From Rhodotorula mucilaginosa (lineage: Eukaryota; Basidiomycota; Microbotryomycetes; Sporidiobolales; Sporidiobolaceae), in NCBI GenBank assembly GCA_034406715.1, contig CP137874.1, positions 186,001-250,000 of the forward strand: a DNA stretch of 64,000 bases, in the 5' to 3' direction. Both the position numbers and the translations under genes were made by a program. Below the pieces are notes generated by a model. It saw only the letters and a list, made by a program, of their open reading frames with translations, ran no database searches and was not told where the DNA came from. Positions within the stretch are counted from its first letter, which is position 1, and the number at the start of each line of letters is the position of its first letter. Positions 1 through 64,000 of the stretch are shown here, in pieces.

Positions 1-58
1 CTTGCTAGGGCTTAGCTGACTCTAGCGATAAGCGAGCACCACTTTCTCACGGCGCGGG

Positions 59-2009
59 ATGCCCGCCCCTGTCGCTTCTCGCTCGCTCTCTGCAGACACG
101 ACAGCTCACCCGCTCGCTCCGGCTTACATCCTGCGCGCCCATGCTGCACCAGTGTCGTGCCTCTTGTTCAGTCAGGATGGCCGCTTCTTGTACAGCGGGT
201 GAGTCCGTCCTTGCACTCAACGAACCCGTCAGGTGTTTACACTTTGATCCCCAGCGGCACGGACGGCTACGTCGCCATGTGGCGCCTGCGGACCTTTCGA
301 CCGCGCTACTTGTGGAAAGCGCACGAGGGAGGGATACTCGGTCTCGCCGAATTCGATGGCGGTGTCCTCACGTAGGTCGTTCTCCTCGCCGTCCCATGGC
401 GGTTGCGCATGCTGACCACGTTAACCTTATACAGACAGGGACGAGACAACCTCGTACACCTGTATCGCTTCCCCCTGAGCGGCAAAGGAGCAGAGGCAAC
501 GGCTGGCACTTCCATCGACATCGGAGCCGCGACGGCAGTCCCGTCCCCGTCTCACCCTTCGCCAGGTTTCGGCGAGCCGGGGTGGACCCTCGACGTCAAC
601 GCGATGAACTTCTGCCGCATGAGCGTACTCCCGCTCAGACCGACAAAGTGCGTGGTCGTCGATCGCAAGGGCAAAGGTCGTGCGGATCCCGACTGCGACT
701 TGGAAGAAGCAGAGCAGGACACGCACACTGGCGGAGGCGCCTTGATCGCAGTGCCTAGTCTGACAAAGGACGATTACGTGCGTTCGTGCGCAGATTCTCG
801 TATCCGGTGCTGCACAGACCCCTGACTTGACACCCTCCTCGAGAACAGGTCGACGTTTTCCATTACCCTTCCAAAGCACGCATCCACCGATCGATCAGCA
901 AGGACGCCTTTATCGGCCACAAGACGGGTACGTCCTCTCTCGCGGTAACTTGTGCGGGTCCCAAGGAGGCTGAACTGGAGCCGGTGAACAGGAAGTGTCA
1001 TGGCGGTGCATCTCTTTTACCCACCTCGCGCCGGTTCTAGCCCGACAAATCCAACATCGGCGACGGCCAACACAGCTTCGACAGACTCGGCAGCAGCTCC
1101 GGACCTGCACATCTTGATTGGCTATGAATCCGGCCACCTCGCCCTCTTCCGCTTCCACCCCAACCCTTCTTTCGAACTCGTCACCACAGCCGACTCGCAG
1201 ACCTACCATCGACCTCGATCGGGCAAGATGGTTGAAGAGAATGAGGGGTGGGAGCTCGTCTGGGCCGAAAAGGGTCATCGCGATGCTGGTCAGTTTTTCT
1301 CTCTTAGGCGGCCAACCTCACGTATGAGTGCATACTGAAGGATCTACCTCCGTACTTCCGGGACGCAGTCATGTCCTTGGCCGTGGACTCGAAAGCCAGA
1401 TTCGCCTACACCGTCGCGGCGGATCACTTTCTCTGCAAGTATCGGATCTCGGACCTGGTACGTTCGTACCGCTTTGCCGTTCACTCTTGGATTTTTCGCT
1501 GAAGAGGCGGTTGCGTCCGACAGAGTACCGAGGAGGCAACTCTGCCGAGGATCCATGTCGAATCGACGCCTTCTCCCGGCAAATCGGGCGTGGCGGTCCG
1601 TGGCGATGGCAAGCTGCTCGCGACCGCCGGCTGGGATGGCGAGTAAGTCAACTCCAGACCAGCTTCCGTTCCCCGATATCTGCTGTTGAACCGACATGCT
1701 GCACGCCTGTCCTGCAGATTGCGGCTCTACTCGGCCAAGACGCTGGCGCCACTCGCAGTTCTCTCGCTTCACCGTCTCTCGCTCCAAGCCATTGCGTTCG
1801 CACCCGTCCCACCATCGAGAATCCATCCCACAACAGCAGCAGCAGCTCACGGCGTTTCTTCAGACCCGGGGACCGGATCCGACACCGACGACGACGAAGA
1901 CGGCGGCGGAGGGGCGTCGACGAGTAACAGACGGCGGCTGTGGTTGGCGACGGGCGGACAAGAGACCAAGATCTCGCTGTGGGAACCGTATCCTGCGCGT
2001 CCTTTGTGA
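59..2009 (+). CDS. ASA1: ASTRA-associated protein 1 (WD40 repeat protein)
   Basis: The model has eight exons: 59-198, 255-371, 435-777, 849-927, 992-1288, 1369-1457, 1524-1642 and 1718-2009. All introns are GT-AG and in phase, giving about 491 aa. The ATG at 59 is chosen because it opens the frame just before the first WD40 blade (ILRAHAAPVSCLLFSQDG), and the next ATGs are in other frames. WD40 blades are visible along the protein: DGYVAMWRLRTFRPRYLWKA, GRDNLVHLYRF, ILIGYESGHLALFRF, LLATAGWDGELRLYSAKTL, and a last blade WLATGGQETKISLWEPYP at the C terminus. This blade order and ending match the Asa1/GNB1L family. Family knowledge: the protein is a subunit of the ASTRA complex, which helps the TTT/R2TP chaperones mature PIKK kinases. 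It lies head to tail with the LYR gene. The family assignment is by pattern recognition, so a generic WD40 protein cannot be fully excluded. Confidence 0.85.
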
Positions 2010-2302
2010 AGGCGGGAATGTGTAGCTCGCACGGGAGAGGCGGATCTGCAAGTGTGCATTGCCTGCCTCGTGAACTCTCAGACGAAGTCGACCTGCAGCG
2101 GGTGGATTTTTTGCGGATCAAGCGTCTCTCTTTCGTATTACTATTGCTGCTGGCCATGCCTAGCGTACTGAAATTCCCTTTTAAGGCTTCGACACGGCCG
2201 TAATACTCCGGTCTGAAGTTTCGCCTCTCCCTGCCTCACTGCTGGCCGGACCAAATCTCCTTGCTTCCATTCTTCCACTTGTACGCCGAACTTCAAGCTG
2301 CC

Positions 2303-2776
2303 ATGCGTGCCAGCTTGATCGCTACCGTAGCCGCACGCTCCTCTCGCTTCGCCGACAAGCTGGCACTTCCTCTCGACTACGTGCGTTGTTCCCTCTCCAC
2401 ATCGCGGCCAAGCTGCCGAGCTGATGGACCACACCCACCAGTTCGTGAACCGTACAAAGGCTCTGGCGCTCTACCGACAGTTCATCCGGGCGACCAAGAG
2501 CTTGGGCGATGCGCGCACGCGATGGGAGACGATGGAGTGGATCCGGAACGACTTTGAGCGAAACCGCGCCGTGGTCGACTCGGTGAGTACATACAGCGCT
2601 GCTTTTTCGGCTGATACCTCGAGCAACGATACATGGACTCAATGCCGCTGCCCGCCCCGCAGGAAAAGTGCAAGACGCTGCTGTCTCTCGGCCATCGCCA
2701 GCTGAAGCAACTCGGCTCGACCAGCAGTCTGATCGGCGGCAACACTTCCAAGTTCCGAGGAGGCCGACGCGCGTAG
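2303..2776 (+). CDS. LYR-motif protein, LYRM2-like
   Basis: Three exons (2303-2380, 2421-2582, 2663-2776), all in phase, encode 117 aa. The N terminus is basic and serine/alanine rich (MRASLIATVAARSSRFADK), as expected for mitochondrial import. The Complex1_LYR signature follows: ALYRQFIRAT, then ETMEWIRNDFERNR, then KCKTLLSLGHRQLKQLG. This spacing resembles human LYRM2 (LYR, then RDEFRRNK, then MMISQGNMQL). Family knowledge: LYR proteins bind the acyl-carrier protein in the mitochondrial matrix and help assemble or stabilise respiratory complexes; LYRM2 is linked to complex I. The ATG at 2303 is preferred over an upstream in-frame option because it begins the presequence directly. The first intron, of only 40 nt, is the shortest in the window, and its acceptor at 2420 is forced by a TGA in the alternative reading. 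Confidence 0.8.
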
Positions 2777-3461
2777 AGCACACGCAGGGCGTGCGCATAC
2801 AGGTGGACGGCCAGATCGGAGCTACTTCTGGACTTCCAGCGGCGGGAGAACGACGCCCTCCGCCCTCAGGAAACTCATGGAGGACCAGGAAACTGAGCAG
2901 GGCAGGTACGCCTCCTGTCTAAGCTCAACTACAGCTGCATGAGAGTGTGCTGACACCGGTTTATCTCTCTCAGGACGCGGTCTTCAGCGGTCAAGGCGCT
3001 GGAAAAGGGGCGGCAGTTTCCGAGTTTCCGCTCCGGCGCCCTCAAGACGGTCAATCTGACACTCTCAACCCTTCGGAACGACCGCGGTCTCTGACGACCA
3101 AGCGCGCGGACTCCTTCCGACTATCCCGCCGTGGAGATCTCGATGGACGGCGTAGGACGGCTGCAGGATAGATTACGGCCGTTCTCTCTGTCGAAGCCTT
3201 GTGGCGAGGATCCTCCCGTCCTGCAAGGTGTATCTGCAGCGCAACCCTTCGAACCCGTGCCGTCTTTGCATCCAGACTGTTTTGGCCATGTCACGGCGAA
3301 GCGTATGCAAGCGTATGAGCCAGATTGCTATGTCCGCGGAGGTTTCTGACTCTCCAGCGATGAGAGAGGAACTCGACTCTTGAGTCGGACCCTACACGCC
3401 TGGCTCCAGTGATTGCACGATTGCCCGTGTACAGCACAGTCTCTAGCCGAGTCAACGGCCG
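2777..3461 (+). other. Intergenic stretch, possible small unassigned spliced ORF
   Basis: No gene is firmly supported here. One reading frame around 2870-3092 is open and contains a well-formed GT-AG intron (donor GTACGC near 2906, CTGAC branch, acceptor near 2974). It would give a short basic peptide starting MEDQETEQGR. I do not recognise it. It may be a spliced 3' UTR of the LYR gene, a decayed gene, or chance. Confidence 0.25.
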
Positions 3462-5462
3462 ATGCTGCGCGGCGCTTGCCGCTGCTTCGCTTCATCGCTG
3501 CTCGCCTGGACCGCTCGACCCGTCTCACGATCACCGATACAGCAGGCAGGCAGATATGAGCTCTTAGCACAGCAGCAAAGGGCGATCTCGACTACGTGGC
3601 CGAGATGCGCCGGCGGCAAAGGCAAAATCCCTCGCGACTCGTCGGTCCTCGACCTGTTCCTCGGCCCCTCGGCGGATGCATCTGGCGCAAGCTCCCCCGA
3701 CGCCAGTGCGGCAAAGGGCCAAACGCATGTCTCTCAAGGGCAGTCTCCTACCAGCCTGATCGCGGCCGCAGACTCGGACCCACCGAAATCAAAACCGGGC
3801 ATCTTTGCCTCGTTTCTGCGACGAGGACCGACTCGAAGTGCAGGGCCGTCGACGGCGGCAGCAAGTCGGCGGAGTGGCGGATCTGTCGACCTCGAAGAGG
3901 AAAGGAGGGCCCGTGACCGGAATCTCGAGACCGCCAAGGCGCTCGAACGGACTTTGCGCTCGTCGAGGGGGACCGCCGTTTCCGGTGGCGCAGCCGGTTC
4001 GGGTCTCGACGTGCGCTGCACGACGCTCGATGCACGCGGCAAGGTGTCATCCATGGTGGCGCATGTCCCGAAGGACGAGCTCTGCAGGAGATACGGCATC
4101 CAGCCGCGTGACTTGCGCAAACTCGACTCGGCCGTTCCCACCAGCGTCCCGACCATCTTGTCGCGGCGGAACTGCATCATCTTGACCATGCTGCACTTGC
4201 GCGTCGTCATCACGGCGCAAGAGGTGACTATATTCGACTCGGTCGGCTCCGAAGACAGGTGCGGCTGTTCCCGTTGCCCCTAGCCCCCCCCCCAGTGACC
4301 CTGCTGACACGGTCGGCTCCACCCGCAGTTGGCTCAAGGGAGTGTTTATCTGGTCTCTCGAGCACGCCCTCAAGGCCACCGGCAAAGCGGCTCACGGCCT
4401 ACCTTACGAGTTCCGAGCCCTCGAGTCGTGCCTCATCAGCGTCGTCACCGCTCTCGAAACCGATCTCGCCAACGTCCGCAGCCACGTGATTGAGCTTCTC
4501 GCGCACATGGAGGACCATATCGATCGCGAGAACCTGCGCTTGTTGCTGCACTACTCGCGCAAATTGTCGGTCTTTCAGAAACGAGCGACGCTCGTGCAGG
4601 AGTGCCTCGATGAGCTTCTCGCGAACGGTGGGTCTTTCTTCGGCCCTGTCGATGCGCGAGCCAGGTGCTGACTCTCTGGTCTGCTTTAAATCTAGACGAG
4701 GACCTTGCGAATATGTACTTGACAGCAAAGGCGCAGGACAAGCCGCGGGCCAACGACGATCACGAGGAGATCGAGCTGTTGCTCGAGTCTTTCTCCAAGC
4801 AGTGCGAAGAAATTGTCAGCGAGGTCGAGACGCTCGAGGTGGGTCGAACTTTATCTTCTGTACAGGGCTCGCTCCGGGGAAGATCTTGCTGACGCTTTCG
4901 CTTGCCTGCAGGCGAATGTCCGCCATACCGAGGACATTATCGAGCTCATCCTCGACTCGAACCGGAACTCGCTCCTCGGCCTCGACCTGCGCGTCAGCAT
5001 CGCTACTCTCGGCCTGACTGCAGGAGCGCTCGTCGCGGGTCTGTTCGGCATGGTGCGTCTTTTTGTGCTCATTGCTCGGGATTTGTCCCTTCTGCGACAC
5101 ACTACTGACGGGTATCTCTTTCCTACTCGTTTACTCCGTATAGAATGTGAGTGTCTTCCTTTGCCGTTGTGGGCGAGAAAGGGCCTTGTGCTGACCGCTG
5201 CCCTTCCCCACAGCTGCTGAACCGCATCGAGGAGAGCCCGTTCGCCTTCCCGCTCGTTTCCTTGACCACCTTTGCCCTCGCTGCATTCGTGACCTCGTTC
5301 GGTCTCCGCCGCTTGGCTCGCTTGCGCCGCGTCAACCTCGGCTGGCGAGACGAAGTCCGACAGCTGCAGGTCGGCGACAAATGGGGCATGGGAGGTCGGC
5401 GAGGCGGCAAAGGCGGGCATGCCAGCACTACCGGTGCGGCAGCTCGGCGTCGCAGAGACTGA
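3462..5462 (+). CDS. MRS2: Mitochondrial Mg2+ channel of the CorA/MRS2 family
   Basis: Six exons: 3462-4258, 4329-4627, 4696-4838, 4912-5052, 5144-5146 and 5214-5462, encoding about 543 aa. The N terminus (MLRGACRCFASSLLAWTARP) looks like a matrix-targeting presequence and is followed by a low-complexity stretch. The CorA/MRS2 core then runs through YGIQPRDLRKLDS, ILSRRNCIILTMLHLRVVIT and SWLKGVFIWSLEHALK to the membrane part. TM1 (VSIATLGLTAGALVAGLFGM) leads into the GMN signature, then NRIEESPFAFPLV and TM2. Family knowledge: MRS2 forms a pentamer in the inner membrane that carries Mg2+ into the matrix, and GMN is essential and invariant. By my model the N of GMN comes from a separate 3-nt exon. 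The paralogue LFM1/LPE10 is an alternative name, but the family call is secure. Confidence 0.93.
5144..5146 (+). other. MRS2: 3-nt microexon (AAT) coding the Asn of the GMN motif
   Basis: The exon before it ends with GGC ATG at 5052. The next usable exon starts with CTG CTG AAC CGC at 5214. Between them, a GTGCGT donor pairs with the acceptor TATAG at 5139-5143, then comes AAT, then a GTGAGT donor at 5147 with acceptor CCACAG at 5213. The two introns are 91 and 67 nt and both are phase 0. Skipping the triplet gives GM-LLNRIEES, which lacks the invariant Asn. Including it gives GMN-LLNRIEES, the expected motif. Confidence 0.8.
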
Positions 5463-5589
5463 GGTCGATTCCGCCGCCTCTTATAGATTTGTACAGATTT
5501 CCTCGATAGATCACATCTCTTTTTTGTTGTTGACAATCCTAGCACCGCTCATCCCTGCACCTTGACCTTTGCCCGCAGGCTGTTGGAAG

Positions 5590-6600
5590 ACTTGTCAGGT
5601 CTGTCGACAAAGCCAAGCACATGGGAAGCTCCGAAGAGGTCGAATTGTGCTGGAACAAAGGTTCCTCGCGAATGTGGACTGTGATCTCAGGAATGCTCTC
5701 TGGACTCTAAGGGCGGAGCTGAGGCTTGGCTGAGGACATTTTCTCTGATCCGTTGAGCTCCGCTTTCTCGCCTTACTCGTACTTCGGAATTGGCGCCCTG
5801 CAGCTTCCGGTGTTCTGGTCACCCTGGAAAGTCGTCGCTTTGCTCGGATTACAGTCTTGGGAAAGCACTTTAAAGGGTGCGTTTCGCAGATCAGTTGACT
5901 GAGCTCCGCCTCCACAGCTCGCACTCACTTTGGCTACTGCTCCCTTGGCTTCTGGTTTATTCTGCAGACTATCACCTGCTCTATACTATAGCCTCAGGTC
6001 TGCGCTCCGGGAGATCAAGATGTGGTGTTTTCTCGGGTTGATTGAGCTGGACCTTCCCGCTTCGCTCTCGCTTCAGCCTTTGCTCCCCTCACGGTCCAGC
6101 CGACTCAGTAGGCTACTCGGATGCCACTATATCTGGAGCATAACTTCAGTAATGCGCTCCGGGGCCAGGGAGCACCTTTTTGCTTTGTGAAACCGTGCTC
6201 GACCTTCTCGCTTTGCTCCCATCTCAGCTATGGCTCCCTGCCACGCACAATCTGCATACGAGGCTGCGCAGCTACTTCTTATCCAGACTATGGTGTCGAG
6301 GAGGCACTACACGATCAAGATGCGAAGCCGGTGGCGTGCTGCGTCTGTCTCGCGCTCGACCTTCTCGCTTCGCCATGCCTTTCCTATTGCTCCCCGTGAA
6401 CTCTGGTCAGGTGAACAGGGGTTGCAGCTGTTATTTCGCTTGGCCTATGGTCCTGGGAAGGTGCTTGGGAGCGAAGGGCCGGGGCTGAGCACGTCTCTGC
6501 ACGATTGAGCGAGCTGGACCTTCTCGCCTCACCCCCCTGCTTCGGCTCTCCATACCCTTGAGTTCTGCTTTATGTGCCTACGAATCTGTCAGTGTATCTG
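5590..6600. repeat. Left block of a degenerate tandem repeat (~145-160 bp unit)
   Basis: A core resembling GAGCTSGACCTTCTCGCTTC recurs near 5755, 5901, 6044, 6195, 6353 and 6511. Between cores there is a second conserved block around ATGCGCTCCGGGG, for example near 6001 and 6155. Units are diverged but co-linear, with spacings of 143-158 bp. No protein gene is visible. The same unit recurs at about 20.05-20.93 kb in the same orientation on the other side of the retroelement pair. Confidence 0.7.
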
Positions 6601-6702
6601 AGCTATAGTCTTTGTGCTACGTTCAGGGAGAGTTGATTCGACCTTGCGGCCGATTCGGAGACGAGCTAGCAAGGGGAGCTGGACAGCCACGAGCGACGTG
6701 AG

Positions 6703-6945
6703 TGTTGGCGCAAGTGCTGAAGCCTGTAGGGTTCCCGCCGCGGCTAGAGAGAAGTGTAAACGTCGGTGCTATGCAAGGACAAGCGAGATCATATCTACCT
6801 AGAGAGAAGTGTAAACGTCGGTGAGGAGAAGGAAAGAAAGAGGGAAACATGATGAAACTGAACATGGCCCTCGGACCTCCGGACTCGCCGGAACAAAACT
6901 TCCTCCGAAAATCCTCCCGACCACCACTCTCCGTACTTCCCAACA
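6703..6945 (-). repeat. LTR, low-coordinate end (3' LTR in element sense)
   Basis: This is a 243-bp LTR with TGTTGG...CCAACA termini in element orientation. It contains an internal direct repeat of about 24 bp around AGAGAGAAGTGTAAACGTCG, near 6742 and 6799. A purine tract, AGGAGGAG in element sense, abuts its inner edge at 6946-6953 and is the likely polypurine tract. The target duplication GTGAG lies just outside at 6698-6702. Confidence 0.92.
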
Positions 6946-6951
6946 CTCCTC

Positions 6952-7373
6952 CTAACAGGCACCCCAAGTCCCATCCGTCGGCCACCCGATGAGGCCGTAC
7001 CGCTTGCCGAGTTCGAGGACGCGACGAGCCGGCAGCGCCTTGGTGAGGAGGTCCGCGATGTTCTCGGTGCCGGGGATCCATTTGAGTTCGACAAATTCGC
7101 GCTCGATCTGCTCCCGGACGAACTTGAGCTTGACGTCGTGCTGCTTCTTCTCCTCCATATAGGTGGGAGAATGGAGCGCGTCGACGCCCGCCTTGTTGTC
7201 GTTCAGGATACGCAGGGGTGCGCTGTTGCCGATGGGAAGCGTAGAAATGATCGACGAGTACCACTCGAGCTCGGTGAGAGCGACTGAGATGGCACTCAGC
7301 TCCGCCTGGAAGGTCGAGAGCTGAACGGATTGCTGGCGGCGCGAGACCGTGTGGATGGTCGATCCGTCGAGCT
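6952..7373 (-). CDS. Copia RNase H C-terminal part, copy A
   Basis: This is the C-terminal part of the copia RNase H region and lies beyond the hAT insertion. It carries typical copia residues such as FQAELSAISVALTELEW, ILNDNKAGV and PGTENIADLLTKALP. The frame ends just before the polypurine tract. It is a fossil part of the interrupted polyprotein of copy A. Confidence 0.85.
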
Positions 7374-8936
7374 TAGAGAATGTTGTCCCGTGCCCGTGAC
7401 CTCCCGTGCGACGGGCACGGGCGTGAAAATTTTGACTTTTGCTCGACGGGGGAGCGCACGGGGCACGGCCCCCCGTACCCCGTACTGTACGGAGGTACGG
7501 CCCGTGTGACGGGGGAGACGGGTCGGACTTGTCTGCTTTCGAGATCAAGATCTCTCCTCACTTCAAGAGCTCTCCTCGCTTTCTGACTCGCCAGTTTGTA
7601 GCGCAAGGGAATCTCCTATCATTGTCACCCAATCTCTTCCTGCTCTACTTGCGGGAACTGACTACGAGAAGCGAGAGCTGAGGCGCTGAGGAACAGCTCT
7701 TCAGCTTCCCCGCGGCAAGTCCCTCTCTGCCGCCGACGGCTTCCCAAGTCACGGCATAACCGAGACTGCTTGGTTGGAGCCATTCTCCCAAAGGTGACCA
7801 CATGGAACCCTCCGCATCAAGGAAGACTGCGTACAGGCAAAAGCAAGGTATGATCAGCTTCCCATAACCAGGTGGTGGAAGGAGCGTCGGCAGAGAGGAG
7901 GCCGAGGAAAGGAAGCATCACGGATGAAGGAAGAGCAGGAAATAGTGGTGACAGGAAAGAGCAGAACTCACCCAAAATAGCGACCGATGGCCACGAACGA
8001 GTCGTTCGAGTCGGAGGAGATGGCGAGTTGGAAGACGAAGCAGTCGATCTTGGTGCTGTAGAGCGACGTAAACGGCTCTAGCCTCTGAAGTAGGAGAAAG
8101 AGGATCATGGGTGTAGCGTAGATTCGGTGTCTGGAGAGTGATTCTGCGCGAGGTGTGAGGAAAGATGGGGAAGAAAAAGAGAGCAAGGTCAGCAGCGGTT
8201 GCGCCAGTCCACATCGCACACCTTGTGTAGCGTAGCATGTCTCCACTTCATAAGGCGCCCACAAATCTCGCGTGGGCTGCTGCATGCTCGGACCCGTCGC
8301 CGTCTTCACAGCCAGTGCCAACAAGAGTAGGGGCAACCCGGGATTCTCTCTCGCCCCCAGCCCATGTGGGCGGTCCACAATATCGGCAGCCTTCCGAGAG
8401 TCGGCGATACAAGCACATGTTGGTGGCCGAGGTAGCTAGCCCAGAGAGAGGGAGCGGGGGAGAGGGGACAGCAGACTCACTCGACGTGCCCAATGTTTCC
8501 CACCCAATTCTGGTCCCTCGAGGCACATTCAAGCGTTGCCGAGAGCTGCTGGAGAGTTCATGGTAGCAGTGCTCCTCTCGCTGGCGCCGGGAGCATGAGG
8601 ACAAGCGTTGCCAGTGAGCAGAGAGAGCAAAAGAGACGAGGCGGACTTCGCTCAGGCCGACTCTTGCCGCTCAGGCCGCTCGACGCCGCGGAGCTTGCAA
8701 GCCTTTTTTGAAACCTACTCTTTGAGGCTAACGAAATGCTCAGAGACGCTATTTATGCAATGTAAAATCTTCTACAGATGCTACAAGTTTCTTGAAGCCC
8801 GTACTTTCCCGTCAGACGGGACTTTGATCGTCGCGACGGGTGCGGCACGGCGTATGGGGCCCGTGCGTCCCGTACGTACCGCCGTACAAATCCCCGTACC
8901 CCGTTCAGGCCCCGTTCTGAACGGCAACATTCTCTA
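7374..8936. mobile_element. Non-autonomous hAT-like DNA transposon, copy 1 (nested in copia)
   Basis: The element is 1563 bp. It has perfect 12-bp terminal inverted repeats, TAGAGAATGTTG...CAACATTCTCTA, and a perfect 8-bp target duplication GTCGAGCT (7366-7373 and 8937-8944). An 8-bp duplication and TAGNG-type ends fit the hAT superfamily. About 150 bp inside each end there is dense clustering of CCCGT/ACGGG motifs, including small palindromes, as seen in hAT subterminal transposase-binding regions. No transposase-like frame is visible, so it would depend on an autonomous relative elsewhere. The middle (about 7550-8700) is non-repetitive and unrecognised. Confidence 0.85.
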
Positions 8937-8944
8937 GTCGAGCT

Positions 8945-11900
8945 GGATCGCAACTCCGGTCGTGCTGCGGCGCGATTCAATGTCGCCGGCGTGATCGGTG
9001 TCGACGTACGCGACGAGTTCGCCGCCACTCGACCTGTCGGCTCCGATGCTGAGTCCGACCATGGTCGTCGCCTTGAGATAGGCAAAGATGCGCTTGACGA
9101 GATCCCAGTGCTTTGGACCAGGATTCGAGGAGAAGCGACTCGCGATTCCGACCGCGAACTGGATGTCGGGACGGGTCGTCGCGATAAAGAGGAGCGAGCC
9201 GACTGCAGAGAGGTACTCGCGAGGCCTGATCGCGCTGCCATCGTACGACTTGTAGACGATGCCTGGCTGGATCGGCATGTGGACGACCTTGGCATCTTCG
9301 AAGCCGTGAAGCTTGAGAGCCTTGGCAATCTGGCTCGTCACGCGGACGACGGTCTTGCCGCTGTCTTGGTCGAAATCGATGTCGCGACCGAGAAAGGTGC
9401 GGCCATTGACGGCGCCCTTGAACGTCACGTCGAACTCCTCCTGGAGCTGGCCAGTGACGTCCTCAACGACGTCCTTCTTCCCGGCGATGAGCCCGTCGTC
9501 GACGTACAGGATGAAGAGGACGTAGTCACCTTTGCGACGTCCGACGTAGAGAGTCACATCGTCCGAGATGGAGACGAAGTTCAGCTCGTCGAGCTTGGTC
9601 TTGACGCGAAGGTGGAACGCGCGGCCGGACTGAGGTAGTCCGTAGGCGGCGCGGCGCAGCTCGTAGACGTCGCTTTCGCGACCCGGGACTTCGTAGCCCG
9701 GCGGCTGCTTGACGAAGACTGGCTCGCCGCCGCTCGCGACTTTCGCACCGAGATACGCCTTGGCGAAGTCGGTGATGAAGACGGGCAGCTTGAGCCTCGT
9801 CGCGAGGACGAAGAAGATGGCGACGACGTCCCAGCGAGGAAGCGGGGTGAACGTCGGGCCGAAAGAACTGAGGAAGGGAATTGTCTTAACTCCCTGGACG
9901 ACGAGGCGAGACTTGAGCTGCGCCTTTTTGTCTTCGGGGAACACGCGGGTCGTGTGATGCCAGCGCGTTCCCAGAATCTTCATCCCCTCTTGACGGGGGA
10001 CGAGGTCGCCGACGACGTCCTGCTTCTGGAAACCTTCCCACTCATCGTCCATACCGGCGCGCCACTCGGTCGCGTAGATCGAAGAGAGCGCGTCCTTGGT
10101 CAAGGCGGGCTGCTCCGGCTTGGGACGTCCGGCAATCGAGAATGCCTCCTTGGAGGCAGCGGCGACTGGAGCGGCAATGATGGCCGCTTCGTCCGGCTCC
10201 TGCGGTTCGCTCGCAATGTTGACAGCGACGATGACCGCGCCGGCTCGAAATTCCCAATGACGGGTCTTCCAAGTCGCCTGCTTGCGCTCCCTCGAACCGC
10301 GCCTTGGTCCACCGCTCCCGATGTTTGATGGAGGGGTTGAAATCCGTCGCTCTTCGCTGGCACCCGGAGGAGGTTGCTGGACCTGCTGAGGCGCTCGCGC
10401 GGGCATTTCCTCATCGACGGAGGCAGGTCCTTCTTCCTCCCCCTCGATCGTCCAGCTGAAGTCGTCCTCATCGTCGACCTCGGCTCGGTGGTAATCGCCG
10501 GGCGACGACTGGACGTTGCGCGACCATTGGACCTTGGCGTTGCCCTTGTCCTCGACACGCTGAACCCTGAAACCCTTCGTACCACGAAAGACGCCGACGC
10601 CGAGGAAGATGGCTCGGTAGGCCTTCTCGTCGAAGAGACCTGCGTCGGGGTCATGCACCCAAACCTCCTGGCCAATCACGGGGACGACGGCACCGGAGAA
10701 GAAAGGGTTGCGATGGTGGTGGAGGTAGTGGTACGGGGTCTCGCCATTGTTGGGCGAGTAGGGCAGGTTGTCGATGAGAAAGAGGGCGAAGTAGAAGATC
10801 TCGGCCCAGTAGGCCTTGGGAAGACGAGCCTGGATGAGGCACGTCGTGATCTTCTCCTTGACGGTTCGGACGGTGCGTTCGGACAGCCCGTTCTGCTGAG
10901 GCGTGTACGGGATCGAGAGGCGGCGAGAGATGCCTTGCTCGTTCAGAAACGTCTCGAACGCCCGTGAGGTGAACTCGGAGCCGTTGTCGGTCTGGAGAGT
11001 AGTCGATTCGGCAATGCCGACCTTAGACGACTCAAACTCCGCTCTCATGCGAAAGTAGACCTTCTTGAAGGCCTCGGGGACCTCGGTCTTGTCGCGGAGC
11101 GGCTCGCCGTCGACCCATCCCGAAGCTTCGTCTCGTACAATGATGAAGTACTTCGCTCCTCCGAAGGACGAGAACGGGAAAGGGCCGGCGAGATCAGAGT
11201 GGAGGCGCTGCAGCGGCTTGGTAGCCTGGCGCTCGATGATGGGGAACGACAACTTGGTCGCTTTGGCGGCTCGGCAGACCGCGCACGACTTGTTAAAGTA
11301 CGAATCGAGATCCGTAGTCGTGAACCCCTTGACTTCGCCGAGGCGAAGCATGTCGCGCATCGCCGCCTTCGACGGATGTCCGTGCTGCAGGTGAGCCTGC
11401 TCGACAAGCTTGAGACGCTCCTCCTGAGGGGTAGCGAGGACGAGCAGGACCTGATCGACAACGGCAATCTCAGGCAGACCGAGACGACCAGTCGTTCCTT
11501 CGAGGACGACGAAATCGTCGGACGTGACGATGCGGAAGTCGTCACCCTTGTCGAAGATGACGCGGAAACCGGCTTTCTGGAAGCGGGTACCGGAGACGAG
11601 GTTGAAGGCCGAGTGGGGAACATGGACGGCTTCGAGAAGAGTGACGACGTGCTGACCGTCGCGAGTCTTGACCTCGAGCTCGACCGTGCCTCGCCCGACC
11701 CCTTCGAGAGCCGGACCCGAGGCAGTCGAAACCGGAATGCGCATCGGTTCGTAGGTGATGAACTTGGAACGGTCCGTGACGACGTGGCTCGTGGCGCACG
11801 TGTCGAGGTACCATTCGGAAGGGAACGAGTACTCATCGTCGGGAATCTCTTCAATGGACGCCGCGATCGTGACGGCGGCGAGAGAGACCGGCTTGGACGA

Positions 11901-12887
11901 GTCCTTCTTGTCCTTGTCGTTCTTGTTGTTCGAGGACGACGACGACTTGTTCGAGTTACCGGAGTTCGAGTTCGACTTGTCGAGACGGTTGTCCGGATTC
12001 CTCGGGTTCTGCCAGCACTTCTCTGGAGCATGGTTCGGCGACTCCTTCTTGCAGTGCTTGCACTTCTTGCGCTGAGCGTTCTGCTGATTCGAGTTGCTCG
12101 ACTTCTTGCCGGAGGTGCGGGTGACCGCAGCGGTGGCAGACGAATCGGCGTTGTTGCCGTTCGCGAGGATGAGGCCGCCGGAGTTGGCGGTGGCGTTCGC
12201 GCGGAGCCTGTTGTACTCGGCACGGACCTTGTCGAGAACCTCGCGAGGAGCAAAGGTCGACGAATCGCTAGTCCGGTAGACCGCCGCCCAGGCCTTCCAG
12301 TCCGCGGTAGGCGGAAGACCTTCGAGGATGAAGTCGGAATAGACGTAGTGGAGGTTCGATGCCTTCTTGGTCTGGGCGGCGGTCGCTCCGGCTGCGGCGT
12401 CGCGGACGAGTGCAAAGTCGACTTCGCGCGCCCGCGAAAGGACCTCTTCGTGCTCGTCGAGGAACTTGCCCATGGCGTCGAGATTCTTGGCCTTCAAGGA
12501 ACGAAGTGCGGCAAGAATCGACTGGATCGATTCGCGTCCGCTCAGCTCGAAGCGAGAGCAGAGCCAGGTCCAAGCTTCGGCCGTCGAGAGACCGTGAAGT
12601 TGGCCGGCGAGCGAGTCGGAGAGTTTGGCGACGAGGTAGTTCATCGCGCGAGCGTCGTCGTGTTCCCAGACGACGAGGGCAGCCGGGTCCGTTGGACGGG
12701 CAGTCGTGCCCTCGAGATGTCCCGTAACTCCTCCTGAGGCGGCGGCCCTCTGCATGCGGAACTTCCACCCCTTCCACCCGTTGCCTGACTCCTCCAAAGT
12801 CGGAACGTTGCGGAGGAAGGCGTAGACGGAGGCGTCGTACTCGCGCGCGCTGATCGGAGCGGGCGCAGCGGCTTGCTGAGATGCCAT
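8945..12887 (-). CDS. Copia Gag-Pol polyprotein region, copy A
   Basis: This is a long frame on the minus strand. The likely Gag start is MASQQAAAPAPISAREYDAS at 12887. In order it shows a UBN2-type Gag region (LHGLSTAEAWTWLCSRFE), a CX2CX6HX4C zinc knuckle (CKHCKKESPNHAPEKC), a protease site (WYLDTCATSHV), an integrase zinc region, the integrase core (TDNGSEFTSRAF, PYTPQQNGLSERT), RVT_2 reverse transcriptase with FILYVDDGLIAG, and the first half of RNase H (YVDTDHAGDIESRRSTTG). It stops at the hAT insertion. The frame stays open upstream through the LTR, so the exact start is uncertain. Confidence 0.9.
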
Positions 12888-13141
12888 CGCGACTGGTGAC
12901 GCGAATGCGAGGACAAACGGCGAAGGTGGTGGCGAGTCCGGAGGTGAAGCCAGAGCGGAGGAAGCCGGAAGAGGTGTGTGCTCAGAGGGTGTCGGACTCC
13001 GAGGCAGGCCGGCGATGGACAGGGACGATAGAAGGTTGCTAAGACCAGCGACCGCAGATACACCTTCGTCGGTCCGGTCCGAGTCGGAGCGGGATGACGA
13101 GGAGGAAGCCGTGGCGAGAAGGACTCTGACTGCGAATCTTG

Positions 13142-13384
13142 TGTTGGCGCAAGTGCTGAAGCCTGTAGGGTTCCCGCCGCGGCTAGAGAGAAGTGTAAAC
13201 GTCGGTGCTATGCAAGGACAAGCGAGATCATATCTACCTAGAGAGAAGTGTAAACGTCGGTGAGGAGAAGGAAAGAAAGAGGGAAACATGATGAAACTGA
13301 ACATGGCCCTCGGACCTCCGGACTCGCCGGAACAAAACTTCCTCCGAAAATCCTCCCGACCACCACTCTCTGTACTTCCCAACA
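13142..13384 (-). repeat. Shared central LTR
   Basis: This 243-bp LTR is nearly identical to the two outer LTRs. It acts as the 5' LTR for the low-coordinate copy and the 3' LTR for the high-coordinate copy. No 5-bp duplication separates the two interiors here, which is the mark of a shared LTR. Confidence 0.92.
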
Positions 13385-13390
13385 CTCCTC

Positions 13391-13812
13391 CTAACAGGCA
13401 CCCCAAGTCCCATCCGTCGGCCACCCGATGAGGCCGTACCGCTTGCCGAGTTCGAGGACGCGACGAGCCGGCAGCGCCTTGGTGAGGAGGTCCGCGATGT
13501 TCTCGGTGCCGGGGATCCATTTGAGTTCGACAAATTCGCGCTCGATCTGCTCCCGGACGAACTTGAGCTTGACGTCGTGCTGCTTCTTCTCCTCCATATA
13601 GGTGGGAGAATGGAGCGCGTCGACGCCCGCCTTGTTGTCGTTCAGGATACGCAGGGGTGCGCTGTTGCCGATGGGAAGCGTAGAAATGATCGACGAGTAC
13701 CACTCGAGCTCGGTGAGAGCGACTGAGATGGCACTCAGCTCCGCCTGGAAGGTCGAGAGCTGAACGGATTGCTGGCGGCGCGAGACCGTGTGGATGGTCG
13801 ATCCGTCGAGCT
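13391..13812 (-). CDS. Copia RNase H C-terminal part, copy B
   Basis: This is the copy B counterpart of the segment at 6952-7373, shifted by exactly 6439 bp, with the same copia RNase H residues. It is separated from the rest of its polyprotein by the second hAT-like insertion. Confidence 0.85.
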
Positions 13813-15375
13813 TAGAGAATGTTGTCCCGTGCCCGTGACCTCCCGTGCGACGGGCACGGGCGTGAAAATTTTGACTTTTGCTCGACGGGGGAGCGCACGG
13901 GGCACGGCCCCCCGTACCCCGTACTGTACGGAGGTACGGCCCGTGTGACGGGGGAGACGGGTCGGACTTGTCTGCTTTCGAGATCAAGATCTCTCCTCAC
14001 TTCAAGAGCTCTCCTCGCTTTCTGACTCGCCAGTTTGTAGCGCAAGGGAATCTCCTATCATTGTCACCCAATCTCTTCCTGCTCTACTTGCGGGAACTGA
14101 CTACGAGAAGCGAGAGCTGAGGCGCTGAGGAACAGCTCTTCAGCTTCCCCGCGGCAAGTCCCTCTCTGCCGCCGACGGCTTCCCAAGTCACGGCATAACC
14201 GAGACTGCTTGGTTGGAGCCATTCTCCCAAAGGTGACCACATGGAACCCTCCGCATCAAGGAAGACTGCGTACAGGCAAAAGCAAGGTATGATCAGCTTC
14301 CCATAACCAGGTGGTGGAAGGAGCGTCGGCAGAGAGGAGGCCGAGGAAAGGAAGCATCACGGATGAAGGAAGAGCAGGAAATAGTGGTGACAGGAAAGAG
14401 CAGAACTCACCCAAAATAGCGACCGATGGCCACGAACGAGTCGTTCGAGTCGGAGGAGATGGCGAGTTGGAAGACGAAGCAGTCGATCTTGGTGCTGTAG
14501 AGCGACGTAAACGGCTCTAGCCTCTGAAGTAGGAGAAAGAGGATCATGGGTGTAGCGTAGATTCGGTGTCTGGAGAGTGATTCTGCGCGAGGTGTGAGGA
14601 AAGATGGGGAAGAAAAAGAGAGCAAGGTCAGCAGCGGTTGCGCCAGTCCACATCGCACACCTTGTGTAGCGTAGCATGTCTCCACTTCATAAGGCGCCCA
14701 CAAATCTCGCGTGGGCTGCTGCATGCTCGGACCCGTCGCCGTCTTCACAGCCAGTGCCAACAAGAGTAGGGGCAACCCGGGATTCTCTCTCGCCCCCAGC
14801 CCATGTGGGCGGTCCACAATATCGGCAGCCTTCCGAGAGTCGGCGATACAAGCACATGTTGGTGGCCGAGGTAGCTAGCCCAGAGAGAGGGAGCGGGGGA
14901 GAGGGGACAGCAGACTCACTCGACGTGCCCAATGTTTCCCACCCAATTCTGGTCCCTCGAGGCACATTCAAGCGTTGCCGAGAGCTGCTGGAGAGTTCAT
15001 GGTAGCAGTGCTCCTCTCGCTGGCGCCGGGAGCATGAGGACAAGCGTTGCCAGTGAGCAGAGAGAGCAAAAGAGACGAGGCGGACTTCGCTCAGGCCGAC
15101 TCTTGCCGCTCAGGCCGCTCGACGCCGCGGAGCTTGCAAGCCTTTTTTGAAACCTACTCTTTGAGGCTAACGAAATGCTCAGAGACGCTATTTATGCAAT
15201 GTAAAATCTTCTACAGATGCTACAAGTTTCTTGAAGCCCGTACTTTCCCGTCAGACGGGACTTTGATCGTCGCGACGGGTGCGGCACGGCGTACGGGGCC
15301 CGTGCGTCCCGTACGTACCGCCGTACAAATCCCCGTACCCCGTTCAGGCCCCGTTCTGAACGGCAACATTCTCTA
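13813..15375. mobile_element. Non-autonomous hAT-like DNA transposon, copy 2
   Basis: This 1563-bp element has the same termini, the same 8-bp duplication GTCGAGCT (13805-13812, 15376-15383) and the same insertion point as the copy at 7374. I saw a single difference between the two copies, near 8855 and 15294. Sharing the exact insertion site means it was duplicated together with its copia host. Confidence 0.85.
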
Positions 15376-15383
15376 GTCGAGCT

Positions 15384-18300
15384 GGATCGCAACTCCGGTC
15401 GTGCTGCGGCGCGATTCAATGTCGCCGGCGTGATCGGTGTCGACGTACGCGACGAGTTCGCCGCCACTCGACCTGTCGATTCCGATGCTGAGTCCGACCA
15501 TGGTCGTCGCCTTGAGATAGGCAAAGATGCGCTTGACGAGATCCCAGTGCTTTGGACCAGGATTCGAGGAGAAGCGACTCGCGATTCCGACCGCGAACTG
15601 GATGTCGGGACGGGTCGTCGCGATAAAGAGGAGCGAGCCGACTGCAGAGAGGTACTCGCGAGGCCTGATCGCGCTGCCATCGTACGACTTGTAGACGATG
15701 CCTGGCTGGATCGGCATGTGGACGACCTTGGCATCTTCGAAGCCGTGAAGCTTGAGAGCCTTGGCAATCTGGCTCGTCACGCGGACGACGGTCTTGCCGC
15801 TGTCTTGGTCGAAATCGATGTCGCGACCGAGAAAGGTGCGGCCATTGACGGCGCCCTTGAACGTCACGTCGAACTCCTCCTGGAGCTGGCCAGTGACGTC
15901 CTCAACGACGTCCTTCTTCCCGGCGATGAGCCCGTCGTCGACGTACAGGATGAAGAGGACGTAGTCACCTTTGCGACGTCCGACGTAGAGAGTCACATCG
16001 TCCGAGATGGAGACGAAGTTCAGCTCGTCGAGCTTGGTCTTGACGCGAAGGTGGAACGCGCGGCCGGACTGAGGTAGTCCGTAGGCGGCGCGGCGCAGCT
16101 CGTAGACGTCGCTTTCGCGACCCGGGACTTCGTAGCCCGGCGGCTGCTTGACGAAGACTGGCTCGCCGCCGCTCGCGACTTTCGCACCGAGATACGCCTT
16201 GGCGAAGTCGGTGATGAAGACGGGCAGCTTGAGCCTCGTCGCGAGGACGAAGAAGATGGCGACGACGTCCCAGCGAGGAAGCGGGGTGAACGTCGGGCCG
16301 AAAGAACTGAGGAAGGGAATTGTCTTAACTCCCTGGACGACGAGGCGAGACTTGAGCTGCGCCTTTTTGTCTTCGGGGAACACGCGGGTCGTGTGATGCC
16401 AGCGCGTTCCCAGAATCTTCATCCCCTCTTGACGGGGGACGAGGTCGCCGACGACGTCCTGCTTCTGGAAACCTTCCCACTCATCGTCCATACCGGCGCG
16501 CCACTCGGTCGCGTAGATCGAAGAGAGCGCGTCCTTGGTCAAGGCGGGCTGCTCCGGCTTGGGACGTCCGGCAATCGAGAATGCCTCCTTGGAGGCAGCG
16601 GCGACTGGAGCGGCAATGATGGCCGCTTCGTCCGGCTCCTGCGGTTCGCTCGCAATGTTGACAGCGACGATGACCGCGCCGGCTCGAAATTCCCAATGAC
16701 GGGTCTTCCAAGTCGCCTGCTTGCGCTCCCTCGAACCGCGCCTTGGTCCACCGCTCCCGATGTTTGATGGAGGGGTTGAAATCCGTCGCTCTTCGCTGGC
16801 ACCCGGAGGAGGTTGCTGGACCTGCTGAGGCGCTCGCGCGGGCATTTCCTCATCGACGGAGGCAGGTCCTTCTTCCTCCCCCTCGATCGTCCAGCTGAAG
16901 TCGTCCTCATCGTCGACCTCGGCTCGGTGGTAATCGCCGGGCGACGACTGGACGTTGCGCGACCATTGGACCTTGGCGTTGCCCTTGTCCTCGACACGCT
17001 GAACCCTGAAACCCTTCGTACCACGAAAGACGCCGACGCCGAGGAAGATGGCTCGGTAGGCCTTCTCGTCGAAGAGACCTGCGTCGGGGTCATGCACCCA
17101 AACCTCCTGGCCAATCACGGGGACGACGGCACCGGAGAAGAAAGGGTTGCGATGGTGGTGGAGGTAGTGGTACGGGGTCTCGCCATTGTTGGGCGAGTAG
17201 GGCAGGTTGTCGATGAGAAAGAGGGCGAAGTAGAAGATCTCGGCCCAGTAGGCCTTGGGAAGACGAGCCTGGATGAGGCACGTCGTGATCTTCTCCTTGA
17301 CGGTTCGGACGGTGCGTTCGGACAGCCCGTTCTGCTGAGGCGTGTACGGGATCGAGAGGCGGCGAGAGATGCCTTGCTCGTTCAGAAACGTCTCGAACGC
17401 CCGTGAGGTGAACTCGGAGCCGTTGTCGGTCTGGAGAGTAGTCGATTCGGCAATGCCGACCTTAGACGACTCAAACTCCGCTCTCATGCGAAAGTAGACC
17501 TTCTTGAAGGCCTCGGGGACCTCGGTCTTGTCGCGGAGCGGCTCGCCGTCGACCCATCCCGAAGCTTCGTCTCGTACAATGATGAAGTACTTCGCTCCTC
17601 CGAAGGACGAGAACGGGAAAGGGCCGGCGAGATCAGAGTGGAGGCGCTGCAGCGGCTTGGTAGCCTGGCGCTCGATGATGGGGAACGACAACTTGGTCGC
17701 TTTGGCGGCTCGGCAGACCGCGCACGACTTGTTAAAGTACGAATCGAGATCCGTAGTCGTGAACCCCTTGACTTCGCCGAGGCGAAGCATGTCGCGCATC
17801 GCCGCCTTCGACGGATGTCCGTGCTGCAGGTGAGCCTGCTCGACAAGCTTGAGACGCTCCTCCTGAGGGGTAGCGAGGACGAGCAGGACCTGATCGACAA
17901 CGGCAATCTCAGGCAGACCGAGACGACCAGTCGTTCCTTCGAGGACGACGAAATCGTCGGACGTGACGATGCGGAAGTCGTCACCCTTGTCGAAGATGAC
18001 GCGGAAACCGGCTTTCTGGAAGCGGGTACCGGAGACGAGGTTGAAGGCCGAGTGGGGAACATGGACGGCTTCGAGAAGAGTGACGACGTGCTGACCGTCG
18101 CGAGTCTTGACCTCGAGCTCGACCGTGGCTCGCCCGACCCCTTCGAGAGCCGGACCCGAGGCAGTCGAAACCGGAATGCGCATCGGTTCGTAGGTGATGA
18201 ACTTGGAACGGTCCGTGACGACGTGGCTCGTGGCGCACGTGTCGAGGTACCATTCGGAAGGGAACGAGTACTCATCGTCGGGAATCTCTTCAATGGACGC

Positions 18301-19326
18301 CGCGATCGTGACGGCGGCGAGAGAGACCGGCTTGGACGAGTCCTTCTTGTCCTTGTCGTTCTTGTCGTTCGAGGACGACGACGACTTGTTCGAGTTACCG
18401 GAGTTCGAGTTCGACTTGTCGAGACGGTTGTCCGGATTCCTCGGGTTCTGCCAGCACTTCTCTGGAGCATGGTTCGGCGACTCCTTCTTGCAGTGCTTGC
18501 ACTTCTTGCGCTGAGCGTTCTGCTGATTCGAGTTGCTCGTCTTCTTGCCGGAGGTGCGGGTGACCGCAGCGGTGGCAGACGAATCGGCGTTGTTGCCGTT
18601 CGCGAGGATGAGGCCGCCGGAGTTGGCGGTGGCGTTCGCGCGGAGCCTGTTGTACTCGGCACGGACCTTGTCGAGAACCTCGCGAGGAGCAAAGGTCGAC
18701 GAATCGCTAGTCCGGTAGACCGCCGCCCAGGCCTTCCAGTCCGCGGTAGGCGGAAGACCTTCGAGGATGAAGTCGGAATAGACGTAGTGGAGGTTCGATG
18801 CCTTCTTGGTCTGGGCGGCGGTCGCTCCGGCTGCGGCGTCGCGGACGAGTGCAAAGTCGACTTCGCGCGCCCGCGAAAGGACCTCTTTGTGCTCGTCGAG
18901 GAACTTGCCCATGGCGTCGAGATTCTTGGCCTTCAAGGAACGAAGTGCGGCAAGAATCGACTGGATCGATTCGCGTCCGCTCAGCTCGAAGCGAGAGCAG
19001 AGCCAGGTCCAAGCTTCGGCCGTCGAGAGACCGTGAAGTTGGCCGGCGAGCGAGTCGGAGAGTTTGGCGACGAGGTAGTTCATCGCGCGAGCGTCGTCGT
19101 GTTCCCAGACGACGAGGGCAGCCGGGTCCGTTGGACGGGCAGTCGTGCCCTCGAGATGTCCCGTAACTCCTCCTGAGGCGGCGGCCCTCTGCATGCGGAA
19201 CTTCCACCCCTTCCACCCGTTGCCTGACTCCTCCAAAGTCGGAACGTTGCGGAGGAAGGCGTAGACGGAGGCGTCGTACTCGCGCGCGCTGATCGGAGCG
19301 GGCGCAGCGGCTTGCTGAGATGCCAT
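15384..19326 (-). CDS. Copia Gag-Pol polyprotein region, copy B
   Basis: It has the same domain order and length as copy A: Gag with zinc knuckle, protease, integrase, reverse transcriptase and the N-terminal half of RNase H. It differs from copy A by only a handful of substitutions. It is interrupted by the nested hAT-like element. The Gag start is taken at the equivalent MASQQ methionine. Confidence 0.9.
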
Positions 19327-19580
19327 CGCGACTGGTGACGCGAATGCGAGGACAAACGGCGAAGGTGGTGGCGAGTCCGGAGGTGAAGCCAGAGCGGAGG
19401 AAGCCGGAAGAGGTGTGTGCTCAGAGGGTGTCGGACTCCGAGGCAGGCCGGCGATGGACAGGGACGATAGAAGGTTGCTAAGACCAGCGACCGCAGATAC
19501 ACCTTCGTCGGTCCGGTCCGAGTCGGAGCGGGATGACGAGGAGGAAGCCGTGGCGAGAAGGACTCTGACTGCGAATCTTG

Positions 19581-19823
19581 TGTTGGCGCAAGTGCTGAAG
19601 CCTGTAGGGTTCCCGCCGCGGCTAGAGAGAAGTGTAAACGTCAGTGCTATGCAAGGACAAGCGAGATCATATCTACCTAGAGAGAAGTGTAAACGTCGGT
19701 GAGGAGAAGGAAAGAAAGAGGGAAACATGATGAAACTGAACATGGCCCTCGGACCTCCGGACTCGCCGGAACAAAATTTCCTCCGAAAATCCTCCCGACC
19801 ACCACTCTCCGTACTTCCCAACA
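19581..19823 (-). repeat. LTR, high-coordinate end (5' LTR in element sense)
   Basis: This is the 243-bp outer LTR. The GTGAG target duplication lies immediately outside at 19824-19828. In element sense, the interior begins with CAAGATTCGCAGTCAGAG just after this LTR. That would be the primer-binding position, but I could not match it to a specific tRNA. Confidence 0.92.
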
Positions 19824-19912
19824 GTGAGCAACGGTCGATGCAATGTAGGAACATCTGCTACAAATAAGAGAACACACCTGGACAGCCGCGAGCGACGTGA
19901 GCAACGGTGAAG
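19824..19912. repeat. Short direct duplication at the copia insertion site
   Basis: GTGAGCAACGGT occurs at 19824 and again at 19897, 73 bp apart. The preceding block, close to CTGGACAGCCRCGAGCGAC, is found left of the element (6679-6697) and again at 19878-19896. The empty site therefore probably held two tandem copies of a 73-bp unit, and the retroelement landed in the first. Confidence 0.6.
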
Positions 19913-20049
19913 AGTTCAACCGTGCTGCGCTCGCGGCCGTCGTCTTCGGCGCATCTCGCGAATGCAATCCGCCTCCGCCCCTTCAGCCTCGCCCCTACTC
20001 TCCCGTGCTCCTCGCCCCTCTCTCACAGGGAGCAAGGAGCGGGGCCGGA

Positions 20050-20930
20050 CGCGTTCCGAGATGGGCGCTTCGGAGCGATGAGGTCGAGTTGCTGAGGATC
20101 TTTTTCAGCCAAGCTCGACCTTCTCGCTTTGCTCCCTCTCTCTGGGATCCGCTTCCCTCTAGTTCCGGTTTTCCTGGCAGGGTGCCCAGTTGGTTTTTGA
20201 GTAGTTCCAGCGTTGCAGAGGATGCTTCCGGAGCAAAAGGTGTGGAGCTGAGGACGTTCTTGGCTCTAAATTGAGCTTGACCTTGTCGCTTCTGGCTATC
20301 ACTTTCTGGGACTTCCGGTCTTGTTGGCAGCGTACACGATAGTTATCTGGCGAGGATGATGGCCTTGGGCATTAGCTCCGGGGCTATGAAGTGCGGTTTG
20401 CGTTTTGACCGAGCTCGACCTTCTCGCTTCACTCTTGCTTTGGCGACTGCCCCCCTGGAGGCCTGGTTTTATCAATGAGATGCCCAAGAATCTTTTGATT
20501 GCACTATGGTCTCGAGGACGCGCTCCGGGGCCATGGGGCAGAAGGGCGGAGCAATTTTCAGTTCAGCCGAGCGCAACCTTCTCGCTTCGCTCCTACTTCG
20601 ACTATTGCTCCCTTCGAGTTCCCACTTGATTGGCAGGGTGCGCAGCCCTTCTTTTGTCTAGACTATGCTTCTGAGGATGCGCTCCGGGGTCAAGGGGCAG
20701 GTTTGGGGGCATTCTTGCCCTCCAACCCACCTCAACCTTCTCGCTTCGCTTCTGCTCTGGCTGTCGCTCTTTCTGTGTTCCGGTTTGATTGGCAGGGTGC
20801 GCAGCTGTTCTCTTGTCTGGACTATGGCCCTGGAGACACGCTCCGGGGTCGAGGGGCCGAGTTGCGGTGCGTTTTTTCTCCCATTGCTGCCCGTTCGCTC
20901 CTGGTTGGCAAACAAAGTACGCTCTACACA
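20050..20930. repeat. Right block of the ~155-bp degenerate tandem repeat
   Basis: The GAGCTCGACCTTCTCGCTTC core recurs near 20111, 20273, 20411, 20567 and 20730, with spacings of 138-163 bp. A fading copy lies near 20890. The linked block GCGCTCCGGGG appears near 20521, 20675 and 20840, usually preceded by GACTATG. It is the same unit and orientation as the block at 5590-6600. No protein gene is visible. Confidence 0.7.
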
Positions 20931-20934
20931 TGGT

Positions 20935-21006
20935 GGGGGTCTAGCTCATCGGTAGAGCGCTCGCTTAGCATGCGAGAGGTGCAGGGTTCGACTCCCTGGT
21001 CCTCCA
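20935..21006 (+). tRNA. tRNA-Ala (anticodon AGC)
   Basis: The 72-nt sequence folds into a cloverleaf: D arm GCTC...GAGC, anticodon stem CTCGC/GCGAG around loop TTAGCAT (anticodon AGC), and T arm CAGGG-TTCGACT-CCCTG. The acceptor 5' GGGGGTC pairs with 3' GTCCTCC and carries the G3:U70 wobble that defines alanine tRNAs. There is no intron. One odd point is a T:T mismatch at acceptor pair 6-67. It sits directly at the end of the right repeat block. Confidence 0.93.
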
Positions 21007-21341
21007 AAAGATCTTTCTTTCGGGTCCTGCCTTTTTGCGGTCCCGGGGGGACTTTCGGAGCAGTCGGACGTTTTTCTTTTGCATTTTGGCGTGTGCAGTC
21101 CTGACATCCAGTCTATGGTCTGTGCTGTCAGTTGACCCGAACGGGTGTACGGCCTCCCCGAAGAGCGATCGCGCCACCCGACCGTCGAACGGGGGCTACT
21201 TTTGCTGCTATCCTCTCTCCGGAACTCTGCGCACCTCTCGTCAGGATCCACACCACACCACACCCGATCAGAACGTCGGCTTTTACACAGCAGCACTACA
21301 GCGGAGTATTGTAGCGACCCAAAACATGCACGTCCACCCTC
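21007..21341. other. Intergenic, no feature recognised
   Basis: This is the spacer between the tRNA and the 3' end of the minus-strand eIF3k gene. It starts with a short tRNA trailer (AAAAGATCTTTCTTTC). Short frames here have no convincing coding character. Confidence 0.5.
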
Positions 21342-22442
21342 TCAAGCCTGAGTCCGTCCGAGCAAGCGCGTGAGCTCTGCGAGAATCGGAAGCAGGGTCA
21401 GCACAGGAAGTGAAGGCAAACAGCGCAGCACAGAAAGAAAGGAAGGCCGGAACGCACGCTCGATCTCGATCCGCTCGTGGGTGACCTGGCCCTTCGGGGT
21501 GTTGCTGTCGTTTGCCGGGAGCTGCACCTCGCTGTCGCGGACGGTCCATCCTCGTGCCGACGCGAGCTGGCCGAGTTGAGAAGAGTCTGGGGAGGAGTGG
21601 CCAGTCAGTCACTGCAAAATTGCAGTCGAGACGCAACCCCACAAGAGGACCCACCCGAGATGCCGAGGAAGCCTTCGAGGGTCGACTTTTTGATGCTCCG
21701 GAAGCTGCGCTCCATCTCGTGTGCCATGCTGGCGCGCACGCGCTCCTCGCAGCCCTGAGCCGCCTCGACGAGACCCTTGACACGCGCGCGGACCTCGTCC
21801 TCGCGGTCGCCTCCGTCCTGCCCTTGCCGGAACAGGGTCCAGAACGCGCGGAGTTTGCGAGCCTGGAGGAGTTTGCTCAGCTCAAACAGGCGGAGAGCCG
21901 TCTCCTTCTCGCCGTGCGGTTCGGCAGGTCGCGCGGGAGCCTGGTCTTCCTCGTCATCGTCATCCGAGTCGGGAGCGGCAGGCGGGAGGGCGGCACCAAC
22001 GACGAACGAGTCGGAGAGGAGGGCCCAGGCGAGGGAAAAGTCGGGAGAGAAGGGGGCGTGGACAAGCGAGAGGAACAGGACCGAGAGCGTCGCCGGCGGC
22101 GAGAGGATGGCCGGGTTGAATTGGCTGAGCGCGCGCGAGGGTGGGGATGGTGATCGTCGTGGTCAGTTTTGGGTTCGCTGGGACCAAGTCCATCGCCAGT
22201 GTGAACTCACTAGAGCTTGAGGAGGGCGAGGTTGGCGAGGAGGTCGTACTGGTCGTTGGCGAGCTGCTGCTGGAGGTAGTCCTCGAGCAGGTGCACGTCT
22301 GCAAGGCCGTGTGGTTAGCCAGAGTAATCTTGGACCTCTCCCCTGTCTCGGTCTAGGCTGCTGGCTCACTCGAAGGGTTGTAGCGGTCGACGCCCGAGAT
22401 GAGCGTCTCGATGTGCGACGGCCGGTTCGCGTTGGCAAGCAT
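21342..22442 (-). CDS. EIF3K: Translation initiation factor eIF3 subunit K
   Basis: Five exons in transcript order: 22442-22370, 22298-22211, 22124-21655, 21586-21458 and 21376-21342, encoding about 264 aa (human eIF3k has 218). The protein starts MLANANRPSHIETLISGVDR, then YNP, and continues with QYDLLANLALLKLYQFNPAI, which closely follows the human start (KGIDRYNPEN... YDLEANLAVLKLYQFNPAF). The C-terminal half has the winged-helix part around SSQLGQLASARGW. Family knowledge: eIF3k pairs with eIF3l at the edge of the eIF3 complex, which recruits the 40S ribosome and mRNA in the cytoplasm. A GC-rich acidic insertion (SDDDDEEDQ) lengthens the middle. A TGCAG acceptor-like site just upstream of the ATG suggests an intron in the 5' leader. 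Confidence 0.88.
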
Positions 22443-23728
22443 GCTGGGCGAGTCGAGGATTGATCTGCACGCGAGTTGCTCGTGTCAGTCTGCTGCTATG
22501 CACAACTTGTTGCGCGGTTGAGGCGGTGCGGTTCTCTCGCCTTGAGCACCACGATGAGCGAGTGAGGCGCAAGCACAGGCACCAGGCTCACCTAGATAGA
22601 GGGCTAGTGAGGAGAAGAGGAGACTATAGCTGGTGTGTTTGCCTCGTTCAAAGCGTAGTCGTGCAGCTGCGAGATGCGAGCAATCGAAACTCTCTCACTC
22701 GTGCGTGCACGCGAACGACAAAGTCGAACGAAAAGATTTTCCCCAACTTCTTTCGGAGAGAGGCCTACATTCTAGACGGTCTAAGCACTAGAGCCATGGA
22801 GGTGTACATGCAACGGTGGTGCTCCCACTTCCGAGAGCCGGAGCCAACTTGGCGAGCGTCCATACGTCGAGTCGTCCGAATCAGTCGGCCTGCGTCCGAC
22901 GGAAGCCTGCTACGCGTCCATTCGTCGGCCGCTTTGGGCGAGGTCAAGCTGACGGAGAATCGGACAAGCACTCCAGGCCCGCCACTGCCCTCAAAGTCCA
23001 TTCCCCGTACAGGCGCAGGCTCTTGACCCGAAATTTGCATTGTCGCCGGGAAGAGGAGCAGCGCTGACACCATGTCGATTCGCGAGGATGAAGGGGAGCA
23101 GAAGCCTGAGGAGCTTGATCTTCTCCGGAGAGTGACCCCGGGCATGGTCTTATGCCCTGATGCCGGGTCGCTGGAGGCGAGAAAGTTTCGAGGACGGTCG
23201 GACGCGGCCGCGCGCAGCCAGCGTGCGGATCTCGCGCGAGTTGGTTCGGTGAGCAGGGGCAGCATGAGCAGTAGAACCTGAGCCGTATAAGAATATGATG
23301 AGTGCCGGTACAGTTCCCTCCTCGGACACCGTCGAACCCCATCCCCGAGCGCCGAGGATTGTGTCCCGGAGCGCGCGGTGCGCACACATGGACGCGCGGG
23401 TCAGCGTCCACGAGCATGATCTGCGCTGGGCGTGTAGATGGAAAGCCAAGCGGCATACATAGCAGTGCGAGGCGAAGCAGGTCCATCGCCATCTGCTGCC
23501 GTCGCGACGTCCTCGGCGGAGAAGGGAAGCTGCAAGCCTGCGGGACAACACGGCGAGCTGGTCGTTACTTTGGCGCGTCTGTCGATCCACTCGTGAGTGT
23601 AGCTGCAGCGGTTCAGCGAGGAGGCGAGTGAATGAGCTGCGGAAGAGAGACGCGGTCGTTCAACAACGGCTTTTGGCTTGCACCACTCTAAACGCACTCC
23701 CGCCAAACTGTCCATCGAAAACGAGCGC
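22443..23728. other. Divergent intergenic region, no gene recognised
   Basis: These 1.3 kb lie between the starts of eIF3k (-) and the LRR gene (+) and probably hold both promoters and leader sequences. Several minus-strand frames up to about 180 codons exist. None has a recognisable domain or convincing splice structure, and I do not call them. Confidence 0.5.
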
Positions 23729-26700
23729 ATGAGCGCACCCAACACCCCGATCCGCTCGCGCACCCGGCCACCGCAGTCGGTGCGCGGCGACGCTGCCACT
23801 CCAGATCAACAGCAGCCGTCTCGTCGCGCTGCCCTCTCTCCGCGGTCTACAGCCACAGCGAGCCCACAGAGTAGGGCTGTTCATAGTCGAAGGAGCCTAC
23901 AGACACTGTACTGACACGCTGCCCCGACTCCGCAGTCAAAGCGGCACTCGCAGCGCTCCGAAACCGCCGAAGTCCGCTCGCCGAATCATCCAACTTTAAG
24001 GCTGCTGAAACTCGCACCGACAGCCCGAGTCGGGATGCATTCTCGACGCCAGTCAGGCAGCGTAATGCTCCCAGTGACGAGCCCGTGGAGCAAGCCGAAC
24101 AAGCAGGAGAGGACGCCGAGATGAGCGAGCCGGTGCAGCTCGAATGGAAATTGACAGACGAGGCCGCCATGGTCGAACGCGCAAAACGCACCGGTACAGT
24201 CTCTCCAGCCCGCTTGAATTTGTGCCACCGAGAGAGAATAGCTGACCCAACTTGACCCGTTCCGATAGGCCTGCTCAACCTCGCCTCACGCGGCCTGACT
24301 GCAGTCCCTCGCAAAGTCTACTCGTCTCTCATTCATCACTCTTCGCCGTTCCACCCGTCACGGAGACGACCGTTCGACTATCGCACCGAGGAGCAGTTTG
24401 ACTTTAGCATCGCTGTCGACAACGACAACGGCTCGTCATCGGGAGCGGAGAAAGCCGAGGGAGAGGGCGCAGTGCCGTGGTACGAGCAAGAAGTCCTCAA
24501 GTCGCTCAACCTCGGCAACAACGAGCTTGAAGCAGTTGAAGAAGAAATGGGAGGCTTCGAAGAGCTAGAGTTCCTGGATGTGCGCTCCCTCGAATCTCTC
24601 GAGCGAAAAGACTCGCGATCCTGACGACGTTGCCCCACCACCAGCTGCACAACAACCGCCTCACCGCCATCCCGTCTTCCCTCGCCTTCCTTCATAACCT
24701 CACCTCCCTCACCCTGTCACACAACCGCCTCTCGACCTTCCCACTTCAGGTCCTCAACCTCGTCTCGCTCCGCGAACTCTCGCTCGCGCACAACGAGCTC
24801 ACGTCGCTCTGGCCAGTCGATTGGCGAGACCAGCTGAAGGCAGCAGTCCAAGCACCGGATGCGAGTCCGAGCGCGACGCCGGAACATGTCGACCGATTCG
24901 CGGACGTGCTCGGACCGGCATTGGGTCAACTCGGCACAGCGTCCTCCTCCTCCTCATCATCATCGCCTCCTCCTCCTCCTTTGCCGAATCTCAAAGTTCT
25001 CTCGCTGGCGGGGAACCGACTCGGGACGACTCTGAAACAGCCGGATTTTGCGTTGCCGGCTCGACTCGCCTCGCTCGACCTGTCCGACTGCGGATTCGTC
25101 GACTCGGACATCCCGATCCACCCGCTCGGGCAGCTTCCCGACCTCGCCGAGCTCGATTTGTCTCGCAATCAACTCGGCGACCACTTCCCGTCGGCGCTTC
25201 CCGCAGACTCTGCGACAACACAAGCGACGGAGGCCCTCCTCTTTCCTGCGCTCGAAAAGCTCCACGTCGCCGTCAACCCGATCGAGTCGCTCGAACACCT
25301 CGAAGCGTTCTTGACCGCACGCGTCTCAAGACCGATCAACTACTTTGGGTTGCCGAAAGTGGTGGAGAACCTGGTCCGGAACCAGGAGAGGCGAGATGGG
25401 AGGAGGATCGGTGTGCCGGTCAAGAACGACAGTCGCTCGCCGGCGTCGATCGACGAAAAGTCGGCCCCAAAAGCTGTCGAAGCTGTGCCGCCGTCCCCCG
25501 ATGACCCTCAGGTTCCAGTCACTCCGCTCGAGGTGGATGTCCGCGAGTGTTTCCTCCGGAACGAGCAGGCTCGGAGACGGGCCCTCTTCCCGCCGACGGC
25601 ATCGAGTCTCGCTCGGGACCGAGCAGAACGGCTGCAACGCGCTCGTGTGGGACCTCATACCGGCACTTCTTCCATGGCGGAAAACGGGTCCCAGGAGGTC
25701 TCGAGACCAGCCTCACCCGGAGTCCCGATCAGTCCGACCTCGTCGATGTTCGATCCCAACTTTGTACAAGCGCCTGCAGTCGAAGGTTCTTCCTCCGACA
25801 CGCCGTTGACTCCGACTCGGCGCCGGCAGGTCGTCCTCGAGGCGTGGGAGATCGAAGCCGCAGCGGGGTTGTCGACTCCGGCGGGTCGGCGGAAAGCCGC
25901 TGCGCGAGCCGCGCGCGAAGCGGAACAAGCTGCTGCTGCAGCAGCCGAAGAGGAGAAGCGTCGGCGGGAGCAGGTGGAGGAAGCGGCGGAACGGAGGAGG
26001 AGGAAGGAGCAAATCGAGCGGGAGGCAGAGGACCGGAAGGCGAACGAGCTGGCGGACCTGATGCGAAACGTCAAGCTCGATGATGCACGCGAAGATCGAG
26101 AAGTACCGGACGACGACGACGAGGCTGAAGGCAGTATGGACGAGTCGGTCGACCCGCCGCCGTACTCGCCTCGCTCGCCGCCCCGCTCGCCGTCACCGGT
26201 ACCTTCGCCGGCGGTGGTCCTAGCGCCGACTCTCAATCTTGCCAACGGCGGCGGCTCAATCGAGCACGACGCTGAAGACCCCGCCCTTGCTCTCGTCCTC
26301 TCCTCCATCACGCGGACTGCCGGCAAGGTCTCGGTCAACCTCACCTCCCGCGCCTTGTCTACCTTGCCGCCGCGGTCATCCCACGCCTCTGCCGGCTCGG
26401 GCTCGAACGAGCTCGCCAAAGTCACGCACATCGACTGCTCCCAGAACCAGCTCACGAAACTCCCCTGTGCGATCCTGCACGGGTGGCAGTCGACTCGAGC
26501 CTTGCGCGTGCTCGACCTGTCGAGGAACCGCCTCGCCACTCTCGACCTTCTCCCGACCGCCGCGGAGAACGACAACTTGTTTCCTTGCCTAGAAGTGCTC
26601 GACCTGTCGAGCAACGCTTTGCCGAGCACGGTCTCGCGCGCGGCCGGTGAGGCTCCGATCCCCCTACTCGCGGCTCTCGCGTCGTTGGCGCCGTCGCTCT

Positions 26701-27080
26701 CCGTGCTCAGGCTGCGACAGAACCGTCTCACCAATGTCTCGGGAATCGAAAACCTCGTAACGGGAACGTCGTCGTCGTCAACCCGGCCGGAGCGCAAGCG
26801 AAGGCTGCGCGTCCTCGACCTCGGCGAGAACCGCATCTCCGACCTCGACGCCTTGTGTGCCATCGCCGAAGATCGCACCGCCGTCTCAACCTGGCAATGC
26901 GATGAGCTCGACTTGGGCATGAACGAGATCCGACAACTCCCGCCCAAGTTGGGCCTGTTGCCGGATAACCTGATCTTGCACTTGATCGGGAACGCTTTCC
27001 GGTTCCCGAAGCGCGAGGTGTATGAGCACGCGGGCGAGCGGAGGGTGATCCCGTGGTTGCGGGAGCGGCTGCAGGCGTGA
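23729..27080 (+). CDS. Leucine-rich repeat protein, LRRC40-like
   Basis: Four exons (23729-23870, 23936-24193, 24269-24579, 24645-27080) encode about 1048 aa. The N-terminal 130 residues are low complexity. Then come LLNLASRGLTAVPRKVY, WYEQEVLKSLNLGNNELEAV and a run of LRRs (LHNNRLTAIPSSLAFLHNL and others). A long charged, Ala/Glu/Arg-rich coiled coil with proline stretches (about residues 540-710) follows. A second LRR block (VTHIDCSQNQLTKLPCAIL onward) ends with LILHLIGNAFRFPKREVYE and IPWLRERLQA. The opening, the split LRR blocks and the ending match LRRC40, but at about 600 aa that protein lacks the long insertion. The function of LRRC40 is poorly known, and a protein-binding scaffold is likely. 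The ATG at 23729 is the first in frame. The intron at 24580-24644 falls inside an LRR and restores the LxxN pattern. Confidence 0.85.
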
Positions 27081-27247
27081 GGGTATAAGAAAGGAGACGA
27101 CGTAGACTTGGGGGCTGTTGATTCGCACCGAATTTATTCATCCCGAGCCTTCTCATGAGCGTCTTCTCCTTACTGTACATCGAGGCCTAGGGAGTGGATC
27201 GCAATGCGACAGTGGATAGTATCTACATCGAGGAACAGTATCTACAT

Positions 27248-28324
27248 TTAGGGATTCCGCGCTCCGGCTTGTTCGGCCGCCGCGACTCCGCCTGCTACTT
27301 CGTAGACATCGCCGGCGAGCTCCAGTGCAGATCTGCGCGGCAAGGTCTCGGACCAGAAGCTATAGCACAACGAGACTGTGGATCAGTCTCGAGGAAAGGA
27401 GGTCCGGAAAGAAGGTGAACTTCGAACCCACCGCATGATGTCGCGCCACTCGTCCATGCCTCTGGGCATGCCTTCTCGGCCTCGACCCCCGGGCAGTTTG
27501 ACCTCCTTGACCGACTGGAAACCTTTGCGCCAACTGGGGACGCCGATCGACCGTTCCTCGGGCGCGCGGTACACGAGGCACACCTTTGTCGCCGCCGGAG
27601 TTGACAGAGTCGGATGCGAGAGGAGCGGAGCCGACACGCAAACGAGCGAGCCGAGGTGGTCTGCGGCGGGTCGCGATCGTGACCACTGGAGGGCGAGTTC
27701 GGCGGCGCAAGAGCCACCTTGGGCGAAACCGAAGCAGTGGATTCGGCTCGAGTGCCAGCCGCACCCTTGTGGAGTCGGGCTCGTCAAGTACTCGAGGACG
27801 CGGGTGGAGAGGGCGAGCGTCTTTGTAGGATTCGGATTCTGGATAACTGCAGGAAAGCTCGGTCAACAATCGGAAGGAGAAGCCAGCGAGCGAAGAGACG
27901 AGTGGTTTTCAGGTTGCCGGCTGGATTCGGACTTCCGATCTTACCTTCTCCGAGCTGGTCAAAGCTGTCCCACCACTGGTACGCTTCTTCTTCGAGTACA
28001 GGAATCTGCGCCGGTGCCTGTAGCGCGAGGACGGCCGTTTGTGGCAAATTGAGAGATTGACCGAGTTCGGCGAACGGTTTCGCAGTATCGCCTGTATTCG
28101 TGCGCGGGGAGTAAGATGTAAGCTCTGGTTCGAAGGAGCTGTAGTCCGGTTACGGGCAAGGATTACTCGCCTAGACCGTGGAAGAGGACGAGCAGGTTGG
28201 TTTCGATGCCATCTTTTGGCGGAGCGTAGACGGACCGGAGAGCGCGATCCACGGTGGACAGGTCAGGTTTCGGGTGGGACACGTCGCCCTGGACCGGCCT
28301 GACCGACAAGTGCGCTGCTTCCAT
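27248..28324 (-). CDS. Acyl-protein thioesterase/carboxylesterase-like alpha/beta protein, catalytic triad apparently lost
   Basis: Four exons: 28324-28171, 28091-27945, 27846-27432 and 27359-27248, encoding about 275 aa. The fold markers of the phospholipase/carboxylesterase family (PF02230) are clear: NLLVLFHGLGDTAKPFAELG, then QTAVLALQAP, AYQWWDSFD, and an FGFAQGGSCAAELAL elbow, ending DIMRFW. The elbow reads G-F-A-Q-G, so the usual Ser nucleophile is Ala. The HGxxDxxVP acid motif is replaced by YRAPEERSIG. The GMGH motif with the catalytic His reads GMPRG. From sequence this looks like a non-catalytic member, possibly a binding protein. The first intron (28170-28092) uses a GC donor (GCGAGT), which is required to keep HGLGDTAKPF in frame. 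It is divergent from POLD3, with only 109 bp between the two starts. Confidence 0.8.
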
Positions 28325-28433
28325 CTCGATTTGCCGAGTTGTGCGCGTTCTCGTCGCGTCGAGGAGCGAGTCCGCGTCTCTCTCCTTTTGCTCGCAGCTT
28401 GCACGGCTCTAGACGGGCAGCCGACTCGCCAGG
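28325..28433. promoter_or_regulatory. Compact divergent promoter of the hydrolase-like gene and POLD3
   Basis: Only 109 bp separate the two ATGs on opposite strands. Both genes must be driven from this interval or from within each other's first exons. No TATA box is evident, and the sequence is mixed GC-rich with a CTCTCTCC run. Confidence 0.55.
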
Positions 28434-30258
28434 ATGGAGCACCAGCGAGCGTTCACCAAGCTCACGAAGCGTATCGCCATTGAAAAGACCATCGCAAGCC
28501 CTGCTCACTCGCTCCTTCTTGCAGCTCCACTCTTCTGACCCCTCTGCGATGACCACAGCTTTCGTACCGCCTGGCTGCCCGTGAACTCGGTGTATCCGTA
28601 CACGATGCCAAACAGTACGTTCTCCTCTTTCCTCCCGACCGCAAAGAGAGCTCCTCTCATCGTCGTCCGTTGGCTGATCATCGCTTCTTTCCAACCCTCG
28701 TGCAGAATTCTCGCCGCCTACCTCGCTTCAGATCCAGCAAAAGAGCGCGGCGTGACCGCGACCTACCTTTTGACCGGCTACCTCAAAGAAGACACTGCCG
28801 AGAACGGAAAGGGCGCCGACGCGATGGACATTGACGGTCTCGACGCGACTCAGTCGAGCCAGAACGGAGCTGGAGGCGATGAAGTGGCCCTTGCAGAGGT
28901 CGTCAAGACCAAGACCATGATGGTCGTGCAGCAGGATGAACTCGAAGGCAAGTCCGGAGGCTTGTTGTGTCGCGCGTCCGTATCCTGCACGCGAGCTAAC
29001 CGACTCCGCGCAAAAAATGCAGCCAAAACCGCCCTGTTCTCGTCCGCGCCCACTTCGCACGTCTATGCCCTCGTCCCGACGCGCTTGACCTCCCTCGCCC
29101 TCCTGTCCGCCTCGGCGCTGTCCTTGATCCGCCCCGAGATCCGCGAGCAAAAGTGGAAAGTCGCACCGGAAAGTGCGCCCGCGTATGGAGGGATCGTTCA
29201 CCCCGATGGCGAGCGTAAAGTCCCGCAAGGGAAGCGTAAGGCTCCCCCTATGCCTGCAGCAGCAGCGGCGGCGGCGCCGAAAGCGGGACCGAGCGGGACG
29301 TCGAAACCGGCCAAGAAGGACCAGGAGGTGGCGGCGGCTTCCAAGCCGGTCAAGGGCAAGGGCAAAGGCAAGGAAAAGGAGACTGCGTCGTCGGCCGCTG
29401 CAAGCAAGGGCAAAGCCAAAAAGGAGGAACCCAAGATTCGCCCGATCGGTCAACTCGGCGGTTTGTTTGCTAAAAAGTTAGACGACTCGGCGACGAAGAA
29501 GAACAAGGGCAAGAAGAAGGCCGACTCGGATGACTCGGACGCCGACGGCAGTGACGACGACGAGGACGAGGAAGAGGTCAAGCCGAAAAAGTCCATTCCC
29601 GCGAAGCGCAAGTCGACTTCGCCGGCCGTGTCGCGCAAGAAACCCGCCCCGGCGGCTGCGCCTCCCAAAAAAGCGACCACGGCACCTGCGAAGAAGAAGA
29701 CTCCCGAGATCATCATGGACGACGACGACGAGTTTGGCGCATGGGATATGGACGAAGAGGCGATGCTCGAGGCGGAACGCGCGGCAGAAGAGAGTTTCAA
29801 AGCTCAAGCCCAGGCCAAGGCCGCCGGCATGTCGCGAGGGAACTCTTCAACCTCGACGTCGAAGGAGGCTTCCGAACCGAGAAAAGGCGAGACCAAGGCG
29901 GAACGGCAAAAGCGCGAACTCGAGGTGCGTGTGACTTTTCTTTTTCTCGGCGCTTCGGAGTACCCGCTCTCCTGACGCGACGCCAAACTGTTCGACCTTT
30001 GCAGGAGATGATGAAGAGCGACGACATGGAAATCGACGAGAAGAAACCGTCGCGGGCGCCTTCACGTGAGTTCAACCTTGCTTTTCACGGCCGTCGAAGA
30101 GAGCGTCGTCATATTGACCAGGCTCGGGCCCTCTTTTCACAGTCTCGCGCACTTCGTCGTCCTCGTCTGTTGCGGCGAACAAGTCTGCCGCCGAGAAGAA
30201 GAAAGCCGCCGCCGCGCCTGCTCAAAAGAGCCTCGGATCTTTCTTTAAAAAGGGCTGA
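28434..30258 (+). CDS. POLD3: DNA polymerase delta subunit 3 (POLD3/Cdc27 type)
   Basis: Six exons (28434-28493, 28559-28614, 28706-28947, 29023-29924, 30005-30065, 30143-30258) encode about 478 aa. The N-terminal winged-helix part reads IEKTILSYRLAARELGVSVH, DAKQILAAYL and GVTATYLLTGYL, as in Cdc27/POLD3. The middle and C-terminal parts are Lys/Glu/Ala rich and disordered. The last residues, QKSLGSFFKKG, form a canonical PCNA-interacting (PIP) box. Family knowledge: the subunit links the Pol delta catalytic core to PCNA during lagging-strand synthesis and repair in the nucleus. Two introns use GC donors: 28494-28558 (GCAAGC) and 28948-29022 (GCAAGT, with a perfect CTAAC branch site). The second is 75 nt, a multiple of three without an in-frame stop, so an intron-retained protein is possible. 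Confidence 0.9.
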
Positions 30259-30542
30259 AGACGGTTCGTGGGAGAAGGCTTGGTGTAGGCTTACGACCGA
30301 GGAGGCTGTCATTTGGGGGATCCGTGCATGTCGTACAATCGTAATGTAATGCTCCGCCGTACGGCTCTACAGGCAGAGAAAGATGGATCGCGCGCGATTC
30401 AGGGTTGGGGCAAATGCAAGGGACGTGCATGAGGGAGATGTAAAGGACAGCGGAAGAGAGTCAAGGGTCGTCATGGTACGTCGGAGAGAGAAGTGTCTGC
30501 TGAAGAGAAAAAATAGTGGGAAATGGAGAAAAGAGGGGATCG

Positions 30543-33500
30543 TCACACGTAGCCTGCGCCGGCTACTCCTTCTCGATACGGGGACCCGGCTCCCTGACCG
30601 AGCGCCACGCCAGAATCGAGCGAGTGGGCGCGCATGTTGGGATGCGGCAACGGCGGCGGAATGTTTTCCTGCTTGCTCTTCTTGCCGAACGACATGGAAA
30701 AGATCTTGGACCGACTGCGAGCTTTGCGGATCGTCTGGCCGTCGAGTGTGACGGTCGCGCTCCGATCACGCGCGCCGCCGCCGGATCCAGGACGACCGTC
30801 GTATCCAAACTCTTCGATGAAGTTGCTTTGCGACGACGTCGGGTCGAGAGAATAGGCCGAACGAGACGCGGTGTAGTGAGCGTATGGAGCGTTCGGCGGG
30901 ACCAAAGGCAGAATCGGGTCGCCGTAGGTATCCGACGGAGGTCGGTACGCGTACGCGTTTTCGGAGGGCAAGAGCGGCAGCGACTTTTGCGCTTGCGGCT
31001 TCGGCGAGCCATACTCGCCCGCCGAATCTTCGTCGCCGGCCAGAACCTCGTGCTCGCCGCCAGTATCGAGGCCTGCAGGGTCGCGCAACGAGTCGGCAGA
31101 AGGCCAGCTCGTCCCGTTTCGGAGCGAGTCGTGGCCGCTCGCCGCGATCGGCCGCGAACGAGTCGAGTTGAGCGAGCCCATCGTGAGGACGCTCTGTCGA
31201 TCCGCAGGGGTCCGCAAGCTACCACTCTCGTAACCCATCGGGCCGTTCGAGCGCAAAGAGAGTCCGCCCGGTACGGGCGGCGTGGCGGGTCCGAACGAGT
31301 CGACAGACGAGTTGGAAGCCGACCGTTGATGATATCGCGGCTCGTTGACGAGCGCCGACAAGGGAGGCGGCGGCGCGAGTTCGCTGTCGTCGTAAGACTC
31401 TTCGTATGCTGCTTCAGCGCCCGGTGTCGGCGGCGCCGAGACGGACGTTTGCGTCGATTTTTTTGCGCCGCCTCCTCCGCCGACGAGCTTGTTGAAGAAG
31501 CCTTTGATCCCCTTGCGCTTCTTCTTCCCACCCGAAGTCTCGCCAGAGACGCCTGTCGCCTGTGAGGCAGCGAGAGCTTCCTCGCGCCGAGCAGTTTCGG
31601 CGTGACGCGCGACTGCCGGATCCGAGCGCGACGGGTAGGTCTCGTATGCCGGATAAGTCGTATAAGGCATGTGCTTGTCCTGCGAAAGACCGAGGTGCAT
31701 GTCGAGCATCGAGCCGGACGGCGCGTACGAGAAGACGGACGGGGAGCCGCTGCGGCGGAACCGAGACCACATCGAGGTGCGCCGGTCGTCATTCGTTCGC
31801 GCGGGAGAGACACTCCGAGGAGAAGGAACGCCCCGCAGATCCACTGCGCTCCTTGAGAACGGCGAGAACGTGAACCGGTGCGAGCGCGACGAGTCGAAAG
31901 AAGCGTTTGCGGGAGGCAGATCGCGGCCGGCGGTGGAGATCCGTCGGAGTTGGTTGCCGAGCCACGGCTGGTCGCCGGACGAGTAGCTGCGCATACTGGC
32001 GCCGGACGATGCCATCGCATTCGGTCGGCGTGGTGGTAACGGCATCATGGGCGCCATTCCGATCGGGGGCGGAAGCAGCGAGGCGGACGAAAGCCGGTTC
32101 GTTTCATCCGCCAGCGTGCCTCGCGAAGGATTCCTGCCTTTGCCCTTGGGGCGTCGAGACCGCTCTTCTTGCTCCATCGCTGCCTTTTCAGCGGCGAGGG
32201 CTGCAGGGGAAAGCATCGAGGACGACCTGCTTCGGCTGCCTTGCGAAGTCCGCACCGTGTGCTGCGACAATCGAACTGGCAGCGACTGCGACTGTGAAGC
32301 CTCGGCATCACGACTTTGCCGGTCCAGCTCGAGATAGTGCGCCTGCGTAGCGAGGTACGTCTGCAAGGTTCGCCATCGATGTGCTGCCGCAGGTGGGTTC
32401 TGCGCAACGCAGGGCACTCATGGTCAACACGCTTAACAATGTCAAATCCGCCGAGGCACCTCGATGAGCTCACCATGGTAGTCCACACCTTCAAGTTCCC
32501 GCTCGTCAAGATCTGGCCCCGCCCGAGCCGTTTCCGACCTTTGTAAGGCGAGCTTCCGCCGACCCCGTGCGCGAGCGAGCTCCGCCCGCCGAGGCTCTCG
32601 CGACTGTAAGCGGCGCTACTCTCGCGACGCTTCGAAGGTCCCGCGGCACTCTCGAGACTGCCCGTGTGTTCGCCGCTCCAGCTGCTGCTGGCCGCCGGGG
32701 TTCCCGATCCGCCGTTGCTCGCGACCAGATCCGGCGTCGTCTCGGCCTCCCAACGCATCTGTTCCTCAAAGTCGACGTCGCTCGCCCGTTCCCACACGCC
32801 GGGGGTCGTCACGTCGACATCGGCCATGTCGCGATCGCGCATCATGCACTCGACGCAGATCTCGGGCTGCGGCACGAGATGCGGCGGCGGCGTCGGCAGG
32901 CTGAACGAGGCGTTGACGTTCTGATTTGGATTCGGGAAGGTGTATGCCGCGGCGGCGGGAGAGGTCTGTGCTGCTTGTTGCGCAGCGGCGAGTGCTTGCG
33001 GGGACGCGTTGACGAGTTGCGGCGAGCGAGCTGCACTCGCCGGGTTCGAGGTCGACGGTCCGCCGAGCTCGATTGGGGAAGATGTGGCCGTGAAGAGCGG
33101 CGGCGAGGCAGCGGCACGAATGACCGAGTTTCTGCCGATACCTGCCAGGTCGGAAGGAAAAGCGGACGTGTCGAACGCAAGAGAGCCGGGGCGGCCGAGG
33201 TCGGTTGGCGGCAATTCGGGCGCGCCCGACATGACGGGGCTGTAAGCCTGCGCGCGATCGGCGAGCACTTCATCCTCGACGACAGTGTCCTGCCTCACAC
33301 GCGTCGGACTGACTGCGTGAGGTGGATAAGGTCCGCGGTCCTGCGGCGAAAAGGCGGCGGCGGGACTGAAAGACGGAATCCTCGACTGTGCATCGGTGGC
33401 ATCGACTGCCGCACGCGTAGATGGAGAAGACGGTAGCCGTCCTCCTGGAATGCCCGCAAAGCTATGCCGGTCCACCATCCTCGGTCTCTGTGCTCCCGGT

Positions 33501-34276
33501 CCGCCAGGGCTGGCCGTCCCGACGATCGACGACGACCTCTCTTCGTTCGCGCTCGACTGCGCGAGCGCTACCGGCTGTGGTCGGGAGAAGTTGACGTCGC
33601 TCTGTCTCGCGATTGACGATGGGGACCTGGGCGAAGCCTGACGCGCGTCAGTGCTCGATGCGGCGAAATGCTGCGAGGGCGGCGGCGTGGGTTCTTGCAG
33701 CGAGATGGACCAATTCGGCGCGGTCGGTTTCCCGTCGACAGTACCGTCTGCGGCTTCAGGTGTGGGCCTCGGTCTCCCGGCGGAGAAATCCGGAAGGCCA
33801 GACATCAAGTTTTCTCCTCCCCGCCGAACGACCGAGTCAGAGGGCAGCCCCACCCCGCTGCCATGGACCGGTCCCGTCTGCTGCTGCGGCATCACAGAGC
33901 CTCCATCCTGGCGTTGCCAGCCGTGCCGAGCGTCCGTGGGCGCTGCCGAGGTGTTTGATGGAAAGCCGGCTGGTTGTGGTGCCGATGAAGGCGACGCGAA
34001 CGACGAGTTGACGCGGTGCTGCTGGGCGTGATCACTCGCGTACGCCGCGCCCGGAGGCAATTGCCGGGCACTCGTCGAGCTCGACAACGCGCTCTGCGCC
34101 GTGTACGCCGCGGTGGAAGCGAGAGCGCGGCCGTGCGAAGGGTCAGTTGAGGACGGCGGCGAAACGAGCGGCGGTCGAGTCGGGTACGCCGGTGCGCCCG
34201 GCTGCGCGACAGAGTGCATCATAGGCACTCCCCCGGACCTTGCTCTACGCCGTCTGCGATAAGCAGGCGAGAACAT
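30543..34276 (-). CDS. Large disordered conserved basidiomycete protein of unknown function
   Basis: Two exons (34276-32474 and 32399-30543) encode 1219 aa. It starts MFSPAYRRRRRARSGGVPMM. Most of the protein is Ser/Pro/Ala-rich and disordered. Two ordered islands stand out. One is ICVECMMRDRDMADVDVTT followed by PGVWERASDVDFEEQMRWE (about residues 475-515). The other is ILTSGNLKVWTTMNPPAAAH and RWRTLQTYLATQAHYLELD, whose two halves are joined precisely by the intron. A Lys-rich patch, GGKKKRKGIKGFFNKLVGGG, may bind membrane or nucleic acid. From memory, similar islands recur in basidiomycete proteins of unknown role, sometimes labelled proteophosphoglycan. I cannot assign a function. The ATG at 34276 is chosen because the frame opens there with a basic N terminus. 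Confidence 0.75.
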
Positions 34277-34871
34277 TTCAGCTGCTGAGGGTTCGGTTCG
34301 ATCGTCACGCGGACGCGCAGTCGCGTACCTGATCCTCGAGCGGAACTCCCGGTCGAGCAGTGCGACGGGCTCAAGGGCGAGCTGAGAACCGGCGCCGCGT
34401 CTCTGTTGAAGCACAGATCAAGTCGTCGCTGTAGAACCGCGCGTACAGAACCGCCAGCTTTCCAACGTTAAGTTAGCTTTTGGCTAGCTTGACTGCATGG
34501 AACGCGGAGCCGGCCGGCGTCGGCCTGCTAAACTCCCCGCGGATTCCGTCAAAATGAAAACCAGGAAGATGCTGCGCAGTCAGCTTGTTAGAAGAGCTGA
34601 TAGTCATTAGGAGTATCAATATGCATCGAGGGCACTGAAAGGGACAGGACGAGAGCAGATCTGTGCGGATATCCGAATCAGCACAGAATCAAAGAGGTGG
34701 ACCAACATGTCATGAAGGTCATATAGATGCAATACAGTGAGGTATGCGTTGAGGCTACATAGAGGGCAAGCAAAACAAAGAACAAGCATAGAGGCCAGGA
34801 AAGCAAGGAAGGCAAAGTAATGAAGTAAGGAAAGTGAGGAAGGAAGGTACGAACGGTGCGACTTGTCGAGC
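34277..34871. other. Intergenic, holds one copy of a 33-bp dispersed repeat
   Basis: This spacer lies between two minus-strand genes. It contains an AT-richer part (34590-34860). At 34545-34577 it contains a 33-bp segment, TCCGTCAAAATGAAAACCAG and onward, that recurs at 37047-37079 with one difference. Nothing else is recognised. Confidence 0.6.
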
Positions 34872-36560
34872 CTACGCCCGCTCCTTGCCCTTGCCCTTGA
34901 CCGAAGCAGGAGCAGTGCGGTCCGCACCAGAGGCAAAGACGCCGCCGTTGCCCATGAGCGAGCGAAGAGGCGTCAAGTTGTCATCCTCATCGAGCTCGTC
35001 GAGCTCGCTGGGCCGCTCGATCCCGGAGTCGTTGAGGATGAGGGTCTTGTTCTCCGTCTTGGCTTGCTCGCTCAAACCGGCGACGGGTACGTTCTGCGTT
35101 TTGCGGCGCTTCTTGGGTTGCGGTTCGCCAGCTTTCGAGCCCAAGGCGGCGCGCTTGTTCTTGTTCGAGCCGTCGTCAGACGTCTGCTTCTTCTTGATCT
35201 GACCTCCACTCGTCCTCTTCTTCTTTGGCTTCGCTGTCGTCGTCTCGGCGGCGTCTTCGGCGTCCGACGCTTTGGCGGCTTTGGCGGCTTTGACGGCTTT
35301 GGCCGACGCCTCGGCGGCTTTCGCCAGCGTGATGAAACTTGCGCCGAGCTGCGAGGCGTCTTTCGCTCCGGAGACCTTGACGGCTTCGCGAGCCTCCTTC
35401 TCGACGATCTCGCGCCAGGCCGCGTCCGTCTTCGGCAGTTGGTCAATCGTGCGCAGGACCTTCTTCTGCGCGGCGACGTCGGTCAAGCGCTTGGAGCAGA
35501 GCTTGAGGTGCTCAACAAGCTGTAGTGAAGTATGCAAATTAGCTGTGTACAAGGGAATTCAAGATACTTGGGAGCAAGAGGCGAACAAGACGCACGCGCG
35601 GGAGGGTGACATGGTGAGCCTCGCCGCGAACGACGGGCGACTCGGTGTTGAGAGCGTCTTCGTCGTACTCCTCCGAAGCGAAGTCGGCCTTCGCAAGCTG
35701 GAAACAAAAGCAGGGAGAGTGTCAGCCAGAGGGAATTGTGGTGGGTCAGGAAGGCTTCGAGACTCACCTCGGCACGCTCGAGGTATTCCATGATACGGCG
35801 CTTGACCGTGTCATCCACCTCGTTCCGCCACTCGAGCTCTTCCTCAAGGGTGATGAGGCCTGTAGGTGGGAGATTGAGCGGGAGGTTGATCAGTCAAACA
35901 GCGCTGGAGCAGGCGGCGAGCATCCCAGTTCAAGTTACTCACCCTCATCGACGGCGCGGTCGTAGTGCGGGTCCCAGTACTTCAGGGCCTCGTCCAACCA
36001 GCTGTCGAGGCCGGGGAAATTGTCCTTGAGGTCCTTGTTGATGGTGCGCTCAAAGTTGCGCAGGGTGCAGGCTGTACAAGAACAAGAAAATGATTCAGCT
36101 CAAATGGATGCGACTCGAGGGTCCGGGGAAGGAGGACATACCAGTCATGCAGGAGAGCGGCATCAAAATTGTCTGCACTTCCCACTTGCGCTGCGCCTCA
36201 TTTTCCCCCATCACGGCTATGAGGAGCGCCTTGCTGAACTCGAGGAAGAGGATCGGCTCTCCGATCGCTGCCCGACAAAGGGGACATTCAGCTGCGCTTC
36301 TTCCCTGGAGCTCTAGCCAGAGCAGAAGACTCACCGAAGCCTTCAAACCCACCAAGATTCGTTTCAGTCCTGCCGAGCAGCTTGAAGATCTCGCGAAGTT
36401 ACGAAATCGGTTCGAGGACGCGTCACGCGGCCTTGGAGGAACTGCTCAAGAGACGGCACACGGTTGAAACGTCAGGGCGGAGGGTCAACGGCTTCAAGTC
36501 TACACGTACAGCACCACTCTTGAAGTAACAGTCGATGCGGTTCGTGTATGTGGGCGCCAT
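34872..36560 (-). CDS. Conserved hypothetical protein with basic nuclear-type C terminus
   Basis: Seven exons: 36560-36510, 36389-36335, 36267-36142, 36071-35943, 35859-35768, 35697-35596 and 35519-34872. All are in phase and encode about 400 aa. The N-terminal 210 residues look globular and helical: IFKLLGRTETNLGGFEGF, IGEPILFLEFSKALLIAVMG, WEVQTILMPLSCMTACTLRN, FPGLDSWLDEALKYWDPHYD, RRIMEYLERAE, LVEHLKLCSKRLTDVAAQ. The rest is Ala/Lys rich with clusters such as AKPKKKRTS and KKRRKTQ that resemble nuclear localisation signals. I do not recognise the family. The join between exons 1 and 2 (donor GTACGTG at 36509) is the least certain, because two other readings give stops or weaker splice sites. 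A chromatin or ribosome-assembly role is only a guess from composition. Confidence 0.65.
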
Positions 36561-37236
36561 TGCAAGCTTGACTGCGTTGGTTGGCTAGCTGCTGCCAACC
36601 AGCCTGGCAGCAGCGCTAGTCAGATGGCCAGTGTAAGCCCCTTGCCTCACAATGGAGACAAGATGGAGCAAAGGGAAATATGAGGTGAAGAAGAAGAAGA
36701 AGAAGAAGAAGAAGAGGGAGGGATTCTACACAAGTCCAACCGAAGCGCAATCCAACACCGAGGACAAAAATTCGTCGACGACCTCTTGAGACGACAGTTC
36801 GAATCTTGAGTACAACCGACACTTGTGACTGGCACGGCTCTAGTATATCATCTGCAAAGGGAGGGAGTGTTAGAAAGAAAAGAGAGAAGTGTAGAAGAGG
36901 AAGTTGTCCATGAGCGAGTCGCTTGACGCGATAGCGGCCCAGCACAAGCAAGTCGAAACGCTGTGTTCACAAAGAGTGCTCGGGAAAGCGACACCGGAGA
37001 AGGGTATTACATACAGTCGTGGAAGCAGCTTCTACTGCCGCCAAACTCCGTCAGAATGAAAACCAGGAAGATGCTGCGCTCGAGGTCTCGCCCTTTGTAT
37101 ACAGTGCTAGGTACAGTGATAGCATGAGGCTACGGCCTGCTTTGGAAGGCGGTCCGCCCCAGAAGGAAACGAGAAAGAATTGATACACAGCTCGGGCGAC
37201 GTGCGGCCTGCTTCTACTAAAAACACCTCTTCTACT
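36561..37236. other. Intergenic with GAA microsatellite and dispersed repeat copy
   Basis: This spacer lies between two minus-strand genes. It contains a (GAA)9 run and, at 37047-37079, the second copy of the 33-bp repeat also found at 34545-34577. No gene is recognised. Confidence 0.6.
36687..36713. repeat. (GAA)9 microsatellite
   Basis: Nine perfect GAA units are directly readable here, followed by GAGGGAG. Confidence 0.9.
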
Positions 37237-39819
37237 CTATGCAGTCTCCTTCTTCTCTTCGTCTTCCAAGCTACTGGGCGTCGCAGGAACCGAGTCCGAG
37301 CCGGACGCGCTGATCGTCGGCAGAGCATCGCGCTGAGCAAGGTGCTCGTAACCGGGCACCCGACCTTCGAGGACGTCCTGGGCAAAGATGGCCTCGGAGA
37401 TGAGAGATGCGCGATCCGGGAAGAGCTGTGTGGCCAGACAAGGCAGAGTGTCAGTCGCAGAAAACAGGAAAACGGAAGGAAGGGCAAGAAATCACCTTGG
37501 AGATTCCGACGTGAGCGCCGACGGCGACCACCATGCCGAAGATGTTGGCGACGCAGACTTGAAACGCAATGCAGCGTCAGTAGACATACTCAGTCGAGTC
37601 AAAGAGGCTCTTTCGGAAGCTCACAAATGTACTTGGCGTTGCCAATGTCGATGCTGCTGTTCAAGGCGTGGACCATTCCGGGCAAGTTGGGCGGAATCGA
37701 GAACAAAAGCGCCCCCAACGCCGCCAGGTTGAAACCATGGAAGTATCTGTACAAGAAGAGAGTCGTGAGCGAGGCCGTGCGGGCGGTCGAAGGGTTTAGA
37801 AAGCGAAAAGACGCACTGGTACCGACCCGAAAAGTCGTACAAGTCCGGAACCGAGTATTTGCCCTTCTTGACGAGGAAGAAGTCGGCAGCCAGGATAGCA
37901 GCGATGGGAGAGAGCACAACTGCAGGGCCGGAAACCGTCAGGGTCGATCTCCGAGCGCTGCGAGCGCACGAACTCACTCGAGTAGGCTCCCATGAAAGAG
38001 ACGAATGACGTCGCAGAGGAAAGCACTCTCCACGGGACGAACGCATAACACCCCTGCGAGTCATAGAAAAGCGTGTGAGCGACTCTGTAGGCATGCAGGA
38101 GCGTCCGAAAAGTGAAAACGCGAAAAAGAGGACGCACGACGATGGCGCAGAAGAGTTGGCCGCGCAGGATGTTGATCCACTTCGGGAACAACGACGCCAA
38201 ATCGTTGGCACTCGATACACTGTTAGCAGCTATAGGCGAGACAAAAGGAGTCAGCAAGAAGCAGCAGAACGACGAGGAAGGATTTCTCACTGATGTTGGT
38301 CGTCATCGATCCTAACGCCCACGCGGCCGAGCAGAAGAAGGCTGCAGCGCGTCCACCGTGTGACTCGAGCCAGCCACCCTTCTCGATAACGTCGAATGGC
38401 TGGAAAGTGGCTACGCCGCCGTAACGCGGGATGACCATCGTCATGTTGGCGGAGACGGCGCCGAAGAGAGCCGTGATGGTGAAAAGGCCGGGGACCGCGA
38501 TGAGCTGGACCATTGCCGACGATTCTTTCCTGCTGTAACGAGAGAAGTCGCCTGCATGGATAGTTCACGTAAGCCGCGAGGTTGAAGCGAGCAAGTGGGC
38601 CTTGAGAAGGCTCACCGATGTTGATCGCCATCGTCGACCAGATGCCTTGTGCAGAGGTGACAGCAGTCATGAAGAGGACTATAATGCCAGATGTCAGCGA
38701 AGGAACTTGCTCCAGGGTTGACAGAGAAGCACGCACAGAATCCATCGAGGCCCTTCAGGGTCGACGGAGTCCGCATGACCTCGCTCGCGCGGTCTCCAGC
38801 TTGGTGGATACACCAGCCCATCATGGCGATAGCAACCACCGGAAGAGTCACGGCCTTGATGAGGAAGAGCGGGCGAAGGCGACGAGGGTGAATGAGGATC
38901 ATCGGGAATTGGAAGAGCCACTGCAGAGGAGGTCATGTCAGAATTTGCCGGCTCTCGTCCGTAGTCCGGAATGTGTAGCTTACGAAGAGGAAGAAGCACA
39001 GCATCTCTGAAGACGTGACGCCACCGGACAGCGGAAGTCGGTTCTTGAAATGAGCGAAAGAGGGCCAAATCGCCGTGAGGCAGATCCGGATGGCGATGCC
39101 TCCCTGGTACGTGCTGAAAAGTCGCGGACAGTCAACATCTGCGCGGGACTAGGCGTAATACTTCGACATACTTGATACTGAACCAGAACCAAGCGATGAC
39201 TGCAAGGGAACGCGGTCAGACGAGGAATCGCGCGGGCGGACTTCCGAGAAGAAACGCACCCATTCGGCTGACGACGGCAAAGCGACTCAGGTAATACCCA
39301 AAGGCGGCACGACTCGAAACGGCGAACGGAGTATGCAGTCGCGCGCCGGCAATACCGTTGAAGACGATGGCGATGGCGATGAGGAACCCGCCGATGAACG
39401 TCGCGAGGACGCCTTCCCACCATGTCATCCCCAACCCGACGAAGGACGAGATCTGCGTCCACGAACCCGCGTTGACGAGATCACTGAACCAGTACGCGGC
39501 GAATGTCCAGCCTGTCCAGGTCTGGTGCGCTAGGGGTACCGGCTCCATGTCTGATCGCGTGAAGAAGGCGAGTGACGAGTGGTCAGCAGGACTTCCTTCA
39601 AAGCCAGCCCGTACTCCCGACTGACCATAGTTGCTCCAGTGCGTGTCGGGCGTGAACTGCAAGGACAGCCTGCAATCAGCCACAATCTCCGCTCGTTGAC
39701 GGTTGCTGCAGCTGATTGCGCTCGACGCTCACCGCCGACTCTGGCTTCGGCAGGACCCATCCACTCAATCGTCGCTTGGCCTTGAGGTCTGCCTTGACCG
39801 CCTGCAACTTGCCACCCAT
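37237..39819 (-). CDS. NCS1-family permease (uracil/uridine/allantoin type)
   Basis: Fourteen exons, first ATG at 39819, stop at 37237, about 572 aa, all junctions in phase. Exons include two very short ones (39656-39626, 31 nt; 39199-39172, 28 nt). The nucleobase:cation-symporter-1 signature is intact: HWSNYDMEPVPLAHQTWTGW near the N terminus, then about twelve membrane segments, for example VGLGMTWWEGVLATFIGGFL, GIWSTMAINIGDFSRYSR, TTNITANSVSSANDLASLFP and VLSPIAAILAADFFLVKKGK. Family knowledge (PF02133, Fur4/Dal4/Fui1): these plasma-membrane carriers import uracil, uridine, allantoin or related compounds with H+. The exact substrate cannot be told from sequence. The start is supported by the basic N terminus MGGKLQAVKADLKAKRRLSG. 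The C-terminal tail is Ser/Asp/Glu rich, as in carriers controlled by ubiquitin-dependent turnover. Confidence 0.92.
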
Positions 39820-40281
39820 GGTCGACGACAGTGGTGGGAAGAAGACCGCAAGCGTGAGCTAGGGGGAGGAGCTTTTTTTCGGTGATCTCGCCGAGTCGAA
39901 AAAAAAAAAGCTGCGGGCCTGGATCCGTCGAGACGTTGCTTGGCTTGAAACTCGGACAGTGCTCGAACGAGACGCGAGCGTCGTTTAGGAAGCAAGCAGA
40001 CGACAAGTCGACGAGTATAGAGGGCTCTTCTGAGCAGCAGAGCCACGGGGGAGCGAGGGAAGAGAAAGCAGAAAGATATCAAGCGGCGATAGTGGCGAAA
40101 TCGCGGGTCACCCGCTTTGACCCCTCTTGATACGGGTGGGCGATACCGATTGGCATTATCGTGCAGCCGATTCTGAGCTGATTCTGTCCGCCAAGCTGTG
40201 CCCGCGGCCGGAGAAAGAACCGGTACAATCGGCCGTAGGGGTAAGAGCAAGGGCTTGAGTTGCCGGAGCTGCGGATTGCGT
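39820..40281. other. Upstream region of the permease gene with A/T-run hairpin
   Basis: This is the spacer between the RKM4 stop and the permease start. Two 10-bp inverted arms, AGCTTTTTTT (39870-39879) and AAAAAAAGCT (39903-39912), could form a hairpin with a 23-nt loop about 50-95 bp before the permease ATG. The right arm sits in an 11-A run. Nothing else is recognised. Confidence 0.55.
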
Positions 40282-42172
40282 CTACTGCTTGGACTTCTTC
40301 TTGCGTCCTTCCTCCTTGCCGGCCTTGCCCTCCCTCGCGCGCTTCTTGTCCTTAGCCGGTGCCTCGGCCTGGCCTTCGGGAAAGTCGGTGTCGAGCTTGG
40401 CTTTCGCGCCTTGCAGTATCCGCTTTTCGCCGAGTCGGACAATGATCGCCATTCGTCGGCGGAGCGGCAAAGTCGAGTCTTGCAAGAGTGCTTCGTCGTC
40501 CTGTCGCAGTATCACGGAGCGGGAAATAGAAAAGGACGGTCTATCTGTCAGCACAAGAGATGCAGGCCCGAAGGAAGGCGCATTGACGATTCTCGCGATG
40601 CCAGACAGGCTCGGCAAGGTCGCAGCCCCGTCAGGCTTTGATATACAGCTGGGCGGCAAGTACCGGTGCCCTCAAATAGCCGAGCAGAGACTCACCGCGA
40701 TGCTGGTTTTGTATTCGCCTAATCGGTGTTCGAGAGCCTTGCGCGCCCACTTTGCCGATACCGCATCGAGTTTGGGTTTCGGCGGCGACTCCTTCTTCTG
40801 AGCCTTGGCGTATTCTTCGGGCGTAAGAAGGAAGGCTCGGATCGCAGAAACGAGTTCGTCGGGGAGCTTGAGGTCGGTCTCGATCGAGAAGGTGCTGCGA
40901 GAGGCGCATATAGTCAAGCGCAAAGCCCTCCTTCGACAGACGCTTCACATCTGCGCGCGTGGAGACCACACCAAGCAATAGCCACTCACTCGTCGATGCC
41001 CATCTCGAGGAGCCACTCTGCTCGCGCTTCCCTCTCCTCCTCATTCATACCAACCACTTCTCCCACCAAGTCGACCACGGTCTCGAGTCCGATCTCGACG
41101 AGATCGGCGTTGTTCACCTCGTCGACGTGACCGTATCTTCGCAAAAGGTCCGAGTTTGGTGGGTCGGCGTACGTGTTGTAGATCTGAGCGCCGGCGGGAA
41201 TGTGCGAAGTCGACATCATGTTGAGCGTCGTCGGCTCGTAGAAGAGTCGGGCCTGTAAGTAAGGGCGTCAGGGAACGAAGTGAGCATACATCTTCCCGAG
41301 TGCGTAACAAGCGGACGCGCGCGAAGCCGGACGCACATTGTCTGCTCCGGACTTGGCGTTCAGGATATCCGCGAAGGGGACCATCGCGACATCGGCAACG
41401 TCCTCCCGTTCCTCCTCCTCTTCTTCATCGCTGTCCTCATCCTCGTCGTCTTGGGACTCGGGCTTCGAGTCGACATGGAAGCTCCGACTCAGGACGAGAC
41501 TGCCCATGCGGTGGAACAGCTCGGCAGAGTAGTCTTTCGCGTCGCCAAAGATTGCCGCATGCTTTTCCACCAGCGGCTTGACCGTCTCGGCAAAGATCTC
41601 GTCTGCCTCGTCGCGTCCAATCTTGCCCAGGACGGTACTCCCTTCGAGTTCCGCGAGCTCCTCGTCCGACCAGAACATGAGCGAGTCGAACTGCGTCGGA
41701 AGGAGGGAGAAGTACGGCTTCCAGGTTGAAGTCCGGAGATATTCGTACATCATGCTGAGAATCAGGGGAGTCCATCCGCCGAGTTCGGCCCATTCTTCGG
41801 CGGGCAGGAGGGAAGGAAGCGCCGAAGTCGAGGTCGTGAGGAGGATGGACCGCGGGATCGAGAACAAGACGGTGTCGGGCTGTGCGTAAAGCGGCATTGG
41901 TGGCCGTCGGCGGCGGTATAGAGCATCGAGGAATCACTCTAGTCAGCTCGAATGCCTTCAAAGGGACTCTGACCACCGAAAGCGGATGCGAGAGGGAGTT
42001 CATCCAACCTCGAGGGCAGCGACGGGCTCACCTCGATGTCCTGGAGGGCGACGCAGCCACGGCCTTGGCCTTCCCACTGTTTGAAGCCGACAGCGGGATG
42101 CACAGACCCGCCTTGGCTGGTGAACCACTCGAGGAAGGCAGCCTCATCCGGGGTCGAAGTCGAGCTTGACAT
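40282..42172 (-). CDS. RKM4: Ribosomal lysine N-methyltransferase 4 (SET domain)
   Basis: Five exons (42172-42032, 41879-41337, 41252-40990, 40894-40696, 40500-40282) encode about 454 aa. The N terminus has FLEWFTSQGGSVHPAVGFKQ and GRGCVALQDIE, the usual start of the SETD6/RKM4 split SET domain. The middle has LFSIPRSILL, then an acidic insertion (DDEDEDSDEEEEEERED). The catalytic end follows: MVPFADILNAKSGADNARLF, then GAQIYNTYADPPNSDLLRRY and G, matching the NxY(G) core. The RuBisCO-substrate-binding domain follows, and the tail is Lys rich. Family knowledge: Rkm4 mono-methylates Rpl42 on the 60S ribosome. The last intron (195 nt) is long for this locus, and I saw no exon inside it. An in-frame ATG 60 nt upstream is possible, but the chosen one starts directly before the conserved region. 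Confidence 0.88.
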
Positions 42173-42422
42173 GGCGTAGGACGGTGCAGCCAGGGCCTTA
42201 GATGGGTCAAGGGATAGACAGCGAGCTCCCAAGTCGGTCTGCCTAAGATTCGAAGCTCTTGTGCGCCAGAGAAAGCCGCGAGAGACCTGGCAGGAGGTGG
42301 AAGAGGAGAACGAGGCGGTGCAACTCCCTCAAGAAATCGCTCTCAGACCATTTTCCCACTCGAGAATATCGGAACAACACGTTACAGGCAAGCGCAGGTA
42401 CAGCGGAAACGGCCAGAGTGGT

Positions 42423-43500
42423 CTAGGCGCCAGTTCCAGCCCGGATGAGGTCGAGGAACGATGCCTTGGAAAGACTCGTAACTGCAAGGACGAGAGAGAG
42501 TCAACACGTGCAAGAGGACTCGCTGGAGGAGAGCAAGACTCACGAGCGTCATTCTTGCCGCGTGCGCCGAGAATGTTTGGCCGCCGGCTGATGGTAGGCG
42601 CGGCACCCTCGCCCTCGCCGTCCTTGGCGGTAACCTTGACGGCGAGTTTCCTCCGCTTCTCCTGTTCCTCGACATCCTTGTCCTTGCCCGCGACTCCCTG
42701 TGCAGCGCCGATGGCGTTGAACAACCGGACGACACCCCTCTGCGCGAGTTTGCGCAACCGCTTCTCGCGCTCGGCGCTCGTCTCGCCCTCCTCGACGGAG
42801 AGTTTGCCTCCCCGTTTCGCCGCCTCGAAATCCCGCGCGGCCTTCGATTCCCACTCGGAGAACGGCAACGGGGGACGCGGGCCCCAGCCGCCGATGACGT
42901 CCCGGACGTGCCCGCGCGCGAGGTGGGCCGCTTTGGTCTCGCGGATGACGGCGCGCGTTTTTCGCTCGAGTCGGAGCGTCGCGGCCGAGGGCGGGGCATG
43001 CTTCGGGATCGGATTGGACGCAGTCGAAGGGAGCGAAATGAGGTGCTGCAGCGACGATGAGAAAGCGGAAGCCGTACTCGGTCGCAAAGTCGTGTGCTTC
43101 AGCTCTGCGGGAGGGTTTCAGGCGCTTGTCAGCATCGTCACGAGCTCAGGCCGCTCTACGAGAGATGCGTACTCTTTGCTGGTCGCTCTTGTCCGTCTTC
43201 GAGCATCTCTCGGATCGCATCATCGTCGTCGTCGTCGTCTGCTCCGCTTTCGTCGTCGGATCCAACCGAGAACTCGTCCTCGTCCGCCATGCTCTGATCG
43301 TCCGACTCGTCGTCGTCCTCGTCGTCGTCCTCGTCGGCCTCAGCAGCGTCTGCCTCCTCTTCATTCTTGCCCTTGCCGTTGACGGGGTGGATCGGTTCAT
43401 CCGAGATGGCCTGACCGGGCGCGAGGGGTCGCTCCTCGGCTTCCGGCTCGACTGCCGCGCGAGGGCGCTTCTTGAGGATAGATTTCGGACCAGCAGACAT
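42423..43500 (-). CDS. RRP15: rRNA-processing protein RRP15
   Basis: Three exons (43500-43173, 43104-42544, 42481-42423) encode about 315 aa. The N-terminal third is basic, then very acidic (runs of D and E). The RRP15 domain (PF07890) follows: SAFSSSLQHLISLPSTASNP, a run of Arg/Lys helices, EREKRLRKLAQRGVVRLFNA and IGAAQ. The protein ends with SKASFLDLIRAGTGA, the typical C-terminal helix. Family knowledge: Rrp15 is a nucleolar factor of pre-60S particles needed for early 27S pre-rRNA processing. The last exon is only 59 nt but carries that conserved helix, which supports the splice. It lies 250 bp downstream of nothing else on its strand and is divergent from SAHH. Confidence 0.88.
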
Positions 43501-44754
43501 CCTTCACAGCTCTTCTCGGTCGTAGCGAGCAATAGGACTGTGCAAAAGAGCTTGCTCAACTTTCTCACGCAAGTCTCACGCGGAAGCAACATCAAATCGA
43601 GCGCGAGCTCGTGCAAATTTTCGCCCGTCAGAACTGGGCCGAGAGTTATACATATTGAGGTTAAGAAGTTACGCGGGCTAGAGCTCCAGCGTGAAGCTCA
43701 TGAGGGCGTCGCACGCTGAAGCGAACTCCGGGCCCTCTCTGGCGGTAGGGTGGCCGGGTAATGTTCTGCCGTCTGTTCCTAGTTCCTGCAGCGGAGTGGT
43801 CGTCCGTCCTGCTCGTCGTTCCCTGCCGTTCGTCGCACACTTCTTCTCGCGGCGGGAGGTCCAAAGGACCGGCGAAAAGGGATGGCGGGGAGGATCTGCT
43901 GCTTGTCTTCCCTGCGGACGACCACTCATGACGGAGGATGCAGCCCCACGGGAACGCGGCTGCAGGCGTAGCTTTGCATCAGCACCATTACAGCAGAGTT
44001 TCCTGCGACAGAGAGAGAACCTACCGCTCCGATCGTGCTTCTGGAGGGACGTCGAGGCCTGCCCGTGGGAGCGAATGACCTGCGTTGACGAACGGCGTCA
44101 CTTCGGACATGAGCCCGTTCGCCTGCTTCATGAACGTCCGAGCGAATGGCTTGCACTGGACCGTCCGGTGCAGAGCATCGTAGACGCAAGTGTACTGTGC
44201 GATCTGCGCGAGGGGTCCTCGAAGGTGAGCAAGTGGGGCCGGAGGCGGTCGACGGGCAGTGCAAGGTCCACAGCGGGCGCACCTGGTAGAGATCAGATTG
44301 CCTCTGCGAGTCTACTTTGTCGATACCGTGGCCGCCCAGTCGAGGCATGCTGAGAGGTGGATCCAACGTGCCTCAGCTCCCGAGAACCAAGGATTTTTGC
44401 GCCCTGCAGCTAATGCTGATTACAAATAGCCTGGTATTCGTCCGGAAATTGCATTCCGGAATTCGACTGGGAATTCACAACCGCAATTGTAATGGTCGAT
44501 AACCAGGCAGAAATTGAAATAGCGGGCGATATTCGCCTCGCCCTCCCTACCACTCTGTGTGGTTGCGGAGTACGGCAGAACGCAAGATTATTCCAAATCC
44601 GAACTGCCTGAATCAGCCAGTAAGGGCTTCACGACGTGCAGAGGATGCCGATGATTTTCCGCATCCCGTCGGACCACGCCGCGCTCGCGAGACGCGCTCA
44701 GCTGCTCTTTTCTCTTCCCCTCTCTCTCCCACACGCTTCTTCGAGTTTGCAAAG
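43501..44754. other. Divergent intergenic region, AT-rich palindromic patch
   Basis: These 1.25 kb lie between the RRP15 start (-) and the SAHH start (+). A 147-codon minus frame at 43926-44366 shows no domain and is not called. Around 44419-44508 an AT-rich patch holds nested inverted repeats. The SAHH leader near 44700-44750 is pyrimidine rich (TCTCTCTCCC). Confidence 0.5.
44419..44508. repeat. Nested inverted repeats in AT-rich patch
   Basis: Arms readable by eye are ATTACAA (44419-44425) with TTGTAAT (44487-44493), GCCTGGT (44429-44435) with ACCAGGC (44502-44508), and TCCGGAA (44441-44447) with TTCCGGA (44454-44460). Two GAATTC sites lie inside. The patch is clearly poorer in GC than its surroundings. 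Confidence 0.6.
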
Positions 44755-47044
<2,290 letters not shown>

Positions 47045-47736
47045 GCGGTTTCGTCCCGGGTCGCTCGCGCTTGTCTATCGGTTTCCACTTCTCTCTCTCG
47101 TGTCTCCTCTGGGCAGTTGAGACTTGACGACGTGCGGAGTGCATCGATATCCCGTCGGTGCATTCGTCGTCGATCTATCAGGTCCTAATTTTTTCTTTCG
47201 ATTCTTTATCCCTCTCCGAGTGGTCCTCAACGGCCGTCACTCCTCCCTTTAACGATACCCCTTTACCTGGCGGTGTCTTACTTGTTCGGAGCTCAGGCTT
47301 GAGCTCAAAAACGAGGCACTGCCTCTTCCCTCACTGTGCCGTTCTGTATCCCTTCCTTCCGGTTCTCGTTTTGCATCCGTCACGAAGGGTCCCTCCGTCT
47401 CTTTACCTCGTTGTTCACACTCTATACACACTCGCATGCAACATCAACTGTTACCCCAAAAAGGTTTCCGCTCCGGTCGGTCGCTAGGCGAAATGTTCGA
47501 CAGCCTGATGCGAGCTTGCCGCGAAGTTTCCTGTTGCACCTGCCGCCCCCCCGCTTTACCTCATTGTCCAGTTTCTACATAGTCACATGCAAACCTCCTT
47601 TCCAAGTCCCTGAAATCGCCTGCCTCGAGAGGTCGGTCGGCCGGGAAAAGATTTCTCGACAAAGCAAGCGAAGAGGCGATCGCAAGTCCTGCCGGACTCT
47701 CCTCATTCCGCACACGCTCGAGAGCTCGCACCAAAG
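47045..47736. other. Intergenic between SAHH and MIC10, no feature recognised
   Basis: This stretch is pyrimidine-rich and probably holds the SAHH 3' UTR and the MIC10 promoter and leader. Frames of up to 248 codons begin near 47336 but run through MIC10 introns in the wrong frame and show no domain. Confidence 0.5.
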
Positions 47737-48923
47737 ATGTCTGCACCAGCTCCTACTTCGCCGCAGCAAGTCCGCTCGGAGGACATCCTCAGCGCAAAGG
47801 TCAGTCCCTGTGCGAGTCGAAGTGACGCCCGCTCGCGTCCCCACCGAGTTCCGGGACGACAAGGAGGGAACAGGCGGGCACAGCGCGTACGAGCCGAGAC
47901 GGAGCATAGGCACTGACAGATCGCCTTCTGCCCCCTCTGCCTCTGCCTCGACCCGCCCGCTTGGCTCGCTGCCGACGCCTGATCGCCAACTCGCTCATCA
48001 TCGCGCGTGCGCGCCGTCACCTTGCCTCAACTCGTGTGACGCTGACCGCTCGACCGTACCAACGACCGGCGTGACGACTTAATCCGACCCGCCTCGCCGC
48101 CGCCGCCGCCCTGCCGCTCGCAACAACAGACCGACCTCTGCCTGTCGAACGCCCTCGTCAAGGCCGGAACCGGTCTCGCCGTCGGTATCGTCACCAGTGC
48201 TATCCTCTTCCGTCGTGAGTATGCCATTCCTCCTTTCCCCTCTCGCGCAGTCACGGTGCGGGTCCGCCTTTCTGCTCGGCCGATGTTTTTGTCGCTCGGG
48301 CGGATCCGCACACTGGCGAGAATGCGAGAAGACTCTACCCGCCGGCCGCAAACACAAAAGTCCCTACCGGTACTGACAAACACGTCCTCCGGCAGGTCGC
48401 CCGTGGCCCGTCTTCCTCGGTCTCGGTTTCGGTATCGGCCAGGGCTACTCAGAGTGCGAGCGGGTATTCAACCCGGCTGCGATTCCCGGCTTCAAGATCC
48501 AAGGCGCCGAGAAGGTGGGTCATGGGCTTCAGACCTGCAAACTGCGTTCAGGCAGACGAGAGCCCGAGAGTGGCGAGTGCTGACTCTGAACCACCGCGGC
48601 CCCGGCAGTCCTCGCCGTTCCAGCTCTCGTCTCCGTTCGCCGCCGTCTCGCCGTCGCAGTCGTCTGCGGTCCGACCGGGCCCTCCCGTCCCGGCCTCGAC
48701 TCCGGCGGCCGCGAGCCACACGACGACCCAGAGCGTCGTGAACCAGGCCAAGGGCGCGTTCGAGTCGGCCAAGTCCAAGGCGAGCGAAGTCGTGCACGAG
48801 GTGCAGGACAAGGCCGAGCACGTCAAGGACAAGGTGGTCGGCGCGGCGAGCTCGGCGGAGAAGAAGGCAGAGGCCAAGGTCGACGAGATCAAGGCCGTCG
48901 GTGGCGACAAGAAGTGGGTTTGA
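47737..48923 (+). CDS. MIC10: MICOS subunit MIC10 with long C-terminal extension
   Basis: Four exons (47737-47799, 48130-48214, 48396-48514, 48609-48923) encode about 193 aa, roughly twice the usual 80-100 aa. The MIC10 core is clear: DLCLSNALVKAGTGLAVGIV, TSAILFRRRPWPVFLGLGFG, IGQGYSECERVF. It contains two glycine-rich membrane segments (GxGxGxG type), which in the family drive oligomerisation and bend the inner mitochondrial membrane at crista junctions. After the core, the fourth exon adds about 100 residues. First comes a Ser/Pro/Ala linker, then an Ala/Lys/Glu amphipathic helix region (QAKGAFESAKSKASEVVHEV, QDKAEHVKDKVVGAASSAEK) resembling LEA or apolipoprotein-like helices. The first intron, at 330 nt, is unusually long. 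Reading through the last intron would give a short protein that stops soon after the core, so two isoforms are possible. Confidence 0.82.
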
Positions 48924-49182
48924 AGCGGGGCGCTTTCCTTCCGTACACTAGAAAACAGGTCTTGGCTTTCTCTTCCTCGTAATACCTCGCGGTGCATACA
49001 CATTCCCCGCCAAGAGTGAGAGCGTGCGTGCGTACGAACGAGCGGGCGAGCGAGCGAGAGATGGTTCGATTGGTCGGCGTGGCTCGACGCGCTCAAGCCT
49101 TCGCGATCGTTCGTTCCGCGCGACTTTTCCCAAGTTTTTTTTTGCACGCTGCCTTTGTCCCGTTCTCCTCTACAACGCATAG

Positions 49183-51504
<2,322 letters not shown>

Positions 51505-51811
51505 TCTGCGCGGCGCCGACGCCTCGATTTCTTCCCCCTTTCTTTCTCACGCGCAATCACGGACTCTTACAGCACCACCATATACCCCATTCGAATCGCT
51601 GCACTTGCTCCGATAGACTTGACAGGCTTTGCAATGAGGCGAGGCTTTCAGAAGCGCTGCAGGGGTGTAAGCTTTACGGTTGCAAACGAGAAGAGATGAA
51701 AGTAGATGGCAGAAAGTATGGAGGTCCACGCTAATGCAAAACTTAGGGTATGATATTCCACCGATGGAAAAGTGTGCCAACTCTATCCACCGATGGAAAA
51801 GTGTGCCAACT
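51505..51811. other. Convergent 3' intergenic region
   Basis: This 307-bp stretch lies between the stop codons of CYP51 (+) and the DUF3431 gene (-). It contains one unit of a 29-bp tandem duplication and otherwise nothing recognisable. Confidence 0.6.
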
Positions 51812-51814
51812 CTA
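51757..51814. repeat. Perfect 29-bp tandem duplication reaching a stop codon
   Basis: Two identical 29-bp units (51757-51785 and 51786-51814) start TCCACCGATGGAAAAGTGTG. The second unit ends with CTA, which is the TAG stop of the minus-strand DUF3431 gene. The first unit therefore lies in its 3' UTR. Confidence 0.9.
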
Positions 51815-54370
51815 GCTGTCAAAGCAGTGGCCTTTTGCAGGCGAGCCTTCGCCGTCCGGGCACTCTTCCTGGATCCTGCTCTCCGCACAGTCAAAGATGC
51901 TAGGCCATGACCGCTCGACGGCGTGTCCAAAGATTGGGTTCGAAGGGCCGCCCGAGTCGTTCGGACCCCATCCCTCGTGGACCCAGTGCCCCTCCGGAGC
52001 CTCGAGGAGCTCGGAAAGGTAGGCGTAGTGCTCGTACGGGTTGGCGATTATGCGACACTTTGAGACGGCGAATTGGCCTGACCAGGCGCCTTGAGACGCC
52101 ACGATAAAATGGTCAGTGACGGAGTCGGCAGGAGAGAAACTGGCCAGCACGGACACTTTGAATGCTATTCGGCGGACACAGTTGACCGCGGAACATGCTC
52201 CACATCTGCGCGATCATCTGTGGCAAGCGAGAAAGGACACGTCAGATGCTGGGCCGGCATATGGTGAAGACTGTGGCGGCGGTCTTACGAGAAAGTGCAA
52301 TCCGACCGCCGAGTCGGTACCGCACTCGAGCTTTACATTCGGCCCAAAGTTGACGAAGCCCGTCTCGGGCGTCACCTCCCTCAACCGAGGCCGTACGACG
52401 TCATGCCACGCGAGATAGGCCTGGAAGAAATAGGTCATGTCGGCGAGCTTGCGTCGGCGCAAATGCGACGCCGGCTGGGCCAAGTGATCCCGCACCGCGG
52501 GAAGCGGGTCGGTCGGCGCCGGCGCGAGGTCCGCGACGGTCTGATTGTAGTGCAGCAGGATATGCTGCGAGTACAAATCGAGGAGGGGAATTCCCAGCTC
52601 GTCGAGTTCAGCGCGCGTGCCGAGCGAAGCAAGCGTTTCCCAGAGAGTGCACTCACGCTCAGATACGTCGCACCTTCTCTCCCCAGGTTCGGCAGTGGTA
52701 CGACCTCGTCCGCCGGGGCAAGAGCGAGCTTTTCGCGCAGGAAGTCGGCAGAATGTGGGCCTTTGTTGTAAAGGACCACCCGATTTTGCCGCGAAGCGAC
52801 GTACGGCGAGGTCCTGAGCTCCTCGAGGTCCCTCCGCATTTGGGTAACGTCTTCGTTGTAGTATGAAATGACGAGGTCGACCGTTTGAGAAGCGACAGGC
52901 GCCAAGAAAAGAGGGCAGATGTATGGTCGGGCGGCCCGGGGCAGGCGTGCGCAGGAGGAGTAGAGCGATGAGCTGATCGAGCTCTCAGAGTAGGAGGGTC
53001 CGTGCGACGACGACAATGTGGAGAGAGGCGGGACGAGGGCCAACATGGCTAAAGGTACGAAGGGGATGAAGCTTCGCCGGAAAAGCGATGTCGAGCTCGA
53101 AGCTACGTGCTCCTCGCAGGGTGTCGCGCCGCCGCCGCCTCGCTCTCGCCGATGTGGTGACGGGGATCGCGACGCTGAGCCGTCCGTACCGTCCGTTTTC
53201 GATTCGACCTCTCCGTACGTCGGACCACGCTCGTTTCGCCACAATCGCACGACGGCTCCGACGTCCTCGTCGAGGCAAAAGGCGCCGACTGTACCGGCGA
53301 GGTAGATCAGATACAATTGCATCGATCTCTGACGGAACGGAGCCAGCCCGTCGATCGAGGAGATGCCGAGGAGAATGAGGTTGCGTGGGAAGATGGCAAG
53401 AGCTGGCGTGAGCGCCGACAAAGAAATGCGCAGAAGGGTGTATAGTGCCGCTTTCGTGGCCACACCGAGAGCAATCAGCGTCATGAAAGCCGGCGAGGAT
53501 GTTGAGGCGAGATGATCTTGCGATTCCATCGGACGGACGAATCGGAGGAAAGGCAGGAGGAAGAGGGATGCACAGGCGGCACTCTATCGACAATTCCGGA
53601 CTGGTCAGAACACGAGTCAACGTACAGACGTTCAATGAAGAGGCACGGGATGGCGCACCGTCGTTGCGTGCTGCGCGATGTGCAGCCCGTCGAAAGCGCA
53701 AAGGCCATCCTTGATCCAGAGCAGGCTCACGGCGTCCAGTATGATCTGGACAATCGCCAACGCGACCGAGACCGCTCCGACAGGAGTACCGATAAGCACA
53801 AAAGCGAGGAGAAAAGTAAGGGCGACGTAAAGGGGTGTCTGAGGTGACCAGTCGCTTTGGCGAGGAGCGGCCGTCCATGGTCGCAAATGGGGCAGAGCGG
53901 AACAGCCAATCAGAGCCGGCACGACGAGGATCTTTGAGTATAGAGATCAGGTCAGCTTCGAGTGAAGTCACAATCGACGCGTCGGGCAGCGGGCTCACCT
54001 CGAGCGTTTGGGAAAGAGTCGCTGGATCGCGGATAAAACGGACAGCGCGGAGCGCCGCCGCTGCTGCCGCCGCCGCTCCGGCTAACCACGCCGTTCTCCT
54101 GAACTGTACAGCGGTCCCGCCGGGAAAGCTGCCTGCGGCTCCGTTGGCGAACGCAGATCCGGACGACGCCGGAGGTTCTTGCTCAGAAGGAAGGTGCTTC
54201 CATCTGCCGGTGCGCTGTTGCAAGGCCGATGCCGAGTTGACGAGGACAGCAAAGACAACATACTCGACTGCCGGCAACGCCGCTAGCTGCGCAGGGGACG
54301 CGCCGCGGAGCGATTGTGTTGAAAGGACGGACAATGCGACGAAGCTAGCAAAGTGCGCGAGCGGCATCAT
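51812..54370 (-). CDS. Multi-pass membrane protein with C-terminal DUF3431 domain
   Basis: Six exons (54370-53999, 53931-53659, 53583-52657, 52564-52289, 52217-52157, 52089-51812) encode about 728 aa, all in phase. The N-terminal 300 residues hold about seven hydrophobic segments, for example FASFVALSVLSTQS, LYVALTFLLAFVLIGTPVGA and LYLIYLAGTVGAF. A Ser/Glu-rich loop and a last segment (FIPFVPLAMLALVPPLSTL) follow. The DUF3431 domain then runs VDLVISYYNEDVTQMRRDLE, NRVVLYNKG, LPNLGREGATYLSHILLHYN, IQSAWSGQFAVSKCRI, and NDSGGPSNPIFGHAVERSWP. DUF3431 is a fungal domain thought to be glycosyltransferase-like; its role is unproven. The membrane part is reminiscent of an ABC-transporter TMD0, which is an inference. 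The frame is open upstream of the chosen ATG without an in-frame Met, so extra 5' exons are possible. Confidence 0.75.
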
Positions 54371-55115
54371 CCTGCGACGTCTGTTTCCGAGGATGCGCCG
54401 TCGCAGCCGGGCACCCTCGTTCCACAGTAGACTGGCAGCTTGGGTCTGGAGAGGGAGCTGCCATCGCTTTCGGCTTCGAGACTAGGATCCTGCTTTGGTC
54501 GACCTCGTGGCTACCAGGAGGGGTGCGAGCGCCGCGGAGCTGGGGTACAATGCGTACGCGCGTACGCGGCGCGCGGCGCGCGGCGCGAGTCTTGGCGGGT
54601 CGAACTCATCGCAAACCTTGGCGAACACGCGGCAGATCAGTCTGTCGAGAACCGAGTGCACCACAGCTTCTGCTGTCGGCTGTAGCGGCGTCCCCTTTGA
54701 GCACGAGCGCTGCGCGGCCGGTACAGTAGCCGTCTGCTCAGCAGGCAGGTGGTTTTGCCGTGGCTGCAGCTGCTGCAGCCAGCACCAAGCACCGGGTCCG
54801 GTCCGATGTAGAACTCGCCAAAGACCGAGTCGACTCGCGACACCTTCCCGTTTCTCATTTTGCTTTCTGCGATGAAACGTCCGCATACTGTATCAAGGAT
54901 GACTTACAGTAACACAATACTCATATTTAGTTATAATATCATGAGCGACAATATGCCCGGCGGTAACCGGGTTGAGTACCGGAGCGCTCCCTTTGTTTTC
55001 CTCTGCAGGCTGCAAAGACCGTACTGCGCAAAACCTTATGCTTGCCCTGATTCCTGTCAGCTGGAAGTCAGTCTGTAGGAAGTGCTGTTTGCGAGAGCGG
55101 CAATTGCACCGACGC
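54371..55115. other. Intergenic, possible upstream exons of the DUF3431 gene
   Basis: The minus-strand reading frame of the membrane protein continues open from 54370 back to about 54483 (SLLWNEGARLRRRILGNRRR). It could follow an acceptor at CCTAG there. A further minus frame near 54858-54637 has no recognised domain. A short GCGCGC-rich stretch lies at 54550-54590. Confidence 0.4.
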
Positions 55116-57939
55116 CTACACAGAAGCCTTGATGGCAGCCATCACATCCTCCATACCCTCCTGGGCAGCGATCGTGCGCTTGCTCTCCCGCTTGCTCTTC
55201 TTCTTCGCCGGACGGTCGCCATCGCCAGCTGGCGGTGCTGTCGACGCGCCACCAGCTGCGCTCGCAAAGATCTCGTCGACCTCGTCCGCCTTGCGCTCGC
55301 GCTTCTTCTTGCTCCGCTTCGATTCGGATCCCTCGGCGGCGGCGGCGGCGGCAGCAGACGCGTCGCCACCAGGCATGGCAGCTTTCGCCTGCGCCTCGGT
55401 CGAGTCGTTCTCAGCCTTGAGGCGCGCCTTCTCCTCGTTCGTGATCCGCGCCATCTTGGCCTTCCAGTCCTCGCGCTTCCGGCCCCACAGCGGCAATTCG
55501 AGCTTGCGCGCAAAGAAGTGGGCGTAAGCGCTCCGCTGCAGGTCGTTCTGCTGGTCGAATAAGCTCTGCGCGATCTTGTCCTTGAGGTAGACGTCCGCCG
55601 AAGCGAAGCATCGTTCGGCGACGCGCGAGCCGATCCGGTCGTCGGCGAGGACGGCGTAGTGGCCGAGGAGCGACATGATGAACGTGCGGAGACCGCGAGG
55701 AGGCACTGTCGGCGACGTGAGGAGGACGTCGAGGACGCGGGAAGACGTGGCGGACCGAGAAATGGCGAGGAGGGAATCGAACGGAAGAGCGGCGATACTG
55801 TTTTTGACAAACCGCGCGTCAGTTCCGGCGACGACGCAGGGCAGAAGAGGGCACAGGACACGCACGAGTCGAGCACGACCTGGTTGTGAGGCGCGTGTAA
55901 CCGCAGCCATGTCTGCAAGAGCACGGATCCCTGGGTAGACGGTTCGGGCGTCGCGCCGGTGGCCAGCTTCTTCCAGTACTGTCGGCGAATGTGAGCGTCA
56001 GTCAACGGTCCGGAAACGTATTTCTGATCTAGCGATGTGAAGCATACCATCAGCCGATTCAGCGTGAGCACACAGGGCACGACGAGCTTTTTCTCCTCGT
56101 CGGTGTGAAGGCCGAAAGTGTCGAGGAGGATCTGTCAAGCCTTCGGTCATCAGTAACTCATTTCCAAAGGTCAGCGCGTCAACAGAAGCACCACGCACAT
56201 CAACCACCTCGCCTTCGCAGGCAGATAACCGCGTCGCACTTTCCATCAAAGCGCGGAGCACGCCCGTCCTGAAGTTGTCGATCCACTCGCCCCTCCGCTC
56301 GGTCGGGACGGCCTTCAACTCGCGCACGAGTCGTTGCATCTGCACCTCATCCACCCTCGACACGCCGACGGCGACGACGAAATTGGCGACCGCGTTGGCG
56401 GCGAGTCGTTGCAATTTGCCCTCGAAAAAGTCGGACCAGAGCGCGTCAAAGACGGGTTTCGGCGCGAGGCGGAGGAGCATCTCGAAAGTCGGGGAACTGG
56501 CCGGGTGACGCAACAATCCGGCGAGGTACTCTTCGCGGAGGTTGGACCCGACCGAGCTCGACTCGCCAGCTTCGACCTGCGTGACCAACCCGCACAAGAT
56601 CCGGTCCGCCCACCCTCCGGGAGTCCACCCCTCGAGCGCTTCGAGCTCGACCAAGATCCGCACCACCGGTCCCGCCACTTCGTGCATCGCCGCGCGCCGG
56701 ACCCCTTCCCCCGCTACGGCGCCTGCGCTCGGCACCGCGTTCCCCGTAGCGAAATCGATCCCGGCCGTATCGAGCGCGTTCAACGACTCGTGCATCTCGC
56801 GCAACGCTTGCCGGAACTCTGTCGGGATCGCGAACCGTTCGGCCGTAGTCGCTTTGCCCTTGCCTTTCCCGTTCGGGTCGGCTTTCGCGAGAGCGGCATC
56901 GTCCGCGAGCCAATTCCGGCCAAACGTCGCCCCTTGGCCCTTGCGGAACTGGGCACTCTTCTTGCTCCGCTCGCCGCGGGCTTTCGGGTCGGAAGAAGAG
57001 GCCGGGACGCCCGACATGACGAGGAGGAGGATCCGGACGCAGTGCGAGGCGAACGGGTCGTAGATGAGGCTGGGCAAGGTGGGCGTGAGCTCGGCGACGA
57101 CGGAGAGCAGGAGAGTGGTCATGGTCGGCAGCGTGTCGGTGTCGTCAGCCGACGCAGGGCCACTCGCGACATTTCCCCGAGTCTGCAAAAGGGGGGAGTT
57201 AAAGTCAGCCCGACTGTTTGGCGCAGTTCCGAATGGCACTCGAGAGACTCACCTCGCGATCGACTGTCTCTCCGGCGAGCTCAAACAGAGTCTGCAAGAC
57301 GTGACTCGCGCTCCGGTGCTTGACGAGGCGTTCAAACTGGCCGGCAAAGCGGTCGAGCAAGACTCGCCTCGCAAAGTCGTCCATCGCGTACAAGAGCTGT
57401 TCGAGGACGACGCTCGTCTCGCCGTCACCGGCCAATTCAATCTCGTGACCCGAGAGCGACTCGAGCGCGGACCGGAGCAGCAACGGGCGCTCGTCTTCGA
57501 TCTCTTCCTCGACCTCTTCGCCGTTGTCGTCGATGACGAGCTGCGTCGCGGCTTTCCCGTGCCCCTGAGCGGTCATCTCGTCGATCTGTTCCGACACGCG
57601 CTTGAAGTAGGCCTTCGTATCGGGATCAGGTTCCGGCAGAGCGTTGGGGTCGGGCGGGAAGGCGGGTCTGTCTGTCGATTCGCCGTCCGGCTGCTGCTGC
57701 TGCTGCTGTTGCTGTTTCGGGAGGTTGTCCCAGTCCATGCGGGACTTGCGTTCCCTGAGCCTGCGTTCCCTCTCCAACCGAGCAGCATCTTCCTTCTCCT
57801 GCTGTTCTCGCTTGAGCTGTGGGGTTGCGGCGAGCAGTCAGACGAGAGAGAGAACGAGAAGCAGGATGAGCGGAGGTGGACTTGCCCGCTTCTCCTCCTT
57901 GCGCGCGTTTGCGCTCTGGCGTTGCCTTGGTCGTGGCAT
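55116..57939 (-). CDS. NOP9: Nucleolar Pumilio-type RNA-binding protein NOP9
   Basis: Six exons (57939-57886, 57816-57253, 57182-56199, 56131-56048, 55978-55866, 55797-55116) encode about 826 aa. The N terminus is basic (MPRPRQRQSANARKEEKR) with a Gln run. Pumilio-like repeats follow: SHVLQTLFELAGETVDRE, IYDPFASHCVRILLLVMSG, SPTFEMLLRLAPKPVFDAL, LQRLAANAVANFVVAVGVSR, SRVLDVLLTSPTVPPRGLRT, and DRIGSRVAERCFASADVYLK. The C-terminal tail is Lys rich. Family knowledge: Nop9 binds the 3' part of the 20S pre-rRNA and guards ITS1 from early cleavage during 40S assembly. The first intron (57885-57817) has a GC donor (GCAAGT), needed to keep EEKR-LKREQQEKED in frame. It is divergent from THI20, with 327 bp between starts. 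Confidence 0.9.
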
Positions 57940-58266
57940 TGCGCGCTATCCCTCTGTGCCAGTCACAGGCAGCGGTGTAGAGTGCAAGTCGAGGCAGGCC
58001 GCCGACTCACGTTGAACGGCTCTCGAGCTCATCATCGACAGCCGTGTCGAGCTCCTCACTCAATCTCCCGCTTGGGCTCTGTAAGACGGTCTGTAGCTGC
58101 ATACTATATCATACAGAATGACCTGCAACTTCGACTATCCAAAGCACCGAGGTCGTGAGTTTTTGATGAGAACTTGGCGGATTTCGCTCGGCGGTCCCCG
58201 GGAATGATCTGGCTTGACTTTCGTCAGAGGCGCTTGTCTAGCTTGAATCGCAACTGGGCGTAAAGG

Positions 58267-60419
58267 ATGGAGAGTCTGCCAAAGGTGCTCACCATCGCCG
58301 GATCAGGTCAGCCCAAAGCGCTCGCTCGCACACATCCTCCCTCTCTCCTGTTTCGAGCCCCACTTGGCTCTCTCGCTTAACTCCGTCTCGCCGTCAACTG
58401 ACCCAGCAGCGACTCGCGCACAGACAGCGGAGGCGGCGCCGGGATCCAGGCAGACTTGAAGACCATCGCCGCCCTCGGATGCTACGGCACTTCGGCCGTG
58501 ACGGCCATCACGGCCCAAAACACCCTGGGCGTCTTTGCCGTGGAAGGCATCTCGACCGGCATGGTCGCGCACCAGATCCAACTCGTCCTGGACGATATCG
58601 GCACCGACGCGATCAAGACGGGAATGCTCTTCAGCCAAGACACGATCAACGTCGTCGTCGAGACGCTCGAGAAACACTTTGGACCCGCGGACCGAGGAGG
58701 GAGGGAAAAGGCCAACCTCGTCGTCGATCCCGTCTGCGTCAGCACGTCGGGTCACTCGTTACTGCCCCTCGATGCGGTCGACGCACTCAGGAAGCGCTGC
58801 CTGCCCTGGGCGACCGTCGTCACGCCCAACATCCCCGAAGCGGAATTCCTCGCCGGCTGGGAACGCGGCTCGATCCAGTCCGTGCGCGACATGGAACGCT
58901 GCGCCGCCGAACTCGGCGAGCTCGGAGTCCGGTACGTGTACCTCAAAGGTGGACACATGCCGTTCGAGAATGCCAAAGGACGCAAAGTCGTCGTCGACCT
59001 TTTGTGGGACTCGGAAACTCGGACCGCGAGCCAAGAGGAGCGCCCGTTCTTGGACGTCAAGAACACGCACGGGACCGGGTGTACGCTTGCCGCGGCTATC
59101 GCTGCCGAACTGGCAAAGGGGCGACCAGGTACGTGATTCCTTGAGCCGCGCTTTTGCTGAGCTCTGTCTCAAGCTGATCCCCGTGACGCCGCACCCGTTG
59201 GCAGTCCCGCAAGCGGTCGTGACGGCAGCAGATTACGTGGCAGCAGCAATCGCAGCATCATACCCCGTCGGCGCCGGCGCCGGACCCGTCAACCACTTCC
59301 ACTCTCTCGTACAGCGCAGCCTTCCCTTGTGCGTCTGCTTCCTTTCAAAAAGAACCTTTTGTTGGAGCTTACCCCCCACTGGCACTTGCCGTCGTGTCCA
59401 GACCGACCCCGCATTCCACCACTCCGTTTACCGACTACCTCATCGGCTACAACCGAGCAGCGTGGGAACGCTACGTCCACCACCCTTTCCCGAACGGCCT
59501 CGCGGACGGCACGATGCCCCTAGACTCGTTCTTACACTTCATTCAGCAAGATTACCACTTCTTGAAGGTAGGGAGGGGTTCCTCTTCTCGCTTGAATGCC
59601 AGGTCGAACGAACCGGGAGGGAGCGGACCACTGACTCCGGTTTCTCCTGCGGACTGCGGGTCATGCAGCAATACGGTCGCTCCAATTCGTTGGCGGCGTA
59701 CAAGACGGACAACATGGAGCTGATGGCGGCGTCGATCGAGATTGTCAACGATGTGATCAAAGAGACCGAGATGCACGTCAAGGTGAGCCGTCACAGCTCC
59801 GTTCATTTGCTCAACCCCTCGTCCTTCCGAGCTCCTATCCGACGCTAATCCATGCTGTCCTTGGCGTCGCATTCTGCAGTACTGCGAAAAGTACGGCATC
59901 AGTCGACAACAGCTGCAAGCCGTCCCGGAGAGTACAACCAACATCGCCTACACGCGCTACGTCCTCGACACCTCGATGCAAGGCGACCTCCTCGACGCCC
60001 GAGTCGTCACCGCGCCTTGTCTGATCGGGTACGGCCACGTCGGAGCGAGGTTACTTGCCGCGACGGAGGGCGTCGAGACGGACGAGACCAAGAACCCGTA
60101 CTGGGGATGGATCAAGGAGTACGGCAGCGATTGGTATCAGGGTGCTGTCCGGAAAGGCATCCGTGAGTCTCGATCGATCGCGCTTTTTTCTACGCGCCCT
60201 GGTCTGATTTCGGGAACCCGCTCGCGCTGACGCTCCCCGCCTCCCTCCACAGAACTGCTCGAAGACACGCTCGTCGCGAGCCCCGTCTCGCCCGCCCGCC
60301 TGCTCGAGCTCGCCAAGATCTTTGAAAAGGCGACCTTGCTCGAGATCGCGTTCTGGGACGCTGCCATCCTCGCCCACGGGGCAGATCAAACGGCCCAAAG
60401 ACTCGACATGCCGCAGTGA
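58267..60419 (+). CDS. THI20: HMP kinase/HMP-P kinase fused to thiaminase II (TenA)
   Basis: Seven exons (58267-58306, 58424-59128, 59205-59328, 59402-59567, 59669-59782, 59880-60162, 60253-60419) encode about 532 aa, close to yeast Thi20 (551). The N-terminal ThiD kinase starts [20 protein letters not shown] and continues with AVTAITAQNTLGV, DPVCVSTSGHSLL and the anion-hole motif VKNTHGTGCTLAAAIAAELA. The C-terminal TENA/THI-4 domain has YNRAAWERYVHHPFPNGLAD, FIQQDYHFLKQYGRSNSLAA, APCLIGYGHVGARL with the conserved Cys, and ATLLEIAFWDAAI. Family knowledge: the kinase phosphorylates hydroxymethylpyrimidine twice for thiamine synthesis, and the TenA part salvages base from damaged thiamine. The first intron splits the GSDSGGG loop, which confirms the splice and the start. 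Confidence 0.95.
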
Positions 60420-60763
60420 GGGAGGTGTACCCTAACCCCGCAAATCTTCAGAACATAGAGCAGTTACTCTCTCATCGCATCGTAGAAGGAGAAGATGGAA
60501 ACTGTGATTCTTCCATTAGAAAGTGTCTACGGATTGAGGAGGCGAAACGACGTTGTGCTGAGGAGTTTTGACATTTTCGGACACCGGACGCGCGCATAGC
60601 TCAAAAGCTACTTACAAGAAAGAGCGTGGGTACGGAGCAAAGAGAGGAGTTTGTACTATAGTTTCGGCATAAGTGAGAGAAAAGGGGAGGGGAACCAAGG
60701 TTTCAGGTTTTTGTGTGAAAGGGTGGATTGGCCGTAGGCAAGACAGATTCATGCTCGACTCGT
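60420..60763. other. Convergent 3' intergenic region
   Basis: This 344-bp stretch lies between the stop codons of THI20 (+) and the fasciclin gene (-). It is comparatively AT-rich at 60470-60560 and fits two 3' UTRs. No other feature is seen. Confidence 0.6.
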
Positions 60764-62724
60764 TTAAGCGCCGACGAGGAGGCCGACACCCAGAGCGAGG
60801 GCGCCAGCGGCGGCCGAGACGCCGACCTTGCCAGCGCCGGACGTGCCGCCACCGGTGGCAGCAGCGGCGATGCCAGTCGCGGCGGGAACAGCAGCGACCG
60901 GGCCAGTCGGGATGGCAGTGGCAGTGCGAGCCATCGACTGGTAGACCGAGGCACTGCAGGAGTGAAATTTGCGTCAGCGGGTGGTGAGTAAGAGGCAAAG
61001 GGGCGGCAAGAAAGGGGGTCAACTTACGCCGAAGCGGCAGCCTGCGGGTTCGACATCGGGTTGGCGAGGACGTTGTCAATGAGGTGGACGACACCGTTCC
61101 TGTGACGCACAAAAACATGCATCAGTCTCCGCAAGGGAAGAGTAAAAAGGGCTCTCGAGGCGGCTCACGCGATCGGGATGTCAGCGCGGATGATCTTGGA
61201 CATCGAGTTGCCCGACTTGACGTAGGTGCCGTTGGCGCCCGACATGAAGGTGAAGGTCTCGCCGGCAGCCGAGGTGGCATTCGTCGTCGGCGTGATCTCG
61301 GTCGAGTAGACGACGGTTCCGTTGATCACGTGGCTGCGAGAGGGAGCCAGAGTCAGTGTCCTGCCGGGCAGTCCGAACTCTGCGGACTCACTTGAGCAAG
61401 ACGTCGGTGATCTGGGTGGCGTTGAGGGTGCCGAGGAGGCTGGTGACGTTGGCAAAGGCGGCGTTGACCGGAGCAAAGATGGTGACGCCACGGATGGCCT
61501 CAAGCATCTGGAGAGCACCCGGAGCATAGGTGTTCAGGGCGCCGGTAAGCTGAGTCAAGTTGGCGGCGGTGGCGGTCTCGTTGAGGGTGCCCGGGATGCT
61601 GTAGTCGCAGCAAAGGTTAGAGTGCTTCTTCTTTTTTGACAAGGAATTATTTCTGAACGCACGTCAAAACCTCCGGAATAACGTGGACGACACTGCAGTA
61701 AGACCACAGAATAAGCATGAGTGTGCGTACTCAATCCCGAGAACCGTCCGAGGCACGCACAGGTTCTTGTAGGTGGTCGTCGCAACCGAGGTGACGTTCT
61801 TGGTCGCACCGACCCAGGTGACGGACGACATGGACGAGTTGCCCGACATCGACGAGTTGGACATCATGGACGAGTTGCCCATCGACGAACCGTTGCCCAT
61901 GGTGAAGACGCCGACCTGCGACTGGTTGCCCGCTGCACTCCGGAAAACGGTCAGCAGCCGTACATCGGACGAGAGCGGCGTCGCTACACTCACGCAGCTG
62001 GACAAACTCGGTCGAGTTCAGGAGCGAACGGAGGATGGTGTGCGGGTTGGTCATGGTCGCGTTGGTCATGGTCGAGTTGGCGGTCGCCGAGGCATTGGTG
62101 TGAACCATCGAGGCGTTCGAGGCGTTGGCCGCGTTGTCGCTGATGTCGCCGTAATAGATGTGATATTGCAACACATTGGCGACGAGAGTGGCGTTGTTGC
62201 TGGCGTTTCCGAGAGCGGCAAAGGCCTGCGAGAGGAAAAAAAGGTGAGCGGGTTCCGAGTGACGCAACTCCGAGATGCGCTTTTTTTCCGCTTCGGCGTT
62301 CTCACCTCGTTGGTCGGCGCAAAGACGGTCTTGTTGCCAGCTGCAAAGCAAGCATAGAGATCAGCAAGCTGAATTGCCCAAGTCTCAACATCCCCGTCTC
62401 CGGTCCGAGGCATGCTGCGGAAGATTCGAGACGCACTCATGAGGAACGGCAACAGAGCCTGCGCATTCTGCGCAGCGAGGCCAGCGAGGGTGGTCAGGCT
62501 GTACAGTTATAGTGTCAGCTCTGGATCTATCTCGCTCTCTCTCGTCGTTCAAGGGGAATGCGCGGGATGACTTACTTGGCGGCCTGGAGAGCCTGGACGA
62601 GACCCGCAGCGTACTCGGTCTGATTCCCAGGCGTGCCTCCCATAGTGCCGTTAGTCGTGGCATTCTGCGCCGAGACGGAGGCAACGGCGACGAGCGCAGC
62701 GGTGAGGAACGCTTTGATCGACAT
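60764..62724 (-). CDS. Secreted GPI-type protein with two fasciclin (FAS1) domains
   Basis: Ten exons (62724-62576, 62498-62437, 62340-62306, 62225-61994, 61932-61761, 61692-61663, 61598-61392, 61333-61169, 61099-61028, 60953-60764) encode about 437 aa. It opens with a signal peptide (MSIKAFLTAALVAVASVSAQ). FAS1 domain 1 has the H1 box KTVFAPTNEAFAALG and the H2 box VVHVIPEVLT. Domain 2 has GVTIFAPVNAAFANV, HVINGT and the H2 box GVVHLIDNVLANP. Many Asn-Xaa-Ser/Thr sites sit in an Asn/Met/Ser-rich stretch (GNGSSMGNSSMMSNSSMSGN). The tail is small residues followed by a hydrophobic end (AAAGALALGVGLLVGA), as in GPI-anchored proteins. Family knowledge: FAS1 proteins mediate cell-surface adhesion. 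The exon at 61663-61692 is 30 nt. An upstream in-frame ATG at 62772 would bury the signal peptide, so 62724 is preferred. Confidence 0.9.
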
Positions 62725-63569
62725 GCTTGCTGTGGTGAAGGAGAAGAGGCGAAAGAAACTGCGCGGGCTCAACTCGAAGCTGTCATTGCCGACCCTTCAT
62801 CAGGTGGGGCCGAGGCTCGGAGGTTGTTCATCGGCCGATCGTCATGGGTCACATTTTCTCTCTTGGGAGGAACGAGCTCGATGCCCAGCAACCGGGTCTA
62901 CAGTAGTCCAAGCACCATCTCGCCAACTCGGATTAAGCACAGCCTCTCCGAACAAGTGTGCCGTAAAAGCAGTTCGCCACTGTAAGAGCCAGAGCGCAAA
63001 GTCGGGAGCTGTTTAAGAAGGTCTTCTCAAGCTCGCTCCAACCGCAGGAACGCTATAGCCACGTCTACAGCCCGGCCTTTCTCTGTGTGCACACGCCCAA
63101 TCAGGAATCAAACGCTGCCGACGGCACCGGATCCCAGCAGAGCTGAGCGCATCGCAAAAAAGGACCGCTTGGCTGTGTCGATCGTTCTCTCGGCTCCGAG
63201 CCTCTTGCAAGAACGTGAAGATCGGGCTCGCCCTGCACCGACATGCATATACTGTATTTCGTCCGGCCGCAGTCGAGCCGGCGTACCGTATTGTACGGCT
63301 CTTGTTTCTCCGTACGTGCTTCGTCGGCCCAGCTGCGGGAGAACCCCGCGCTCAAAGCTTTGATCTGCGCTACAGTTGGTGGAATACAGTATCTGCGTCG
63401 GGCCCAGCGTCGGGACAGTGGTATATCGCGCGCCGTACATACTGTCGGCGATAATGGACATCAATGTGTTTAGCGCACTAGCAGAGAAATCGCGAGATCT
63501 CAATTGCTTCGTCGACACGGTCCGCGCCGATCTCATAAGATACAAGGTAGCAATTTGCAAGCTAGCGGC
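62725..63569. other. Upstream region of the fasciclin gene, no other feature
   Basis: These 845 bp lie between the fasciclin start and the MFS transporter stop, both on the minus strand. No gene is recognised. Short overlapping frames near 63100-63560 lack domains and splice logic. Confidence 0.5.
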
Positions 63570-64000
63570 CTAATCCTGGTCCGCCTTCTTCGTCGACGAG
63601 TCCTCCTCGACGTCGACAAGCGCCTCCTTGCCGTGTACACCGATCGCACCGGCCCATCCCCGAGAAGCGAGGTAAGCCTCAAACTTGGCATCTTCTTCCG
63701 CGAGATCGCCGCCGAGGCTGTGTCGAAGGACAGAGGCCGACATCGGTGAGCATGTGGAGATCGTGACCAGAGGCGCACGTGCGAAAAAGATTGGGGGACG
63801 CACTCGTTCCGGATAAAGAAGAACGTGACGAGCATGCCGAGGACGCCACAGCACGCCGCGACGATGAAGGTGTACTTCTGTCCGAGATGCACCTTGATTG
63901 GCGTAAACGTCTGGGTACCGACGACGGCGCCGACTTTTCCGATTGCGGCCGAGAAACCGTAGCAAGTACCGCGAACCGCCGTCGCGTACGATTCTGCCGA
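63570..64000 (-). CDS. MFS transporter, phosphate or glycerophosphodiester type (3' end only)
   Basis: Only the last two exons are in the window (64000-63804, running off the edge, and 63717-63570), about 115 residues. They read ESYATAVRGTCYGFSAAIGK, VGAVVGTQTFTPIKVHLGQK, a final membrane segment YTFIVAACCGVLGMLVTFFF, then a cytosolic tail DLAEEDAKFEAYLASRGWAG. This matches the end of Pho84/Git1-type H+ symporters of the plasma membrane (YPT..RGT..G.SAA.GK.GA motif and LAEED tail). The gene start and most of the protein lie beyond 64000, so phosphate and glycerophosphoinositol substrates cannot be told apart. Confidence 0.85.
   Translation of the reverse strand, partial: GRIVRDGGSRYLLRFLGRNRKSRRRRRYPDVYANQGASRTEVHLHRRGVLWRPRHARHVLLYPERVRPPIFFARAPLVTISTCSPMSASVLRHSLGGDLAEEDAKFEAYLASRGWAGAIGVHGKEALVDVEEDSSTKKADQD

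Follow-up and report, generated by a model that had tools for sequence, protein, structure and literature searches.

The asparagine codon of the GMN signature in an MRS2 gene of Rhodotorula mucilaginosa almost certainly stands alone in a genuine coding exon of three nucleotides (AAT, positions 5144-5146), one that appears to be old, is most likely constitutive and seems to have dropped out of many annotations of related species. The gene lies in the window, by which we mean the whole 64,000-nucleotide stretch of DNA that was analysed (C11:186001-250000 of a 20.35-Mb genome in 19 contigs). Exons of this kind have already been published, as single-nucleotide exons in plants and in Fusarium, and the present one is notable for the residue that it encodes. 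It offers a clear-cut natural example of a 3-nt exon whose residue the protein should not be able to function without, and so tests directly how the spliceosome copes with exons that are too short for definition. It also represents a probable intron-gain event for which sequences carrying only the upstream intron (A), only the downstream intron (B) or both are at hand for comparison.

The MRS2 gene and its three-base exon

Conceptual splicing revealed an intact MRS2 gene on the plus strand (window positions 3462-5462) with six exons that join in frame to give a protein of 543 residues (Table 1). The protein matched the Pfam MRS2-like family PF22099 (E 6.2e-91, 304.3 bits against a cut-off of 27), fell below the cut-off of the general CorA model (24.2 bits, cut-off 27), and found its best solved-structure matches in 8q8p and 8q8q (E 5e-85; 5.2e-85 for 8q8p), in which CtMrs2 of Chaetomium thermophilum is closed and open, respectively (PMC11919701). 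Once AAT is included, the alignment to 8q8p runs without a gap through GMN and IEE (GMNLLNRIEE against GMNLENFIEE), and leaving AAT out gives GMLLNRIEE by translation, a filter still in frame and short of exactly its Asn, such that both the identity of the gene and the in-frame consequence of skipping given in the original prediction hold. The closest named relatives, among the best 120 of 463 matches, were Rhodotorula species of the class Microbotryomycetes, and the putative function, that of the family, is to conduct Mg2+ across the inner membrane of mitochondria. A mitochondrial presequence, as predicted from the family, presumably lies in exon 1.

Recomputing the boundaries placed GM at the end of one exon and AAT alone, in phase 0, between two complete introns of 91 and 67 nt, exactly as had been proposed, with each intron holding its own good donor, CTGAC branch-like site and acceptor. 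All five introns of the gene run from GT to AG, contain a branch-like CTGAC and leave joins that are correct in phase, and the only AG within intron A is the acceptor itself.

Table 1. Exons and introns of the MRS2 gene, in window coordinates.
Feature	Position	Strand	Details
Exon 1	3462..4258	+	start ATG; P0002 starts at the corresponding Met
Intron 1, 70 nt, GTGCGG..CAG	4259..4328	+	branch-like TGCTGAC 4302-4308
Exon 2	4329..4627	+	conceptual splicing
Intron 2, 68 nt, GTGGGT..TAG	4628..4695	+	branch-like TGCTGAC 4666-4672
Exon 3	4696..4838	+	conceptual splicing
Intron 3, 73 nt, GTGGGT..CAG	4839..4911	+	branch-like TGCTGAC 4887-4893
Exon 4	4912..5052	+	TM1 by alignment; 3' end TTC GGC ATG, with the Gly-Met of GMN
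Intron A, 91 nt, GTGCGT..TATAG	5053..5143	+	branch-site-like CTGAC 5105-5109
3-nt exon AAT, phase 0	5144..5146	+	Asn461 of GMN
Intron B, 67 nt, GTGAGT..CACAG	5147..5213	+	branch-site-like CTGAC 5191-5195
Last exon	5214..5462	+	first codon CTG; loop with IEE, TM2 by alignment, tail, stop

To gauge chance, we counted patterns modelled on this site. The pattern CTGACN{8,38}YAGNNNGTGMGT matched the window once, at the MRS2 site itself (100 shuffles of the window gave a mean of 0.08 matches, with at least one match in 7 of the 100), and the AAY/GTGAGT version, CTGACN{8,38}YAGAAYGTGAGT, matched the 20.35-Mb genome once, again at MRS2, with 0 matches in the reversed control. When the 161-nt span that covers both introns and AAT was dinucleotide-shuffled 20,000 times, AGAAYGT occurred in 0.76% of the shuffles and YAG/AAY/GTRMGT in 0.01%, while the complete two-intron signature never arose. 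Because the patterns were picked after the site had been seen and were fitted to it, these figures set a bound on chance and should not be read as a clean P value, and the weight rests on the spliced transcript and the relatives as independent evidence. We claim no genome-wide excess of 3-nt exons, since the counts are too small and too loose for it: GCTGAC..YAGNNNGTGMGT gave 5 matches (3 forward, 2 reverse) against 1 in the reversed control, and a looser version with 40-70 nt between sites gave 411 against 163. The MRS2 site stands outside those 5 because its own branch-like site reads ACTGAC.

Transcript and protein evidence from relatives

Transcript evidence came from P0002, a protein of 542 residues with 96% identity at 100% query coverage that keeps GMN (at the filter, ...LVAGLFGMNLLNRIEES) and that belongs to a close relative rather than to the genome under study, being one 90%-identity cluster with 7 member sequences. 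Its source, labelled 'lgn', we take to be assembled public reads, and its 2 contigs measure at most 1,778 nt against approximately 2,001 nt for the unspliced gene, so that it must be spliced RNA that includes the Asn. Evaluating very close relatives further, we found intron A in P0129, which reads GM/VRLLALL, and intron B in P0122, which reads ...CPSTQ/LLNR and differs by one residue from the window's own intron B reading, the start residue aside. These two sequences come from separate contigs, so the strain behind P0002 could itself lack one of the introns.

Named proteins of the class revealed what appears to be a widespread error at this site. We compared 27 named Microbotryomycetes proteins (P0003-P0024 and P0026-P0030, among the best 120 of 463 matches), whose class membership was checked by taxonomy, for two by the record's own name. 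Among these listed matches, 16 of the 27 join GM straight to Leu, with exactly the Asn missing, and nine have GMN, in which a correct microexon and the loss of an intron look the same. The remaining two are P0024 (Leucosporidium creatinivorum), where GMN is followed by a read-through of intron B, and P0011 (R. araucariae), which is garbled at the filter; both of these records appear to translate all or part of intron B as coding sequence right after the filter. The next matches listed (P0031-P0121) have GMN in 90 of 91 cases, the lone exception, P0032, being a read-through ORF that stops short of the motif. Against a profile built from those 90 GMN proteins, adding N to the 16 Asn-less proteins raised their scores by 8.8-10.5 bits, the window protein fell from 447.3 bits to 437.9 when its N was taken out, and of the 20 residues N scored best at this filter position. 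Most simply, the Asn-less records, which from their names we took to be gene predictions, would each reflect an overlooked tiny exon, with the gene finder having joined the donor of intron A to the acceptor of intron B. This suggests that public protein records may be wrong at the MRS2 selectivity filter in 16 of the 27 named relatives listed, and silently so, since nothing flags the loss of an in-frame codon.

When DNA of the related locus was sought in viral contigs and genome contigs, no relative was found, and the comparative evidence is therefore at the protein level. Short ORFs (P0122-P0227, n=106) supplied much of it; 81 were classified by script, and 25 were dropped for having no recognisable junction or fewer than 30 residues of context. 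Intron A, seen as a read-through of GM/V or GM/AS, was present in 20 of the 81, and intron B, seen as a read-through of GMN/V, in 37 (33 by script, plus P0157, P0169, P0183 and P0188, which the script had called intron-free and which we moved to this class after seeing GMN/V by eye). The other 24 pass from GMN into coding sequence, some of them being remote (<60% to any reference) or perhaps spliced sequences. Among 38 references, a Microbotryomycetes protein was the nearest for all 20 intron A ORFs; identity over 38-44 residues was at least 82% for 19 of them, and it was 59% for P0144, which is split by another intron. Most intron B ORFs were nearest to references that we take to be Agaricomycotina, with P0124, P0130 and P0132 nearest to Sporobolomyces and P0157 to Leucosporidium. 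Such nearest-reference labels are weak, drawn as they are from 34-44 residues against 38 references, and P0157 (intron B, 0.89) as well as P0164 and P0167 (intron A, 0.82), all near Microbotryomycetes, could come from other Pucciniomycotina.

Four of the short ORFs run in frame through the intron A acceptor and so read what follows it. P0135, P0139 and P0141 continue as Q/N/VR, where the residues after Asn are donor-like and mark a microexon, and P0126 continues as Q/N/LTSRLE, which gives intron A with no intron B; P0145 was ambiguous after the start of intron A and was left out of the microexon count. The reverse arrangement, intron B without intron A, occurs in P0124, P0130 and P0132. Given Q/N/VR in three sequences, and given that 16 of the 27 named proteins listed have a gap of the Asn alone, the ultra-short exon appears to be conserved in related species. 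The comparison with relatives that had been suggested, carried out here on proteins, bears out the exon in those three sequences and finds others that are without A or B. The simplest reading of these proteins is that B would be the older position, that A was added 3 nt upstream, and that each is open to loss. For the age of A this gives a minimum, as the reference panel is without rusts and has one other Pucciniomycotina class (Atractiella). A separate observation concerns P0139, whose intron A begins GM/ASP, such that its donor, inferred from protein, would be GC (GCAAGY-like), a putative GC-AG intron adjoining a 3-nt exon; microexons are likewise flanked by a GC-AG intron in bglA of R. minuta (PMC9142197).

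Splicing of the exon and rival readings

The Asn codon would have become isolated when intron A was gained or fixed 3 nt upstream of the older B, in Microbotryomycetes or in a somewhat wider lineage. Intron definition is the expected mode of recognition for short introns in fungi of this kind, and introns A and B would be two ordinary short introns removed in turn by this route. Whichever intron left first would leave AAT joined to a normal exon, and because it would then already be so joined, there would be no need to bind both splice sites across 3 nt. The product, ATG/AAT/CTG, would read Gly-Met-Asn-Leu with the Mg2+ selectivity filter intact, and gene predictors would usually miss the 3-nt exon and join GM to L. 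We infer near-100% inclusion, sequential splicing, the annotation error and the direction of intron gain. Work on plants has described a machinery unable to assemble on both sites of a microexon simultaneously, with a flanking intron of delayed splicing at 50 of 69 constitutive microexons (PMC8831610).

Structural work bears on the role of the residue. N443 of CtMrs2 lies at the filter Mg2+ site, the G441A;M442A;N443A mutant shows reduced growth, and N443A prevents the Ni2+ toxicity of CtMrs2 expression in E. coli (PMC11919701); the human structure has N362 near Mg2+ (PMC10632456). Given an Asn at the Mg2+ site and these effects of CtMrs2 mutants, loss of the Asn should disable the channel, and the available portions of the two papers make no mention of a deletion of the filter Asn alone.

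The original prediction went further and proposed that splicing acts as an on/off switch, with controlled inclusion or skipping of AAT giving conducting or dead MRS2 subunits. Skipping would indeed keep the frame and remove exactly the filter Asn, a microexon switch is known for Xlr2 of Trichoderma virens (PMC11121469), and Asn-less database proteins exist in 16 of the 27 named relatives listed, though we take these for predictions. We nonetheless regard regulated switching as very improbable. P0002, the sole recognised transcript-derived protein of the class, includes the Asn, intron A has a single AG, and the signals of A and B are standard, like those of the gene's other introns. Moreover, the skippable two-intron arrangement is not kept across the clade, and since relatives that are without A (P0124, P0130, P0132) or without B (P0126) are unable to skip, a switch would not be a property of the whole clade. 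Protein searches, one of which gave the best 120 of 463 matches, recognised no skipped transcript, and isoforms are not quantifiable in this way. It is quite improbable that a minor fraction of transcripts skips AAT depending on Mg2+ or growth state, yielding filter-less subunits that poison the MRS2 pentamer; if this were true, splicing fidelity at a 3-nt exon would tune mitochondrial Mg2+ uptake in the two-intron Microbotryomycetes yeasts.

One could also suppose that the Asn is truly absent from the mature protein, leaving a GM-L filter, with AAT a coincidence inside one 161-nt intron. A length of 161 nt is still feasible for a single intron, and GM-L is what 16 of the 27 named class proteins listed read, but GMN is found in transcript-derived P0002, in 10 of those 27 (the nine clean ones and P0024) and in 90 of the 91 matches listed as P0031-P0121. 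The span further holds a second branch-like site and acceptor, its full signature arose in none of the 20,000 shuffles, and Q/N/VR recurs in three other sequences, such that a GM-L filter is nearly refuted and its probability close to nil.

Known ultra-short exons, paralogues and surrounding genome

An exon of this size had been called extremely rare, which is fair, but examples of 1-3 nt have already been described from plants, Drosophila and fungi. We found no prior report of a 3-nt exon in MRS2 in a literature search that had most subscription journals outside its scope. The single-nucleotide exon of CYP621A in Fusarium (PMC12940212) is likewise fungal, lies inside a conserved motif (PKG there) between two close introns, and is nearly always misannotated, with confirmation in SRA reads; unlike that exon, whose 1 nt breaks the frame when omitted, the MRS2 exon has 3 nt, so that leaving it out preserves the frame and goes unnoticed, and gene and phylum also differ. 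Plant APC11 and VPS55 have single-nucleotide exons (PMC4674806, PMC8831610) that similarly arise from two nearby introns, are conserved over a large clade, are absent from reference annotations and have flanking introns missing in some lineages; they differ in being 1 nt and in plants, and while APC11 was tested by mutagenesis, inclusion of the VPS55 exon is variable in some plants. The 3-bp micro-exon of Drosophila homothorax (PMC7392893) also amounts to one codon, but it is alternatively spliced from another exon, whereas the MRS2 exon is apparently constitutive and codes a filter residue.

Fungal microexons offer further parallels. Presence of the microexon decides the activity of Xlr2 in T. 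virens, where it is regulated by glucose (PMC11121469), regulation being a feature of Xlr2 that was not seen for the MRS2 exon. Intron-dense basidiomycete genes with very small exons include the Phanerochaete P450s, whose shortest exon is 6 bp (PMC1184071), and bglA of Rhodotorula minuta, also with a shortest exon of 6 bp, with 5 bp given for Sirobasidium magnum (PMC9142197). Within the available text of those two papers, none of the P450 or bglA exons is of 3 nt at a selectivity-filter codon, unlike the MRS2 exon.

As candidate backup channels, the genome contains a second MRS2-like gene (C5:876816-877506, minus strand, loci L007/L008) and a CorA-like gene on contig C9. GMN is contiguous in one ordinary exon of the C5 gene, so there is no microexon there. 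The same gene has a phase-1 intron in the Gly codon, TTCTTCG/GTGCGTAG..CTGAC..CTGCAG/GCATGAAC, so that, together with A and B, three intron positions fall within the GMN codons.

Several observations concern the sequence around MRS2. Just downstream of the gene, a minus-strand frame at window positions 6952-7557 gave the impression, by eye, of a Ty1/copia RNase H end, and no Pfam family reached E 0.001 when the whole frame was scanned. Five copies of the 22-mer AGAGAGAAGTGTAAACGTCGGT lie on the plus strand (6746-6767, 6801-6822, 13185-13206, 13240-13261 and 19679-19700), including two pairs spaced 55 nt, and form a dispersed repeat that perhaps marks the ends of a mobile element. A tRNA gene at 20935-21006 on the plus strand was the window's only Rfam match at the gathering threshold. 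Elsewhere in the genome, on contig C1 (approximately 6779-119761), pattern matches that show identical sequence fall into mirrored pairs with one member on each strand (6779/119668, 17082/109373, 42586/83895 and 55458/71020), which would fit a large inverted duplication with its centre around 63 kb, either real or an assembly artefact.
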